Shown: piece by piece, positions 1-64,000 of the stretch | How the letters are laid out: the number at the start of each line of letters is the position of its first letter | Position numbering within the stretch: the stretch's first letter is position 1 | From: Lachnospiraceae bacterium | Lineage (GTDB): Bacteria > Bacillota > Clostridia > Lachnospirales > Lachnospiraceae | Reading direction: 5' to 3' | Assembly: GCA_024698715.1 (NCBI GenBank) | Contig: JAILRA010000077.1 | Location: 1 to 64,000 of the forward strand | Length of the DNA stretch: 64,000 nt | Position numbers and translations under genes: made by a program | The notes under the pieces: model-generated | Databases searched by the model: none | Seen by the model: only the letters and a program-made list of their open reading frames with translations | Told to the model about the DNA's origin: nothing

Positions 1-75
1 GATGTTCTAGCAAAAGCAGGACTCATAAGCTGTCTTGATTACTACAATGAGCGTCATGCTTTGAAGTTATGTTGA
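1..75 (+). CDS. ltrA: Group II intron reverse transcriptase/maturase, C-terminal tail
   Basis: The first 24 codons of the window read in frame 1 as the end of an LtrA-type protein: the segment AGLISCLDYYNERHALKLC before TGA resembles the extreme C-terminus of intron-encoded reverse transcriptases. The full protein would have reverse transcriptase, maturase (X) and perhaps endonuclease domains and would drive intron splicing and retrohoming. The call depends on the intron domain V that follows directly, a position typical of the domain IV ORF. Only the tail is visible, so activity cannot be judged. Confidence 0.75.
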   Translation, partial: DVLAKAGLISCLDYYNERHALKLC

Positions 76-140
76 ACCGCCGTATGCCGAACGGCATGTA
101 CGGTGGTGTGAGAGGGGAGAGACAATCTCCCCTACTCGAT
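1..140 (+). mobile_element. Group II intron, 3' end (domains V-VI)
   Basis: The window opens inside a bacterial group II intron. After the stop of its reverse transcriptase, positions 74-110 form the compact domain V hairpin: the arm starting ACCGCCGTATGCC pairs with GGCATGTACGGTGGT across a GAAC loop, with the usual two-base bulge. Positions 114-132 form a GGGGAGA/TCTCCCC stem, and CTACTCGAT follows, as expected for domain VI with its branch adenosine and the 3' splice site. The 3' boundary near 140 is estimated from how such introns usually end and could be off by a few bases. The 5' part lies outside the window, so completeness and class cannot be judged. Confidence 0.85.
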
Positions 141-299
141 TAAAGGGCAGCAAAAGGAATTTTTCGAGTCCGGCAGTAATGCGGGCGGCTGCGTTTTGCT
201 TTTTTGTACTTAACCGGTTTTATTGACTGCAAAACTTAAATGGGTTTATGATTGTTTTATTAAAAAAGTATATTTTAAACTCCGGAGATTGATGTAAAA
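141..299 (+). other. Intron-flanking intergenic segment with a T-rich tract
   Basis: No gene is visible between the intron end and the next CDS. The 3' flank holds GCAAAA at about 168 and TTTTGC followed by six T residues at about 194-205, with a possible GCAG/CTGC inner stem. Together these could form a branched terminator-like structure. Some group II introns insert next to transcription terminators, so this may be the target motif. Pairing is weak and the reading is tentative. Confidence 0.3.
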
Positions 300-1109
300 A
301 TGCAGAAAGCGAATAAAATGAAAAAAATATCCGTATATTCCATACTGACATTTTTTTTCGCACTTATTCTTTTTTCCTATGGCTGCGTTCCCCAAAAAGT
401 AAAAAAACGGGCTGATTCGAATAAAAAGCAATATGAGGATGCCTTTATAAAAAAAGTCGAAGAAGAGATGGGAAAGGATTATGTTCTTTCCGATGTCGAG
501 GGATATATTTACTGGAGCAACTGGGATTTCCAATGGCCCGGATATGAAACGGATAATTCACTGGTCGGAAAGATTGAACATGACGGCGAGATATATGATG
601 CACGTTATTACTTTGACGAAGACTTGTTGTATACCGATGCATATTACCGGGAGATCATAGAAGATTTTGCAAATACCATAGGTCTTGACAAAACTAAGAT
701 TTCCTGCGGATATTGCAGAAGTTCGGACGAAAAAAAGCCTATGTTAAACTCGAATATCCGTACGGCGGAAAAAATGTTTAAACAATACAAACATTTGGGA
801 TGGTTTTTTTATATCGTTACCGAAGAAGATATAAGCGATATTAAATATTTTGATTATTCGGCTTTCTGTGAGAAAAATGAGATTGAATACGGTATTACGA
901 TCTATATTTACAGTACTGATAATATGACAAGTCCGGAACATTTTGAAGAGAATTATTATATGATCACCGGGTGGCAGAACGAAAACGCGCATCCCGTTGT
1001 TGGGAACGTTCCTGACGGCGATAAAAAAGATGTTTTTGACATGTATAATTTAAAGGGTTTGACATATATTAACTATTCAGAAGCCGGTATGAAGAGAGTA
1101 GATTATTAA
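300..1109 (+). CDS. Putative lipoprotein of unknown function
   Basis: This 269-residue protein has a lysine-rich N-terminus, a hydrophobic stretch (about residues 14-27) and a lipobox-like FSYGC with Cys29. It is predicted to be exported and anchored by lipid to the outer face of the membrane. The rest is rich in Tyr, Asp and Glu and I recognise no family. The ATG at 300 has a CGGAG about 13 bases upstream; the ATG at 318 would give a shorter but still complete signal peptide. It stands alone, downstream of the intron and upstream of a separate small transcription unit. Function unknown. Confidence 0.7.
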   Translation: MQKANKMKKISVYSILTFFFALILFSYGCVPQKVKKRADSNKKQYEDAFIKKVEEEMGKDYVLSDVEGYIYWSNWDFQWPGYETDNSLVGKIEHDGEIYDARYYFDEDLLYTDAYYREIIEDFANTIGLDKTKISCGYCRSSDEKKPMLNSNIRTAEKMFKQYKHLGWFFYIVTEEDISDIKYFDYSAFCEKNEIEYGITIYIYSTDNMTSPEHFEENYYMITGWQNENAHPVVGNVPDGDKKDVFDMYNLKGLTYINYSEAGMKRVDY

Positions 1110-1245
1110 AATCGGAATATCAATCGGGGAGTTTTATTCCTTTAACACTTTAATTTAGTGAAAAATCACAAAACAATCCTGCTTCTTTTGTATAGTTTAT
1201 ACAATAAAAAGGACAAAAAAGGGAAAAGTCTGTTGAATATGCAGA

Positions 1246-1274
1246 TTGTCCGTGGAAATAGTCCATGCTATAAT
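1246..1274 (+). promoter_or_regulatory. Sigma-A-type promoter for the 62-residue ORF
   Basis: TTGTCC at 1246-1251 and TATAAT at 1269-1274 are separated by 17 bases, and TGC precedes the -10 box (extended -10). Transcription would begin near 1281 and leave a leader of about 70 bases before the small ORF at 1354. Confidence 0.6.
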
Positions 1275-1353
1275 CTTCGAAAATAATGAATTAGGGGAGC
1301 AATCACGGAAGGTAAGACTCACGGGGCGAGACATTCGGAAAGGAAGTGATTGA

Positions 1354-1542
1354 ATGAACTACATTATCGAAATCGAAAAAGGATTGTGGTTTCTCGGATG
1401 GTCACCGCTTGACGGAACCATGCAGACAACACAAAAGATTGGTTTGGCTTATCGAATGAGAAGAACGGTAGCAGAAAGAACTCTTCCTAAGGTAATCGAT
1501 AAGTACGGTGACGGTCGCATCAGGAAACTGTTGCTTGTCTAA
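1354..1542 (+). CDS. Small basic protein of unknown function
   Basis: The ORF encodes 62 residues with a good ribosome site (GGAAG, about 8 bases before ATG) and is bracketed by its own extended -10 promoter and a strong terminator, which supports a real small gene. The protein has no signal peptide or membrane segment. Its N-terminal half carries KGLWFLGWSPLDG and its C-terminal half is Arg/Lys rich and probably helical, which would suit nucleic-acid or protein binding, but I recognise no family. It may belong to a mobile-element remnant given the intron nearby. Function unknown. Confidence 0.5.
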   Translation: MNYIIEIEKGLWFLGWSPLDGTMQTTQKIGLAYRMRRTVAERTLPKVIDKYGDGRIRKLLLV

Positions 1543-1604
1543 CCTGATTCGGGTCATGCCGTTGAAAAAATGAGATCAACTGAATAAACCAATATACTTA
1601 AATG

Positions 1605-1642
1605 AAAAATCTTCCGTTTTTATGCGGAAGATTTTTCTTTTT
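1605..1642. terminator. Rho-independent terminator, bidirectional
   Basis: AAAAATCTTCCG (1605-1616) pairs perfectly with CGGAAGATTTTT (1625-1636) around an 8-base loop. T runs on the plus side and the matching A run on the 5' side let it act in both directions. It ends the small ORF on the plus strand and the lacI-type gene on the minus strand. Confidence 0.88.
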
Positions 1643-1674
1643 GGAACTAAATGTAAAGGAAATCCATAAAGGAT

Positions 1675-2709
1675 TTATTCAGGTGATGAACATGATTCGC
1701 GAATGATGAGTTCACACGGGATTTTTATCTTAAGAGGCACGGCAGCCTGAAGCAGCGAAGCGGTATATGCAAGATTGGCTCCGATCGCACCCATTTCGTA
1801 TGCCGGTGCATGCACGCTTGTCAGGGAAGGTGTGGTATATTTGCATGCATCCAGATCATTGAAACCGATAAAGGATATGTCTTTAGGGATTTTAAGACCG
1901 TGTTCGACGACTGAACGCATCGCTCCGATGGCAATGGCATCACTTGCGGCAAATACGGCCGACGGAACCGCCTTATCGTTAAAAAGGCTGTTCATCATCT
2001 CGTATCCGCTCGACGAAGTGAATTCACCTGTGCGAAGATATTTCTTATATTCGATCTTCTTTTCTTTCATATAGTTTACGAAAGATTTCTCTCTGGGATC
2101 GCTTATGGCTTCATGATCTCCGACGTATTCGCGACCGCCGAGATAAGCGATTTTTTTATGACCGGCTGAACAAAGATGGTCGAGAGATTCTTTAACCGCA
2201 TTTTCGAAATCCATGGTGACGGAAGAAACGGGAAGTTTTTTCGAATCCATATCAAGAAATACGGTATTGGAACATATTTCCAGAAAACTTTTCATCTCTT
2301 TTTCGGAGAATTTTCCCACACATACAAGTCCGTCGGTTTTCCTAAGCTGCCCGCTCATTTCCGATAATGCGTCGGAAGATGATAATGCACTGTAATCCGA
2401 CGGGAAGAATCTTACAATGGAAATATTGTTTTTTGAACAATAATCTTCAATGCCTCGACGCACCATAAGATAGTACGGGTCGGCGAGTTCTTCCTCGAGG
2501 GTGAACCACTGGACTATTCCGAGAGAAAATGAAGTATTTCCCGAAATGTATTTTTTCTCTTTTTTGGTGTAACCCAGATCTTCGGCTGTCTTTAGCACCT
2601 TTTCTCTGGTCGAATCGGATACGCTCATACTCGGATCGTTATTCAGAATACGTGACACCGCACCCGCCGAAACACCGGCTATTTTTGCAATTTCCCGAAT
2701 TGTAGCCAT
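1675..2709 (-). CDS. LacI/GalR-family transcriptional repressor
   Basis: This 344-residue regulator starts with a classic LacI helix-turn-helix (IREIAKIAGVSAGAVSRILNN, residues 4-24) and hinge region, followed by a periplasmic-binding-protein-like effector domain (about 60-340). The start has GGAG six bases upstream. It is divergent from the galK-led operon, and the 222-base space between them carries three near-identical operator-like palindromes, so it most likely represses both itself and the galactoside operon until a galactoside or galactose-derived inducer binds. The inducer is not deducible from sequence. The gene ends at the shared terminator 1605-1642. Confidence 0.92.
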   Translation of the reverse strand: MATIREIAKIAGVSAGAVSRILNNDPSMSVSDSTREKVLKTAEDLGYTKKEKKYISGNTSFSLGIVQWFTLEEELADPYYLMVRRGIEDYCSKNNISIVRFFPSDYSALSSSDALSEMSGQLRKTDGLVCVGKFSEKEMKSFLEICSNTVFLDMDSKKLPVSSVTMDFENAVKESLDHLCSAGHKKIAYLGGREYVGDHEAISDPREKSFVNYMKEKKIEYKKYLRTGEFTSSSGYEMMNSLFNDKAVPSAVFAASDAIAIGAMRSVVEHGLKIPKDISFIGFNDLDACKYTTPSLTSVHAPAYEMGAIGANLAYTASLLQAAVPLKIKIPCELIIRESCSSPE

Positions 2710-2734
2710 TTTTTCTCCGTCTTTCTGACATAAT

Positions 2735-2751
2735 ATTGTTTAGTAAACAAT
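2735..2751. promoter_or_regulatory. Operator O1 for the LacI-type repressor
   Basis: ATTGTTTAGTAAACAAT is a perfect 17-base palindrome about a central G, located 25 bases upstream of the repressor start. Odd-centred palindromes of this size are typical of LacI-family operators. Its core recurs twice more in the same intergenic region. Confidence 0.75.
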
Positions 2752-2772
2752 CGGTTAAACTAACTTTAACAT

Positions 2773-2783
2773 ATTTACTAAAC
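2773..2783. promoter_or_regulatory. Operator O2 for the LacI-type repressor
   Basis: ATTTACTAAAC carries the same 9-base core as O1 in the complementary orientation (TTTACTAAA). Its centre is 35 bases from that of O1, which puts it slightly more than three helical turns away. Confidence 0.6.
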
Positions 2784-2862
2784 AAATTAAACAAAATTAT
2801 GAAAAATATTTAAATATTGTTAATTTTATACAAATCTATCCGATATATTTGTATAGGTAAAC

Positions 2863-2873
2863 ATTTAGTAAAC
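2863..2873. promoter_or_regulatory. Operator O3, close to the galK start
   Basis: ATTTAGTAAAC repeats the O1 core, and an extra GTAAAC half-site lies directly upstream (2857-2862). Its centre is 90 bases from that of O2 and about 60 bases upstream of galK, where it could block the galK promoter or allow looping with O1/O2. The galK promoter itself is not clear in this AT-rich stretch. Confidence 0.65.
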
Positions 2874-2931
2874 ATATTGACCAAAAAAGAAACGGATGAT
2901 AGAGTAAAAGCAGGATAGAAGAGGTATTGCC

Positions 2932-4215
2932 ATGGCTGTTTCAAAAGAACTTAAAAAAGAGATAGAAGCCGGAATCCTGGATTGCAGATTTCTGAACATA
3001 TACAAAGATCCGAAAATGGCTTTGAGACAAAAGGAAAGATACTGTAATGCCATTAAGAGATTTGAAGAAATATACGGAGAAAAAGATATTGAGATATATT
3101 CCGCTCCTGGAAGAAGCGAAGTAATGGGAAATCACACCGACCACCAAAACGGCGAGATCCTGGCAGCAGGTATTAATCTTGATGCGATAGCTGTAGTTCA
3201 CAGGACGGATTCCGAAACCATAAAAGTTGTTTCGGGCAATTATCCGAAAATGCGGATCGATATCAGTGATCTGTCCGAGAAGAAAAGCAAACCCGGGAAA
3301 AGTGAGGCTCTGATAGAGGGTATCTGCAGGGCTTTATCGGATAAGGGATACAGGATAGGCGGATTTGAGGCATTTATCACAAGCGATGTTCTGATAGGTG
3401 CCGGTCTTTCGTCATCAGCTGCATTTGAAACCCTTCTCGGAACGGTAATTTCATACCTTTTCAATGATGGGAATATAAGTGCGACGGATATTGCGCTGGC
3501 AGGGCAGTTTGCCGAAAATACATATTTCGGAAAACCCTGCGGACTGATGGATCAGATGGCCTGTTCCGTGGGGAATCTCGTTCATGTTGATTTTGCGGAT
3601 GAAAAGAATCCGGTTACGGAAAAGATAGAATACGATCTTTCAGAAAACGGATACAGTCTCTGCATTACCGATACCAAGGGTTCGCATGCGGGACTGACCG
3701 ATGAATATGCGGCCATTCCGAAGGAGATGAAAGAGATCGCATCATTTTTCGGGAAAGAAGTACTGCTTGGAATAACGATAGACGATATCACCGATAATGC
3801 CGCGAAACTTCGCGAAAAGTATTCGGACAGAGCACTGCTCAGGTCCATACATTTTATCAAAGAAAACGAAAGAGTGCGAAAAGGAGTTTCGGCTCTAAAG
3901 CAAAACGATACAAAAGGATTTTTGAAACTTGTGAGGGCTTCGGGAAGATCTTCATACGAGTATCTTCAGAATGTCTATACCGTTAAGGATACTTTGAGAC
4001 AGGATCTTTCTCTGGCACTTGCATTGAGCGATGTGCTCCTTGACGAAGAAGAGGAGGCTTTCAGGGTTCACGGCGGAGGTTTTGCCGGAACAATTCAGGC
4101 ATTTGTCAAAAACGAAAATGTCGAAAGATACAAGGCGAAGATGGATGCCGTATTCGGCGAGGATTCATGCCATGTTCTCAAGATCAGAAAATACGGCGGT
4201 ATCAAAGTAGTTTGA
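2932..4215 (+). CDS. galK: Galactokinase (GHMP kinase)
   Basis: A cytoplasmic 427-residue GHMP kinase, predicted to phosphorylate galactose to galactose-1-phosphate in the first committed step of the Leloir pathway. The galactokinase signature is present as PGRSEVMGNHTDHQNG (about residues 60-75), the ATP-binding motif as GAGLSSSAAFE (about 158) and the third GHMP motif as HGGGFAGTI (about 379). The usual EHTDY is NHTDH here, a variant of the signature. The ATG at 2932 follows AGAGG. It heads the operon with GH2, GPH transporter and GH36 genes that release galactose. No galT or galE is in the window, so the rest of the pathway must be elsewhere. Confidence 0.9.
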   Translation: MAVSKELKKEIEAGILDCRFLNIYKDPKMALRQKERYCNAIKRFEEIYGEKDIEIYSAPGRSEVMGNHTDHQNGEILAAGINLDAIAVVHRTDSETIKVVSGNYPKMRIDISDLSEKKSKPGKSEALIEGICRALSDKGYRIGGFEAFITSDVLIGAGLSSSAAFETLLGTVISYLFNDGNISATDIALAGQFAENTYFGKPCGLMDQMACSVGNLVHVDFADEKNPVTEKIEYDLSENGYSLCITDTKGSHAGLTDEYAAIPKEMKEIASFFGKEVLLGITIDDITDNAAKLREKYSDRALLRSIHFIKENERVRKGVSALKQNDTKGFLKLVRASGRSSYEYLQNVYTVKDTLRQDLSLALALSDVLLDEEEEAFRVHGGGFAGTIQAFVKNENVERYKAKMDAVFGEDSCHVLKIRKYGGIKVV

Positions 4216-4238
4216 TTTATTAAAAAAGGAGTCGTTCC

Positions 4239-6662
4239 ATGGAAGGGAAAATTTATTTAAACGATAACTGGTTTTTCAATGATTGTTTCAAGGATGAAAT
4301 GATCAATACCGAATATGATTTTACGAAAAACGAAGAGGTCAGGATACCGCATACGGTAAAAGAAACACCGCTTCATTATTTTGATGAGCATGAATACCAG
4401 AAAGAAGCCGCATACTTCAGACAGGTCTACATTCCGGTCGAATGGAAGGGAAAAGACATTCTCCTTACTTTCGAAGGAGTGCTTCATTCCTGTATCGTCT
4501 ATGTTAACGGAAATGCAATCGGCGGTCATCAGTGCGGTTATACATCTTTCAGAATCAGACTCAATGACTGCGTGAATTACGGCAGGGACAATGTGATTGT
4601 TGTTTATGCCAACAGCAGGGAAGATCAGAACATTCCGCCCTTCGGATTTGTGATCGATTATATGACATACGGCGGAATATACAGAGACGTATATATCGAA
4701 GTAAAAAACAGAGCACATATTGAAGACGTTTTTGTCAGTGCTGATATGGACGGAAACATAAGGATGAGTGTTTCCGCAACCGACGATGCAAAAGGTCTTG
4801 CACTGGAAAGCACTGTGCTTTCACTCATAAAAAAAGCGGATGGCAGTTTCGTTTCCGGCGAAGAAAGACTTTTTGTAAGTGAAGAATATCAGCCCGAAGA
4901 CGAGAAGAACGAGGTCATATTTAACGGAAAATATGAAAATCCTCTTTGCTGGGATACCGTTTCTCCCGTGCTCTATATGATGAAAACCGTTCTTAAAGAT
5001 TCAGGCGGAAATAAAGTTGACGAAAAAAATGTCAGGTTCGGTTTCAGGAGCGCGGAATTTAAAGCGGACGGATTTTATCTGAACGGGGAAAAATTTAAAA
5101 TACGCGGACTCAACCGTCATCAGAATTATGCATATGTCGGTTATGCAATGCCGAAAAATCCTCAGAGAAACGATGTTAAGATACTCAAGGAAGAACTGGG
5201 TGTCAATGCGGTCCGTACTTCACATTATCCGCAGTCGCATTATTTTCTTGATGCATGCGACGAGATGGGACTTCTTGTTTTTACCGAACTTCCCGGCTGG
5301 CAGCATATTGGCGATGAGGAATGGAAGGACAGGGCTGTGGAAAATGTAAAAGACATGGTCCTTCAATACAGGAATCATACATCGATAATCCTCTGGGGTG
5401 TCAGAATAAATGAATCGGTTGACGATGATGAGTTCTACTTAAGGACCAACGAAGCCGCACATGATCTGGATCCTACGAGACAGACCGGCGGTGTCAGATG
5501 TTACAAGAAATCAAACCTTCTTGAGGATGTTTATACATACAATGATTTTATCCACAGCGGGGATAACCGTGGATGTGACAAAAAATCTTCGGTAACGAGC
5601 GATATCAACAAAGGATATCTTATCACCGAGTATATGGGTCATATGTTCCCGACCAAAGCATTCGACTGGGAAGAGCACAGACTTGAGGATGCGTTAAGGC
5701 ATGCGAGAGTTTTGAATGATGTTGCTTCGAATGAAGACATAGCCGGAAGTTTCGGATGGTGTATGTTTGACTACAATACCCACAAAGATTTCGGCAGCGG
5801 TGACAGGATATGTTATCACGGCGTTACCGATATGTTCAGAAATCCGAAAACGGCCGCATATGTTTATGCCGAGATGCAGGATGAGATTCCCGTGCTCGAA
5901 CTCAGCTCTTCAATGGATATAGGAGAACATCCCGGCTGTAACAGAAAGGAAACATTCATTTTTACAAATGCCGATTCGGTAAAAATGTATAAAAATGACT
6001 GTTTCATAAAAGAGTACAGACATGATAAAAGCAGATTTTCGGATCTCTACCATGCTCCGATAAAGATAGACGATTATATCGGAGATTCTCTTGAAAAAGA
6101 AGAGAATATGCCTAAAGCCAAAGCAAAAGATATCAAAGATATCCTGAATGAGGTAGCTCAGTTCGGTCTTTACAAAATGACCAAGGCTTCCAAGATCAAA
6201 GCGGCCAAGATGATGCTTTTCCATCATATGAGGATGAATGAGGCCATCGACCTTTACAACAAATACATCGGCGACTGGGGTACGGGAGCAACGAAATACA
6301 GATTCGAAGCCATCAAAGACGGCAGGGTGGTCAAAGAGATAGTAAAAACTCCGATGACCAAAGTATCTTTGGAAATCAAAGCGGATCATAAGAATCTTAA
6401 AGAAGAAAATTCGTATGATGTTTCATCGGTCAGAATACGCGCTACGGATGAAAACGGAAATCTTTTGAATTATTTTAACGAACCGCTGATTCTCTCATGT
6501 GAAGGAAAAATAAGCATCATCGGACCGAAGGTGATTTCTCTTTCGGGAGGCATGGGCGGAACATACGTTAAAACCATGAAAGAATCGGGAGAAGGAAGAC
6601 TGATCGTAAAAGATGCATACGGAAATACAATGGGTAAAATAGATTATTCGGTTGAATTATAA
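4239..6662 (+). CDS. Beta-galactosidase, glycoside hydrolase family 2
   Basis: An 807-residue GH2 enzyme without signal peptide, so cytoplasmic. The order is a sugar-binding jelly-roll domain, immunoglobulin-like domain, TIM barrel (about residues 275-560) and C-terminal beta domains. The barrel shows VNAVRTSHYPQS, FTELPGW, the acid/base glutamate in WGVRINES (Glu392) and the nucleophile in LITEYMGH (Glu464). It should hydrolyse terminal beta-galactosides such as lactose or galacto-oligosaccharides. An unusual stretch is the helical, Lys-rich segment around residues 610-680 between beta domains. GGAG lies upstream of the ATG, 23 bases after galK. Other beta-linked substrates (glucuronide, mannoside) cannot be excluded, but galK and GH36 neighbours favour galactose. 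Confidence 0.85.
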   Translation: MEGKIYLNDNWFFNDCFKDEMINTEYDFTKNEEVRIPHTVKETPLHYFDEHEYQKEAAYFRQVYIPVEWKGKDILLTFEGVLHSCIVYVNGNAIGGHQCGYTSFRIRLNDCVNYGRDNVIVVYANSREDQNIPPFGFVIDYMTYGGIYRDVYIEVKNRAHIEDVFVSADMDGNIRMSVSATDDAKGLALESTVLSLIKKADGSFVSGEERLFVSEEYQPEDEKNEVIFNGKYENPLCWDTVSPVLYMMKTVLKDSGGNKVDEKNVRFGFRSAEFKADGFYLNGEKFKIRGLNRHQNYAYVGYAMPKNPQRNDVKILKEELGVNAVRTSHYPQSHYFLDACDEMGLLVFTELPGWQHIGDEEWKDRAVENVKDMVLQYRNHTSIILWGVRINESVDDDEFYLRTNEAAHDLDPTRQTGGVRCYKKSNLLEDVYTYNDFIHSGDNRGCDKKSSVTSDINKGYLITEYMGHMFPTKAFDWEEHRLEDALRHARVLNDVASNEDIAGSFGWCMFDYNTHKDFGSGDRICYHGVTDMFRNPKTAAYVYAEMQDEIPVLELSSSMDIGEHPGCNRKETFIFTNADSVKMYKNDCFIKEYRHDKSRFSDLYHAPIKIDDYIGDSLEKEENMPKAKAKDIKDILNEVAQFGLYKMTKASKIKAAKMMLFHHMRMNEAIDLYNKYIGDWGTGATKYRFEAIKDGRVVKEIVKTPMTKVSLEIKADHKNLKEENSYDVSSVRIRATDENGNLLNYFNEPLILSCEGKISIIGPKVISLSGGMGGTYVKTMKESGEGRLIVKDAYGNTMGKIDYSVEL

Positions 6663-6746
6663 TCGTTATCCCGTAAATAACATGAAAAAAGATTATTGCA
6701 ATAACTGGGGTTGCGGTTTGGGTTTTGCAAAAACCGGGAGGTGCAT

Positions 6747-8579
6747 ATGAAACTCGGATTTAAAGAAAAATTTGCATATGGTATAGGTGCTGTTGGAAAG
6801 GATATGGTCTATATGCTTTCCGCAAGTTACATTCTTTACTATTATCAGGACATAATGGGTGTGTCCGCATGGGTTATGGGCATCATTCTTCTGGCAGCCA
6901 GAGTTTTTGATGCGTTTAACGATCCCTTAATGGGCGTTCTGGTTGCAAAGACCAAGACAAAATGGGGCAAATTCAGACCATGGCTTTTTATCGGTACACT
7001 GACCAATGCCGTTGTTTTGTTCTTTATGTTCGCGGCTCCTCCGTCATTAAACGGCAGGGGACTCATCGCATACGCGGCTATATTTTATATCCTCTGGGGT
7101 ATAACATATACGATGATGGATATTCCTTACTGGTCGATGGTTCCCGCATTTACCCAGGGCGGCAAGGAGAGAGAAAACATGTCGGCACTCGGCAGAAGCT
7201 GTGCGGGCGTGGGCTCGGCGATCATAACCATTGTTACCGTTCTGGCGGTAGCGGCGATCGGAAATCTTGCACTCGGAAAGAGTGACAATAATCTGAGTAA
7301 AGAGTTTACGGATGTTACCGCTTATGCTATAGAAATGGATGAAACCGGTGCTGCAACCGGAAACGTAAAAGAGATAAGCGGCAATATGCATTTATATATT
7401 TCCGCCAACAAATATGAGTTTGGCGGTGAAACTTCTTTTAATCAGAGTAACAGTACATACACGGCAGTGTTTTACGATGCTCTTGATTCCAATCATGTAT
7501 ATTCGGGGAACGATTATAACAAAGACAACAGTACGATGGATGCTGTTATAGACAACAGATCCTCAAAAGCCGTGGCTGCAGTTTATGTATCCGAAGAAGA
7601 GTTTGCCCAGATAGATCCGGACTGCGGTTTCTGGATGAGTATTGATTCCGCAAAGGAAACGGACAGACTCGGATTTAAATATTTTACGCTCATCATATCG
7701 GTTCTGTTCTTTGTGTTTATTCTGATTACATGTCTTTTCATTAAGGAAAAATCCACTGTCGATGTACAGACGGCAAAGATTTCCGACATGTTCAAGGCAC
7801 TGGTACAGAACGATCAGGCCATGACGATGGTGCTCACGATCGTTCTCGTGAATTCATCGGTGTATATCACATCGAATCTGCTTATCTATTTCTTTAAATA
7901 TGATCTCGGCGGAGCATCCTGGCAGGGAAACTACACGCTTTTTAACACCTTCGGCGGCGGTATTCAGATCCTGGCGATGATGATCTTCTTTCCGGTTTTG
8001 AGAAAGTTTTTTGATACGATAAAGATATTCTACATATCGGTCATTTCAGCGATCGTTGGATATCTGATCCTTCTGGTGATGGCTTTGGGCGGGATAAGCA
8101 TTGTTTATCCGTTCCTTGTTCCCGCATTCTTTATCTTCGGTGCTGTCGGTATCCTTAACGTGCTTGTTACCATATTCCTTGCGAATACGGTTGATTATGG
8201 GGAGATAAAGAACAACAGAAGAGATGAATCGGTCATATTCTCGATGCAGACTTTCGTTGTAAAACTTGCATCAGGAATCGCGGCTCTTGTTGCATCCGTT
8301 AGCCTTTCGATATTTAATATAAGCAGTACGGACAGTACGTTTGAAGCGGTTGAAGGAAGCCTTGTTAAAGGACTTAAGACTTATATTGAAAACATCGGTT
8401 CAAGCAGGGCTTTGGAAGTATCGGGAAATTCCGTTCTGGGACTGCGCTTTGTGATGACGGTGCTTCCGATGGTAGTTCTGGTTATTGCCATTTTGATATT
8501 TAAAGCAAGATACACACTGAATGATGAAAAACTTGCCGAAATATCAAAGCAGATCGAAGACAGAAGAAAAGCGGAATAA
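6747..8579 (+). CDS. GPH-family (MelB/LacS-like) sugar:cation symporter with a large loop insertion
   Basis: A 610-residue membrane transporter of the glycoside-pentoside-hexuronide family, likely importing galactosides with H+ or Na+. The first helices carry KFAYGIGAVGKDMVY and the cytoplasmic loop holds the family motif around KTKTKWGKFRPW. GGGAGG six bases before the ATG at 6747 decides this start over one twelve codons upstream. Between predicted helices 5 and 6 (about residues 176-305) lies a hydrophilic insertion of about 130 residues that MelB and LacS lack; by topology it should face outside. No EIIA-like regulatory domain is present at the C-terminus. Its products would feed the flanking GH2 and GH36 enzymes. 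Confidence 0.88.
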   Translation: MKLGFKEKFAYGIGAVGKDMVYMLSASYILYYYQDIMGVSAWVMGIILLAARVFDAFNDPLMGVLVAKTKTKWGKFRPWLFIGTLTNAVVLFFMFAAPPSLNGRGLIAYAAIFYILWGITYTMMDIPYWSMVPAFTQGGKERENMSALGRSCAGVGSAIITIVTVLAVAAIGNLALGKSDNNLSKEFTDVTAYAIEMDETGAATGNVKEISGNMHLYISANKYEFGGETSFNQSNSTYTAVFYDALDSNHVYSGNDYNKDNSTMDAVIDNRSSKAVAAVYVSEEEFAQIDPDCGFWMSIDSAKETDRLGFKYFTLIISVLFFVFILITCLFIKEKSTVDVQTAKISDMFKALVQNDQAMTMVLTIVLVNSSVYITSNLLIYFFKYDLGGASWQGNYTLFNTFGGGIQILAMMIFFPVLRKFFDTIKIFYISVISAIVGYLILLVMALGGISIVYPFLVPAFFIFGAVGILNVLVTIFLANTVDYGEIKNNRRDESVIFSMQTFVVKLASGIAALVASVSLSIFNISSTDSTFEAVEGSLVKGLKTYIENIGSSRALEVSGNSVLGLRFVMTVLPMVVLVIAILIFKARYTLNDEKLAEISKQIEDRRKAE

Positions 8580-8604
8580 AGAATTAAACATACGGGGTGG
8601 AAAA

Positions 8605-11019
8605 ATGATTCTGGAAAAAGAGGGTAAATTTGTTTTACAGACAGAAAATTCAGCTTATGCATTTGATGTTTTGCCGACGGGGCATCTGGAGCATCTGTAT
8701 TACGGTGCACGTCTGGATTTCGATGACGATCTTCGGGAGTTTGAGGTATTGAAACCCAAGAGAGAATTCGGACCGGGCAATACGATCTCATATGATGAAG
8801 AACATTTTTCTTTTGCAGAAGAAGACACCTGTTTTGAAATATCCGCATGGGGAAAGGGAGATTTAAGATCTCCGTTTGTAAGCATCATACATCATGACGG
8901 AAGTACCACATGTGATTTTTTGTATGAAAGTCACCTGGTTTCGAAAGGAAAACCCGTCCGTAAAACCTTACCGGGTTCGTATGACGAAAACGATAACTGC
9001 GAAACACTCAGGATCACGTTGAAAGACAGAAGCTACGATGTCCGACTGGACCTTTATTATGTTGTATTCGAGGATAAGGATGTCATCGCGAGATTTGCGG
9101 ATCTGACCAATGCCGGAGAAGAAGAGATCAGGGTTGAAAGACTTCTGAGCTTTCAGCTTGATTTGTTTGATTCGGATTATGAAGCAGTATTTTTCTCCGG
9201 TGCGTGGGCAAGGGAAATGCAAAGCTACAGAACCGGTATATCAAACGGAATGCATATAAGCAGGAGCAATACCGGAACCAGTTCGAGCAGAGCGAATCCT
9301 TTCTTTATGATCGCAAGGGAGAACACTGATGAAAATATCGGCGAATGCTTTGGGTTTAACCTTATCTACAGCGGCAATCACATGGAGATAACCGATGCGA
9401 ATTCGTTCGGAAAAGTTCGTATCCAGTCGGGTATAAACGATGAAGCTTTTTCGTTTACGCTTAAGAAGGACGAAGTTTTCGAAGCACCGGAAGCGATAAT
9501 GAGTTTCTCGGATTCGGGATTCAATCTCTTAAGCCGGAGGATGCATGAATTCGTGAGAGAAAACATTGTAAGAGGCGAGTGGAAAAAGAAAGAAAGACCG
9601 GTCCTTTTGAACAGCTGGGAAGCCGCTTACTTTAATTTCGACGAAAACAAACTTGTAAAACTTGCGAAAAAAGCCGCAGAAGTCGGCATTGAACTTTTTG
9701 TCATGGACGACGGATGGTTCGGAGAAAGAAACGACGATCTTACGTCTCTCGGAGACTGGAAAGTCAACACCAAAAAAATCCCGGGCGGACTTAAAGGTCT
9801 TGCTGACAGGATAAACAAACAGGGGCTCTCATTCGGTATCTGGGTGGAACCCGAGATGGTGAATGTTAAAAGCAGGCTTTACGAAGCACATCCCGACTGG
9901 TGCCTTGCCAACCCGAATACTCCCCATTCGGAAGGCAGGCACCAGAGGATCCTGGATCTGACCAAAAAAGAAGTCAGGGATTATATCATCGAATCCATGA
10001 GCGAGGTTTTCTCTTCCGCCAACATAGAGTATGTCAAATGGGATATGAACAGGATACTGTCGGATATTTATTCCGAAGGAACACCTTCATCCAAAATGGG
10101 AGAGATCACGCACCGTTATGTGCTCGGACTATATGAGATAATGGGTGAACTTACGAAACGTTTTCCGAAGATCCTGTTTGAAGGCTGTTCTTCCGGAGGA
10201 AACAGATTCGACCTCGGGATCCTCTGCTTCTTCCCTCAAATCTGGGCATCCGACAATACGGATCCCATATGCAGAAGCGAGATCCAGCAGGGATTGAGCT
10301 ACGGATATCCTTTGAGCGCGATAGGTGCACATGTTTCGGCCAGCCCCAACCACCAGACATTAAGAAAAACCCCGATGAAAACGAGGGCAGCAGTTGCTTC
10401 TTTCGCATGCTTCGGATACGAATGCAATCTCAATGATTTTTCCAAAGAAGAGATTGATGAGATCAAGAAGGAAATAGCACTGTACAAAGCGTACAGAAAC
10501 GTTATGCAGTTCGGAACGTTCTACAGGGGCGGAAAAGGACCTGCGAAAACTTTATCGCCTTCTTCTGCAAGTGTTCTGTCCAATCCGTCGGGATACGGAA
10601 ATATTACTGAGTGGACGGCCGTTTCGAAGGACAAAGGGACTGCAGTCGGAATGATGCTTAAAAAACTCGCTCTTCCGAATACCCAGAATACATTTTACCG
10701 TCCTAAAGGACTTAAAGAAGATGCGAAATATGTTTTTGTGAACAAGGAACTTGAGTATGATATCAGGGATTTCGGAGACCTGGTGAATACGGTTGCTCCC
10801 ATTCACTTAAAACAGAATTCCCTTCTTCTGGATATAGTGGCCAAAAAGATCAAACTTCCTTCCGAGAAGGAGAATTATGTGGCGAGCGGAAAATTCCTCT
10901 GTACTTCCGGAGTAAGGCTCTGCCAGGATTACGCCGGAACGGGATATAATGAAAATGTCCGCTACGCGCAGGATTTCTCGGCCAAGATGTACATTATGGA
11001 AGAGATCTTAAATAAATAA
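8605..11019 (+). CDS. Alpha-galactosidase, glycoside hydrolase family 36
   Basis: An 804-residue cytoplasmic enzyme that should cleave terminal alpha-1,6-galactose from melibiose, raffinose-family sugars or galactomannan fragments. It has the N-terminal beta-sandwich, then a TIM barrel with FVMDDGWFGER, GIWVEPEMVN, the nucleophile aspartate in VKWDMNR (Asp480), FEGCSSGGNRFD and the acid/base aspartate in WASDNTD (Asp550). The length is close to that of tetrameric GH36 enzymes. The ATG at 8605 has GGGGTGG upstream and is preferred to an in-frame start 28 codons earlier that lies inside the transporter gene. It is the last gene of the galactoside operon and ends just before a strong terminator. 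Confidence 0.92.
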   Translation: MILEKEGKFVLQTENSAYAFDVLPTGHLEHLYYGARLDFDDDLREFEVLKPKREFGPGNTISYDEEHFSFAEEDTCFEISAWGKGDLRSPFVSIIHHDGSTTCDFLYESHLVSKGKPVRKTLPGSYDENDNCETLRITLKDRSYDVRLDLYYVVFEDKDVIARFADLTNAGEEEIRVERLLSFQLDLFDSDYEAVFFSGAWAREMQSYRTGISNGMHISRSNTGTSSSRANPFFMIARENTDENIGECFGFNLIYSGNHMEITDANSFGKVRIQSGINDEAFSFTLKKDEVFEAPEAIMSFSDSGFNLLSRRMHEFVRENIVRGEWKKKERPVLLNSWEAAYFNFDENKLVKLAKKAAEVGIELFVMDDGWFGERNDDLTSLGDWKVNTKKIPGGLKGLADRINKQGLSFGIWVEPEMVNVKSRLYEAHPDWCLANPNTPHSEGRHQRILDLTKKEVRDYIIESMSEVFSSANIEYVKWDMNRILSDIYSEGTPSSKMGEITHRYVLGLYEIMGELTKRFPKILFEGCSSGGNRFDLGILCFFPQIWASDNTDPICRSEIQQGLSYGYPLSAIGAHVSASPNHQTLRKTPMKTRAAVASFACFGYECNLNDFSKEEIDEIKKEIALYKAYRNVMQFGTFYRGGKGPAKTLSPSSASVLSNPSGYGNITEWTAVSKDKGTAVGMMLKKLALPNTQNTFYRPKGLKEDAKYVFVNKELEYDIRDFGDLVNTVAPIHLKQNSLLLDIVAKKIKLPSEKENYVASGKFLCTSGVRLCQDYAGTGYNENVRYAQDFSAKMYIMEEILNK

Positions 11020-11032
11020 TGCGGATTTAATA

Positions 11033-11071
11033 AGGGCTCTGTGCCGGTTTTTCGGTGCAGGGCTCTTTTTT
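11033..11071 (+). terminator. Rho-independent terminator of the galactoside operon
   Basis: AGGGCTCTGTGCCG pairs with CGGTGCAGGGCTCT over 14 positions, counting G-U pairs, around the loop GTTTTT, and a run of six T follows. It closes the galK operon. Confidence 0.88.
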
Positions 11072-11100
11072 CGCCAAGATGACCCGGTGAGCCCATTTTG

Positions 11101-11129
11101 TTGTAAAAAACGGCACGATATGGTAAAAT
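11101..11129 (+). promoter_or_regulatory. Promoter of the polysaccharide operon
   Basis: TTGTAA (11101-11106), a 17-base spacer and TAAAAT (11124-11129), with TGG directly before the -10 box. It lies 69 bases upstream of the ABC permease gene and just after the preceding terminator. Confidence 0.6.
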
Positions 11130-11197
11130 AATTTGATATTGGCCAAAAAAGGTATTGTGCCGATTTTATACAAAACAACAGATATTCGGGTGTTTAT

Positions 11198-11974
11198 ATG
11201 AAAGCTTTAAAAGAACTGTATCAATACAGAGAAATGATATTCAGTTTGATACGAAAAGATTTGAGAGGAAAATACAAGGGCTCGGTTTTGGGGTTCTTCT
11301 GGACATTCGTGAATCCTCTTCTTCAGCTTGTGGTTTATACGGTTGTTTTTTCCGTATTCTTTCCTACGACTATAGAAAAATTCTACATTTACCTTTTCAT
11401 AGGACTTGTTCCCTGGCTGTTCTTTAACAGCAGCCTGGTAGGCGGTGCTACATCTGTGGTAAGTCAGGAAAATCTTATCAAAAAGATATATTTTCCGAGA
11501 CAGGTACTGCCGATTTCTTTTGTTACCAGCAGTTTTGTAAATATGTTGCTGACGTTCCTGGTTATTTTTGCGGTACTTCTCATAAGCCGTTTCGGGATCA
11601 ACTTCGCAGTGGTATGGATGCTTCCGATAGTAATGATAGTGGAGTATCTGTTCGCGATGGGAATATCCATGATCACATCCGCTCTGACCGTATATTTCAG
11701 GGATCTTGAATACATACTCGGTATTCTGGCGATGTGCTGGATGTATATGACTCCCATTCTTTATGAAGTGGATAACATCCCCGAAAAATACCGTCCTCTG
11801 ATATATCTGAATCCTATGACAGGTGTGATCCAGTGTTACAGAGAAATACTTTACTATAAGCAATTTCCGGACCTGAAGGTGCTTATTACTGCATTGATAA
11901 TCGGAATCCTGTTCCTTGTTATAGGATTTTTCGTATTTCAGAAACTGCAGAAACGTTTTGTTGAGGAGTTGTAA
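11198..11974 (+). CDS. ABC-2 polysaccharide export permease (Wzm/TagG type)
   Basis: A 258-residue integral membrane protein with about six membrane helices. The N-terminal RKDLRGKYKGSVLGFFWTFVNP is the hallmark of ABC-2 exporters for O-antigen, teichoic acid and capsule polymers. It should form a homodimeric channel with the Wzt-like ATPase encoded at 16825 and export a lipid-linked polysaccharide. Its TAA overlaps the ATG of the next glycosyltransferase gene (TAATG), showing tight translational coupling. The operon continues through 19684. Confidence 0.92.
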   Translation: MKALKELYQYREMIFSLIRKDLRGKYKGSVLGFFWTFVNPLLQLVVYTVVFSVFFPTTIEKFYIYLFIGLVPWLFFNSSLVGGATSVVSQENLIKKIYFPRQVLPISFVTSSFVNMLLTFLVIFAVLLISRFGINFAVVWMLPIVMIVEYLFAMGISMITSALTVYFRDLEYILGILAMCWMYMTPILYEVDNIPEKYRPLIYLNPMTGVIQCYREILYYKQFPDLKVLITALIIGILFLVIGFFVFQKLQKRFVEEL

Positions 11975-13362
11975 TGCATCCTGAAAAAGGTAAAAACGGA
12001 CATTCCGGATCTAAAAACAGATTAAAGGCTTTCTTCAGAAGATTGTCTGCCGTCGGTACAAAGGAAAAATTTGTACTTGTAAAAAATGCATGCAAACGGA
12101 AGATCGGTTCAAAAAATGCCGGCGGGGAGTCGGGATTATCGCGGGAAGAACTTGAGGCTTCACATATTTCTTACAGAAAAGATCCGGTTTCCGTGAACGA
12201 TTCGTATCTTGCCGTTGTTGTCGACAATCTGGACAGGGGCGGACTTGAAGAAGTGGTTCGTCTTTTGACTGAGGAATGGCAGTCTTTGGGTAAAAAAGTC
12301 AGAGTGCTCTGTCTTAACGAAGGCGGATACATTGCGGATAAAATATCGGATACCGGAACAGAGGTCAAAGTTTTTCACGGAGACAGGAAAAGCCTCAAAG
12401 AGTATCTTTTAAAAAACAGACCATATATTGCAAATACACATTTTGTGCATGACGGAATTGAAGTTTTTTACGAACTGGGCATTCCCGTTGTCGAAGTGAT
12501 CCACAATATGTATGTCTTCATGGATGAGAGTCTTCGCAATGCGGAGATCATGAAGCAGGGTTTTGTTGACGGATACATAACTGTTTCGGAATGCGCAAAA
12601 GACATATATCTTAAGATGTTTCCGGATATTCCTTCCGAAAGGATCACGGTCGTAGGAAATACTTTCGCAAAGGAAATGAAGAGCAGTGTTTCAAGAGAAG
12701 AAGTACGAAAAGAACTCGGCATTCCGTCGGAAGCATTTGTTTTCATCGCCGTCGGAAGCATAGATCACAGAAAGAACTGTCTCGGAATGCTCAAAGCATT
12801 ATCCGAACTCGGTGATCGTACAAAGCGTGATGTAAGGCTCCTTTTTGTCGGAACCGCATCGGACGTCGTGTATTACAGAAAGATTGAAAAGTTTATAAAG
12901 AAAGATCATTTGAAAGAAAAAGTGATTTTTACCGGAGAAAGAAACGATGTTAACGATCTTCTTTCGGCAGCGGATGCATTTCTTATGCTTTCGTATTATG
13001 AGGGATGGAGCGTTGCAGCAACCGAAGCTTTGTCAGCCGGTCTTCCGATGATCCATTCGCTCTGCGGAAGTGCAAAAGAACTGATCTGCGACGATAAGAA
13101 CGGCATTCTTGTACCTAATCCGATCAAAGGGATCGAAGAGTATTCATATTACGATCTTCTTGATGCCATGTATTCGGGCGTCAATGAGGGTATTCCCGAA
13201 ACGGTCGACGCAATGCTTTCGATGATTGAAAACGAACAAAAATACAAAGATGCCAAAAGTGAGATCTCGGGTTTTATTACCGATAATTTCAGCAACAAAG
13301 AAACGGCAATGAAATACGAAAAAGTATTTGAAGATATTATCCGTAAATGTACGGAGGTTTAA
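11974..13362 (+). CDS. Glycosyltransferase family 4
   Basis: This 462-residue protein has a GT-B fold. The N-terminal donor/acceptor half contains NLDRGGLEEVVRLL (about 77-90). The C-terminal half has FIAVGSIDHRKN and the E-x7-E motif in YYEGWSVAATEAL, which binds the nucleotide-sugar. A basic, low-complexity N-terminal extension of about 70 residues precedes the fold. It should transfer a sugar from a nucleotide donor to the growing polymer at the cytoplasmic membrane face. The donor and linkage cannot be read from sequence. It lies in an operon with the export permease and is translationally coupled to it. Confidence 0.88.
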   Translation: MHPEKGKNGHSGSKNRLKAFFRRLSAVGTKEKFVLVKNACKRKIGSKNAGGESGLSREELEASHISYRKDPVSVNDSYLAVVVDNLDRGGLEEVVRLLTEEWQSLGKKVRVLCLNEGGYIADKISDTGTEVKVFHGDRKSLKEYLLKNRPYIANTHFVHDGIEVFYELGIPVVEVIHNMYVFMDESLRNAEIMKQGFVDGYITVSECAKDIYLKMFPDIPSERITVVGNTFAKEMKSSVSREEVRKELGIPSEAFVFIAVGSIDHRKNCLGMLKALSELGDRTKRDVRLLFVGTASDVVYYRKIEKFIKKDHLKEKVIFTGERNDVNDLLSAADAFLMLSYYEGWSVAATEALSAGLPMIHSLCGSAKELICDDKNGILVPNPIKGIEEYSYYDLLDAMYSGVNEGIPETVDAMLSMIENEQKYKDAKSEISGFITDNFSNKETAMKYEKVFEDIIRKCTEV

Positions 13363-13373
13363 AGGATTTAAAG

Positions 13374-16300
13374 ATGAGTAAAGTCGGAATAGTTATCATT
13401 AATTTCAATTCGATGAAATATCTGCCGCTGACAATGGAAAGTCTTGTAAGCGTTAAAGGCAGCATTCCTTTTTCAATAGGCGTTATTGACAACGGCTCTT
13501 CGAAGGATGAAAGGGATGCCTGCGAAAAACTGGTAAAAGATTATGCCGAAAAATATCCCGAGCGGGAAATAGAGTTTTTTGACGCCGGCAAAAATCTCGG
13601 ATTCAGCGGCGGAAACAATGTTGTGATAAAAGCATTTATGGAGAGAGAGGATATCACACATATCTGTCTTCTCAATTCCGATGTCATTGTTACTGATTTC
13701 TGGCTTGATTATATGATGGAAAAAGACTGTGACGTTATCGGTCCCGTAACGAACGCGGCAGGAAATGAACAGACTATCCAGATAGATTATTCCGCCGAAC
13801 CGAACGAAGAGGCTCTTACGCTTGCCAATACATATGCGAAAAAGAGACATGAATCTTATAAGGGATATGTTACCGACAGCGAACTTGTGACGTTCTTTGC
13901 AACTATCATTAAAAGAGAAGTCATTGAAAAGATCGGATTGCTGGATGAACAGTTTTATCCGGGATCCTACGAGGATGATGATTACTGCGTACGTATTCTC
14001 GAAGCGGGATACGGGATAAATATTGCAAGAGACTGTTTCCTGCATCATTTCGGAAGCGGATCGTTCTCGAATCTTAAGATGAACGAGAGACAGAATATAG
14101 GTAACATCAACAGAGAGAGATTTGAGAAGAAATGGAACAGACCGTGGAAAGACAGAACATGGAAGCTTCTTGAATCCTGTAAGCAGGATATGGATTATCT
14201 TCTCAGAGAAAACAGACAGGAATGGCAGAAAGAACAGCTTGACACTTCCATGGTTCAGATCGAAAAGCTTATGGAAGACTGGGGAGAGGCCATCAAATTC
14301 TTTACCTCAAGAGCCGATCAGGTAGATGTCAACGCATGTGAGTATTCCGGAAAACAGCTGCTTTCCATGCTCTCGGTAAAAGCCAAGAGAAAGATAAAGA
14401 ACAAACTCGGAATAGCAAAGCGCGAAGTCAACAGAAAAGTAAATCACAGGGACAACGACAAAAAGATCAAAGAAGGTCTCGAAAAGACATATGCCCTGAT
14501 CAAAAATGCCGGTGAAAAAGGTCATAAACCGATCTGCGTATTTGCTCCCATGTACAATAAGGAAAATGAGAGGGACGGATATATTCAGCGTATCAAAGCG
14601 GTCGATCTGACTGTTTTAAAAGACATGTGCCGCATCTATCTTTACGATGAAGGTGTGGAATGCACATGCATGCGCTTTGATTTCATAGATGAACTTCACG
14701 GATATATCGTTTTCAACAGCCACGATCCGAGAGATCTTGAAGAGATCAAAAAACTGGTATCATTCTGCAAAGTTACATATACCCATTCTCTTCTAAGATT
14801 CATGGAAGACAGAACGGACAGGGCATTGTGGAGTGTTTTTGATGATATAAATGTCAAGCATTTCTGGGATGTTCACGGTACCGTACCCGAAGAATATGCT
14901 ATGTCGGGTTCGGAACTCGGAAGCAAAATGGCGGATGAGGTCGAAGAGTTTCTGGCCAACCGTGTTGACTGCATAGTAGTGGTTACCGAAGCGATGGGCA
15001 GATACCTTAAGAAAAAACATCCGAAGATGAGGGCGGAGATCAAAGTAGTTCCGATCCTTAACAAAGATCTTTTGAAAAAAGCGGAAGGCCTGAAAAAGAA
15101 TGACAACGGCAGGTATACGATCGTTTATGCCGGCGGTACGCAGCCTTGGCAGAACATCGGCCTTATGCAGGATATAATTTCCAAGACGGACAGTCTGTAC
15201 GATTTTAAGATGTTCGTACCCAATCCCGATGAGTTCAGAACTTTATGGGGTGACAGGAAAGAAGCCACGGGAATGACTGTGGATTCGAAATCACCCGAAG
15301 ATCTGTATGAGGAATACAAATCCTGCGATTTCGGATTCGTTCTTCGTGATTCGGATCCGGTCAACTATGTGGCTTGTCCCACCAAGATAATAGAGTATCT
15401 CAGATTCGGAATCATCCCGATCCTCAAGACCACTGAAATAGGTGATTTCGTAGATATGGGAATGCAGTATATTCCGTATACGGATGTTTTGAACGGCATA
15501 AAGATGACCGAGGAAAAGCATCGTGAGATCCTTGAAAACAATTACGGTATCCTGGACAAGCTGACGCAGGTTTACGTTAAAGGTATAGAGGAACTGAGTG
15601 CTTCCGTTTGCGAGGGCAAAAAACCGATAGTGATAAAGCCCAACGAAGGAAAACCGGCTATAGGACTTGTGGTTACCACCTTCGAAAAGGGCGGACTTGA
15701 ACAGGTTGTTTTAAATCTTTACAACGGATATAAAAAAGACGGATATCCCGTATATCTTCTCTGCCAGAAGAATATCCTCGGACCCATGGCCGAGCAGATA
15801 GAAGACGGTGAACTTCTGGTATTCGAAGACAGCATGAAACTTTTCCTTTATTATCTTCAGGAGAAGCATATTACCGTTTTGCACTATCATTACAATACTT
15901 TCGGGTGTATCGAAGCAAAGGCTCTCGGCGTTCATACGCTTTACACGATGCATAATGTCTATACCTGGAAATCCGACAGCGAGATAACGGATTACAGTCA
16001 TCTGCTCGATACGATGGATGAAGTCATTCCGGTTTCGAATCTTGTTAAGAAATACTATCTGGCAAGAACCGAAGCAAGAGAAGACAATCTGAAAGTAATA
16101 TACAACGGAATAGATTTCGGTGAACTCGGTGAAAAGAACCTTCCCGATACTCTTTCGCGTAAAGCACTCGGAATAGGAGAGGATGATATCGTCCTCGGAT
16201 TTGTGGCTTCATTCTATCCTGTCAAATATCAGATCGGTATGATAGGCGTTATGGAAGAACTGATGAACAGATATCCCAATGTTAAGCTTCTGTTCATCGG

Positions 16301-16802
16301 CAACTGCGAGAATGATTATCACAGGCTTTTCATGGAAGAGTTAAACAAGAGTTCCGCCAAGGACACAATGATCCATGTTCCGTATTTCGCTCATTGTTAT
16401 ATGGGAGAGTTTTTAAGAAGGATCGTTGATATCTTCACTCTTCCGACTTTACAGGAAGGATGCAGCAATGCGGTTTTGGAAGCGATCTTCTGCGATAAGC
16501 CGATGGTCCTTACCGATGTCGGAAATGCGAGGGATGTTGAATATCTTAAAAGCTGTGAAGTGGTAGATGCGGCATACGATGATATTACGAAAACGAGCAA
16601 TGACCAGATAATGAAGATATCGTCCAGAAAGAATTCCGCCAACAAGGATAAACTGGTAGAGGCATTCTCAAAAGTTATCGACAATATCGATGAATACAAA
16701 AAAGCGGCAGCCATTTCCGATGAAGAAAAGAAACAGTACGAAACATCGTATATGGTCGGTCAGTATATCGATGTGATAAAGAATATTTCCGAATCAGAAT
16801 AA
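13374..16802 (+). CDS. Three-domain glycosyltransferase (GT2-GT4-GT4)
   Basis: A 1142-residue cytoplasmic protein with three glycosyltransferase units. Residues 1-280 are a GT-A (family 2) domain with VIDNGSS, NLGFSGGNN and the metal-binding-like LLNSDV. Residues about 385-740 look like a GT-B domain with FVLRDSDPVNYVACPTKIIEYL. Residues about 759-1142 form a second GT-B domain with EKGGLEQVV and E-x7-E in LQEGCSNAVLEAI. A helical, charged linker (280-385) separates the first two. One polypeptide could therefore add several different residues of the repeat unit. The ATG at 13374 is preceded by AAGGA; an ATG at 13347 inside the previous gene has no ribosome site. The middle domain lacks a clear E-x7-E and may be inactive. 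Confidence 0.85.
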   Translation: MSKVGIVIINFNSMKYLPLTMESLVSVKGSIPFSIGVIDNGSSKDERDACEKLVKDYAEKYPEREIEFFDAGKNLGFSGGNNVVIKAFMEREDITHICLLNSDVIVTDFWLDYMMEKDCDVIGPVTNAAGNEQTIQIDYSAEPNEEALTLANTYAKKRHESYKGYVTDSELVTFFATIIKREVIEKIGLLDEQFYPGSYEDDDYCVRILEAGYGINIARDCFLHHFGSGSFSNLKMNERQNIGNINRERFEKKWNRPWKDRTWKLLESCKQDMDYLLRENRQEWQKEQLDTSMVQIEKLMEDWGEAIKFFTSRADQVDVNACEYSGKQLLSMLSVKAKRKIKNKLGIAKREVNRKVNHRDNDKKIKEGLEKTYALIKNAGEKGHKPICVFAPMYNKENERDGYIQRIKAVDLTVLKDMCRIYLYDEGVECTCMRFDFIDELHGYIVFNSHDPRDLEEIKKLVSFCKVTYTHSLLRFMEDRTDRALWSVFDDINVKHFWDVHGTVPEEYAMSGSELGSKMADEVEEFLANRVDCIVVVTEAMGRYLKKKHPKMRAEIKVVPILNKDLLKKAEGLKKNDNGRYTIVYAGGTQPWQNIGLMQDIISKTDSLYDFKMFVPNPDEFRTLWGDRKEATGMTVDSKSPEDLYEEYKSCDFGFVLRDSDPVNYVACPTKIIEYLRFGIIPILKTTEIGDFVDMGMQYIPYTDVLNGIKMTEEKHREILENNYGILDKLTQVYVKGIEELSASVCEGKKPIVIKPNEGKPAIGLVVTTFEKGGLEQVVLNLYNGYKKDGYPVYLLCQKNILGPMAEQIEDGELLVFEDSMKLFLYYLQEKHITVLHYHYNTFGCIEAKALGVHTLYTMHNVYTWKSDSEITDYSHLLDTMDEVIPVSNLVKKYYLARTEAREDNLKVIYNGIDFGELGEKNLPDTLSRKALGIGEDDIVLGFVASFYPVKYQIGMIGVMEELMNRYPNVKLLFIGNCENDYHRLFMEELNKSSAKDTMIHVPYFAHCYMGEFLRRIVDIFTLPTLQEGCSNAVLEAIFCDKPMVLTDVGNARDVEYLKSCEVVDAAYDDITKTSNDQIMKISSRKNSANKDKLVEAFSKVIDNIDEYKKAAAISDEEKKQYETSYMVGQYIDVIKNISESE

Positions 16803-16824
16803 ATTCAGTTTACAGGGTGACATT

Positions 16825-18162
16825 GTGAAAGAAGAAAATGTAATCGAAATAAGAGACGTACACAAAAAGTTCAGAAATTATTACGACAAGAACTACAGTC
16901 TCAAAGATAAAATGATACATTCCGGAAGAAGGAAAAAATATGAGGACAACTGGGTTCTCCGCGGAATCAGTTTTGATGTGAAAAGAGGCGATGTTGTCGG
17001 TCTTATCGGAAGAAACGGATGCGGAAAGAGTACCACATTAAAACTCATGTCAAAGATCATTTATCCGGATAAGGGTGAGGTCGAGACCAGAGGAAGAGTA
17101 TCGAGCCTTTTGGAACTCGGTGCGGGTTTTCATCCGGACTTGAGCGGATATGAAAACATTTACCTTAACGCAGCCGTTTTCGGGCTTACCAAAAAAGAAA
17201 TAGACTTGAGAGTCGATGACATTGTTCGTTTTTCGGAACTTGGAAGCTTTATGGAAAATCCCATCAGAACATATTCATCGGGTATGTATATGAAACTTGC
17301 TTTCTCCGTAGCGATCAATGTAGAGGCGGATATCCTGCTGATCGACGAGATCCTCGGAGTCGGAGATGTAAGTTTCCAGAAGAAATGTTTCGAAAAACTT
17401 CTCGAGATCAAGGAAAACGGAACGACCATTGTCATAGTTTCGCATTCCACCGATCAGATCGAACGTATCTGTGACAGAAGCATCTGGATAGAAGAGGGTA
17501 AGATACGCGATATGGGAAACCCCAAGGATGTGCATGCCGTATACCTTGCAACCATGGAGGAAAGAAGACTCAAGAGAAAAGAGCAGGAACGTATTGAGAT
17601 AGAAGAACGGGAGAAAGAAAGAAACGAACGCCGCGAAAAAGAAAGACTTGAAATTGAAAGAAAAGAAAAAGCCGGCAGGGACAAGATAAACAAAAACAGA
17701 GAAGAGAGACAAAAGAAACAGGAACAGCTCAAATCCAATATAGATGTTAAATCAACCGACGAGTTGAACGATCAGGTCAGGGCGGAACTTGACAGGCAGG
17801 AAGAACTTCGTACCAGCCTCGAAGAACGTCTTAAGCAAAGAGAAGAAAGCAAAAAAGAAGCAAACAATAAAACCGACAGGGAACTGTTTGAAGAAGTTCT
17901 CAATGACAAAAACATAGAAGTCGATTATCTTAATTCGGTTATAAGACAGAACAGTCTTGAAAAAGAAAGAATCGAAAGCGAAAAGAATGCTGAGATTCTT
18001 CGTCTGGAAGAACTAATTTCCGATAAGGAAGAAGAAATTGACAGACTGAACGAGGTTATCATCGGAAAAGACAACGAATTGATACGTCTCGAGGGAGTGA
18101 TAACCGACAAAGACGATGAGATAAACCGATTGAACGATCTGCTTATCGGAAAAGATGTGTAA
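16825..18162 (+). CDS. Wzt-like polysaccharide ABC transporter ATPase with a C-terminal coiled coil
   Basis: The first 240 residues form a complete polysaccharide-export ATPase: Walker A GRNGCGKST, the ELGAGFHPDLSGYENI region typical of Wzt/TagH, signature YSSGM, Walker B ILLIDE and the switch histidine in IVSH. It should power export by the permease at 11198. Instead of the carbohydrate-binding C-terminal domain of Escherichia coli O9a Wzt, residues 243-445 are almost entirely charged heptads predicted to form long coiled coils, with imperfect repeats such as EEIDRLNEVIIGKDNELIRL. The start is GTG with GGGTG upstream. The coiled coil may pair with the one in the next gene. Confidence 0.88.
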   Translation: MKEENVIEIRDVHKKFRNYYDKNYSLKDKMIHSGRRKKYEDNWVLRGISFDVKRGDVVGLIGRNGCGKSTTLKLMSKIIYPDKGEVETRGRVSSLLELGAGFHPDLSGYENIYLNAAVFGLTKKEIDLRVDDIVRFSELGSFMENPIRTYSSGMYMKLAFSVAINVEADILLIDEILGVGDVSFQKKCFEKLLEIKENGTTIVIVSHSTDQIERICDRSIWIEEGKIRDMGNPKDVHAVYLATMEERRLKRKEQERIEIEEREKERNERREKERLEIERKEKAGRDKINKNREERQKKQEQLKSNIDVKSTDELNDQVRAELDRQEELRTSLEERLKQREESKKEANNKTDRELFEEVLNDKNIEVDYLNSVIRQNSLEKERIESEKNAEILRLEELISDKEEEIDRLNEVIIGKDNELIRLEGVITDKDDEINRLNDLLIGKDV

Positions 18163-18181
18163 AAAACGGTGGGGGTAATCT

Positions 18182-19684
18182 GTGAATATTCTGCTTGATG
18201 CGTATTTTGATTCGAATTACGGGGACGATATTTTTATAAAAGGTATAACATCTGTTTTTTCTTCGCATAAATTCTATGCGTTTCTTGAGCATTATCCGGA
18301 AAAGATCGTCAGATGGGCGGACGGGATACCCAATCTTTTTCCACTTCCCGAAAACGATCTGTTTCTTGATAAAAAAATGTTTGATGCCTATATCTGCGTT
18401 GGCGGGGATATCTTTCCCGACGGCGGGGATTTTTCCAAGAGAAAGGCATATATCGATTCTGTCAAAAGTATCGGAGGAACGGTTGCATTTCTCGGATTCA
18501 GCATGTTTCATTCGTATTCGGAAGAAACTCGCAGGGATATCTTTGAAATGATGAGCAAAGCTGACATCGTCTCACCGAGAGACAGCGAGTCGGTTAAGAT
18601 TCTTAAAAGCATAATTCCCGAAAAAGAAATTGAATATATGGCCGACCTGGCATTTTCAACATGTCTTATTCCCGAATCGGAGAATAAGAGTACTTTTGAT
18701 GTCATGGGAATTTCAGCCAGAAAGCCGGGATCTTCAGATGAAGAAACGTATAAAAAATATACTGCTTCCCTGGCCGAAGCGGTTAATTCATATTTGGGCG
18801 GAAAAGACGGTCGAAGAGTGGTCCTGTTCGGATTATCCGACGGGATCAATTCAGACAAGGAAGTAACGGAAGATATTTTATCCATGGTAAGCGATACCGA
18901 GAGAGTGGATACGGTAATGTATGGCGGCGATACAGATGCTGTCAAAACGGAGTTTTCCAAATGTTCGTTTGTGATATGCACCAGATTCCATGCGATCGTA
19001 ACCTGCCTTTCGATGAACATTCCTTTTATACCCGTTTCTTATGAGGTAAAAACGGAACATCTTCTTGAAGATATCGGATATAATGGAGTCCGCTTTGATT
19101 ATAAAGAAATGGAAGGCCTCGCTGAAGCTGTTGAGAAAATAGCTTCTGATATCGATACATCCGTTGCACCGGACTTGTACGATAAGGATATGTTCAATGA
19201 ATATATATCCGGATCAGGAAAGAAACTTTCGGAACTTAAAGAAAAACTGAATGCTCCGGCATGTACGGATGCGATAAGCAAAGAGTTCGACACCGAAAGT
19301 TCCTATACGGAAGTGATCTACGGAAAGAAAGAGGGCGAAATCGTAACCCGGAGAAAAGCACGCGAAAAAGAAATCCTTGATGCAATGGATTCATATGTTT
19401 CAACCATTGAAAAGCTCAAAGCCGATGTTGAAGAGCATGTTGAAACGATCAATAAGCTTAATGATGAAAACAAAGGATTGTTCACGCAGATCGAGGAAGC
19501 AAACGATCGAAATTCCGAACTGTTCAAAACGATAGAAGAGATCAATGCAAGGAACGCCGAGTATTTTAAGATCATAGAAGAAGTGAATGCCAGAAATGCC
19601 GAATGCAATAAAACAATAGAAGAACTTAATGCAAAACTGGACTTAAGACCGGGATTCTTAAAGAACATGAAGAAGAAGACCTGA
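18182..19684 (+). CDS. Polysaccharide pyruvyltransferase-like protein with a C-terminal coiled coil
   Basis: This 500-residue protein fits the polysaccharide pyruvyltransferase family (CsaB/WcaK-like). The N-terminal Rossmann half begins ILLDAYFDSNYGDDIFIKG and has ICVGGDIFPDGG. The C-terminal half has CTRFHAIVTCLSMNIPFIPV, the family signature. It probably transfers a ketal-linked pyruvate from phosphoenolpyruvate to a polymer sugar. Residues about 395-490 form a coiled coil with tandem units like IEEINARNAEYFK. The start is GTG after a GGTGGGGG site. Two SLH-domain proteins are encoded directly downstream, and SLH domains bind pyruvylated wall polymers, which supports the call. Some family members are not pyruvyltransferases, so the donor is inferred. 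Confidence 0.78.
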   Translation: MNILLDAYFDSNYGDDIFIKGITSVFSSHKFYAFLEHYPEKIVRWADGIPNLFPLPENDLFLDKKMFDAYICVGGDIFPDGGDFSKRKAYIDSVKSIGGTVAFLGFSMFHSYSEETRRDIFEMMSKADIVSPRDSESVKILKSIIPEKEIEYMADLAFSTCLIPESENKSTFDVMGISARKPGSSDEETYKKYTASLAEAVNSYLGGKDGRRVVLFGLSDGINSDKEVTEDILSMVSDTERVDTVMYGGDTDAVKTEFSKCSFVICTRFHAIVTCLSMNIPFIPVSYEVKTEHLLEDIGYNGVRFDYKEMEGLAEAVEKIASDIDTSVAPDLYDKDMFNEYISGSGKKLSELKEKLNAPACTDAISKEFDTESSYTEVIYGKKEGEIVTRRKAREKEILDAMDSYVSTIEKLKADVEEHVETINKLNDENKGLFTQIEEANDRNSELFKTIEEINARNAEYFKIIEEVNARNAECNKTIEELNAKLDLRPGFLKNMKKKT

Positions 19685-19821
19685 TTTACGAAATAAAAGA
19701 ATAAACTTTGATTTAAAAACAGAAGAATAAATTACAAATTGACAAAATAGATAAATCGGAAGTGTATCTGGTTTTGAATTGACGTTTGCGTACGGTATTA
19801 ATGCGGCATGGAGATAATAAT

Positions 19822-21546
19822 ATGACAAAACTTCAGAAAAAATTAACATTAACGGTATTTACAATATTGATTATTGCAGTATTCGGTCTGACATATACAA
19901 TCGACGCTAAAGCTAATGACGGTGATATTCCGATAGACAGTGCGCATTTTCCCGATCCGAATTTCATGACATTTGTTTTGAGGGAATGCGATACCGATCA
20001 TGACGGTATTCTGAGTCTTGCGGAAAGAACCTCGAGATTGTATATCGATGTCGAAAGTTACGGATATGACGATGAAACGGATTCGGGCGATATACTTGTC
20101 ATGAACGATCTGACGGGGCTGGAATATTTTCCTTCGCTCAAAGAATTATGGTGTGCCAACAATAATCTTACACAACTGAACATAAGCGGTAATTCCGAAT
20201 TGGAATTGTTGCTTTGTTCCGGCAATAAACTTACATATCTTGATGCGGGCAATCATACCAAACTTACAGAAATCAATTGTTCTGAAAACAATCTTACCGG
20301 ATTAAATATCAGCGGATGTACCGGCTTGAAGAGCCTGGTATGCAATGATAATAAACTGACAAGCCTCGATATAAGCACCAATACCGCTCTTGAGGCTTTG
20401 TATTGCGATAATAACAAATTATATGCTCTGACTGCAGGCAACAACATTTCATTAAAAACAATTTACTGTCAGAGAAACGGTTTTACCGGACTGAATTTCG
20501 GTTTCGCACCTAATCTGGAAGAATTGTGCTGTTCGGAAAACAAGCTTGAACAGTTGAATGTAAGTAATAATACGGTATTAAAAGAACTTTATTGTGATCA
20601 TAATAATCTGGCCGATTTAAATGCTGCCGGATGCACTAATTTAAATGCATTGATTTGCAGTCATAACAAATTATCATCACTCAATATAAGTAAAAATACG
20701 GAATTAAGATCGCTTTTTGTTCATAAAAATCCATTAACAAAACTGATTATAGCAAATAATCCGTATCTCGTTAAAGCTTACAAAAGCGGAAACACAGAAC
20801 AGGTTGAAGATTTGGATGGAGAAGTTTATCTGTATTATTTCTATGCTGACGATCGCGGAGAAGAATATTATGATTTCAGTACCAATCCGAATGTACCGGT
20901 TATAGATGTCGGAACCGTTGAAAATATATTCGATGACGTATATCCGAATCAATGGTATGTCAGTGCAATCCAGTTTGTTTATGATGCCGGACTGATGATA
21001 GGAAAGGGCTACAGATTCGGAACGGCTGATCATACAACAAGGGAGGAATTCGTACAGATACTTTACGCTTTAAGCAGCCGTCCGCCGGTAGAAAACGAAA
21101 ATGAGATGTCATTTCCGGATGTTGCTCAGGATGCATATTATGCAAAGGCTATTCTCTGGGCGAAAAGATGCGGATTCGTGAACGGAAACGGGGACGGAAA
21201 CTTCGGTGTCGGACAGCCGATTCACCGTGAAGCGGTGGCACAGATCTTTTATAAATATACAATAGCATGTCGTTATGATGCTTCTTTTAATGCAAATGCA
21301 CTTGACGGATTCATTGATGTTGCAGATGTCAGCCCCTGGGCGAAGGATGCATTATGCTGGTCAGTCGGGAAGGGTATCATCGGCGGAAAACCGGCTTCGA
21401 ACGGGCAGGGACTCTTAATAGATCCGGGCAAACCTGCAACCAGAGCTGAAATAGCTCAGATGATAAAGAAATATATTGATTTTTGGGTAAGCTCCAATCC
21501 TGAAAATGACAATCTGAGCAGAATCGGAATTTGGGGACAAAAATAG
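19822..21546 (+). CDS. Secreted leucine-rich-repeat protein with EF-hand loop and SLH domains
   Basis: A 574-residue surface protein. Residues 1-32 are a signal peptide ending in IDAKA. A canonical EF-hand calcium loop, DTDHDGILSLAE, follows at about 57-68. About ten 21-residue leucine-rich repeats (about 100-320) of the type NKLTSLDISTNTALEALYCD come next. The C-terminus holds three SLH modules (about 370-560) with FPDVAQDAYYAKAILWAKR and TRAEIAQMI. It should be held to the wall through a pyruvylated polymer and offer a protein- or glycan-binding surface. GGAG eight bases before ATG 19822 decides the start over a TTG 36 bases upstream. TTGACA at 19739-19744 could be a -35 box, but no good -10 follows. 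Confidence 0.85.
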   Translation: MTKLQKKLTLTVFTILIIAVFGLTYTIDAKANDGDIPIDSAHFPDPNFMTFVLRECDTDHDGILSLAERTSRLYIDVESYGYDDETDSGDILVMNDLTGLEYFPSLKELWCANNNLTQLNISGNSELELLLCSGNKLTYLDAGNHTKLTEINCSENNLTGLNISGCTGLKSLVCNDNKLTSLDISTNTALEALYCDNNKLYALTAGNNISLKTIYCQRNGFTGLNFGFAPNLEELCCSENKLEQLNVSNNTVLKELYCDHNNLADLNAAGCTNLNALICSHNKLSSLNISKNTELRSLFVHKNPLTKLIIANNPYLVKAYKSGNTEQVEDLDGEVYLYYFYADDRGEEYYDFSTNPNVPVIDVGTVENIFDDVYPNQWYVSAIQFVYDAGLMIGKGYRFGTADHTTREEFVQILYALSSRPPVENENEMSFPDVAQDAYYAKAILWAKRCGFVNGNGDGNFGVGQPIHREAVAQIFYKYTIACRYDASFNANALDGFIDVADVSPWAKDALCWSVGKGIIGGKPASNGQGLLIDPGKPATRAEIAQMIKKYIDFWVSSNPENDNLSRIGIWGQK

Positions 21547-21617
21547 GACAGAACAAATCTGTGTACAATTCGAATAAAAAAAATATAAAAAATTGGTTAA
21601 TTTATTTTAAAAAAAAT

Positions 21618-21646
21618 CTGACAAGAAGAAAAAAATATTGTAAAAT
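21618..21646 (+). promoter_or_regulatory. Candidate promoter of the cysteine peptidase gene
   Basis: CTGACA (21618-21623), a 17-base A-rich spacer and TAAAAT (21641-21646). The very AT-rich upstream tract (21575-21615) resembles an UP element. The gene starts 63 bases downstream, after GGAG. Confidence 0.5.
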
Positions 21647-21708
21647 TAAGATTAACTCAGTGGCGTTTAGAGAGCGCAGAGAATAAATGTAAAGGAGATT
21701 CTATTGTT

Positions 21709-24627
21709 ATGGGTAACAACCACTCAAACAACAACCGGAAGAAGAGTCATTTCAGGTTATGGTACAGAAATGTAGCATTTTTAACCGGATTTGTTCTTTT
21801 ATTTACTATGGCGTTCAGCCCGGTAACAGTCACAGCCAATAAGGACGTTGCCGAGGATGCTCAGTTCGAAATAGTACCGGTACAAGACGAAATCGATGAT
21901 TTGGCACCTGCTGATGTCGAAGATGAAGAAGACGCAGATGTTGAAGACGAAGATGAAGACGATTCAGAAGATGCAGATGATGAAAATCCCGAAGACGCAG
22001 AAGATGAGGATGATTCAGAAGATGCAGACGATGAAGAGCCTGAAGACACAGACGACGGAGACGAATACGTTGAAGACGAAGATGAGGACGAAGATGAGGA
22101 CATCGACGATGGTTCAAAATTCATAGAGGAAGAGGAAGATGAAATCGTTCTTGTTCCTTGGGATGATCCGAATTACAAAGTTAACGACTATTTGCCTGTT
22201 ACTGATTCCGAAATTATGAGAAAGGATACATATGTAGAAGGCGAAATTCCTGTATACGGTCTTCCTTCTTCATACGATTCCAGAAGCGCGGGAAGAGTAA
22301 CTACAGTTAAAGATCAGAATCCTTACGGTGCATGCTGGAGTTTTTCATGTATGGCTTCGATGGAAAGTTCAATGCTTGGTAAAGGCAAGAACCTTGATTT
22401 GTCGGAGATGCATTTGGTTCGTTACGCACGTCAGAACCCCGGCGATCCTTTGGGCGGAACAAATGATGACGTTATTTCCACTTCCGGCAGCGTAACCGAC
22501 TGGTTGGATTACGGCGGAAATGTTATGCTTGACCATCATGCCCTGACTGCATGGAGAGGTGCGGCTTTAGAAAGTTACAACAAGTATCCTCAGAATCCCG
22601 GAGTAAATACAATTGATGATGCTTTCAATCATGATGCTGTTCATTTACAGAACTTTATCTATCTGCATACATCTTGGGATAGCGGAAATGCAGTTAAGCA
22701 GGCTATTATGACTTACGGTGGAATAGCAACATCCGTAGGTATGTATTCAAATACAATTAATGAACAGACTTGGGCTATGTATGTTCCCGGATCAGGTTCA
22801 AACCATGCCGTAACTATTGTCGGATGGGATGACAATTATCCGAGAAGCAATTTCGGTCCTAATTATTATCCTTCAGGAAACGGTGCTTGGCTTATAAAGA
22901 ACAGCTGGGGAACCAACTGGGGTCTTGACGGATATTTCTGGGTTTCTTATGAAGATAAGACAATCAGTGATACATATTCATTTGTTATGGATGCGGATGT
23001 TGCCAGCACATACGATCACAACTATCAGTATGACGCATCACAGATTGATACATCCTGTACTACATACGGAAAAGTTGCCAATGTATTTACCGTAAAAGGC
23101 AATAAGAATCAGGAATTAAAAGCTGTTGCAATGGATTTCGATTATTCAAATCAGAACTATTCTGTTCAGATTTATAAAGATCTTAAAGATGCCAGCAATC
23201 CTGAAAGCGGTACTCCCTGCTTAAGCAGTCCTGTGACAGGAAAAACGGGTTATTTCGGATATTATACGGTAAAATTACCCAAGGCTGTCACTCTTAAACC
23301 CGGACAGACATTTGCGGTAGTATATACAGTAACACCTACGAGCGGAAGTTCAACAAGTGTTTGCGCAGAAAGATCATATTCGGGACTTTGGGATGTAATT
23401 ACATACAAAGCAAGTTCAAAAGCAGGTCAGAGTTTCTATACAAACAGCAGCGGAAGCTGGGTTGACTATGGTAAATCCGGAAACGGAAACATCCGTATCA
23501 AAGCATTTACAAAAGATGCACAGGCTGTTGCACCCAGCGGAATCGGTGTTACACCCGATAAGTTGAACCTTGAAAAAGGAAAGAGCTATACATTAAAAGC
23601 TAAAGTTGTTCCCGAAAATGCAGATCAGAAAGTTACATGGAGCAGTGCAAATACAAAAATTGCTACTGTTGACTCCAAAGGTGTTGTTAAAGCTGTTGCA
23701 CCCGGAACAGTTAACATCACAGCTAAAACAGTCAACGGACTTACTTCAAAATGTGTAGTTAAAGTTATTGTTAATCCTTCAAGTATCAAGTTGGATAAGA
23801 CAAAAGCTACAATGTATCTGAACAAGACTAAGACACTTACATTAAAGGCTACATTGGCTCCTACGGATGTTACCGAAAAGACAATTACATGGACCGTAAG
23901 TGATCCTAAATTGGCTAAAGTATCCGCTAAGGGTGAAGTAACCATGTTTAAACCCGGTATTGTTACAATTACTGCAACAACTACCAATAAGAAGTCAGCT
24001 AAGTGTGTCATCACTGCATTAAGTGATAACAATTCAAAGAACATCTTTGCCGATGTTGAATACAACACATGGCAGTATAAAGCAGCTATTTATGTATACA
24101 ACAAGGGCGTTATGACAGGTAAGGGTGAAATGGGAAGCACAGGAAGAATCATCTTCGATCCCAACACCGGACTTAAGCGTGAAGAGTTCACTCAGATTCT
24201 TTATGCTAAAGAAGGAAAACCTTCGGTTAAATACACATCGACATTTGACGATGTTCCTAAGGGACAGTGGTATACAAACGGCGTTTTGTTCTGCTATAAC
24301 AAGGGCATTGTAGGCGGTGTCGGAGACGGATCAAGTTTCGGTACCGGCCAGGGCGTTCAGAGACAGCAGCTCTGCCTGATGCTTTACAAATATGCTAAGT
24401 ATAAGAAATACGATACAAAGACCAAGATCAGCGGCAAACCCACCATCAATGATTTCAAAGATAAGGGTAAAGTTGCTTCTTGGGCTAAGGATGCGGTTAA
24501 CTGGGCATTATGCCATGGTGTAATGAGCGGTACATCTGACGGATATCTCAATCCTGAGAATACTGCAACCAGAGTTGAAACTGCTACCATTATCAAGAGT
24601 TTCGATACAAATGTTGTTAAGAAATAA
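21709..24627 (+). CDS. Secreted papain-like (C1) cysteine peptidase with Big2 and SLH domains
   Basis: A 972-residue cell-surface protease. A signal peptide (about 1-43) is followed by an extreme Asp/Glu linker (about 55-150) built of near-repeats such as DSEDADDE. The papain-like domain (about 180-430) has catalytic Cys209 in GACWSF, His366 in SNHAVTIVGWDD and Asn398 in IKNSWGTNWG. Next comes a beta-rich domain of the kind often appended to such enzymes (about 440-600), two bacterial immunoglobulin-like Big2 modules (about 605-770) and three SLH modules (about 780-965, ending with TRVETATII). It should degrade or process extracellular proteins while attached to the wall. The acidic linker may bind calcium or act as a pro-region. 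Confidence 0.88.
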   Translation: MGNNHSNNNRKKSHFRLWYRNVAFLTGFVLLFTMAFSPVTVTANKDVAEDAQFEIVPVQDEIDDLAPADVEDEEDADVEDEDEDDSEDADDENPEDAEDEDDSEDADDEEPEDTDDGDEYVEDEDEDEDEDIDDGSKFIEEEEDEIVLVPWDDPNYKVNDYLPVTDSEIMRKDTYVEGEIPVYGLPSSYDSRSAGRVTTVKDQNPYGACWSFSCMASMESSMLGKGKNLDLSEMHLVRYARQNPGDPLGGTNDDVISTSGSVTDWLDYGGNVMLDHHALTAWRGAALESYNKYPQNPGVNTIDDAFNHDAVHLQNFIYLHTSWDSGNAVKQAIMTYGGIATSVGMYSNTINEQTWAMYVPGSGSNHAVTIVGWDDNYPRSNFGPNYYPSGNGAWLIKNSWGTNWGLDGYFWVSYEDKTISDTYSFVMDADVASTYDHNYQYDASQIDTSCTTYGKVANVFTVKGNKNQELKAVAMDFDYSNQNYSVQIYKDLKDASNPESGTPCLSSPVTGKTGYFGYYTVKLPKAVTLKPGQTFAVVYTVTPTSGSSTSVCAERSYSGLWDVITYKASSKAGQSFYTNSSGSWVDYGKSGNGNIRIKAFTKDAQAVAPSGIGVTPDKLNLEKGKSYTLKAKVVPENADQKVTWSSANTKIATVDSKGVVKAVAPGTVNITAKTVNGLTSKCVVKVIVNPSSIKLDKTKATMYLNKTKTLTLKATLAPTDVTEKTITWTVSDPKLAKVSAKGEVTMFKPGIVTITATTTNKKSAKCVITALSDNNSKNIFADVEYNTWQYKAAIYVYNKGVMTGKGEMGSTGRIIFDPNTGLKREEFTQILYAKEGKPSVKYTSTFDDVPKGQWYTNGVLFCYNKGIVGGVGDGSSFGTGQGVQRQQLCLMLYKYAKYKKYDTKTKISGKPTINDFKDKGKVASWAKDAVNWALCHGVMSGTSDGYLNPENTATRVETATIIKSFDTNVVKK

Positions 24628-24660
24628 TTGTACTTAAAATAACAGAATATTTAATTTATT

Positions 24661-24686
24661 GTGCCTCGATTGAAAAATCGGGGCAC
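24661..24686 (+). terminator. Hairpin after the cysteine peptidase gene
   Basis: GTGCCTCGAT pairs with ATCGGGGCAC (one G-U pair) around TGAAAA. The stem is strong but no T run follows, so it may be an inefficient terminator or an RNA-stabilising end that lets some transcription continue into the next gene. Confidence 0.45.
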
Positions 24687-24717
24687 AACAATATTCTGAC
24701 GACGGAGATTATGAAGC

Positions 24718-26406
24718 TTGGATAGACGAAGTACAAGCGGAAAGAATAAAATATTTGATCCGGCTCTTATTACGGCCGGAATTGTTTTTGTATTTATAAC
24801 GATATTGACAAGGTCTTTGACCGTAAACGGCAATATCGTTTATTCCATTCCATTTTTAGCAGTTTCCTTATCTGCTTCCGCGATCATCGGAACCGGTCTG
24901 GGAGTGTTACTTGGCTTTCTTTTGGATTTTTCACACAAACATATTCAGATTTCGGACGAGACGGAGGCAAACAAAAGATCATTCTTTGTTTTTCCCGTTT
25001 CTTTTATTATAGTATTAATTTCTTTTATTCCTTATTTTTTGGCTTATTTCCCCGGAATACTCGCGTATGACTCATATATACAGATAGGACAGATCCTAAA
25101 CGGACAGTATAATGAGCATCATCCGCTTTTTCATACATTACTGATAAAGTTTTCTCTTGAGACAGGGAACAAACTGTTTGGCAGTCTTAATTCGGGAGTG
25201 GCGATATATGCTTTGTTGCAGTGCATTTTGCTCTCGGCGGTTTTCGCATACGGTATCTTTGTTTTGCACAGGAGAGGACAAAGGGTTTATTCTCTTCTTG
25301 TACTTTTATTGACTGCTTTGTTTCCGTTTAACGGCTATATGGCGGTCAGTGTGACAAAAGATATTCCTTTTTCAGCATTTTTCCTTCTTTCGGTTATACT
25401 TATATCCGAAATACCGGATGAAAAGAGATCATCATTTAAATACATTAAAGCAACTCTGCTCTTTATATCTGCTTTGCTTTGTGTGCTCTTTAGAAACAAT
25501 GCAAAATATGCCTATGCTTTTCTTGCTTCGGTATTTATAATTATTCTTATAGTTGGCTTGATCGGTAAAAACATCGGTGCGGTTAAAAATGTGCTTATCA
25601 TTTTTTTAAGCGTCTTATTGGCAATCGGTGCAGGACTGATCATCCTTACGGTGCTCTCCGGATCCCTCGGTGCCGTTCAGGGCGATAGAAGAGAAATGTT
25701 GAGCGTACCCATTCAGCAGCTGGCCAGAACCTATGTATATCATGCAGGAGTGGGCGTAATGCCTGAAGATGACAATACCATGGACGAAGAGTCGAAAGCG
25801 CTGATAAACGAGTTTTTGCTTTATGACAGTGCATGCCTTTACAGACAGGATATTTCAGATCCTGTAAAGCGAAATACCAACACATGGGTTGTAGTAAACA
25901 AAACCGGAGAATTTGCGAAAACGTATCTTAAACTCTTAAAGAAGTATCCCGGTGATTACATCAATGCTTTTCTCGCACTTAACGCGGGCTTTCTGGATAT
26001 CGGTGATGAATCGCATGCTCACATAAACGAGAATCCTCCGCTTAAAGGACTGGGATATGTTCAGACGAGATGGTCGGATACCCTTTTTGAAGACGGATTC
26101 AGCAAAGATCCCAAATGGGAATATATGAGCGGAATTCTGGATAAGTGGGCTGAAGAAAACTTTTATCTGAATATTCCTATCCTGAAATATATTTTTATGC
26201 CCGGAGTTTATCTCTGGATATATATTGTTTTCGCCATAAACTGTATAAGAAGGAAAAATATGAAAGCCGCAGGAGTGCTGGCTCTGGTTACCGGATATTA
26301 TATCACTATGTTTTTCGGACCATGTGTGCAGTTAAGGTACATATATCCGGTAATGATAACGGTTCCGTTTCTGACTTTGTACGGAATAAGAGGAAAATCG
26401 GAATAA
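24718..26406 (+). CDS. Polytopic membrane protein, DUF6020-like (GT-C-type glycosyltransferase candidate)
   Basis: A 562-residue membrane protein with about 11-12 hydrophobic helices. It shares AYDSYIQIGQILNG, EHHPLFHTLLIKF, SVTKDIPF and SVPIQQLART with the protein at 40505-42343, so the two are paralogues of one family, which I believe corresponds to DUF6020. The acidic and His residues in the first extracytoplasmic loop resemble the layout of GT-C glycosyltransferases that use lipid-linked sugars, but activity is not established. The start is TTG, ten bases after GGAG; the nearer ATG at 24711 reads only MKLG before a stop. Its TAA overlaps the next ATG. Confidence 0.7.
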   Translation: MDRRSTSGKNKIFDPALITAGIVFVFITILTRSLTVNGNIVYSIPFLAVSLSASAIIGTGLGVLLGFLLDFSHKHIQISDETEANKRSFFVFPVSFIIVLISFIPYFLAYFPGILAYDSYIQIGQILNGQYNEHHPLFHTLLIKFSLETGNKLFGSLNSGVAIYALLQCILLSAVFAYGIFVLHRRGQRVYSLLVLLLTALFPFNGYMAVSVTKDIPFSAFFLLSVILISEIPDEKRSSFKYIKATLLFISALLCVLFRNNAKYAYAFLASVFIIILIVGLIGKNIGAVKNVLIIFLSVLLAIGAGLIILTVLSGSLGAVQGDRREMLSVPIQQLARTYVYHAGVGVMPEDDNTMDEESKALINEFLLYDSACLYRQDISDPVKRNTNTWVVVNKTGEFAKTYLKLLKKYPGDYINAFLALNAGFLDIGDESHAHINENPPLKGLGYVQTRWSDTLFEDGFSKDPKWEYMSGILDKWAEENFYLNIPILKYIFMPGVYLWIYIVFAINCIRRKNMKAAGVLALVTGYYITMFFGPCVQLRYIYPVMITVPFLTLYGIRGKSE

Positions 26407-27962
26407 TGAAAAACAGGCAAAAAGGAACAAAAGCAGAATACGTACTTGTCGTAATACTGTCCATACTGGCGGTCTTTTTTACATGTTTTCTTATGCTGAA
26501 TGTAATTACCAAAACTGCGGTCGCGGGAGATATGTCAGTACAGAAGATGATCGTTGAATGGGAAAAACCGATATCATCGATCATTCTGCTTGCGGTATTT
26601 GCAGTTCCCGGATTTTTCGTGATAAAGAATTCATATGAAGACAGAAATAAGGTATTGTTCTTTACGGTTCTTACGGTACATGTCCTTCTGGGATTTGTTT
26701 TGGTCCTTTTTGCGAGAAGCGCACCCGGAGGAGATGCAGCTGCGGTTTACAATATGGCTGCACAGGCTGCCGAAGGAGATATGGGATTTTTCACTTCGGG
26801 AGAATCCTACCTTTCTTACTATCCGCAACAGATCGGACTGACAGTGTTTTTATCCGTTATATTACGGGAGATAAACGCGATCCCTTATACACTGTCGCCG
26901 CACCATGCTATCAAAGTTCTGTATGTGCTCATGAATGCGGTTTCGTTGACATTCGGATACCTTTTTGTAAAAGAAGCGTGGGAGAACGATAAGATAACTG
27001 CGGCATTTCTTTATATTTCATTTGTCAATCTGCCGTTTATTATGTATTCTTCGTTTATTTACGGCGAGATCCCGTCTTTTTGTGCCATGTCGGTCTGCAT
27101 GTATTTCCTGTTAAGATATGAAAAAAGAAAAGGACCGGCCTTTATCAACATACCGGTATTTGTCATCATGCTTTCACTGTCGGTATTTTTAAGGAAGAAT
27201 TCGCTGATATTTGTTATAGCGGTTGTTATATCTCTTATCCTGACTTTCCTCAAGCGCAAAAAGGCCGAATTCCTGATTGTAGCCGCAGTGGCACTTATTT
27301 TGGCTCTTCTTATTTTGCCTGCGACAATCAAGATTTTTGAGAATAAGACGGAAAGAAAACTGGATTCGGGAGTTACGATGTATTCTTATCTTGCAATGGG
27401 AATGCAGGAAAGTGAACGCGGTCAGGGATGGTATAACGGATTTAATTTCGATACCTATAAGAATACCGGAATGGATACAAAGGAAACAAACAGGATAAGT
27501 TCGGAAGCGATAAAAGAAAGAGTGGGATATTTTAAGGAAAATCCCAAAGAAGCACTGAAATTCTACATTGGAAAGTTCAGGACTCAGTGGTGTGACCCGA
27601 CTCTTGCGAGCTGTCAGGCCACATATAATGACTTTGGGGGAAGATCTTCATTTTTCACTTCGATATACGATGGCAAACTCAATTCTTTTTATGTGGCACT
27701 TTGTAATATGTTCCAGAATGCAGTCTGCATCGGAGCATTTATCTGGTCCATGATCAATCTCAAAAATGTCCTGACACATAAGAACACGGACAAGAGCATA
27801 ATTATCTATCTTGGTATAATAACCGTTCTTGGAGGCTTCATTTTCCATATGATATGGGAAGCGAACAGCAGATACATTTTCCCCTATGCGATGCTTCTTG
27901 TACCATACGGTGCGGCAGGACTCGGGGAAATTTTTTCCATGGAATCCAAATACGATGACTGA
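26406..27962 (+). CDS. Polytopic membrane protein, GT-C/family 39-like glycosyltransferase candidate
   Basis: A 518-residue membrane protein with about 11 helices. The first large loop holds SAPGGDAAAVYNMAAQAAEG and YYPQQIGLTVF, reminiscent of dolichyl/polyprenyl-phosphate-mannose-type GT-C enzymes, whose acidic loop residues are catalytic. It would act on the outer face of the membrane, using a lipid-linked sugar to modify a wall polymer or protein. The ATG overlaps the previous stop by one base (TAATG) and the 3' end overlaps the next gene by 8 bases, so the three genes form one tightly coupled unit. The family assignment is by general resemblance only. Confidence 0.68.
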   Translation: MKNRQKGTKAEYVLVVILSILAVFFTCFLMLNVITKTAVAGDMSVQKMIVEWEKPISSIILLAVFAVPGFFVIKNSYEDRNKVLFFTVLTVHVLLGFVLVLFARSAPGGDAAAVYNMAAQAAEGDMGFFTSGESYLSYYPQQIGLTVFLSVILREINAIPYTLSPHHAIKVLYVLMNAVSLTFGYLFVKEAWENDKITAAFLYISFVNLPFIMYSSFIYGEIPSFCAMSVCMYFLLRYEKRKGPAFINIPVFVIMLSLSVFLRKNSLIFVIAVVISLILTFLKRKKAEFLIVAAVALILALLILPATIKIFENKTERKLDSGVTMYSYLAMGMQESERGQGWYNGFNFDTYKNTGMDTKETNRISSEAIKERVGYFKENPKEALKFYIGKFRTQWCDPTLASCQATYNDFGGRSSFFTSIYDGKLNSFYVALCNMFQNAVCIGAFIWSMINLKNVLTHKNTDKSIIIYLGIITVLGGFIFHMIWEANSRYIFPYAMLLVPYGAAGLGEIFSMESKYDD

Positions 27963-29709
27963 AACAAACGAAAAGAAGAAAACGAAAGAAAAAAACAATA
28001 TCGTTCTTATAACGGTGGGTTGTGTACTGTGTATTCTCAGTATGCTGCCTTTCTTTATCATGGGTGAGGATTCGATAATAAGTTACAACGATCAGCTTGA
28101 CGGTGAACTGCTGACTTATATTTTGAATGCGAAACATCTCTTTGAAGGTCTGGACACATACAGCGAACTGATGAACGGGATCCCGGCAGCCGGAATGGTT
28201 TCGCCCGCACCCTTATTTGTTCTTCTTTTTAAAGTTTTTCCGCCGTTTGTATGTTTGATGATAATGACATTATCTTCGAGACTTTCGGGTTTTCTGTCGG
28301 TATATTTTCTTTGCCGTGAATGCACACGTAAAAATCTTATAGCCTTCTTTGCGGGAATGGCTTTTATGATGATGCCTTTTTACCCCGTTTACGGGCTTTG
28401 TATACCGGGACAGGCATTTGTATGGCTTTCTCTTATCCTTTTATCAAAAGAAAATACGAGAATGCGTTATATGCTGATTTCCTATACACTGATAATCCTT
28501 TATGCGGCGACCTCTTCCGTTGCGCTGGTAGGATTCGGCATTATCATTGTTTTCGCAGTTTACGCATTCGTTTTGGCGTTCAGATCCAGAGTAAGGGCGT
28601 TCAGGGTGGCTGTTGCATGCATTTTACTGATCGTAACATATACACTCTGCAATATGCCTCTTGTCAGACAGCTTGTCGGACTGGGATATGATTTTGTGTC
28701 GCATAAATCCGAAGTCCTTATAGTAGGAAATACAGTCATCGAGATGTTAAAAACATATATTCTCGGGCGTGATCTTTATACATGGTGTGCACAGAGTATA
28801 ATAGCCGTATTTTCAGTCATTTCTCTTATTGCGGCATTTATACTGTCATCCGAAAAGAAGCATTTTTTCAAAGAAAACAGGGCGATATTCAACACGCTCG
28901 GATTTATTGCGGCTGTTATTTTTCTGATAGTTCTTTACAGCCTTCCCGTTACGGTTGATTTAAGAAACAATGCAAAAGGAGTGCTTCATGATTTCAGTTT
29001 CATCAGGATATCGTGGATGCTTCCCGTTGCCTGGATATTATTGTTTTCACAATGTGCTTCCGCTTTGATCGATCGATTTAAAGAAAACAAAAAGAAAGCA
29101 CTGCGTATTGCGGCATATTCCATTTGTATCGCTGTATCGCTGGTTATATTCGGAGTATCCGGATTCAGGAGCGATTCTAAAACCACGGTTATGAGAATGA
29201 TTAAGGGAAAAGAGTATAAACAGATATCATACAGGCAGTTTTATTCCGAAGATCTTTTTGATAAGGTTGAAGAAATGATCGGTCGTGACAGAAGTGATTT
29301 TTCTGTTATCAGTATGGGTCTTACACCTGCTTCGGCCGCTTATAACGGTTTTAACTGTCTTGATGCCTATTCGAATAATTATGATGTGGAATATAAGCAT
29401 GAGTTCAGAAAGATCATGGAAAAAGAACTTGCAAAGAGTGATTATTACACTTCATATTACGATGACTGGGGAAACAGGTGTTACATATATCTTTCGGCTT
29501 ACAAAACCGGAATAAATGCGTATTTTTACAATATTACATTTAACGATATAGAAATAGACTTTTCAAAAGCCGGAGAAATGGGTGCCGATTACGTGATAAG
29601 CGCATCACCCATAGCCGGTTGGGAAGAAATGGGTATCAGACTGCTTAATGAAAACCCGATCTCTTCACCGGACTGCTGGTACGAGTTATATGTTTACGAA
29701 ATATTATAA
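27955..29709 (+). CDS. Polytopic membrane protein, DUF6044/YkoS-like
   Basis: A 584-residue protein with about 11 membrane helices and a C-terminal soluble region of about 170 residues. The first loop carries ISYNDQLDGELLTYIL, followed by a long membrane part and an extracytoplasmic tail with SVISMGLTPASAAYNG and NCLDAYSNNY, as in the YfhO/YkoS group of putative membrane glycosyltransferases. The start ATG at 27955 overlaps the previous gene by 8 bases; an upstream in-frame start would lie deep in that gene. The last gene of the three-gene membrane unit, it meets the TIR gene tail-to-tail. Substrate unknown. Confidence 0.68.
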   Translation: MTETNEKKKTKEKNNIVLITVGCVLCILSMLPFFIMGEDSIISYNDQLDGELLTYILNAKHLFEGLDTYSELMNGIPAAGMVSPAPLFVLLFKVFPPFVCLMIMTLSSRLSGFLSVYFLCRECTRKNLIAFFAGMAFMMMPFYPVYGLCIPGQAFVWLSLILLSKENTRMRYMLISYTLIILYAATSSVALVGFGIIIVFAVYAFVLAFRSRVRAFRVAVACILLIVTYTLCNMPLVRQLVGLGYDFVSHKSEVLIVGNTVIEMLKTYILGRDLYTWCAQSIIAVFSVISLIAAFILSSEKKHFFKENRAIFNTLGFIAAVIFLIVLYSLPVTVDLRNNAKGVLHDFSFIRISWMLPVAWILLFSQCASALIDRFKENKKKALRIAAYSICIAVSLVIFGVSGFRSDSKTTVMRMIKGKEYKQISYRQFYSEDLFDKVEEMIGRDRSDFSVISMGLTPASAAYNGFNCLDAYSNNYDVEYKHEFRKIMEKELAKSDYYTSYYDDWGNRCYIYLSAYKTGINAYFYNITFNDIEIDFSKAGEMGADYVISASPIAGWEEMGIRLLNENPISSPDCWYELYVYEIL

Positions 29710-29761
29710 GTTCTTTTTTAGGCATAAACCACAATGAACGATCGGATTTATGCTTATGTCA

Positions 29762-32737
29762 TTAATAATCTTTATTATCTTTATTTTCGAGATAGGCATC
29801 GGATATCCTGATCAGATCATCATATGAGTAGTGCGGTATTGAGCAGAAATTGCTGGAATTACCTTCGTATTGGTTGAATACAAAATCATCCATCTCGTTT
29901 CTGTAATTAACACTTAAAGGTAACAAAGCTATAATTTCCAGATCTTTGTTAAGGATCAATGATAAACCGCTTAAGTTAACGAAATCTAACAAATAAAAAT
30001 CTTTCTCCGGATAATAACGAAAACCGTATGAATTGGAGCCTCCGGGGAAGCTGAGTGTTTTTATCTGTTCGATCTCGTCTTCAAATGAATAAAAATCCGC
30101 TGTCCCGTCGGAGAAACATATACAGAATATTTTTCTGCTTTCGCAGAGAATGAAAGAATCGTTTTCGCTCATAATACGATTAAGGGTAAAAACAGGTGTT
30201 GTTCCGCCTGTCTTGTATATTTTTAAAGTGCCTTTCTCATCTTTTACGGCACATGTCTCTTTATCTATGAGATAAACATCACAATTGCGCGACAGGTCCG
30301 AATCCGTTTCTATAACGGAGCATGCTTCTCCTGTAGTAAGTGAATATACCGTGATTTTATTTTCGTCGGCGGATTCGGATAAGTATTCCCTGTCAAAAGA
30401 AATTGAATTCGAACTGAAATAATTTGAATTTTCTCCGGTTATTTCCTTAACTTTTTTTCCTGTTTTAACATCAAAAATACCTATTCCTTTTCCAAATCCG
30501 GCAACATATTCATCTCCTTTTCCGACAAATGAAAAGTGTGTATAATCATCTAATGTGGCTATCGGTTCCGACGAATCAAAGTTGAATAATCCCGTATGGT
30601 ATTTTTCACCGTCGTTGTAGGTTTTAATATAGAGATTACCTGCTTCATTAATGTCCTGCAAAGAAAAATATGAATCCTCAAACAGCAGCTTTTTATCTTC
30701 ATTTGTTTTAAGTCTGTACAATGTAACATATGAAGCGTTCTTAAACTGAATAACTATGTTTCCTCCTGCTATTGCAAAAGCGCTTGCTTCCGTTGTCGGT
30801 CTCGTATTAAAAGTATCGATTGTTCTGAAAGAATCTTCCCCGGGATGATAATTGAACTGCCTGCAGTCTGTCGTCATTACGGCTGCGACGTCGCTGTCCA
30901 ATAAAACGAATACATCACAGATCGCAGATTTGCTGCTGAGTTTGGAAATAAGTTCTCCTGTAGCGGTGTCAAAAGAACAAAGGTAATCTACTGAAGAGCC
31001 ATACAGTATGCTTGAATCATCGCTTACAATAAGGCTGGAGATATCGGTACTGTCATAGATTTCCCAGTTCTTCGACATGGTATCGCAGTTGAAAGAAAAG
31101 ATTATTTCCGAACTATTGGAAAAATCGGTAAGGTATCTTGAAGATGATGCAAAGAAATTGTTGCCGTCGGAAATCAGTGCAGATGAGATTTCGGCTTCGA
31201 TGGTTTCTTTATATACAATCTCTCCTGTTTCAATATCAAAGACAGAGAAAACAATCGAATCGTAAAATGAATTTGAAGTGAATGCCATGTATTTTCCGTT
31301 CGACGTGGCGGCAACTTTAGAGATATTTACCGCGAAAGTGTCTTCGCTGACCAGATTCTTGGCATTGAAACTCTGCAGCAACACACCGGTTTCGATACTG
31401 TAAATATTCACATTTTTATCTGAGAATACGATAAATTTGCCCGCATCGATAAAGGTAAATAATTCGCCGTTATAGTTTTCCGAACCGTCGGGAGAGGGGA
31501 TAACGGTTTCTTCGTTTGTATTAAAATTGTATATGACAATCCCGCTGTCTTTGTTACAGATTATTTGATCGGAACTTATGAAGACTGCCATTCTTTCTGA
31601 TCGTGTGACTTGGTTGGTACCGAGTGCACTGAACAGTTCTTTTCCGGTTTCGGTATCAAAAACATGTATATTGTTGCAGGCATCTATAGTCATGACTTTG
31701 GAACCGTCGCGTGTCATTTTGGTACTTTTGATATTTGATTCTGAACTGAAAGTAAAATCTTCAAAACAAAGAGTATCGTCGGCATAGACTTCAAGACAGT
31801 CGCAAAGTGCTTTTTCCGCCTCAGGTGTATAAGGATAAGAAGTATCGGAAGATGAAGAGGGCATGACCTGACGAAGAGACTGAATGGCCTCGTATTTTTT
31901 TCCTTCTTCCATCAGATCTTTTGAATTCTTTGCAGTTGCGATCGAAAGGTCATATTGAGCCTTTTCAAACTGAAGTTTTATCTGCTCGTTCTTATCCGAT
32001 ATTTCCCGGGACTGGGCTTTTATCTCCTCGTTTTGGGCCATTATCATCTCGGACTGAGTGATTATTTTGGCCAAAAGACCGATACAGACGGCCGAAAAAA
32101 GCATAAATGCACCGGCAACACCGCTTACAATGGATATGGTTCTCTTTAATTTTCTTTCTTTGTGACGCTGTTTTATCGCATCGTAGTTAAGACCGAATAT
32201 CGCAGCGGTTATTCTTAATACGGCATCGTCAATGCCTTTTTTGATCTCTCTTTTGCTTTTGCCTCTTACGTCCGCTGCAAGAGGTTCATAGGTTTTGGTC
32301 TTGATCTCTCTGGTACCGTCAGGAAGAACAACTTCATATTCTTCTTTGGTAAGTGCTTCGGGGAAAGACTCTTCGGGCTCCCCTTCCGCTAAAACGGCAA
32401 GGATCTTATCACGTCCGTGCAGTTTTATGAATGTTTCGATCTCCCTCTTGCACCATTCTGATTCGGGCAGACGGGGAGTGCATATGACTATGAGAAATTC
32501 CGAGTTTTCAAGTGCCAGATTTATGGGATCGCTTAAGTTACTTGAAAGAGGAAGTTCATCTTCGTCGCGGAATACGCGTTCTATTCTTTTTTTGCCCGTA
32601 ACGGAGATCACGCCTTTTGGCGGTCTGTAGGATTCCAGTTTTTTGTGTAAAGTAATGGCTACGAACTTATCCTGTTCGCAGTGCCTGTAACTTATAAACG
32701 CATCATATTTGGTAACATTATTATTCTCTGTGCTCAT
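29762..32737 (-). CDS. TIR-domain membrane protein with coiled coil and beta-propeller
   Basis: This 991-residue protein has an N-terminal TIR domain (about residues 8-185) with YDAFISYRHCEQDKF, RVFRDEDELPLS and SEWCKREIETF, where Glu99 matches the position of the catalytic glutamate of TIR NADases. A single membrane helix (about 200-224), a Gln/Glu-rich coiled coil (226-265) and a long C-terminal region (about 320-960) with recurring D-x-x-T-G blade motifs (for example DTETGKELF, DIETGEIVY, DVKTGKKVK) follow. The topology puts TIR inside the cell and the predicted propeller outside. AAGGA precedes the ATG, and it has its own promoter. It could be a sensor or defence NADase, or a signalling scaffold. 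No partner defence gene is adjacent. Confidence 0.82.
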   Translation of the reverse strand: MSTENNNVTKYDAFISYRHCEQDKFVAITLHKKLESYRPPKGVISVTGKKRIERVFRDEDELPLSSNLSDPINLALENSEFLIVICTPRLPESEWCKREIETFIKLHGRDKILAVLAEGEPEESFPEALTKEEYEVVLPDGTREIKTKTYEPLAADVRGKSKREIKKGIDDAVLRITAAIFGLNYDAIKQRHKERKLKRTISIVSGVAGAFMLFSAVCIGLLAKIITQSEMIMAQNEEIKAQSREISDKNEQIKLQFEKAQYDLSIATAKNSKDLMEEGKKYEAIQSLRQVMPSSSSDTSYPYTPEAEKALCDCLEVYADDTLCFEDFTFSSESNIKSTKMTRDGSKVMTIDACNNIHVFDTETGKELFSALGTNQVTRSERMAVFISSDQIICNKDSGIVIYNFNTNEETVIPSPDGSENYNGELFTFIDAGKFIVFSDKNVNIYSIETGVLLQSFNAKNLVSEDTFAVNISKVAATSNGKYMAFTSNSFYDSIVFSVFDIETGEIVYKETIEAEISSALISDGNNFFASSSRYLTDFSNSSEIIFSFNCDTMSKNWEIYDSTDISSLIVSDDSSILYGSSVDYLCSFDTATGELISKLSSKSAICDVFVLLDSDVAAVMTTDCRQFNYHPGEDSFRTIDTFNTRPTTEASAFAIAGGNIVIQFKNASYVTLYRLKTNEDKKLLFEDSYFSLQDINEAGNLYIKTYNDGEKYHTGLFNFDSSEPIATLDDYTHFSFVGKGDEYVAGFGKGIGIFDVKTGKKVKEITGENSNYFSSNSISFDREYLSESADENKITVYSLTTGEACSVIETDSDLSRNCDVYLIDKETCAVKDEKGTLKIYKTGGTTPVFTLNRIMSENDSFILCESRKIFCICFSDGTADFYSFEDEIEQIKTLSFPGGSNSYGFRYYPEKDFYLLDFVNLSGLSLILNKDLEIIALLPLSVNYRNEMDDFVFNQYEGNSSNFCSIPHYSYDDLIRISDAYLENKDNKDY

Positions 32738-32777
32738 GAATTATCCTTCTTTCGGAATAAAAACAAACCCTTGCAAC

Positions 32778-32805
32778 ATCATACCACAATTGCCGTAAAA
32801 TTCAA
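32778..32805 (-). promoter_or_regulatory. Promoter of the TIR-domain gene
   Basis: On the minus strand TTGAAT, a 16-base spacer and TATGAT with a TGG extension, ending about 40 bases before the ATG. It shows that the TIR gene is transcribed on its own. Confidence 0.6.
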
Positions 32806-32920
32806 TTACTCATACTTTCGTTTTCAGGTACGATAAAAGTCGTTTTATATGTTTCGCACGCCTGTATCTGATCATTTGTTTTTAACACAAAAAACACATA
32901 CAGTCAGATAATTAAATATA

Positions 32921-32947
32921 TTGTTTTAATCGGTTTTATGCTATAAT
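32921..32947 (+). promoter_or_regulatory. Extended -10 promoter of the yjfB-like gene
   Basis: TATAAT (32942-32947) is preceded by TGC (extended -10), with TTGTTT 15 bases upstream as a short-spaced -35. A strong AAGGAGG ribosome site follows at about 32963. Confidence 0.6.
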
Positions 32948-32976
32948 CAGATTAAATATGAGAAGGAGGTTACGAT

Positions 32977-33168
32977 ATGGATATAGCTGCTTTATCTATG
33001 GCGATGTCACAGAAAAAATTAATGAGTGAAGTCGGAACCGCAATGCTTAAAAATGCTCTCGATATGCAGGAAGATGTCGGCAGCGAGGTTGTTGAAATGA
33101 TTGATTCGGCGGCAATGGAAAGAAGCGTAAATCCTTCGGTGGGTGCATCGGTGGATATTTCCGTGTGA
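32977..33168 (+). CDS. YjfB-family putative motility protein
   Basis: A 63-residue protein beginning MDIAALSMAMSQKKLMSEVG, the signature of the small YjfB family, which is found in flagellated Firmicutes and annotated as a putative motility protein of unknown mechanism. It has no signal peptide or membrane segment and is mostly helical. It is preceded by AAGGAGG and followed by two small membrane-protein genes, likely co-transcribed. No flagellar structural gene is in the window, so the motility link rests on family knowledge. Confidence 0.8.
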   Translation: MDIAALSMAMSQKKLMSEVGTAMLKNALDMQEDVGSEVVEMIDSAAMERSVNPSVGASVDISV

Positions 33169-33209
33169 CAGTAACATAAGTATAAGAGACAGAAACGGGA
33201 GGCTTAAAT

Positions 33210-33617
33210 ATGGCATGTTTTTTGGTTCCGGGTACGGAAGCTATTGTAACTACGATTATTGAGAAGGCAGTAAAGGCCAAAGAGAAGAAGCAGATTGAAA
33301 AGAGCGAAAACGAAAGCTCAGATCTCCAAAAACACGGAATCGGTTTTTCCACGAAACTGGGTTGGCTTAATAAAATGCTTTGGGGCGGAAGTGCTCTTCT
33401 GGCATTCGAACATATCTGGCACGGTGAAGTGATTCCGACATTTCCTTTCCTTACAGCCGTTAAAGAAGGCGAAACACTGGGAATGCTGAAAGAAATGGGT
33501 ACGGCAGGAGTCGGAATGGCGATAATCGTTACAACCGTCTGGGTTGGTATGGTTATTGTGTCCAATGCATTGGAAAAAAGAACAGCCGGCAACGCTGAAG
33601 AGAAGACGGAGGCATAA
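33210..33617 (+). CDS. Small membrane protein of unknown function
   Basis: A 135-residue protein beginning MACFLVPGTEAIVTTII, with a charged Lys/Glu segment (about 24-43), and two likely membrane helices (about 55-72 and 100-120). GGGAGG lies upstream of the ATG. The next gene starts 2 bases after its stop, so the two are translationally coupled and their products may form a complex. No enzymatic motif is visible. Confidence 0.7.
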   Translation: MACFLVPGTEAIVTTIIEKAVKAKEKKQIEKSENESSDLQKHGIGFSTKLGWLNKMLWGGSALLAFEHIWHGEVIPTFPFLTAVKEGETLGMLKEMGTAGVGMAIIVTTVWVGMVIVSNALEKRTAGNAEEKTEA

Positions 33618-33619
33618 AC

Positions 33620-33934
33620 ATGACACTTTTGATTACAATCTTTGCAGCCGTTATTTCAACGGTAATCTGGTATAAAAATGCTCCCAAAAACGAAATGAAG
33701 ACAGGCACACTCTGCTTTATGTACTGGGGCGCTTCGCTTATGTGGCTGGTGGATGCTATTGTTGAATACATTGAAATGGGAGCGGAATACTTCACGCCGG
33801 AACTATCCGATATGATAAATGATTCATTTTTGGGACTTTGCGTTGTTGCTCTGGGACTGATAATCTGGATCGTTACTCTGTTCATTAAAGATCCGAAGGG
33901 CGTTGTCAGAAAATCGCTCTCAAAAAATGCGTGA
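33620..33934 (+). CDS. Small membrane protein of unknown function
   Basis: A 104-residue protein with three predicted membrane helices (about 2-15, 30-47 and 72-90) and an acidic loop between the second and third. GGAGG precedes the ATG and overlaps the end of the preceding gene. It probably works with its neighbour. The gap of about 130 bases to a terminator at 34066 suggests it ends the YjfB transcript or reads toward larB. Confidence 0.68.
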   Translation: MTLLITIFAAVISTVIWYKNAPKNEMKTGTLCFMYWGASLMWLVDAIVEYIEMGAEYFTPELSDMINDSFLGLCVVALGLIIWIVTLFIKDPKGVVRKSLSKNA

Positions 33935-34065
33935 ATTGTTTAAGACGATAAAACTATTTTATAAATCGAATTCACTTTATTGGATGCAATAAATCCGAAT
34001 GAGAATTTTCGATCGTTGAGCGATGAGAAATTAATAAAGATTACGGCTTTATCGTAATGATTAAG

Positions 34066-34097
34066 ATAACATTGTTTAACGACAATGTTATTTTTTT
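34066..34097 (+). terminator. Strong hairpin terminator just upstream of larB
   Basis: ATAACATTGT (34066-34075) pairs perfectly with ACAATGTTAT (34082-34091) around TTAACG, and seven T follow. It lies only 17 bases before the larB start. It either ends the upstream transcript or is an attenuator in the larB leader. A second short hairpin, ATTACG/CGTAAT, lies directly upstream at 34040-34058. Confidence 0.85.
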
Positions 34098-34113
34098 GAA
34101 TGGGAATACTGAT

Positions 34114-34887
34114 ATGAATACGGACTTGATGAAACTTCTCGAAGATGTGCGTGACAAAAAGATTTCCGTCAAAAAAGCGGAAATTCAGATAAGAAAAGAA
34201 CCTTTTGAAGATATCGATTTTGCAAAGATCGATCTGCAGAGAGCGAACCGTCAGGGAATAGGCGAAGTAATCTACGGAGCGGGAAAGACCGATGAGCAGA
34301 TCAAAGGCATAGTCGAAACGATGTTAAAAAAGGGAATCCGCGGAATACTTGTCACGAGAATTGATGAGGATACTGCACAATTTCTTAAAGAAAACATTGA
34401 TGCAAAGAATGAATATTTTAAAGAGGCTCGTCTTTGTATGATCGGTGATATGCATGTAAAGGACGGCGCCGGCAGAATTGTCGTGGTTACCGGCGGAACG
34501 AGCGATATCCCTGTTGCCGAGGAAGCGGCAGTCACCGCTGAATTCCTTGGTAATGAAGTTGAAAGGATCTATGATGTCGGAGTGGCGGGACTGCACAGGC
34601 TTTTGGCACATATGGATTCGATAATGGGTGCATCAGTGATAATCGCCATAGCAGGAATGGAAGGTGCACTGGCAAGCGTGGTAGGCGGCCTGGCAAACTG
34701 CCCCGTGATCGCGGTACCTACAAGTGTCGGATACGGTGCTTCTTTTGAAGGCATCTCTGCATTGCTTTCGATGCTCAATTCATGTGCGAGCGGTGTGACA
34801 GTTGTAAACATAGACAACGGTTTCGGAGCCGGATATTCGGCAAGCATGATAAATCATATTATAGGAACAAAAAAGCAGTTCCTATAA
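34114..34887 (+). CDS. larB: LarB, pyridinium-3,5-biscarboxylic acid mononucleotide synthase
   Basis: A 257-residue protein of the LarB family, related to AIR carboxylase (PurE). LarB carboxylates and hydrolyses nicotinic acid adenine dinucleotide in the first step of making the nickel-pincer nucleotide cofactor of lactate racemase and related enzymes. The family features [37 protein letters not shown] and [11 protein letters not shown] are all present. The ATG at 34114 is chosen because an upstream in-frame start at 34057 would have to be translated through the terminator stem. larC follows, whereas larE and a LarA-type racemase are not in the window. Confidence 0.9.
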
Positions 34888-34896
34888 TCGATTTAC

Positions 34897-34945
34897 GGTC
34901 GATTACATCGACCTTTTATCGAAAGTTACTGCGTAACTTCCGATA
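34897..34945 (+). terminator. Two consecutive hairpins between larB and larC
   Basis: GGTCGAT/ATCGACC with loop TAC is followed by TTTT (34897-34917). Immediately after, TATCGAAAGTTAC pairs with GTAACTTCCGATA (34917-34945, one mismatch). The first is terminator-like and the two overlap at the T run, so they could reduce read-through or stabilise transcript ends within the lar unit. Confidence 0.5.
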
Positions 34946-35007
34946 AGATATATTACAGGAACTAAATAACAGTTCATGCGGACGACAGACAGGAAGGACA
35001 AAAGAGA

Positions 35008-36393
35008 ATGAAAACAATTTATTTTGACTGCTCTATGGGGGCAGCCGGAGATATGCTTTCAGCATCGTTATACGAACTGCTTGATGATAAGGAAAACTTC
35101 ATAAAAAAAATAAATTCCATCGGGCTTGAAGGGGTTGAGATAAAGCCCGAACCGATGAGCAAATGCGGCATCGTCGGAACGCATATGAATGTTACGGTTG
35201 ACGGTGTATCCGAAGACAGCATTATGCACGAGCATGAAGACCATGAACATTCTCATGAGCACTCTCACGGACATGAACACGAGCATATCGCGTCAGAAGC
35301 CTGTGAACACGATCATATTCACTCGCACGAGCATATCACAACGGATGGACATGACCATACTCATTCGCATGAAACCGAAAATGATCACATACACGAAAGC
35401 GAAACAAACGGGCACTTGCATGATGAGGGTCATCATGAACATTCTCATGAACATCATCATTCGGGTATGCACGATATAGAACGCATAGTCAATGGACTCG
35501 ATATTTCCGATAAAGTTAAAACGGATGTTATCAGTGTATATAAACTTATAGCCGAAGCGGAAAGTGCAGCGCACGGAAGGCCTGTTGATGAAATACACTT
35601 TCATGAAGTCGGAACAAAGGATGCGATCGCCGATGTCACAACGGTGTGCATGCTTATGGACGAACTTAAGGCTGAAAAAGTCATAGCATCACCGGTTCAT
35701 GTCGGCAGCGGACATGTTCACTGCGCACACGGAATTCTTCCTGTGCCCGCACCGGCTACTGCTTATATCCTTAAGGGAGTACCGATCTATTCCGGTCATA
35801 TAAGAGGAGAACTCTGTACTCCGACGGGAGCGGCACTTCTTAAATATTTTGTCGATGAATTTAAGGAAATGCCGATCATGACTGTGGACAAGATCGGATA
35901 CGGAATGGGCAGAAAAGATTTTGAACAGGCGAACTGCGTCAGGGCACTGATCGGAGAGACGAAAAAAAATGCAGAGCAGATCGTGGAACTGACCTGCAAT
36001 ATCGACGATATGACACCCGAGAGGATCGCATTTGCAACCGAGAGATTTTTCGAAGAAGGAGCGGTGGAAGTATTTACCACATCCATAGGAATGAAAAAAT
36101 CCAGACCGGGAATTCTTTTAAGTGTAATGTGCAAAGAAGACCGTAAAGAAGATATGATAAAGCATATTTTCAAATATACGACCACGCTTGGTGTACGGGA
36201 AAACATCAGCTGCAGATATACGCTTGAAAGAAATATCATCGTAAAAGAAACAGAATTTGGAAACGTGAGGATAAAACGTTCCGAAGGTTTCGGGGTTTTG
36301 AGGGAAAAATACGAATACGAAGACCTTGCACGGATAGCAAAAGAGAAGGGCATTTCAATAGATGAAGTGATCGTTTTGCTTAAATGCGAGTAA
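35008..36393 (+). CDS. larC: LarC, nickel insertion protein with a long His-rich insert
   Basis: A 461-residue LarC homologue, the CTP-dependent cyclometallase that inserts nickel into the pincer cofactor. It begins TIYFDCSMGAAGDMLSASLYE and has HEVGTKDAIADV, GHVHCAHGILPVPAPATAYIL and NIDDMTPERIAFA. A His/Glu-rich block (about residues 73-152) contains dozens of histidines, likely for nickel storage or delivery. In Lactobacillus plantarum larC is read through a programmed frameshift, but here it is one continuous frame. AGGA lies upstream of ATG. Confidence 0.92.
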   Translation: MKTIYFDCSMGAAGDMLSASLYELLDDKENFIKKINSIGLEGVEIKPEPMSKCGIVGTHMNVTVDGVSEDSIMHEHEDHEHSHEHSHGHEHEHIASEACEHDHIHSHEHITTDGHDHTHSHETENDHIHESETNGHLHDEGHHEHSHEHHHSGMHDIERIVNGLDISDKVKTDVISVYKLIAEAESAAHGRPVDEIHFHEVGTKDAIADVTTVCMLMDELKAEKVIASPVHVGSGHVHCAHGILPVPAPATAYILKGVPIYSGHIRGELCTPTGAALLKYFVDEFKEMPIMTVDKIGYGMGRKDFEQANCVRALIGETKKNAEQIVELTCNIDDMTPERIAFATERFFEEGAVEVFTTSIGMKKSRPGILLSVMCKEDRKEDMIKHIFKYTTTLGVRENISCRYTLERNIIVKETEFGNVRIKRSEGFGVLREKYEYEDLARIAKEKGISIDEVIVLLKCE

Positions 36394-36435
36394 AAGAAGA
36401 TTCGGGTATTGGATAAATGAGGAAAAGGGGAAAAT

Positions 36436-38565
36436 ATGGAATATAAGTATTTCGGATGGAATGAAAATGCATTGCCTTTGAATGATGCATATAAAGATAT
36501 CAATTCGCCGCGTGATCTATATGATGCGCTTTCGTATATCTGGTGCGAATATACATGTGCACCGCGTATGCGAAAGGATTGGAGCAGGGAAAACAGAACA
36601 CTCGGCCAGTGTTCGATCACTGCTTTTCTTGCACAGGATATTTTCGGCGGGGATGTGTACGGTGTTCCGTTAAAAGACGGAGGCTTTCATTGTTACAATA
36701 AGGTCGGAGATTCAGTATTCGATCTTACGAGCGAACAGTTCAAAGATGAGATATTAAATTACAATTGCGAGAATCCTCAGTCAAGAGAAAAACATTTTGC
36801 GAGTGAGGAAAAACATTTAAGATACGAATATCTTAAGAGGCAGCTGAAAGAATACTGCATGGGCCATATACCGACACAGCTTCCCGGCGGATTTTTTATT
36901 TATAACAACGACGAGAAAGAAGAGATCCTGTATGCCGAAGAAAATGTGATCAATATGTTCGGATGCAGCGATATGGACGAATTCAGGCAGTTTACCCTCA
37001 ATTCGTTCAAAGGAATGGTGCATCCCGAAGATTACAACAAGATCTCAAATCAGATCCAGGCACAGACCGTTTTCGGTGAGAAGAGACATGATTATGTCCG
37101 TTTCAGAATAGTTACCAAACAGGGGGCTGTTCATTATGTGGAGGATTTCGGACATCTTCTGCACGGGATTGACGGTAAGAGCTATTTCTATGTGTTTATA
37201 GTGGATGTTGACCAGAACGAGTATCTGAATATGAACAGAAATTAGTTTGCTGAAGCGGAAATCCTGTCGGGAAACAATGATACGGACCCGCTTACGGGTT
37301 TGTTCAATATGGCATTCTTTTATCAGAATGTCCAAAATCTGCTTTATTCACCGGAGAATCGCAGGAAATGCATATCCGTTATCCATTTTGATATTCCGAA
37401 TTTTAAACTTTACAACGAAAGAAACGGTTTTAAACTCGGAGACGAACTTTTGTGTTTTGTGGCGAAGACCATTCGAAGCGAAGTGACGGAAGGGATAGCA
37501 GCAAGACTTTCGGATGATCATTTTGTTGTATGTTCCACGTATGACAGGGATATGGTCATCAACAAGATCGAATCTGTTTACAGAAAGATCATGCTCTCGG
37601 AAGATACGGCCAAGAGAGTGCGGATCAAAGCCGGAATACATTTTATTGATGACAGGATGGCTGAGGTGGGGCTTGCGTGCGACCATGCAAGACTTGCTTG
37701 CAACAGCATAAAGAACAGACACGATGTTTATTATTGTGTTTACGACGAAATGCTTCGTGACAAAATGAGAAAGCAGCAGTATGTTATCGACCATATTGAC
37801 GAGGCGATATAAAAACAATATATCAAAGTTTTCTACCAGCCGGTCATAAGGGTTAAAACAGGAAAGATATGCGGATACGAAGCACTTGTCAGATGGATTG
37901 ATCCCGTAATGGGAATCATGCCACCGGGCGATTTTATTGAAACTCTTGAACAGTATCACATCATACATAAACTTGATATGTATGTGGTTGAAAGAGTCTG
38001 CAAGGATTACAATAAGGTGATCGCAAACAAAGATCCCATCGTTCCCGCATCGATCAATTTTTCACGACTGGATTTTGAACTCTGTGATATTTTCGGATTT
38101 GTCGAGAAAACAAGAAAAGAATATAATGTTCCGATAAATATGCTTGATCTGGAAATAACGGAAAGTGTACTGAACGATAATATCGGACACATAAAATCAG
38201 AATGCGAGAGAATGAGAAAACTCGGTTACAAAATATGGCTTGATGATTTCGGAAGCGGATACTCGTCACTTAATACACTGGCGGAATATTCCTTTGATGT
38301 TCTTAAACTTGACCTTGTATTTTTAAGAAGCTTCGATCACAATCCCAAAACCGCGATCATCATGAATTACATAATGGAAGGAGCCAGAGGTATGGGACTC
38401 GCTCCTTTATGTGAAGGTGTTGAAACGGAGAAACATTTCGAATTTCTTAAAGAGATAGGTTGTGAAAGGGCTCAGGGATATTATTTCGGAAAACCGATGC
38501 CTATGGATGAAACAAAGGCGTTTACCATGGCAAAAGGAATGACATGGGAAACTGCGGAAATATAA
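36436..38565 (+). pseudogene. YunG-PAS-GGDEF-EAL c-di-GMP protein interrupted by two in-frame stops
   Basis: One reading frame of 709 codons encodes a YunG-like domain (about 15-130, with TLGQCSITAFLAQDIFGG), a PAS-like domain (about 150-265), a GGDEF domain starting DPLTGLFNMAFF with its active-site loop degenerate (RLSDDHF), and an EAL domain with intact YEALVRW, EITESV, DDFGSGYSSL and CEGVET. TAG at 37243 (codon 270) splits PAS from GGDEF and TAA at 37810 (codon 459) splits GGDEF from EAL. No frameshift is seen, and neither downstream piece has a ribosome site at a suitable start. The simplest reading is a recent pseudogene. The EAL part would otherwise be a phosphodiesterase regulated by the inactive GGDEF. 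Confidence 0.8.
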
Positions 38566-38581
38566 TAAGGAGAGGACTATT

Positions 38582-39358
38582 ATGAAAAAAGAAACTTTGG
38601 TAACCAATAAATTTAAGATAATCGGACTTATCGTATATTACGTGGTTCTGTTTACCGAGCGACTGCTGGCGGTTATCTTCAGTATCAATAACGGCGGGGA
38701 ATATGCTCTGACTTCCGGACATTATTTTAATTACATAACTTACTGTGTTACCGTATTAAGCCTTGTCGCAGGATTCGTTCTTTCGATAAAACCGGTTGCG
38801 GGAATGCTCAGATCCCTTTTTTCAAAAGGATTCTATCCGTTTGAAGAAAACTACAGATACATAGTGATCTCGGCAATGGTTCTGCTTTACGGCGGTATGA
38901 TGCATACGGGCTTTACAGTGGCACCGATACAGTTTGTCGCATACGGATTCCTGATCGCGGCCATGGTCGTAAGAACGGTTGAAAAATGTATGGAAGACAA
39001 AACAAAAATATATCCTTCCGTAGTATCGGTTATATATCTTACTCTTTTTTCGATGACAGTTCCGGTATGCTATATCGCTCTGAAACTGGGGGAACTTACG
39101 ATACCTTTCTTTATCGCGGAATTTGCTGCCGCATTTATCCTGATACCTGTTTTCGGAATAATGCTGTATAAGTTCTTCAATGACGGAATAACGAGTTTTT
39201 CACCGGCTAATCCGCTTATCATGTTTGTGCTTTCGGGTATGGCTGTGGCACTTAAGTGGAGAGAGGAAATAAATGCATTTGTACTTATCTTCGTGATCCT
39301 TACGGTGCTTTTCTATCTGGCATTCGGAATAATCGCCAGGCTAAAATATAAAGAGTGA
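38582..39358 (+). CDS. Polytopic membrane protein of unknown function
   Basis: A 258-residue protein with about eight hydrophobic helices and short loops. AAGGAG lies upstream of the ATG, 16 bases after the broken c-di-GMP gene, so both probably share a transcript. It resembles the membrane sensor parts of signalling proteins but carries no output domain, and I recognise no family. A bidirectional terminator follows at 39404. Confidence 0.65.
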   Translation: MKKETLVTNKFKIIGLIVYYVVLFTERLLAVIFSINNGGEYALTSGHYFNYITYCVTVLSLVAGFVLSIKPVAGMLRSLFSKGFYPFEENYRYIVISAMVLLYGGMMHTGFTVAPIQFVAYGFLIAAMVVRTVEKCMEDKTKIYPSVVSVIYLTLFSMTVPVCYIALKLGELTIPFFIAEFAAAFILIPVFGIMLYKFFNDGITSFSPANPLIMFVLSGMAVALKWREEINAFVLIFVILTVLFYLAFGIIARLKYKE

Positions 39359-39403
39359 TTTTGGACCGGGAACTCCGTCCCCCGGGTGCATTTTGCATAC
39401 AGG

Positions 39404-39435
39404 AAAGGCGGCCTGAAATTCAGACCGCCTTTTTG
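39404..39435. terminator. Bidirectional terminator between convergent genes
   Basis: AAAGGCGGCCTG pairs with CAGACCGCCTTT (one mismatch) around AAATT, with T runs on the plus side and A runs on the other. It serves both the membrane-protein gene on the plus strand and the L,D-transpeptidase gene on the minus strand. Confidence 0.85.
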
Positions 39436-39454
39436 CTTTATTATATTCAGTTGA

Positions 39455-40408
39455 TCATTGTTTCCAGGGATTTCCGGGATCGGGATCGGTGGGGTCCCAT
39501 CCGCATCTGGGATCGTTTCCGTCGATGTATTGAACTTCGGGTTTGCCCAGAGGTCCGGGATTATCCGCGTCGCTGTAAATCTCGATATATGTTCCCGCTT
39601 CACAGTAGTCATATATCCATTTGGCATCTTCCGCGGTAAGACGGATACATCCGTGTGAACAGACTGTTCCGAGTTTATTGTATTCGCCCCAGAGAAGGGT
39701 ATCCGGTGAGCGCTTGCTGTACATTACGGAATGGAACCAGATATGACCTGTGATCCTTCTCGCATACTGACCTACGGTGCCTTCGTCAAACAAAAGCCAT
39801 CTTGCGCTTCCGCCCATTTTATAAGTTCCGAGAGGGGTTGCGTTTCCGCTTGAGCAGACCATTGCCCTGCAGGGAACCGTGTAGTTTCCGATTTCGTCCT
39901 TGGAATAAACCGTTACCGTGCAGGCTGCCTTGTTGATCCTGACCAGATATGTTGCGTTGCCTGTTTTAACCGTGCTTGTGGAAGCCGATGCAACAACCTG
40001 ACCTTCAAAAGCCTGACGTCCTTCTTTTTTACCGTATCTTTTGTAATGGTTGTAAAGGCCGTTTAAGCTGTTTCCGAATACCGCAACCACATCGGGATTG
40101 TTGTTTGCGTAAAATGTGGGATCGAAAAGAGTTTTGTCTCTCATTACCGTAACGGTACCAACGGCTTCGGTTGAGCCCGTGCAGACACGTCCTTCCTTTA
40201 TTCCGTAAGTCAGGTAATGGGACCAGAGCAGTTTTTCGTTGTAGCCGAACGCTTCTTTGAGATCGCCGTAACTGTCCGCATAGTAGATAGGATCGAATAT
40301 CGTTCCGTCGGGCATGTTAAGAGGTGATGCTTCGACGTTAAGACGCAATCCGATCAAAACACAGAAAGTCAGCAGAAATACTCCCAGGTGTTTCAGTAAG
40401 TTTTTCAT
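39455..40408 (-). CDS. Secreted L,D-transpeptidase (YkuD family) with N-terminal repeats
   Basis: An exported enzyme of 317 residues with a signal peptide (about 1-28), two copies of a 37-residue module (about 36-75 and 95-131: FDPxxYA...YxHYxxYGxKEGR) and a C-terminal YkuD domain with FHSVMY and the catalytic cysteine in SHGCIRLTAED (Cys254). It should cross-link peptidoglycan through 3-3 bonds or attach proteins to it. The modules probably bind the wall. The start at 40408 is chosen because AGGAG is 7 bases upstream, while for the ATG at 40414 the spacing would be one base. The C-terminal tail is Pro/Asp rich. Confidence 0.88.
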   Translation of the reverse strand: MKNLLKHLGVFLLTFCVLIGLRLNVEASPLNMPDGTIFDPIYYADSYGDLKEAFGYNEKLLWSHYLTYGIKEGRVCTGSTEAVGTVTVMRDKTLFDPTFYANNNPDVVAVFGNSLNGLYNHYKRYGKKEGRQAFEGQVVASASTSTVKTGNATYLVRINKAACTVTVYSKDEIGNYTVPCRAMVCSSGNATPLGTYKMGGSARWLLFDEGTVGQYARRITGHIWFHSVMYSKRSPDTLLWGEYNKLGTVCSHGCIRLTAEDAKWIYDYCEAGTYIEIYSDADNPGPLGKPEVQYIDGNDPRCGWDPTDPDPGNPWKQ

Positions 40409-40504
40409 TTTCATTCTCCTTTATATGATTCTAAAAGGTTTATCGGAGCAATAATTCAGAATTTTATATTTCATTTTATGATTCTTTTAACTATTCAGAT
40501 GATA

Positions 40505-42343
40505 TCACGATTTTCTGTAAAATACAGTACCTATTGCAACGGGAAGTGTTGTAAATACAGCATATGCATATCTGAAATCATTATAAAGCGGAGTGGAGAT
40601 GACAAGAGAAAGAACGATCGCCAAAATGGGAACGCTCGCCGCAAGGCATTCTTTTTTCTTTTTTATGAGTCCCAGTCCGAATAACAGCATAAAAAACCAT
40701 ACATGAAGTCCGATGGAACGGGATAATTCGAAAAAGACCGATTCATTCCACAGATCGAACCACCCCTTATACAGATCGCTTATAAAACTGTTTTTGGGAG
40801 TGTTCTTTATTCCCATTTCTTCCGAAGTTACGGTGATCCCGTTTTCCGAAAAAGACCCGGAAACACCCTGGAAGAATACTCTGTACGAATATCCGCCGTT
40901 CCAGTATCCCTTTGTCTGATCCACCCAGGCTTCAACATATAAAACCGGATGTTTCAGGCAGAGTTTAAACCACAATTTCAGATATTCCGCTTTATGATCC
41001 GAAAGATATTCCACGTCGGTCCTTCGGATATTGTGTTTTATCGGATTTGAGATATATGGATTATATTCTTCGGGAACCGTTGAAAGATCCATTATCTTCG
41101 AAAGCAGGATCGTATCTTCTTTTTCGAGTTCTACACCTTCGGCTATAAGACGGGCGATCTGCTGCTCGGGAACGGATAAAAATTCGGCGGTATCCGGTTG
41201 TTTTATTTCCAGCGCATTCATGACAGGATGCTTTAATATAAAAGCGATCACGATTATCGCAAGCAGTGCGAAAAAATGCTTTTTGGATCTGATAAAAAAT
41301 ACCGAAACCAGAAAATATATTATAAGAGCGAACAGTCCGTTGCTTCGTAAAAGAGCGAAAGCAAAAGCACTTATAACCCATACGATCTGATCGATCGGAC
41401 TTATCTTGTCTTTTTCATCTTTCGATAAAAACAAAACGGTTGCAATGATAAAAGAAGCTACCGCGCCGCTGAACAGAACATCTTTCCACATTGTGACGCT
41501 GTATACTATGTTATAGGGCATTACGGCGGAAATGATAAATGTGAAAGCCACCCAGAACTTCGGAAGTTTCAGTCTGTAAAGCGACACGCAGACATAAGAG
41601 AATGCGCAGGCCATAAGTAAAAGCGAAAGAAGACTGTATACAGCTATAGCTGAATTGATATCATTGAAAATAAGCAGTCCGAGTGATAATGCAGCTTTTA
41701 TAATCAGTGTGTGATAAAAGGGATGGTGATTGGATACTATCCTTGTTGTTGCCTGATAGATCTGGGAAAGACTGTCAGGGCTGACATTTCCCGGATATGC
41801 GACAAAGATCAGATATAAAGTATATATGAGCGATAAAGACAAAAAGAATGAAAAGAAAAGAATGATACATTTTTTGCGACTTGGCTTCCCAATGGCTTCA
41901 TTCGATGTTTTTATCAGAGGCTGATCTTTCAGTTTCATGGAAGAGCACAATATACTGACTGCCATTACATAGCTTGCAAAAAAGCATAATACGGCATCCG
42001 TTATATGATGTTTAAAAGGGATGAAAAGTTCATAATTCGCCAAAAGGATTATTATGGGGAAAAATACGGAGATCATAAGGATCTTTTTCCATTCGGACGA
42101 TGTTACTTTTCTGAAGAAATCACTTCTTATATTATCAAATACTGAGAGCGTGGATAGAATCCCGACGAAAATGAAAACGCTGTAATATGTATCGTATGAG
42201 CCGCCTGTATTTATCTTTTCCAGATTATGAAAAAACAGGACCCACCATACGATCAGAACAAGTAAAAGGATCATTTTTATTGTTTTGAATCCGCGGATCC
42301 GATTTTGAAAATCTTTTAAATTGGTTGTTTTTTTTGAATTCAT
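40505..42343 (-). CDS. Polytopic membrane protein, DUF6020-like paralogue
   Basis: A 612-residue membrane protein with about 13 helices. It is homologous to the protein at 24718: YPGNVSPDSLSQIYQAT, NHHPFYHTLIIKAALSLG, SVTMWKDVLFSG and SVPEQQIARLIAEG align with the corresponding segments there. The role is likely the same type of membrane glycosyltransfer or glycolipid handling, unproven. AAGGA precedes the ATG. It is followed downstream by the L,D-transpeptidase gene and lies 26 bases after the diguanylate cyclase gene, so they may be one operon. Confidence 0.72.
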   Translation of the reverse strand: MNSKKTTNLKDFQNRIRGFKTIKMILLLVLIVWWVLFFHNLEKINTGGSYDTYYSVFIFVGILSTLSVFDNIRSDFFRKVTSSEWKKILMISVFFPIIILLANYELFIPFKHHITDAVLCFFASYVMAVSILCSSMKLKDQPLIKTSNEAIGKPSRKKCIILFFSFFLSLSLIYTLYLIFVAYPGNVSPDSLSQIYQATTRIVSNHHPFYHTLIIKAALSLGLLIFNDINSAIAVYSLLSLLLMACAFSYVCVSLYRLKLPKFWVAFTFIISAVMPYNIVYSVTMWKDVLFSGAVASFIIATVLFLSKDEKDKISPIDQIVWVISAFAFALLRSNGLFALIIYFLVSVFFIRSKKHFFALLAIIVIAFILKHPVMNALEIKQPDTAEFLSVPEQQIARLIAEGVELEKEDTILLSKIMDLSTVPEEYNPYISNPIKHNIRRTDVEYLSDHKAEYLKLWFKLCLKHPVLYVEAWVDQTKGYWNGGYSYRVFFQGVSGSFSENGITVTSEEMGIKNTPKNSFISDLYKGWFDLWNESVFFELSRSIGLHVWFFMLLFGLGLIKKKKECLAASVPILAIVLSLVISTPLYNDFRYAYAVFTTLPVAIGTVFYRKS

Positions 42344-42369
42344 GGAAACAATATCCTTTTATGACATCG

Positions 42370-44034
42370 TTATTCTTTCATCTTTTTCTTGCGCTCGTAC
42401 ATTTTCGAATCCGCTTCGCGAAGCGCTTCCTTAATGCTTCTTCCGCCGACGGAATAATCAGCATATCCCACCGCAACGCTTAAAGGGATCTCTGATACGG
42501 TATCGGAATTGAATTCTTCGATCTTTGAATACATTTTATCAAGACTTTCCAGAAAATCGATGTCCACGCTTGACAGTCTGGATATCACAAGAAATTCGTC
42601 TCCGCCCATTCTGTAAACGTTTCCGTTTTCACTGAAAGACTCTTTGATATATGAAGAGAGCCTTTTAATGTATTCGTCCCCCGTCTGATGTCCGTACTTG
42701 TCATTGACTTTTTTCAGATCGTTCATATCGAGCATGACGATCGTGTAGGTGCTTCCTTCGGGAAGTTCGGAATCAACGAATTTATTATATGCTTCGCGGT
42801 TTAAAAGACCGGTAAGCCCGTCACTGTAGGCAAGTTTTTCCATGATCTCGGCGTACTGACCTTTTCGGCTCATTTCCGAAATGCTTATGAATTCGTAAAC
42901 GCAGCAGAGGAAAATGAAAAGGAAAAGCACGTACTGATATGCGGGAGTGCCGCGGTAATCGGACGGACTTATCCTGTACCTTACAAGTTCGAATGCACCG
43001 ATCAAAAGAGGAAAAAGGAAGGATATGGTCAATACTATCAGAATTCCTCTTGTGAGTTTTTTCTGAATGATACTTTTTATAAAAAGATATACGACGCAAA
43101 GAACGGTAAGCGCCAGTACAACATGACTTACCCAGAGCATTTTGTGATAGTCCTGAATCTTAAGCAATGTAAGAATTATCTGCGCAAGAAGATTTACCGA
43201 GGACATAAGTCCGATAATCATTCCGACTTTGGAGTCTTTGTTTCCGGTAACGAATGATGCGAACAGAACGGTCGGAAGCGGCAGAACGGCGAGCATCATG
43301 TAATCCACGAAATGAATGGTTACCGGTGAGCTGACCAGAAGCGGAAAGAACGAAGATTCGGTAGCGATCCAGATCGAGGATACCATAGCAAAAGTTCCCA
43401 TGCTGATGATCTCATATCTTCTTTCGCCGAAATAACGTCCAGCGATTCCTATTACGAATGCAACGATCCCGAGTGCAAATACTATGGAACATAAAATGAA
43501 TTCGGGAGCACTGTCCTGCATCTCGCTGATGATAAAATTATTGCCGTTGGCAAGGGACATGTTCCGGATGTATCCAGGAGTGTCCGTGTAAATATTGTCT
43601 ATCGAAATGGTGATAAGGCAGCTTTCGTAAAGAACGGGAAGAGTGACCGCATGAGGGAAGATACCGTATGATTTCCCGAAAAGCCTCGGGGGCTTCGGGT
43701 GAAAATCATATATGGCCTTGCCGTCAAGAAATACGGTGAAATATACATTCTTGGAATAAAAGCAAAGAGACTTGTTGTTGATGGTCCCTTTTTCGATGTT
43801 TTTGGAGATTGTATAGGAAGCTTCTTCGGAAAGAGAATTGAAATCGACTTCGGTTCCGTCTTCGTAAAACCACTTATGTTCGTAGTGTTTCGAAGTATTG
43901 TCAGTGAAGATGTAATTTCTATGTAATAACGAATAAAAAAGTGCAAAAAAAACAAATATTGCTATTACAAGGCAATAATAAAACCGTGGATCCAGATATA
44001 CTTTTTTGATCTTTTTGCTGTTATCTTTTGACAT
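42370..44034 (-). CDS. Membrane-bound diguanylate cyclase (GGDEF)
   Basis: A 554-residue protein: one N-terminal helix (about 16-38), an extracytoplasmic sensor domain (about 39-180), seven membrane helices (about 182-390) and a C-terminal GGDEF domain (about 400-550). The active site is intact, with YSDGLTGLLNREAY and RMGGDEFLVI, so it should make cyclic di-GMP from two GTP. The layout is that of the 7TMR-DISM class of sensor cyclases. No inhibitory I-site RxxD is obvious. The gene is divergent from the spermidine-synthase-like gene. The broken EAL gene 4 kb away would have been a candidate opposing enzyme. Confidence 0.9.
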   Translation of the reverse strand: MSKDNSKKIKKVYLDPRFYYCLVIAIFVFFALFYSLLHRNYIFTDNTSKHYEHKWFYEDGTEVDFNSLSEEASYTISKNIEKGTINNKSLCFYSKNVYFTVFLDGKAIYDFHPKPPRLFGKSYGIFPHAVTLPVLYESCLITISIDNIYTDTPGYIRNMSLANGNNFIISEMQDSAPEFILCSIVFALGIVAFVIGIAGRYFGERRYEIISMGTFAMVSSIWIATESSFFPLLVSSPVTIHFVDYMMLAVLPLPTVLFASFVTGNKDSKVGMIIGLMSSVNLLAQIILTLLKIQDYHKMLWVSHVVLALTVLCVVYLFIKSIIQKKLTRGILIVLTISFLFPLLIGAFELVRYRISPSDYRGTPAYQYVLFLFIFLCCVYEFISISEMSRKGQYAEIMEKLAYSDGLTGLLNREAYNKFVDSELPEGSTYTIVMLDMNDLKKVNDKYGHQTGDEYIKRLSSYIKESFSENGNVYRMGGDEFLVISRLSSVDIDFLESLDKMYSKIEEFNSDTVSEIPLSVAVGYADYSVGGRSIKEALREADSKMYERKKKMKE

Positions 44035-44192
44035 ACGTATTACTTAAGGAAACAATCATCCATTTTATTGCTTTCTTCATTATGCTAGTGCACGGGCGGT
44101 CTGTCAACCTTCGGCGGAAAGATAAAAATGGAAAAAGACGGCGATTTATGCTATTATTTATAAGTTGAATATCAGTATCCGGAGAATAAATA

Positions 44193-45806
44193 ATGGAAAC
44201 CAGACCTATATTGAAAAACAGAGTATTTCTCTATCTGACCGAGTTCTTTGCGGGAATGTCGGTAATGGCAGTGGAACTCGGAGCAAGCAGGCTTCTTGCT
44301 CCTTACTTCAGTTCATCGCAGATCGTGTGGACCATCATCATAGGAACCATAATGATAGCGATGGCTCTAGGAAATATCTATGGCGGAAGAGCAGCCGATA
44401 AGAACCCGAATCCCGACAGGCTTTACGCGAGGATCATTATTGCGGCAATATGGATCGCGGCGATCCCGGTACTCGGAAAATACATAATAATACTGATCTC
44501 GGGACTCCTCATTTTTACCGTCAGCAACAATTTCCTTGTAATAGCCGGTTTTGTTGCATGTATGGTAATTTTCGTATTCCCTCTTTTCCTTCTTGGAACC
44601 GTAACTCCGTCTCTTGTAAAATACACGGTGGACAATCTTGACAATAACGGAAAACTGGTCGGAAATCTGAATGCTTTTAATACCATAGGAAGCATAATAG
44701 GTACTTTCGTTCCGACATTTATAAGTATTCCCGCGGTCGGCACTTCGATAACGTTTCTTATTTTTGCGGGGATCCTTTTCATCCTCTGTGCGGTATATTT
44801 TATCTCATCTAAGGTCAGCATGAAAAAGATAAAAAGGCTTCCGGTGGGAATGTTCATCTTCATTCTCTGCGTGATATTCGGACACAGGAGCAATTTCGCA
44901 TTCTGGCAGAAAGATCTGCTTTTCGAAGGCGAGTCGATATACAATTATCTTCAGGTTTACGAAGATGACAGGGCACGTTATTTTTCGACGAACGTTCTGT
45001 TCGGAATTCAGTCGGTTTATCTTAAGGAAAAGGGACTTACCGGATATTATTATGACTTTGCGATGGCAGCCCCTTTTATGACCGGAGTCAATGAAAAGGA
45101 TTCTCTCGATATCCTTATCCTCGGAAACGGTACGGGAACATTTGCTACCCAGTGTGAAAGATATTTTGACAAGGATCTTAATATCATCGGTGTTGAAATA
45201 GACGAAAAGATCACGGAACTTGCAAGAGAATATTTTGAACTTCCCGAGGATGTCGAAGTCGTCACTTACGACGGAAGGGCGTATCTTAATGCAGTCGATG
45301 AAAAATACGACGTGATCATGGTTGACGCATATCAGGACATTACGATCCCGTTTCAGATGTCCAGCGAAGAATTCTTTTCGCTTGTAAAAGATCATTTAAA
45401 AGACGGCGGTGTAATGGTCGTTAACATGAATATGAAAAGCGGAGGGGAAGGAAGTATTAACGAGTATCTTTCCGATACGATTTCCTCCGTTTTTTCGGAA
45501 GTATATTATTCTGACACTTTCGGTGTGAGCAACAGGGAAGTTTTCGCTTCGGACAATCCCGAAATGCTCAGGGTTTTTGCCGAGAATGTTGAGAAAGAAG
45601 AAGATTACGAACTGAGCTGGATGATGGATCAGGTTAGTAACAGACTCGTTGAATACAACGCGGGTGATTATGTGATGACCGACGATAAAGCACCGGTTGA
45701 ACTTCTGGGAATGAAGGTCATAGATGAACTGATACAGGCTGAAGTATCGTATTACAAAGAAATTTTCAAAGAAGGCGGGATAAAAGCCGTTATAGAGATG
45801 CTTTAA
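44193..45806 (+). CDS. Fused membrane/spermidine-synthase-like protein
   Basis: A 537-residue protein with an N-terminal membrane part (about eight helices, residues 10-240) that begins FLYLTEFFAGMSVMAVELGASRLLAPYF, and a C-terminal Rossmann methyltransferase-fold domain like spermidine synthase (about 270-480). The latter has LILGNGTGTFA for SAM binding, GVEIDEK and MVDAYQD. It may transfer an aminopropyl or methyl group to a membrane-linked substrate. Family members are generally uncharacterised, so polyamine synthesis is not assured, and no SAM decarboxylase is near. A TGCTATTAT extended -10 (44149-44157) lies upstream. Its stop overlaps the next start. Confidence 0.82.
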   Translation: METRPILKNRVFLYLTEFFAGMSVMAVELGASRLLAPYFSSSQIVWTIIIGTIMIAMALGNIYGGRAADKNPNPDRLYARIIIAAIWIAAIPVLGKYIIILISGLLIFTVSNNFLVIAGFVACMVIFVFPLFLLGTVTPSLVKYTVDNLDNNGKLVGNLNAFNTIGSIIGTFVPTFISIPAVGTSITFLIFAGILFILCAVYFISSKVSMKKIKRLPVGMFIFILCVIFGHRSNFAFWQKDLLFEGESIYNYLQVYEDDRARYFSTNVLFGIQSVYLKEKGLTGYYYDFAMAAPFMTGVNEKDSLDILILGNGTGTFATQCERYFDKDLNIIGVEIDEKITELAREYFELPEDVEVVTYDGRAYLNAVDEKYDVIMVDAYQDITIPFQMSSEEFFSLVKDHLKDGGVMVVNMNMKSGGEGSINEYLSDTISSVFSEVYYSDTFGVSNREVFASDNPEMLRVFAENVEKEEDYELSWMMDQVSNRLVEYNAGDYVMTDDKAPVELLGMKVIDELIQAEVSYYKEIFKEGGIKAVIEML

Positions 45807-47188
45807 TGACACAGGAAGAAAAATTCGAAAAAATGACGACGCAGCCGATACCTTCACTGGTTTCAAGGCTTGCTGTTCCCACGATAATCAGTATGCTGGT
45901 TACGTCATTTTACAATATGGTAGATACATATTTTGTCGGGAAGATAAACACTTCGGCTTCGGGTGCTGTCGGCGTCGTATTTTCGCTGATGGCGATAATA
46001 CAGGCTTTCGGATTTATGTTCGGACACGGCTCGGGCAATTTCCTTGCAAGAAAACTCGGCGAAAAGAAAGAGGAAGAAGCCGAGGTCATTGCCAATGCGG
46101 GATTCTTTTTCGCATTCTCCTTCGGAGTGATATTTGCGGTGGCCGGCCTTTTGAATCTTAACAGACTGGCATATCTTTTGGGTTCCACGGATACCATCCT
46201 TCCGTATGCGCGTTCATACATGGGACCGATACTTGTCGGTGCACCGTGGATGATGGCTTCGATAGTGTTAAACAATGAGATCAGATATCAGGGCAATGCC
46301 AAGACCGCAATGTTCGGTATTATGGCAGGTGCTGTTATAAACATCGGACTCGATCCGCTCCTTATGTTTGTTTTCAAACTCGGGATCATGGGTGCTGCAC
46401 TTTCCACGATCATCGGACAGTTTGTAAGTTTCGTAATCCTGCTTCTGACTACGAGAAGACCTGAGAACATAAGCATCAGGATCGACAGAAATCCTTTTGC
46501 ATTCAGGTATCTCGGTGAGATAGTCGCAGGGGGCTTACCTTCGCTTTTCAGACAGGGCCTTGCAAGTATAGCGGGTATTCTTTTAAATGTAGTGGCAAAA
46601 GGTGTTGCGGGACCGGAACTTGCAGATCAGACGATCGCGGGAATGGCGATAGTTTCCAAACTGTCGATGTCTCTCAATTCAATGGTAATAGGTTTCGGAC
46701 AGGGCTTTCAGCCGGTATGCAGTTTCAATTACGGAGCCGCAAAATACAAAAGGGTCAAGGAAGCGTTTCTTTTTTCGGTCAAAACATGTGCACTGCTCAT
46801 GATAATAATCAGCGGACTTTGTTTTGCATTTGCACCTTTTATCGTGGAACAGTTCAGAAAAGGTGATGAAATGGTTGTTCAGGTCGGCGCATTTGCTCTT
46901 AGGGCACAGTGTCTGACATATGTCTTCGGAGTGTGGATCATACTCACCAATATGCTTTTGCAGGCATCCGGCAGGGCTTTCGGTGCAACCGTAATTTCGT
47001 CCGCAAGATCAGGACTTTGCTTCATACCCGTAATATTGATTCTTCCGAGATTTTTCGGCATAACAGGAGTGCAGATCTCACAGGCGGTGGCCGATATGAT
47101 AGCATTTTTCATTTCGCTCGGTGGCGGATTGTATTTCCTTGGAAAACTCGACAAAATGCAAAAAGAGAAAGACGGCGCGGATTCGTAA
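45806..47188 (+). CDS. MATE-family multidrug/cation exporter
   Basis: A 460-residue protein with twelve membrane helices and two homologous halves. The N-terminus has PSLVSRLAVPTIISMLVTSFYNMVDTYFVG, the MATE signature of the NorM/MepA group, and the second half has the equivalent segment GGLPSLFRQGLASIAGILLN. It should export organic cations or secondary products in exchange for Na+ or H+. The ATG overlaps the previous TAA (TAATG), tying its translation to the spermidine-synthase-like gene. A product of that enzyme could be the exported substrate, but this is inference. Confidence 0.9.
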   Translation: MTQEEKFEKMTTQPIPSLVSRLAVPTIISMLVTSFYNMVDTYFVGKINTSASGAVGVVFSLMAIIQAFGFMFGHGSGNFLARKLGEKKEEEAEVIANAGFFFAFSFGVIFAVAGLLNLNRLAYLLGSTDTILPYARSYMGPILVGAPWMMASIVLNNEIRYQGNAKTAMFGIMAGAVINIGLDPLLMFVFKLGIMGAALSTIIGQFVSFVILLLTTRRPENISIRIDRNPFAFRYLGEIVAGGLPSLFRQGLASIAGILLNVVAKGVAGPELADQTIAGMAIVSKLSMSLNSMVIGFGQGFQPVCSFNYGAAKYKRVKEAFLFSVKTCALLMIIISGLCFAFAPFIVEQFRKGDEMVVQVGAFALRAQCLTYVFGVWIILTNMLLQASGRAFGATVISSARSGLCFIPVILILPRFFGITGVQISQAVADMIAFFISLGGGLYFLGKLDKMQKEKDGADS

Positions 47189-47210
47189 AGATAAGAGAAA
47201 AGAGGTAAAA

Positions 47211-48386
47211 ATGTCAGTAAAGATAGTCAGAAAAAGAATCACGGAAATGACTGCCGATGCCATTGTATGTCCCGCGGAATCCAAGCCTGTAAAAGGTGAC
47301 GGCATTGACATGGAGATATGTGATGCTGCGGGTTCTGACAGACTTCTCTGGTTCAGAAGAGAGAATATCGGGGAAGTGAACGAGGGAGAAGTATTTGTTA
47401 CGCCGGCATTCGATCTTCCCTGTAAGATGGTCATTCATGCCGTATGTCCTTTGTTCAGGGACGGAACCTTCAATGAAGAGAGGAACCTTAGAAACTGTTA
47501 CAGAAAAGCGCTTGAAACAGCTTTTGAAAATAAAGCAAGATCCATAGTCTTTCCCCTTCTTTCAACGGGAAACAAACGTTATCCCAGAGAAGAGAGTTTA
47601 AGAGTGGCAATAGACGAGATAAATGCGTTTCTTTCGGATAATCAGATGGATGTATTCATCTCGGTATTTGATGAGAAACTGGAAAATCGTTTTAAGAGAT
47701 TATCGGCTGAACTGGATGAATATATTGAAGAACTGTATGATGTTGATTCGGATGAAACGGAAATCTCTTTTAAGGAAAAGAAAGGTACGCCGTGGATAAG
47801 CGAAGATCTTTTTATAGACAGGGCATCCACAAGACTGGTGGCCGAAAACTACGGTCTTAACGAAAAGGAAGAAGGGAACAGACCAACAAAAAAATCAAGG
47901 AGAAAAATCGGATTATCCGGATTTCTTTCGGAAAAAAGGATCAATCCGTCTTCAGTTCGCAAACCGTCCTTTAGGGAGGAATGCGAGCCCTGCGAAGATA
48001 TTTACGATGAGATCCCCGATGAACTGAAAAAAAGGATGATGCATCTTTCGGATACCTTTTCTCAGTATCTTATGTTTCTTATCGAATCAAAAGGTATGAA
48101 AAATGCGGAAGTGTATAAAAGAGCGATAGTGGATAAGAAGGTTTTTTCGAAAATCAAGAACAATCCCGAGGCGCATCCGAAAAAGAATACCGCCATGCGC
48201 CTTTGTGTCGGAGCGAAGCTTAATCTGGACGAAACAAAGGATCTTCTGGCCAGGGCGGGTTATGCGCTTTCACCCTGTGACAAAACGGATATCATATTTT
48301 CATTTTTCATTGAAAAAAACATATATGATATGATACTGATAGACATTGTGCTTGAAGAAGAAGGACTGGAATGCATTATCGACTGA
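47211..48386 (+). CDS. Macro-domain protein with a C-terminal helical (XRE-like) domain
   Basis: The N-terminal 165 residues form a macro domain (TADAIVCPAESK, GEVFVTPAFDLPCKMVIHAV, SIVFPLLSTGNKRYPRE), which binds or removes ADP-ribose. Residues about 170-275 are a variable charged linker. The C-terminal region (280-391), with FLIESKGMKNAEVYKRAIVDKKVFSKI and LDETKDLLARAGYALS, resembles a small regulatory domain that recurs in Firmicutes proteins and looks like a divergent helix-turn-helix. GAGG precedes ATG 47211, which is better than an upstream start inside the MATE gene. The function may be control of an ADP-ribosylated target. Confidence 0.78.
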   Translation: MSVKIVRKRITEMTADAIVCPAESKPVKGDGIDMEICDAAGSDRLLWFRRENIGEVNEGEVFVTPAFDLPCKMVIHAVCPLFRDGTFNEERNLRNCYRKALETAFENKARSIVFPLLSTGNKRYPREESLRVAIDEINAFLSDNQMDVFISVFDEKLENRFKRLSAELDEYIEELYDVDSDETEISFKEKKGTPWISEDLFIDRASTRLVAENYGLNEKEEGNRPTKKSRRKIGLSGFLSEKRINPSSVRKPSFREECEPCEDIYDEIPDELKKRMMHLSDTFSQYLMFLIESKGMKNAEVYKRAIVDKKVFSKIKNNPEAHPKKNTAMRLCVGAKLNLDETKDLLARAGYALSPCDKTDIIFSFFIEKNIYDMILIDIVLEEEGLECIID

Positions 48387-48452
48387 TGCTGAAGATCGGA
48401 CATTGCTTTCGAAGAATACTGACCGGAATATCTTTTCAATCGGATTGAACAT

Positions 48453-49565
48453 ATGAAAAAAAGAAGATTTTCAACAAGAAATATTGTACTCGTATATACC
48501 GTAATGATATTCATTGTTGCCGTCGGATCCCTGGCGGTTTCATTGTATTTTTCGCGTATTCTGAAAGCAGGTCATGAAAAAAAGGATTCCTACGGGGATG
48601 TTTATTCCTCGTCGGCGGTCAATGACGGTTCGATAAATTTCGACAGATATTATGTGATGATCACGGCGGACAGGGAACTGGATTTCTGGCAGTCCGTTTA
48701 CAAAGGAGCATTTGAAGAGGGCATTAAAAAAGGGATCTGTGTTGAAATGATGGGAGAAAATCTCTCGGACGATTACAGCGACACGGATCTGATGGAGATC
48801 GCCGTTGCATCCAAAGCGGACGGTATCATCATATATGCCGATGAATCGGCTGAAATGAGAGAACTGATCGAGAAGGCCGTAAACGAAGGCATACCCGTGG
48901 TTACCGTATACGGTGACAGCGCCAATTCCACAAGATGCTGCTATGTCGGTGTCGGAAGTTACAATCTCGGACGTGAATACGGCAAGCAGGTAGTAAAGAT
49001 CGCAAGGGAATCCGAACTTTCCAACACGACCGCATCCACGCATATGAATGATGTTGTTAAGGTTGCGGTCCTTGTAAATTCCTATTCGGACAACTCCAAT
49101 CAGAATCTTGTATGGTCGGGCATTCAGAATGCCGTTTCGACCGAAAACAATACACAGACACAGATAGAACTTTCCATGGCGTATGTGGATAACAGAAGTA
49201 CTTTTACTGCAGAAGAATCCATAAGAGACCTTTTCAGATCCAAGGAAACCCCCGATGTTATCATCTGCCTTAACGAGACCGATACCAACTGTGTTTATCA
49301 GACACTTATCGATTACAACAAAGTAGGTAAATCAACCATACTCGGATATTATGATTCCGAAACAATTCTTAAAGGCATATCCAGAAACGTTATCTATTCC
49401 ACTATTTCCGTAGACACTTATCAGATGGGTGTTTACTGTGTGGATGCCATATATGAATACGAGGAAAAAGGCAATACCAGCCAGTATATGCTTGCCGATG
49501 TCACTCTGATCGACAAGAACAATGTCTCGGATTATCTGAAAGAGGAAACGGAGGTGGAAGAATGA
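48453..49565 (+). CDS. Membrane-anchored sugar-binding sensor (XylFII-like)
   Basis: A 370-residue protein with one N-terminal membrane helix (about 11-34) and a periplasmic-binding-protein fold outside (about 62-350): YVMITADRELDFWQSVYKGAFEEG, ADGIIIYADES, IPVVTVYGDS, DVIICLNETD and ILGYYDSE. It lacks a lipobox and transporter partners of its own. Next to a LytS/YesM kinase this matches the XylFII-LytS arrangement known from Clostridium beijerinckii, where the anchored binding protein senses D-xylose and activates the kinase. The last 4 bases overlap the kinase start (ATGA). The actual ligand is inferred from downstream xylosidase genes. Confidence 0.85.
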   Translation: MKKRRFSTRNIVLVYTVMIFIVAVGSLAVSLYFSRILKAGHEKKDSYGDVYSSSAVNDGSINFDRYYVMITADRELDFWQSVYKGAFEEGIKKGICVEMMGENLSDDYSDTDLMEIAVASKADGIIIYADESAEMRELIEKAVNEGIPVVTVYGDSANSTRCCYVGVGSYNLGREYGKQVVKIARESELSNTTASTHMNDVVKVAVLVNSYSDNSNQNLVWSGIQNAVSTENNTQTQIELSMAYVDNRSTFTAEESIRDLFRSKETPDVIICLNETDTNCVYQTLIDYNKVGKSTILGYYDSETILKGISRNVIYSTISVDTYQMGVYCVDAIYEYEEKGNTSQYMLADVTLIDKNNVSDYLKEETEVEE

Positions 49566-51073
49566 AAGAAAAACATTCCAGACCGATGATCTCACTTCAG
49601 CTTAAACTGAGCGGTATTTTCATCATGGCGAGCATCCTCATCTTTATAGTTAACGCGATGCTTGTTTTCGGGATCAACAGGATGACTTCCGAAATGGATA
49701 TGGTATACCGGGACAATCTGAAACTGAATGCACTTACTGTGGCGCTTAACGATGTTCAGAACAATATGTCGGATTATCTTAATACCAAGACAACCGATTC
49801 GCTTCAGGCATATTACAAAAGCGAGCAGGCATATTTCAAACTGATCAGTGAACTTAACGGTTCCGTAACTCCGGACACGAACAGTCTCATGGAAAGAAAT
49901 ATAAAAAACATGTCCGAGGAATACCTGACCACCACGGAGAATGCCATTGATGCCAAGCGAGGAAGAAATGTAGAAAAGTATTCCGCGGAGTATGACAGAG
50001 CGAGCAGGTTATACGAGTATATCAACACGTATATTTACAGTCTCAATAACGAGAGATTCAAGAGCAATTCCGAAAGCTTCAGTGAACTCATTAAAGCTTT
50101 CAGGGTATTTGAAGTCGTAAGCATTATCGTCATGCTTGGCGCGGTTGTGGGAACCAGTGCATTTGTGCTCGGATTTACCAAGACCATGATCGACCCTGTA
50201 AGAAAACTCGCAAGGGCAGCAGACGAGGTCGCAAAAGGAAATTTCGAGATAGAAACCCTTCCGATATCATCCAACGATGAAATAGGTGTTGTTACCGGAA
50301 CCTTCAACAAAATGGTAGTCAGCATCAGACAGTACATCGAACAGATAAAAGAGAATATGGAACATGAGCGAAAGATGCAGGAGAAGGAACTCAAGACGGA
50401 GGCAACTCTTAAAGAGGCACAGCTTAAGTATCTTCAGACGCAGATTAATCCGCATTTTCTTTTCAATACTCTTAATGCCGGCGCACAGCTTGCAATGATG
50501 GAGGATGCCGAAAAGACATACAATTATATTCAGAATACGGCGGCGTTTTTCAGATATAATGTAAGGGAAGGATATACCACTGTTCGTCTTTCGGATGAGA
50601 TCAATCTCATCGATCATTACATATATATTCTGAACGTTCGTTTTTCGGGAGATATAAAATACGAAAAGACGATTGATAAATCGGTACTGGATGTTCTGAT
50701 GCCCAGCATGATCCTGCAGCCCATCATAGAGAATTCCGTCAATCACGGAATAAAGGAAATGGAAGGAAAGGGCAAGATCACACTGGATGTATATGCCGAA
50801 GACGACGATGTCTGCATCAGCGTTAAAGACAACGGTATCGGTATGACAAAGGAAATGATCAAAAAAGTATTGAGCGGCGAACTGACCGAAGAAGAAAAAG
50901 CGGCTCCCGTAGGTGCTCACGGTATCGGAATGGACAATGTCATCAAGAGGATAAGACTCTTCACCGAAAGAGAGGACAGTGTGTCGATCTTCAGTGACGG
51001 AGAAGGCATGGGCACCGAAGTCCTTATCAGACTCAGCAGAAACAATAATTCTCAAATCGTATCGGAGGATTAA
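49562..51073 (+). CDS. LytS/YesM-type sensor histidine kinase
   Basis: A 503-residue kinase with two membrane helices (about 15-37 and 182-207), an external helical sensor region between them (about 40-180), a HAMP linker (KLARAADEVAKGNFEIE), a short coiled coil and a His_kinase/HATPase unit. The phosphorylated histidine is His298 in QTQINPHFLFNTLN, and the ATP site shows the N box in IIENSVNHGI and the G box in VKDNGIGM. It should sense the sugar-loaded binding protein at 48453 and phosphorylate the regulator at 51077, starting 3 bases after its stop. Confidence 0.93.
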   Translation: MKEKHSRPMISLQLKLSGIFIMASILIFIVNAMLVFGINRMTSEMDMVYRDNLKLNALTVALNDVQNNMSDYLNTKTTDSLQAYYKSEQAYFKLISELNGSVTPDTNSLMERNIKNMSEEYLTTTENAIDAKRGRNVEKYSAEYDRASRLYEYINTYIYSLNNERFKSNSESFSELIKAFRVFEVVSIIVMLGAVVGTSAFVLGFTKTMIDPVRKLARAADEVAKGNFEIETLPISSNDEIGVVTGTFNKMVVSIRQYIEQIKENMEHERKMQEKELKTEATLKEAQLKYLQTQINPHFLFNTLNAGAQLAMMEDAEKTYNYIQNTAAFFRYNVREGYTTVRLSDEINLIDHYIYILNVRFSGDIKYEKTIDKSVLDVLMPSMILQPIIENSVNHGIKEMEGKGKITLDVYAEDDDVCISVKDNGIGMTKEMIKKVLSGELTEEEKAAPVGAHGIGMDNVIKRIRLFTEREDSVSIFSDGEGMGTEVLIRLSRNNNSQIVSED

Positions 51074-51076
51074 AGC

Positions 51077-52669
51077 ATGTATAAAATAATGATAGCCGAT
51101 GATGAAGGAATAGTTATCGATTCTCTTAAATTCGTGCTTGAAAAGGAATTCGGCAAGGAATGCGTTATAGAATACGCCAAAACAGGACGCAGCGTGATCG
51201 AACTGGCCGAGAATTTCAGACCGGATATTTCCATCATGGATATCCAGATGCCGGGAATAAACGGTATCGATGCGATGAAAGAGATCCGTGAAAAAAATAA
51301 GGATGTTATTTTTATTGTAATGAGTGCTTACGATAAGTTTGACTATGCTACCGAAGCGATCAAACTCGGAGTTCTCGATTACATTACAAAACCGATGGAG
51401 AAAAATCGTATAATTTCCGTCGTTAAACGTGCCATGGCCATTATTGACAAAGAAAGAGCCAGAAGAAGCAATGATCTTATGGTCATGGAAAAAATGGAAA
51501 TGGTCATTCCCATGCTTGAGAGCGGCCTTATCTACAGTATCTTTCTTCAGGATAAGTTTTCGGAGGAAGCCGTCAATTACAAGAGCATCCTCGGAATAAA
51601 TGAAGAATACGGGTACATGATGGCCGTGGTTTGCGGAGAAAGGGATGAAGGTTCCAATCTTACCAATGCGGTCGGCAGCAGCGTCCGTCTTCAGAATCAT
51701 TATTCGGAATTAAGATCGTATCTGAAAGATTTCTGCGGCGGAATAATCGGAAATGTCATGTCAAATAAGATCGCGGTACTCGTCCCGTACGGCAAACCCG
51801 AGATGGACTATACCGAAAGGAACGAGCTTATCGAGAAGACCAGAGAGTTTACGAGAACGCTTCAGAGAAAACTCTCGGGAGATTTTAAGATAGGAATAGG
51901 CGGTGTCAAGGCATTCAGCGAAATGAACGATTCCTACGATGAGGCATTGCAGGCGCTTCTTAACGGCAACGGCAGAGTGGCACATGCGGACGATCTGGAA
52001 CTGAGATGCGAATACGAAGAGAACTATCCAGTCGAAACGGAAAAAAGGATGTTCGAACTTATTGAAAAAGGCGATTACGCCGGTGCCGGAAATGCTGCGG
52101 GTCAGTATTTTGACTGGATGAGCAACAATTTTTCAGACAGCATAATGGATATAAGGCTCAAGGTACTGGAGTTTGTTCTATATGCCGAACGCATCCTCTA
52201 CGTTAAAGGCGGAAATACCTACGAATTCAAGAGCCGTACCGACTATATCCCAAGTGTGATGGGAACGGAGGATCTTGGAGAACTGAAAACCTGGTTCCTG
52301 AACAAGATAGTGGAAACAGCCAAGAAAGTGGAGAATAACAGAAGCGATAAGTCGGAAAGCCTTATTGAAAAAGCGGAAGCGTTTATCCGCCGCAATTATA
52401 TGAAGGAACTTTCACTTGACGATATTTCACGTTACTGCAATATCAGTTCCTATTATTTCAGCAAGCTGTTCAAACAGGAGACCGGCGAGAATTATGTCGA
52501 ATACCTTACCAGGGTCCGTATCGAAAATGCCAAGAAGATGCTTTCTGATTCCGAGGCTTCGATCAAGGAGATAAGTTATTCCGTAGGATTTTCAGATCCG
52601 AATTATTTCAGCCGTGCGTTCAAAAAATACGAAGGCATTTCACCTACTGAATACAAGGAAGCGCTGTAA
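51077..52669 (+). CDS. YesN-type response regulator with AraC DNA-binding domain
   Basis: A 530-residue regulator: receiver domain (1-125, phospho-Asp55 in SIMDIQMPGING, with acidic pocket ADDE at 7-10), a long middle domain (about 150-410) typical of YesN proteins, and two AraC-type helix-turn-helix motifs (about 435-528) with SSYYFSKLFKQETGENYVEYL and IKEISYSVGFSDPNYFSRAF. It most likely activates the transporter and glycosidase genes downstream in response to extracellular xylose or a related sugar. Its binding sites cannot be fixed from a single genome; the 53850-53966 leader is the first place to look. Confidence 0.93.
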   Translation: MYKIMIADDEGIVIDSLKFVLEKEFGKECVIEYAKTGRSVIELAENFRPDISIMDIQMPGINGIDAMKEIREKNKDVIFIVMSAYDKFDYATEAIKLGVLDYITKPMEKNRIISVVKRAMAIIDKERARRSNDLMVMEKMEMVIPMLESGLIYSIFLQDKFSEEAVNYKSILGINEEYGYMMAVVCGERDEGSNLTNAVGSSVRLQNHYSELRSYLKDFCGGIIGNVMSNKIAVLVPYGKPEMDYTERNELIEKTREFTRTLQRKLSGDFKIGIGGVKAFSEMNDSYDEALQALLNGNGRVAHADDLELRCEYEENYPVETEKRMFELIEKGDYAGAGNAAGQYFDWMSNNFSDSIMDIRLKVLEFVLYAERILYVKGGNTYEFKSRTDYIPSVMGTEDLGELKTWFLNKIVETAKKVENNRSDKSESLIEKAEAFIRRNYMKELSLDDISRYCNISSYYFSKLFKQETGENYVEYLTRVRIENAKKMLSDSEASIKEISYSVGFSDPNYFSRAFKKYEGISPTEYKEAL

Positions 52670-52720
52670 AAGGATCCGTAAAAATTTGTTATCCGCTCAG
52701 AATTACATGGAGAGAATTTT

Positions 52721-53779
52721 ATGAAGATATTTCACAATTTAAAAAGACTGTCCGTATTTATACTTTCAACCTTTCTCGTGTTTTCTTTTCTTTCGGGATG
52801 TACCGTAAAAGAAAACGATCCCGGCGAGAGTACCGAAAACTATGATGATGTCATAAATATAGGAATGTCTTTTGACTCATTTGTAATAGAAAGATGGCAG
52901 CGTGACAGGGATGTGTTTGTTTCGACGGCCAAGGAGATGGGCGCCGAAGTAAATGTTCAGAATGCCAACGGGGATATCGAGGAACAGAAAAGGCAGATAC
53001 AGTATTTTATCGAGCAGAATGTCGACGTCATCGTCATTATATGCATAGATGCCGATACTCTTTCGGAAGAAGTCAAGAAAGCCAAGAACGTCGGTATCAA
53101 AGTTATTGCATATGACAGGATCATAAGGGATGCGGATATCGATCTATATATCTCTTTTGATAACAATATGGTAGGAACCCTGATGGGCGAGACGCTGATC
53201 TCATCGGGTATTGGCGAAGGTGACGATATAATCATGATCGGCGGTTCACCGGCCGATTATAATGTTCCCGCACTGGAAGAAGGCTTTATAAAAGTAATGG
53301 AAGACAATAAGATCAATATCGCCGATCAGGTGCACTGTGACGGTTGGAGAGCCGAGATCGCTTCGGATTACGTTTATTCCAATATGGACAAGATCTCACA
53401 GGCCGATGCGATAATGTGCGGAAACGACAATATAGCCAGTAAGGTTGTTTCGGTTCTTTCGGAACAGAGGCTTGCGGGAACGATACCCGTGACAGGGCAG
53501 GATGCAGATCTGGAAGCGTGTCAGAGAATAGTCGAAGGAACACAGCTTATGACCATATATAAACCCGTGGACATGCTTGCAAAGCAGGCGGCTGAATGTG
53601 CCATCAGACTTGCAAAGGGAGAGAATCTCGGAACCGACAAAACCATGAACAACGGAACATACGATGTTCCTTACATAAGTCTTACACCCATTCCCGTTAC
53701 CAAAGAAAACATCGACGAAACCATTATTAACAGCGGTTTCCACACCAGAGAGGATGTTTATCTGAACGTTCCCGAATAA
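52721..53779 (+). CDS. XylF-like sugar-binding lipoprotein
   Basis: A 352-residue lipoprotein with lipobox FLSGC (Cys27) and a periplasmic sugar-binding fold of the xylose-binding type: IERWQRDRDVFVSTAKEMG, VDVIVIICIDADTL, KVIAYDRIIRDADIDLYISFDN and PVTGQDADLEACQRI. The YDRL/YDRI and GQDAD blocks are characteristic of XylF/ChvE proteins. It is the last gene of the regulatory unit and ends at a strong terminator, separate from the transporter genes. It may deliver sugar to the MmsA-MmsB transporter or to the two-component sensor. Confidence 0.88.
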   Translation: MKIFHNLKRLSVFILSTFLVFSFLSGCTVKENDPGESTENYDDVINIGMSFDSFVIERWQRDRDVFVSTAKEMGAEVNVQNANGDIEEQKRQIQYFIEQNVDVIVIICIDADTLSEEVKKAKNVGIKVIAYDRIIRDADIDLYISFDNNMVGTLMGETLISSGIGEGDDIIMIGGSPADYNVPALEEGFIKVMEDNKINIADQVHCDGWRAEIASDYVYSNMDKISQADAIMCGNDNIASKVVSVLSEQRLAGTIPVTGQDADLEACQRIVEGTQLMTIYKPVDMLAKQAAECAIRLAKGENLGTDKTMNNGTYDVPYISLTPIPVTKENIDETIINSGFHTREDVYLNVPE

Positions 53780-53807
53780 AAATTCATATAGCATTTTTTT
53801 GTTAAAC

Positions 53808-53849
53808 AAAGCATATGCCGACAAAATTGTGATAGCATATGCTTTTTTT
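53808..53849 (+). terminator. Rho-independent terminator after the XylF-like gene
   Basis: AAAGCATATGC (53808-53818) pairs with GCATATGCTTT (53835-53845) and continues into a run of seven T. It separates the regulatory genes from the transporter operon. Confidence 0.88.
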
Positions 53850-53966
53850 GATTTTTAAAGTTATCAAAATTTTGAAGAACATTGCAATTTATTTTCAAAA
53901 AAGGTGTGTTAATGTGTAAATGTAGTCATGGAACTAACATTTCACATTTTTATGGGAGGTAAAGAA
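53850..53966 (+). promoter_or_regulatory. Leader of the chvE operon, with a tandem 8-base repeat
   Basis: This AT-rich segment must hold the start signals of the highly expressed chvE gene. TTGCAA at 53882-53887 is a possible -35, but no good -10 lies at 17 bases. TGTTAATG and TGTAAATG occur in tandem at about 53907-53922 and could be part of a regulator site. GGGAGG (53954-53959) is the ribosome site. Confidence 0.35.
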
Positions 53967-55037
53967 ATGAAAAAAAGATTACTCAGTGTTCTTCTTGCAT
54001 CCGGAATGGTAGCTACAACTCTCGTTGGTTGTACAGCAGGCGGATCGGGCAACAAGAAAGTCGGCGTTGCAATGCCTACAAAGGATTTACAGAGATGGAA
54101 CCAGGACGGTTCCAACATGGAATCACAGCTTAAGGCTGCAGGATATGATGTAGATCTTCAGTACGCATCAAACGATATCAACACACAGGTTACTCAGATT
54201 GAAAACATGATTTCATCAGGATGTGATGTTCTCGTTATCGCTTCGATCGACGGTGATTCACTCGGAACAGTTCTCGATCAGGCTAAGAATAAAAACATTC
54301 CTGTTATCGCTTATGACCGTTTGATCATGAACTCAGATGCAGTTACATACTATGCAACATTCGATAACTACATGGTAGGTACAAAGCAGGGTCAGTACAT
54401 CGAAGAGCAGTTAGGTCTTAAGGATGGCAAGGGACCTTACAACATGGAAATCTTCACAGGTGACCCCGGTGACAACAACGCAAGATTCTTCTACGGCGGT
54501 GCTATGGACGTTCTTAATCCTTACATCGACAACGGACAGATCGTAGTTCCTTCAGGACAGATCGAATTCGATACAGTTGCTACAGCTAACTGGGCATCAG
54601 ATGCAGCTCAGTCAAGAATGGAAGCTATCATTTCTTCCAACTATGCTGACGGAACGGTTCTTGACGCAGTTTTGTGTTCAAACGACTCTACAGCATTCGG
54701 TGTTACAAACGCACTTGTAGCTAACTATGAAGGCAATCATGACAACTATCCTATCATTACCGGTCAGGACTGTGATATCGCTAACGTAAAGAACATGCTT
54801 GCAGGCAAGCAGTCAATGTCTATCTTCAAAGATACACGTACACTTGCTTCCAAGACAGTTGAAATGGTTGACGCTATCCTCAAGGGAACACAGGCACCCG
54901 TTAATGATACAGAAACATACAACAACGGTAAGAAGGTTGTTCCTTCATACCTTTGCGAGCCGGTATTTGCTGATGTTAACAACTACGAAGAACTCTTGAT
55001 CAAGTCAGGTTACTATACAGCAGATCAGTTACAGTAA
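53967..55037 (+). CDS. chvE: ChvE-type multiple-monosaccharide-binding lipoprotein
   Basis: A 356-residue lipoprotein (signal peptide with lipobox LVGC, Cys22) of the ChvE family, the substrate receptor for ABC transporters that take up xylose, arabinose, galactose or glucose. The family blocks are clear: MPTKDLQRWNQDGSNM, NDINTQVTQIENMISSGCDVLV, VIAYDRLIMNSDAVTYYATFDN and ITGQDCDIANVKNM. GGGAGG before ATG 53967 excludes the ATG 13 codons upstream. Codon use is strongly biased toward a small set, unlike neighbours, as for abundant proteins. It is followed by two hairpins before the ATPase gene, typical for keeping binding protein levels above those of the membrane parts. Confidence 0.92.
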   Translation: MKKRLLSVLLASGMVATTLVGCTAGGSGNKKVGVAMPTKDLQRWNQDGSNMESQLKAAGYDVDLQYASNDINTQVTQIENMISSGCDVLVIASIDGDSLGTVLDQAKNKNIPVIAYDRLIMNSDAVTYYATFDNYMVGTKQGQYIEEQLGLKDGKGPYNMEIFTGDPGDNNARFFYGGAMDVLNPYIDNGQIVVPSGQIEFDTVATANWASDAAQSRMEAIISSNYADGTVLDAVLCSNDSTAFGVTNALVANYEGNHDNYPIITGQDCDIANVKNMLAGKQSMSIFKDTRTLASKTVEMVDAILKGTQAPVNDTETYNNGKKVVPSYLCEPVFADVNNYEELLIKSGYYTADQLQ

Positions 55038-55046
55038 TTCCCCTAT

Positions 55047-55120
55047 GAATGAACTTTGTTCATTCGTTTAAAACATAAGTTAAGTCCCCTTTTTTCATGA
55101 CTATTAAAGGGGACTTAACT
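55047..55120 (+). promoter_or_regulatory. Two hairpins between chvE and mmsA
   Basis: GAATGAAC/GTTCATTC with loop TTT (55047-55065) is followed by a long stem AGTTAAGTCCCCTTT/AAAGGGGACTTAACT (55078-55092 with 55106-55120). Neither has a good T run. They probably stabilise the 3' end of the chvE transcript or cause partial termination, lowering mmsA-mmsB expression relative to chvE. Confidence 0.65.
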
Positions 55121-55198
55121 ATGTAAAAATCTTTTGGAAAAAGTGGCAATAAAAGTATTAAAGAACATAAACGGTTAGATTAAACAGGAGGGATAAAA

Positions 55199-56743
55199 TT
55201 GGCCAAAATATTACTTGAAATGCAAAATATAACCAAGTTATTCCCGGGCGTTAAAGCACTTGACAATGTCAACCTTCAGGTGGAAGAAGGCGAGATCCAT
55301 GCTCTCGTTGGTGAAAACGGAGCCGGAAAGTCGACATTGATGAACGTTTTAAGCGGTATTTATCCTTACGGAACTTACGAAGGTAAAATAATATACAACG
55401 GTCAAGAATGTAAATTCACGAACATTAAGGACAGTGAAGCACTTGGAATAGTTATCATTCATCAGGAACTTGCACTTATTCCTTATATGACGATTGGTGA
55501 AAACATGTTCCTGGGTAATGAGCAGGGACGGTCTTGGAAGATTGATTGGGCGGAAACATACGGTAAAAGTGATGAATACTTAAGAACAGTCGGACTTAAA
55601 GAATCGTCGCGTACCTTAATTAAAGATATAGGCGTCGGCAAGCAGCAGCTTGTTGAAATTGCAAAAGCTCTTGCAAAGAATGCCAAATTACTTATTCTTG
55701 ATGAGCCGACTTCATCGCTTAACGAAAACGAATCAAAAGATCTTTTGGACCTTTTGCTTAAGTTCAAACAGGAAGGTCTTACTTCGATAATCATTTCTCA
55801 CAAATTAAACGAGATCTCATATGTTGCAGACAAGATCACGGTCATCCGTGACGGTTCCACGATCGAGACTCTCGACAAAGAAAAAGATGATATTTCTGAA
55901 GCAAGGATCATCAAGGGCATGGTTGGTCGTGAACTTTCCGACCGATTCCCGAAGAGAGAAAAGAATATCGGAGATATCTGTCTTGAAGTTATAGACTGGA
56001 ATGCATATCATCCCATCTACAGCGACAAGAAGATCATCGATCATGTAAGCATTAACGCCCGAAAGGGAGAGATCCTCGGCATCAGCGGACTTCAGGGTGC
56101 CGGACGTACGGAATTCGCAATGAGTGTATTCGGAAAGAGTTACGGTGAGAAGATCAGCGGTACTCTTATAAAGGACGGAGAGAAACTCAAACTCAATTCC
56201 GTACAGGAAGCCATTAAAAATAAAATTGCATACGTTACCGAGGACAGAAAAGGTAACGGTCTTATATTAAGCAATTCAATCAAATTCAACACGACGCTTG
56301 CAAATCTCAGCGGAGTCAGCAAAAACGGAATCATCAACAAAGATAACGAATATGCGGTTGCTGTTGAATACAAAGAAAAACTGAAAACCAAATGTCCTAC
56401 GGTAGAACAGAATGTAGGTAACTTAAGCGGTGGAAACCAGCAGAAAGTTCTTCTCGCCAAATGGATGTTTGCAGATCCCGACATTCTGATTCTTGATGAG
56501 CCCACACGTGGTATTGACGTAGGTGCAAAATACGAGATCTACTGCATCATGAATCAGCTTGCATCCGAAGGCAAGACGGTTATCATGATATCATCCGAAA
56601 TGCCCGAACTGTTGGGAATGTGTGACAGAATCTATGTTATGAACGAAGGCAGGATCGTAGGTGAAATGCCTATAGAAGAAGCTACTCAGGAATCCATTAT
56701 GGCATGCATTCTTCAGAGTGACAATGCGGAAATTACTGCATAA
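55199..56743 (+). CDS. mmsA: Multiple-monosaccharide ABC transporter ATPase (tandem ATPase domains)
   Basis: A 514-residue protein with two fused ABC ATPase domains, as in GguA/XylG. The first (about 5-245) has Walker [10 protein letters not shown], and Walker [12 protein letters not shown]. The second (about 260-505) has a degenerate Walker A (GLQGAGRTE), signature NLSGGNQQ and Walker [13 protein letters not shown], the usual pattern in this family. [10 protein letters not shown] fits the GguA subgroup. It should energise sugar import with the permease at 56771 and the ChvE protein. The start is TTG with AGGAGGG upstream. Confidence 0.93.
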
Positions 56744-56770
56744 AAGAATCTATAAATAAGGAGAGAAGAA

Positions 56771-57988
56771 ATGGAAAAAAAGAATGACAGCGCAAAAGTC
56801 ATTGAGTTTATCAAAAAATATGCAATGGTTATCGTTCTCGCATTGGTTTTGATATTCTTTTCAATTACGACAGGGGGTAAAATCCTTTTACCCAATAACA
56901 TAAGTAACATCATTTCACAGAACGCATACGTGTTCGTTCTGGCAACCGGTATGCTTCTTTGTATCCTCACCGGTGGTAACATCGATCTTTCGGTCGGATC
57001 GGTAGTATGTTTCGTAGGTGCGGTAGGTGCTACACTTATGACATCGATCGGAATTCCCTGGCCGGTATCGGTACTGATAATGTTCTCGGTAGGTTTGCTC
57101 ATCGGTGCAACACAGGCTTTCTGGATCGCATACGTAAGAATCCCGCCGTTCATCGTAACACTTGCAGGTATGCTTATCTTCCGTGGTTTGAGTAACGTTG
57201 TGTTAAACGGTCTTACCGTAACCATCACGGATAAAGTCGGATTCATCAAATTCTTTGGTGGCGGCGCAGACTGCTACGTTCCCGATTTCCTCGGAAAACT
57301 TCTGGGAGAAGAACCTTCGGTAAATATCACATGTCTCGTAGTCGGTTTTATAGCTGTTGTCGCTTTCATCGCTTTTGAGATAGCAGGAAGACTTAAGAGA
57401 GTTAAAAAAGGTTATGAAGTAGACAAGATGATTCCCTGGATCATCAAGCTTGTACTTATCTCGAGCGTAGTTGTTGCATTGACAGTTCTGCTTGCATTGT
57501 TCAAAGGTATTCCTTCGGTATTGATCATCGTTATGATAGTAATCGGTATTTACACATACATTACTTCCAATACCACAACCGGTCGTTACTTCTACGCAGT
57601 CGGCGGTAACGAAAAGGCAACAAGACTTTCAGGTATCAATACAAACAAAACATTCTTTCTTGCATACACGAATATGGGCTTCCTTGCAGCACTCGCAGGT
57701 ATGATCACGATCGCACGTATGACATCTGCACAGCCCACATACGGACAGAACTACGAAATGGATGCCATCGCATCATGTTTCATCGGCGGTGCTTCCGCAT
57801 ACGGTGGAATCGGTACCGTTCCCGGAGCTATCATCGGTGCAACACTTATGGGTGTTATCAACCTCGGTATGCTTATCATGGGCGTTGACCAGAACATGCA
57901 GAAGGTTGTTAAAGGTCTCGTTCTTCTTGCGGCCGTTATCTTCGACGTAGTATCCAAGAGAGGCTTCAAGCTTATCGCAAAGAACTAA
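56771..57988 (+). CDS. mmsB: Multiple-monosaccharide ABC transporter permease
   Basis: A 405-residue integral membrane permease with about eleven helices. LCILTGGNIDLSVGSVV and FWIAYVRIPPFIVTLAGMLI are the conserved segments of XylH/GguB/RbsC permeases, and GRYFYAVGGNEKATRLSGIN is the loop that contacts the ATPase. It forms the membrane pore of the ChvE-MmsA-MmsB transporter. GGAGAG lies before the ATG, 27 bases after mmsA. The unit ends at the terminator 58055-58092, so the glycosidase genes are transcribed separately. Confidence 0.93.
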   Translation: MEKKNDSAKVIEFIKKYAMVIVLALVLIFFSITTGGKILLPNNISNIISQNAYVFVLATGMLLCILTGGNIDLSVGSVVCFVGAVGATLMTSIGIPWPVSVLIMFSVGLLIGATQAFWIAYVRIPPFIVTLAGMLIFRGLSNVVLNGLTVTITDKVGFIKFFGGGADCYVPDFLGKLLGEEPSVNITCLVVGFIAVVAFIAFEIAGRLKRVKKGYEVDKMIPWIIKLVLISSVVVALTVLLALFKGIPSVLIIVMIVIGIYTYITSNTTTGRYFYAVGGNEKATRLSGINTNKTFFLAYTNMGFLAALAGMITIARMTSAQPTYGQNYEMDAIASCFIGGASAYGGIGTVPGAIIGATLMGVINLGMLIMGVDQNMQKVVKGLVLLAAVIFDVVSKRGFKLIAKN

Positions 57989-58054
57989 TAATTCGATTTC
58001 CGGTCATTTGCCGGGTATGGTTTTATCAAAATATGTAAATAGGTGTAATAACAT

Positions 58055-58092
58055 AAAAAATGCCACTTCGTTTTTCGGGGTGGCATTTTTAT
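58055..58092 (+). terminator. Rho-independent terminator of the transporter operon
   Basis: AAAAATGCCAC pairs with GTGGCATTTTT around a 13-base loop and is followed by ATTTG after the T run. It closes the chvE-mmsA-mmsB operon. Confidence 0.85.
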
Positions 58093-58100
58093 TTGTAGAA

Positions 58101-58129
58101 TTGCCTGTTTAAATGTGATAAAATATTAA
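58101..58129 (+). promoter_or_regulatory. Candidate promoter of the GH39 gene
   Basis: TTGCCT (58101-58106), a 17-base spacer and TATTAA (58124-58129), directly after the terminator and 85 bases before the GH39 start. The fit is moderate. Confidence 0.4.
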
Positions 58130-58213
58130 TTTGATGATTGAGCAGCCCGGTTTTATAAAATTACCGTGAAAACCTGTAAAGTCATCATTGAAAAACGAAA
58201 AGGAGAATATTGG

Positions 58214-59743
58214 ATGAATTACAGCGTCAATTTGAATAAAACCGTTGATTTTAACAATAAAACCTGTCATTGCGTCGGTACCGGAAGAATGGATCTTGCA
58301 ATGCACAAGGAATATCTCGATCAGCTGAAGATCGTTCAGGACGAGATCGGGTTTTCGTACATAAGAGGTCACGGACTGTTTTCAAAATACATGGGTATCT
58401 ATCGTGAATTCGGATTCAGGGACATGCCCAAAAAAGAAGATTACTGCTACACATATCTTGATATGGTCATGGATTCGTATCTTGATCTGAACATAAAGCC
58501 GATACTCGAACTCGGATTCATGCCGGACGATCTTGCATCCGGAACGGAAACCACATTTTTCTGGAAGGGTAAAATTTCTCCTCCCAAGGATTACGATATA
58601 TGGGTCAGACTCGTTAAAAATACTCTTACACATCTGATCGAAAGATACGGTATTGATGAAATCAGAACATGGCCCGTGGAAGTCTGGAATGAACCGAATC
58701 TCCCTTCATTCTGGAAAGATGCCGATATGGATGAGTATTTCAAACTCTATGAACTCACAAGCAGGGCCGTAAAGGAAGTTGATCTCGAGATCCGCGTAGG
58801 AGGTCCCGCAATCTGCGGCGTTGACGATGAAAGATGGATGAGGAGTTTTCTGGAGTTTGTAAAAGAAAAGAAACTTCCTCTTGATTTTGTTTCAAGACAT
58901 CATTACACAAGTTACACGCCCAAAATGGAAGGGCATTACGCATATATCAATCTTCATGAGCCGGAAAATGCGTTCAAGTGGCTTGAAAGATCGAGAGATA
59001 TCGTGGATTCGTTTGAAGAATTCAAAGGAATGGAAATATTCATTACCGAGTTCAATACTTCGTATGTTCCAAACGCACCGATCCATGATACTACTCTTAA
59101 TGCGGCATATGTTGCACACATGCTTTCGCGTCTCGGAGACAAACATTCATCCTATTCCTATTGGACATTCGGTGATGTGTTCGAGGAATTCGGTGTTCCC
59201 TTTACACCGTTCAGCGGCGGATTCGGTCTTGTTGCAAACGGTCTTATCAAAAAACCGACATTTTATACTTTTGCGTTTTATAAAAAGCTTGTCGGCGACT
59301 GTGTTCTTAAGAGCGAAGAAGCGATCGTCGTAAAGACCGATAACGGACGCATCAGAGGCTTGATGTTCAATCCCGATTTTTACTGCGAGAAAAAATCCTC
59401 GGAGATCTCGATAGAGTTCGAAGGCGTGGAAGACGGAGAGTATTTTGTTCTGGAGCAGTTTGTGGATGAAGAACATGCCAATCCTCTGAAAATGTGGCAT
59501 GAAATGGGCGAGCCTTCGTCTTTGAACAACGAACAAAAAGATCTTTTAAGAAAAGCGGCGGAACCCGGTATCGCATCTTCCGACGTGACAGCCGAAAACG
59601 GAAAGATAGGATTGAAATATACCCTTAAGCCGAATGAAGTAAGATTCTTTGAGATCAAAAAGATCGAAAGAAAACCCGATTACGGATATGACTATGATAA
59701 AGTATTGGCACATAAGTGCATTCCCGATGAAAATGCGGAATAA
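58214..59743 (+). CDS. xynB: Beta-xylosidase, glycoside hydrolase family 39
   Basis: A 509-residue cytoplasmic enzyme, without signal peptide, which should release xylose from imported xylo-oligosaccharides. It has a TIM barrel with the acid/base glutamate in VEVWNEPNLPSFW (Glu160) and the nucleophile in EIFITEFNTSY (Glu279), nearly the same numbering as the well-studied Geobacillus xylosidases. A C-terminal beta-sandwich follows (about 360-495). AGGAG lies upstream of ATG 58214, which is preferred over an in-frame start 16 codons earlier. It is followed by the foldase gene 21 bases downstream, so they are co-transcribed. Confidence 0.93.
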   Translation: MNYSVNLNKTVDFNNKTCHCVGTGRMDLAMHKEYLDQLKIVQDEIGFSYIRGHGLFSKYMGIYREFGFRDMPKKEDYCYTYLDMVMDSYLDLNIKPILELGFMPDDLASGTETTFFWKGKISPPKDYDIWVRLVKNTLTHLIERYGIDEIRTWPVEVWNEPNLPSFWKDADMDEYFKLYELTSRAVKEVDLEIRVGGPAICGVDDERWMRSFLEFVKEKKLPLDFVSRHHYTSYTPKMEGHYAYINLHEPENAFKWLERSRDIVDSFEEFKGMEIFITEFNTSYVPNAPIHDTTLNAAYVAHMLSRLGDKHSSYSYWTFGDVFEEFGVPFTPFSGGFGLVANGLIKKPTFYTFAFYKKLVGDCVLKSEEAIVVKTDNGRIRGLMFNPDFYCEKKSSEISIEFEGVEDGEYFVLEQFVDEEHANPLKMWHEMGEPSSLNNEQKDLLRKAAEPGIASSDVTAENGKIGLKYTLKPNEVRFFEIKKIERKPDYGYDYDKVLAHKCIPDENAE

Positions 59744-59764
59744 ATAATTAACCCGGAGGAAATT

Positions 59765-60946
59765 ATGAGTCAGAAAAAGCGACTTATGGAAAAAAGAAGA
59801 AAAGAGGAGGCGGCAAAAAAAGCCGCACAGGCCAGAAAGAACATGATCATTATAGGGATCGCTTCTCTTGTGATCGTAATAGCAGTCATTGCCGGTGCTC
59901 TTATCTTTGATGCAAACAGGAAAAACGAAAATGAGATGGACTATTCGACGGGACTTTCCGCCGACGGAAAGATCAAAGGCGTTAATGTTAACAATTATGT
60001 CGAACTCTGTAATTTTAACAGACTGAACAGAAACATTGAGGATTATTATCCCACAGAAGATGAGGAAAAACAGTATATAGATGCCATTACAAGTTCTTAT
60101 CCCGAGCTTGACAAAAAGACGGGTGTTGAAGTTAAGGACGGCGATATGCTGGATATCGATTACGTCGGAACGATCGACGGAAAAGAATATGAAGGCGGCA
60201 ATACCAACGGAAACGGAATCAAGATCATTCTTGGAAACGATGATTATCCCGAGGGATTTGAAGACGGTATCCTCGGACACAAAACAGGTGAAACATTTAA
60301 TATTGCAGTACCGTATGCCGACGATTTCGGAAACGAAGAACTTGCCGGAAGATCGGTTGATTATGAGATCACCATCAACGGAATCTATACCGAAGCGGAA
60401 TTTAATGATGCGTTTGTAGAAAAAAATTTCGGCTCAACGGTTGAGAATGCGGAAGATTTTGTCGAAAAATACAGAAAGTCATTTGCGGAAACCGAATTCG
60501 ACAAAGAGGTTCAGTCATTCATTATAAGCGATTCGAATGTCAGCTCGTATCCCGCATCGTACATAAAGAAGATGCGTGCTTTCATGAAAGCCAAGGATTA
60601 CAAGCAGATGGAGACCACCAACTCTACTTATCAGAGCATTTACGGTTATGACGTTTATAAGGATGTTCTCGAAATGAGAGGAATGAGCAAATCCGAATAT
60701 AAAGAAGCGGTGGATAAGGATGCCAAAGCGGAAGTCAAGAAGAACATGATATATCAGGCTCTGTTTGAAAAATACGGCCTTTCTGTTACACAGGAGGATT
60801 TGCAGAATGTTTCGTCTTCTTACGGATTCGGAGAGGATGAATATGATAAGGCGGTCGAAAGATTCGGAGATCCGTATATTCACCAGCAGGCTATGATCAA
60901 AGTCGTAAACAATTATCTGACTGAACATTATAATCTTTCGGACTGA
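59765..60946 (+). CDS. Membrane-anchored FKBP/trigger-factor-like peptidyl-prolyl isomerase
   Basis: A 393-residue protein. A Lys/Arg/Ala-rich cytoplasmic N-terminus (1-26) precedes one membrane helix (about 27-49). Outside lie a linker, an FKBP-type isomerase domain (about 120-220: GDMLDIDYVGTIDGKEYEGG, GFEDGILGHKTGETFNIAV) and a helical region resembling the trigger factor C-terminal chaperone part (about 225-390). It should fold exported proteins at the outer face of the membrane. GGAGG precedes the ATG. Its place between two xylan-degrading enzymes suggests help for exported sugar-locus proteins such as the lipoproteins, but the link is circumstantial. Confidence 0.85.
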   Translation: MSQKKRLMEKRRKEEAAKKAAQARKNMIIIGIASLVIVIAVIAGALIFDANRKNENEMDYSTGLSADGKIKGVNVNNYVELCNFNRLNRNIEDYYPTEDEEKQYIDAITSSYPELDKKTGVEVKDGDMLDIDYVGTIDGKEYEGGNTNGNGIKIILGNDDYPEGFEDGILGHKTGETFNIAVPYADDFGNEELAGRSVDYEITINGIYTEAEFNDAFVEKNFGSTVENAEDFVEKYRKSFAETEFDKEVQSFIISDSNVSSYPASYIKKMRAFMKAKDYKQMETTNSTYQSIYGYDVYKDVLEMRGMSKSEYKEAVDKDAKAEVKKNMIYQALFEKYGLSVTQEDLQNVSSSYGFGEDEYDKAVERFGDPYIHQQAMIKVVNNYLTEHYNLSD

Positions 60947-61035
60947 CGATCACGAATGAAACTTATTCAAAATGACCGTTCCTCTCAACCGGTTTTTTGG
61001 CACGAATGACATGGTAAACACGCATAAATCAGTAA

Positions 61036-61064
61036 TTGTGAGACAATTTTATTTATGTTATAAT
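61036..61064 (+). promoter_or_regulatory. Promoter of the GH43 gene
   Basis: TTGTGA (61036-61041), a 17-base spacer and TATAAT (61059-61064) with TGT before it (extended -10). The start codon lies about 45 bases after the expected transcript start. One of the clearest promoters in the window. Confidence 0.68.
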
Positions 61065-61115
61065 TATTAATAATGCACAAGTTGGTTTTGCATAATTGAA
61101 AGGAGACCCGAAAAC

Positions 61116-62090
61116 ATGGCAAAACAAAACGAACCTTTGGTAACTCATATCTACACGGCAGATCCGTCGGCACATGTTTTTAACGACAAAATCTATGTTT
61201 ATCCTTCGCACGATCTTGAACATGACGGTGAAGACAATGATGACGGTGACGAGTATCAGATGGAAGACTATCATGTTCTTTCACTGGATAATCTTGATGC
61301 TCCCTGTGTTGATAACGGTGAAGCACTCAATATGCGCGATGTTCCCTGGGTAAGCAAACAGATGTGGGCTCCCGACTGTGTTGAGAAAAACGGAAAATAT
61401 TATCTTTATTTCCCTGCACGCGACAAGGACTTAAGATTCCACCTGGGTGTTGCCATATCCGACAGCCCTGTAGGACCTTTTAAACCCGAAGACGATTATA
61501 TCAAGGGAAGTTTCAGTATCGATCCCGCCGTTCTTATTGATGATGACGGCGCGGCATATATTTATTTCGGCGGTCTCTGGGGTGGACAGCTTGAAAAATG
61601 GCAGACCGGTGAATATGTGGATGATCCCGCACCTATTCCCGCAGATGCGGCTGCACTCGGACCTCAGGTTGCAAAACTCACCGATGACATGCTTCAGTTC
61701 GAGAACGGTCCCAGACAGATAACAATTCTGGATGAAAACGGCGAACCCATTAAGGCCGGTGACGAGGACAGAAGATACTTCGAAGGTCCCTGGATGCACA
61801 AATACAACGGAAAGTACTATCTTTCATATTCCACAGGTACCACGCATTATCTTGTATATGCTGTCGGCGATTCACCGATGGGCCCTTTTACATACAAAGG
61901 AAGGATCCTCGAGCCCGTTATCGGATGGACAACACATCATTCGATCGTTGAATACAAAGGCAAATGGTATCTTTTCTATCATGATTCATCGCTCTCAGGC
62001 GGTGTAAATCACAGAAGATGCGTTAAATACAGAGAACTTAAATATGACGAGAATGGAAATATCATTCCGATGAAACCTTACGAAGACTAA
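61116..62090 (+). CDS. Glycoside hydrolase family 43 (beta-xylosidase/alpha-arabinofuranosidase)
   Basis: A 324-residue cytoplasmic five-bladed beta-propeller enzyme without signal peptide. The three acidic active-site residues appear in the order usual for GH43: Asp16 in YTADPSAHVF (base), Asp136 in FSIDPAVLIDDDG (pKa modulator) and Glu223 in FEGPWMHKYNG (acid). Substrate may be xylo-oligosaccharides or arabinose side chains; sequence alone does not tell. GGAG precedes the ATG. The chemoreceptor-like gene follows 20 bases downstream, so the two are likely co-expressed, an uncommon pairing of an enzyme and a sensor. Confidence 0.9.
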   Translation: MAKQNEPLVTHIYTADPSAHVFNDKIYVYPSHDLEHDGEDNDDGDEYQMEDYHVLSLDNLDAPCVDNGEALNMRDVPWVSKQMWAPDCVEKNGKYYLYFPARDKDLRFHLGVAISDSPVGPFKPEDDYIKGSFSIDPAVLIDDDGAAYIYFGGLWGGQLEKWQTGEYVDDPAPIPADAAALGPQVAKLTDDMLQFENGPRQITILDENGEPIKAGDEDRRYFEGPWMHKYNGKYYLSYSTGTTHYLVYAVGDSPMGPFTYKGRILEPVIGWTTHHSIVEYKGKWYLFYHDSSLSGGVNHRRCVKYRELKYDENGNIIPMKPYED

Positions 62091-62110
62091 GGAGACTGAG
62101 GGGGCAGGAT

Positions 62111-64000
62111 ATGGTTATAGCGCTGATAATAATCTCGGTACTGGAAGCACTTGCGATAGTTGCGTTGATTCTTGTTATTCTCAAGAAGAATGCTTCCCAG
62201 ACAAAAATTACCAGGCAGGCCGGGCTTATCATTAAGGGAAAACTCAATGTTGAGGATATAATTGTCGAGAATTCCGATAATGCCAACGCACTTATGGCCA
62301 GTGCATTTAATTCCATCAAGAACAATCTTCTTACTTTTGTGGAATCCACCAAGGTTAACGTTGTTACGCTTTCGGATGCGATAGAAGTATTGTATGACAG
62401 TGTGGAAGCAAATGCGAAAGGCAATGAGCAGATTGCCGACGGAGCTACAAACGTAGCGATCAAAACGGCAGAACAGCTCGAACTTGTTAAGGACAATCTG
62501 ACACTGATAGAGTCCAACAACAAACAGATACAGGATATCGACCTGGCCATGAAGAGTATAAAAGATATCCTTGATGATACTGTTAAGAGCAGTAAGTCCG
62601 GTATCGACAATATTGAAGATTTTGAAAACGATATGCTTGCGATGGCAGCAGATCTGAACAGGATCAACGATATTCTCTCGAAATTCAACAGTGAGATCCT
62701 GCGTATCGGCGAAGTCGGAAAATTCATCGTTGAGATTTCCGATCAGTTAAGACTTCTTGCTTTCAACTCATCGATCGAAGCGGCGAGAGCCGGTCAGGCC
62801 GGAAAAGGCTTTACCGTAGTTGCCGATGAAATGAATGTTATGTCTGCCAAGACCAGAGACGGTATGCAGACCATTAACGAAATCCTCAAAGAGATCATAA
62901 ACAGTTCCAAGATGGTAAATGACAGTATTACCAACTGTGAGAACACATATAACAGAAGCAAGGAAGCATTCAATACCGTTAACAGTTCGTTCAGAGTCAT
63001 TAACGAGAGTTCACTCGGAATACATGACAAGATCAACGATATTACCGGTCTTTTCGATGTCATGACCGATAACACCGACAAATCACGAGATCTGGCTGAG
63101 ACACTTTACGAGACGGCACAATCCATCAGTGAGAATACTCACGAGATTGCAGCGGTTTCCCAGGAAGTTGCTGCCGAATCTTCCAAGATCGGTGTCAATA
63201 CCGAAGCGCTCAACGGAATGCTGAGCGGTATTCAGAACCTGCTTAAGCAGTTTAATACAGCTATAGTTCCCACCGAAAAGAAGAGTGCAAAGCAGGTTAA
63301 GATACTTGAAATGAGTATGCTTGACAATGATTTCTGGTTCGGTGTAAGAAAAGGAGCATTATATGCTCAAAAGGAACTTTCTGATAAAAATGCTCTTATC
63401 GAGTACGCGCCTTTTGTTCCGAACACCATTCCGCTCAATGATTTTCTGAGTGAGACGATACAGTCCTGTATAGACAGACAGTTTGACGGAATCATTTTCC
63501 CGGGATTCCTGGGAAGTGTCGGACCTGCGGAGAAACTGTTTAATGCAGCTTCATCCAAGGGTGTGAAACTGATGGCTTACAACTGCGACTGCGGCAAAGA
63601 AGTTCCGAGACTGTCATGTCTGAGACCGGATTCACATGAGCCCGGCATTCTGGCTGCAAAAGCTGCTGAGAAAAAACTCGGCGGACAGGGAAGCGTGCTG
63701 ATGCTTACAGGTGATCGTACCGTAGAAGTTAACGTTGAAAGAAGCGAAGGCTTCAAGATGCAGTTAAAGGGTTCCAAGGTAGGGATCGCTGCCGAATTGA
63801 CAATTCCGGATAATGCCGATGAAGTATACAGAATAGCCAAAGCGGGATTGCAGTCACATCCCGAAGCGGGAGTCGTATTTATTACCAACGGTTTCCCTCT
63901 GTCCGCAGCCAAAGCCATTAGAGATTCGGGAAGAGTCGGAAAGACAAGCCTTGTATGCTTCGATCACAATCAGGAAATATTCTCCGAGATCAAAGCGGGA
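62111..64000 (+). CDS. Methyl-accepting chemotaxis-type protein fused to a sugar-binding-protein domain (partial)
   Basis: The gene runs off the window; 630 codons are visible. Residues 2-22 form one membrane helix (MVIALIIISVLEALAIVALI) with basic residues after it, so the rest should be cytoplasmic. Residues about 60-390 are a long helical chemoreceptor signalling region with the hairpin tip LRLLAFNSSIEAARAGQAG followed by KGFTVVADEMNVM (about 212-243). From about residue 394 a periplasmic-binding-protein (type 4) fold begins: VKILEMSMLDNDFWFGVRKG, FDGIIFPGFLG, GSVLMLTGDRTVEVN and AGVVFITNGFP. The C-terminus is missing. GAGGGGG lies upstream of the ATG. It probably couples cytoplasmic sugar to CheA/CheW signalling. 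Confidence 0.85.
   Translation, partial: MVIALIIISVLEALAIVALILVILKKNASQTKITRQAGLIIKGKLNVEDIIVENSDNANALMASAFNSIKNNLLTFVESTKVNVVTLSDAIEVLYDSVEANAKGNEQIADGATNVAIKTAEQLELVKDNLTLIESNNKQIQDIDLAMKSIKDILDDTVKSSKSGIDNIEDFENDMLAMAADLNRINDILSKFNSEILRIGEVGKFIVEISDQLRLLAFNSSIEAARAGQAGKGFTVVADEMNVMSAKTRDGMQTINEILKEIINSSKMVNDSITNCENTYNRSKEAFNTVNSSFRVINESSLGIHDKINDITGLFDVMTDNTDKSRDLAETLYETAQSISENTHEIAAVSQEVAAESSKIGVNTEALNGMLSGIQNLLKQFNTAIVPTEKKSAKQVKILEMSMLDNDFWFGVRKGALYAQKELSDKNALIEYAPFVPNTIPLNDFLSETIQSCIDRQFDGIIFPGFLGSVGPAEKLFNAASSKGVKLMAYNCDCGKEVPRLSCLRPDSHEPGILAAKAAEKKLGGQGSVLMLTGDRTVEVNVERSEGFKMQLKGSKVGIAAELTIPDNADEVYRIAKAGLQSHPEAGVVFITNGFPLSAAKAIRDSGRVGKTSLVCFDHNQEIFSEIKAG

Follow-up and report, generated by a model that had tools for sequence, protein, structure and literature searches.

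A gene near the end of the window (the whole stretch of Lachnospiraceae DNA that we analysed, 64,000 nucleotides) encodes a fusion of a chemoreceptor (MCP) signalling domain with a solute-binding protein (SBP) domain, and the fusion is confirmed as real. The open reading frame list places its start at position 62111 on the forward strand and leaves it still open at the window end (64000). The source genome (2.93 Mb in 108 contigs, 89% complete) supplies the rest on its 74,899-bp contig C93: there the full gene runs from 62111 to 64162 (+), and its product (P0001) has 683 amino acids. We propose that this protein is a chemoreceptor with a relocated SBP of the CUT2 (monosaccharide) type, now cytoplasmic and covalently fused to the MCP bundle at its C-terminal end, where a cytosolic ligand would tune CheA and the motor, a form of post-uptake sensing; we put the probability of this reading at roughly 0.7. 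Indirect grounds give good support to the sensing of a cytoplasmic ligand in the control of motility. The ligand would most likely be a sugar or sugar derivative, a pentose being possible.

Pfam and hydropathy on the full 683 residues bear out the domain order given in the initial annotation, one N-terminal membrane helix followed by the MCP signalling domain and then the SBP fold. The single helix lies at about residues 3–24 (62117..62182, +) as read from the sequence and from hydropathy and charge counts over 77 proteins, and appears as helix 4–42 in the model of an ortholog; some two residues precede it in the window protein, and Lys/Arg residues follow it. Pfam and the ortholog model then give a long antiparallel chemoreceptor coiled coil (about residues 57–379; 62279..63247, +), inside which lies the Pfam MCPsignal match of the window protein (residues 195–340; 62693–63130, +; E 8.9e-21, 74.9 bits against a cut-off of 34.6). 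The C-terminal SBP domain (about residues 396–683; 63296..64000, +, where it is cut by the window end) is recognised from the fold matches of the ortholog model and from a Peripla_BP_4 match in the window protein (residues 405–652; E 5.1e-30, 105.3 bits against a cut-off of 35.1). The data support the SBP fold as the only folded ligand-type domain seen in the window protein. It does not take the free-standing, exported or lipobox form expected of CUT2-type SBPs: it is fused behind an MCP domain, and members without a transmembrane (TM) segment exist. The comparison with the fold of LacI-type repressors in the initial annotation fits loosely, as Peripla_BP_4 is the best match in all 69 relatives scanned while Peripla_BP_1, a family to which LacI sugar-binding domains belong, also matches in 18 of them. 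In the window protein neither the DNA-binding helix-turn-helix of LacI-family repressors nor Peripla_BP_3 gave a Pfam match at E 0.01. Downstream, between the fusion gene and a convergent AraC-type gene, we saw by eye an inverted repeat that has a T run; our scan lists the stem for the opposite strand only.

We looked for the same architecture in other genomes. Within the genus, 10 of 31 genomes match the full protein at E 1e-60, eight over its full length (the source genome included) and two in pieces. At E 1e-50, with the two or three best first-look candidates of each genome scored, at least 8 of 299 genomes match in the family sample and at least 9 of 391 in the class sample, the source genome counted in both; in the phylum sample at least 1 of 398 matches, which among the candidates scored is the source genome itself. 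A pattern-based scan of named genomes, with search patterns sitting at D..FW and QGHDP, kept the best 80 of 112 relatives. After L059 and L122 (5' end missing), L066 (a chimera) and L054 (the same protein as L053) had been dropped, 76 distinct relatives were left, and together with the window protein they make up the 77 rows counted here. The window row is a 630-residue fragment in the residue-conservation and pocket counts, and the 683-residue protein in the hydropathy analysis and the tree. The Pfam scan set of 69 members excludes eight near-duplicate rows; both domains, MCPsignal and SBP, were found in 69 of 69, MCPsignal at E 0.001. The relatives are mostly Lachnospiraceae, with other clostridia including Pseudobacteroides cellulosolvens, Acetivibrio alkalicellulosi and Thermoclostridium caenicola; carriers that are not marked as MAGs include AC2028, XPB1003, NK4A179, NC2008 and the Pseudobacteroides and Thermoclostridium species just named. 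An assembly chimera was ruled out as the origin of the fusion by the presence of the whole architecture in named strains and in one-contig genomes, and because this architecture is conserved across genomes we exclude chance as well. Locus L066 (8349–8840) was rejected as a true member; here an AraC-like N-terminus is in frame with an SBP end at a contig end, probably an assembly chimera. Four class-level genomes hold two or three copies of the fusion, and in two of these, G544 and G412, with three copies each, two copies lie close together on one contig.

The hairpin tip of the coiled coil, E223..K232 (62777..62806, +), is presumably the CheA/CheW-facing end of MCPs. Residues N219, E223, G228, G233 and F234 are present in 77/77 rows and R226 in 68/77, while model confidence is low at the turn itself. 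Where the Q-T-N motif usually has Thr, all 77 rows have Leu, a change that may alter partner contacts. We note that across this part of the tip (62738–62767, residues 210–219) the Leu stands against the Thr of Q-T-x-L-L in the eight other MCP translations printed for the source genome. With the regular expression used at first, 17 of 80 loci showed no tip. Of 15 inspected, two had a variant tip; of the 13 other tip-negative loci eight were read by eye, giving seven full-length proteins with variants (for example KLLGINASVEASKAG and KMLAFNASIESARAG) and one, L122, without its 5' part. Missing MCP tips were ruled out by these variants together with the MCPsignal match in every member scanned. 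A stretch EIAAVSxE..AES, picked out by eye in the alignment, looks like a candidate adaptation site. The source genome (G000) has ten MCPsignal matches, four flagellin matches and three CheW-domain matches, one of the latter in a 704-residue frame; by eye the three are CheW, CheA (704 aa) and a CheV-like protein. Of 25 carriers found, 23 were searched for such genes, with G008 and G029 (fusion in pieces) set aside and the search covering carriers only: CheW domains were found in 23/23 and flagellin in 20/23, the other three giving no flagellin match.

The initial annotation had put the SBP fold on the cytoplasmic side, a prediction which hydropathy, flank charges and the TM-less relatives all support. 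Membrane segments were called by Kyte-Doolittle hydropathy (19-residue window, threshold 1.6). Six of the 77 proteins have no segment, 55 have one, 15 have two and one is scored with three; all lie before residue 100, and none after it reaches the threshold in any of the 77. Because there is no later membrane helix, the SBP domain is predicted to be on the same side as the CheA-coupling tip, that is, the cytoplasmic side. In the two-helix relatives both helices precede the MCP domain, and an export signal or second helix that would place the SBP outside, the contrary case named in the initial annotation, was not found in the 77 proteins. In one-helix rows the N-flank has a net charge of zero or below in 46/55 and the C-flank is positive in 54/55, which therefore argues for the C-terminal part being inside; in two-helix rows the N-flank is positive in 15/15 and the C-flank neutral or negative in 6/15. 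The six TM-less rows fall inside the 14-row clade that includes the window protein, and a quick tree gives one loss (support 100). Each of the six has an in-frame stop a few codons upstream, and a search for the lost membrane segment in the 900 bp upstream of these genes returned chance-level matches only (E 4.5 and above), whereas in three controls the window query gave matches of 8.5e-20 or better. Unless their start sites have been misjudged, the SBP of these members could only be cytosolic, which we regard as the strongest point. Moreover, as one lineage does without the membrane helix, the helix is likely to be an anchor. For the SBP domain, dN/dS is 0.058, 0.040, 0.064 and 0.063 in four TM-less pairs, dS being near-saturated in some; over all 11 pairs it spans 0.039–0.196, with one pair as high as 0.196. 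By this estimate, the SBP domain of the TM-less clade is under strong constraint (0.040–0.064). The opposite arrangement, with the SBP domain outside the cell sensing external sugar, would agree with the normally extracytosolic location of SBPs given in PMC9602780, but it would place the MCP tip outside too, and the charge distribution, the two-helix members and the TM-less members all oppose it; we give it next to no weight. Cysteine count was considered as an indicator of cytoplasmic location and dropped, since by eye several cysteines occur in the window's exported SBPs too.

The structure modelled is that of an ortholog, L049, which shares 73% identity with the window fragment; with the 77-row alignment it reached a mean pLDDT of 81 and a pTM of 0.56. 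Helices 58–227 and 233–380 run on either side of a low-confidence tip (pLDDT below 50 at 230–232) and are followed by a linker and the SBP domain, whose blocks score 82–95 except for the last two (77 and 52). The top Foldseek matches were CbpD of C. thermocellum, GanP of G. stearothermophilus, the glucose-binding protein of T. maritima (tmGBP) and the ribose-binding protein of T. tengcongensis, with probability 1.00 for the first three; the structure entries matched by the SBP domain were 7x0p, 6guq, 2h3h, 2ioy and 5xss. In this model the SBP would sit at the membrane-proximal end of the bundle, its orientation relative to the bundle being unreliable at such a pTM. In the mechanism that we suggest, the two lobes of the SBP close on a small ligand in the cytosol. 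This ligand is most likely a free sugar or a derivative of one, left by ABC import or set free by intracellular glycosidases. Closure would act on the C-terminal helix at its end, beside the HAMP-like and adaptation region, and the altered helix end would change packing down the bundle; CheA activity at the tip would shift accordingly, and with it the flagellar motor. The role of the membrane helix would be that of an anchor only, and the cell would steer by nutrient that it has already imported.

The ligand pocket was mapped by a profile alignment that puts H22 of XylFII and K9 of tmGBP at one position; since PMC9601137 gives these two as corresponding residues, this serves as a check on the mapping. 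This position is M403 in the window protein and over the 77 rows is Met in 44, Ile in 15, Pro in 15 and Lys in 3. The position of XylFII D103, known here only as the one mutated in XylFII entry 5xsd, is N491 in the window protein and Asn in 77/77. The initial annotation had raised the loss of all ligand-contact residues as a contrary finding, and this is not the case: F408, W409 and D618 are kept in 77/77 rows, R544 in 73/77, D493 in 72/77, N541 in 60/77 and Q638 in 73/76, and the N593 position is Asn in 31/77. Ten pocket positions, chosen by us, are more conserved than the rest of the SBP domain (p 8e-5 in the 77 rows and 4e-5 in the 15 similarity-found rows; 8e-4 and 3e-4, respectively, without the columns near the search pattern), conservation at D..FW and QGHDP being partly circular in the 77 rows as the search patterns sit there. 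According to PMC9601137, the H22/K9 contact is likewise missing from C. thermocellum CbpA, a weak binder of glucose. Judged from its residues, the SBP site looks functional but does not resemble a xylose site.

Upstream of the fusion gene, and as the initial annotation had it, lies a co-directional GH43 glycoside hydrolase gene recognised by Pfam (61116..62090, +), which ends 20 bp before the fusion gene and is probably co-transcribed with it. Upstream genes were scanned at 69 loci (eight more have no upstream gene on their contig) and downstream genes at 75, with 25 of 82 families listed for each. Among the matches listed, the upstream families are led by chorismate synthase (7), GH43 (6), GH10 (5) and EF-Ts (5), and the downstream families by HTH_AraC (9) and TGT (8). 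The six GH43 cases all fall in the window clade (14 rows), in which GH43 is upstream in the window and in five of six other TM-bearing members with an upstream gene on the contig, and is absent as an upstream neighbour in 6/6 TM-less members. Judging from gene length and the tree, the near-identical L072–L075 and L078 are presumably the five GH10 cases and represent a single event; in L074, which belongs to another subclade, the GH10 gene carries an esterase-like domain. A universal sugar operon was ruled out by the mixed immediate neighbours, the context not being conserved beyond subclades. ABC importer genes (by eye) and ChvE- and XylF-like SBPs are encoded upstream of the fusion gene, and the GH43, GH39 and GH3 products have no evident signal peptide by eye; with such importers and signal-less enzymes nearby, free sugar in the cytosol is therefore plausible. 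In this upstream region (48657–57988) an SBP gene precedes that of a sensor kinase (L016), and an AraC-type response regulator is encoded at 51077. The XylF-like protein, a lipoprotein, lies at 52721 and the ChvE-like SBP, which scores above the NCBIfam cut-off, at 53928, together with the ABC importer genes. With the kinase, regulator and ABC genes read by eye, the arrangement has the look of a sensing unit of SBP, kinase and regulator next to an importer of monosaccharides. Elsewhere in the source genome five long proteins (L017 on C22, L018–L020 on C62 and L022 on C74) start with an SBP/LacI-like domain and by eye run on into GGDEF-like and, in some, EAL-like regions. The genome may thus also use cytoplasmic SBP-fold sensors for c-di-GMP signalling.

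What the SBP domain binds can be read in several ways. The initial annotation had named a pentose, which is not established: the D103 position is Asn throughout and the H22/K9 position is Met, Ile or Pro in 74/77 rows. That the domain senses xylose or arabinose freed by GH43 and other intracellular enzymes would fit the closeness of GH43 and its retention in the window clade, the GH39 and GH3 genes and ChvE/XylF-like SBPs of the same region, the GH10 gene with its esterase-like domain in another subclade, and the presence of XylFII and the T. maritima glucose/xylose protein among the matches. Against this, the equivalents of XylFII H22 and D103 are replaced, phmmer at E 0.01 did not return the locus's own XylF- and ChvE-like SBPs among the relatives of the SBP domain, and GH43 is upstream neither in the six TM-less relatives nor, among the matches listed, in the remaining rows examined. 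We regard a pentose as a tentative option. Some cytoplasmic LacI-type proteins bind a phosphorylated sugar or a central metabolite, and a receptor built on such a domain would report metabolic state and not diet sugar. The mixed neighbours, of which chorismate synthase upstream (7/69) and TGT downstream (8/75) are the commonest among the matches listed, are consistent with this, as is the altered pocket, with R500 and R544 in 73/77 rows and an Asn at the usual Asp. The SBP domain is however closest to SBPs for free monosaccharides and the phosphate site is only putative, and a metabolite ligand of this kind seems to us possible if rather doubtful.

It is also conceivable that the fold has ceased to bind small molecules and now works in protein docking or dimerisation. 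The conserved QGHDP motif, which is absent from the aligned GanP, XylFII and T. maritima protein, points in this direction: it occurs in 15/15 genus- and family-level rows found by similarity and in 10 of 12 complete class-level members, the other two having QAHDA (14 loci, minus L135, for which the filter gave no protein, and L138, which is incomplete). The core pocket positions are nevertheless among the most conserved, though two contact positions are changed, and we consider a docking role improbable.

In chemoreception by SBP docking, a ribose- or maltose-binding protein recognises the ligand for a transmembrane MCP. This principle is set out in PMC9602780, which also has SBP Pfam families matching sensor domains of cytosolic signalling proteins. 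As there, the SBP fold would be the ligand-recognising element for an MCP in the fusion, but a docking SBP is separate, exported and binds outside, whereas that of the fusion is covalently attached, lies in the cytoplasm and occupies the opposite end of the receptor. SBP-based sugar signalling is also found in clostridia in XylFII-LytS (xylose) and CuaD-CuaS (cellobiose), and XylFII is among the best profile matches. LytS of the former pair is a sensor kinase with an extracellular domain. CuaD-CuaS likewise consists of an SBP and a sensor kinase with an extracellular domain (PMC10384115). The fusion differs from XylFII at H22, to which PMC9601137 assigns a ligand role, and at D103, with M403 and N491 in their place in the window protein.

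Chemoreceptors with a C-terminal ligand domain are known; no description of an SBP-type C-terminal chemoreceptor was found in the open-licence literature searched. At least 17 types of ligand domain (LBD) occur C-terminally in chemoreceptors in Pfam, a subfamily called poorly characterised in PMC7390727, and Peripla_BP_4 may be among these 17. As in those receptors, for example the CZB type, whose sensor domain follows the MCP signalling domain (PMC7390727), the sensor of the fusion comes last and is cytosolic by prediction, but it is a complete SBP with both lobes. Cytoplasmic sensing of a nutrient for chemotaxis has a counterpart in Car, the cytoplasmic arginine receptor of Halobacterium salinarum (PMC3579733), for which the available part of that paper does not mention an SBP-type C-terminal domain.

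These observations touch an old question, whether bacteria steer by nutrients outside the cell or by those already taken up. To our knowledge, few of the receptors for metabolism-linked taxis have a ligand pocket that is both defined and intracellular. On balance, and with confidence somewhat above even, we view the fusions as a distinct chemoreceptor family in Clostridia in which an exported sugar-binding protein has been made cytoplasmic and is the only ligand sensor, the motor following imported or intracellularly released sugar by direct binding, and one lineage being fully soluble. The family is a candidate with a well-understood two-lobed fold, closely related membrane-bound and soluble forms, and some hosts that are named strains. 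Such pairs and hosts make post-uptake sensing directly testable. If the proposal is true, SBPs are able to drive MCPs from the base of the bundle, on the cytoplasmic side.
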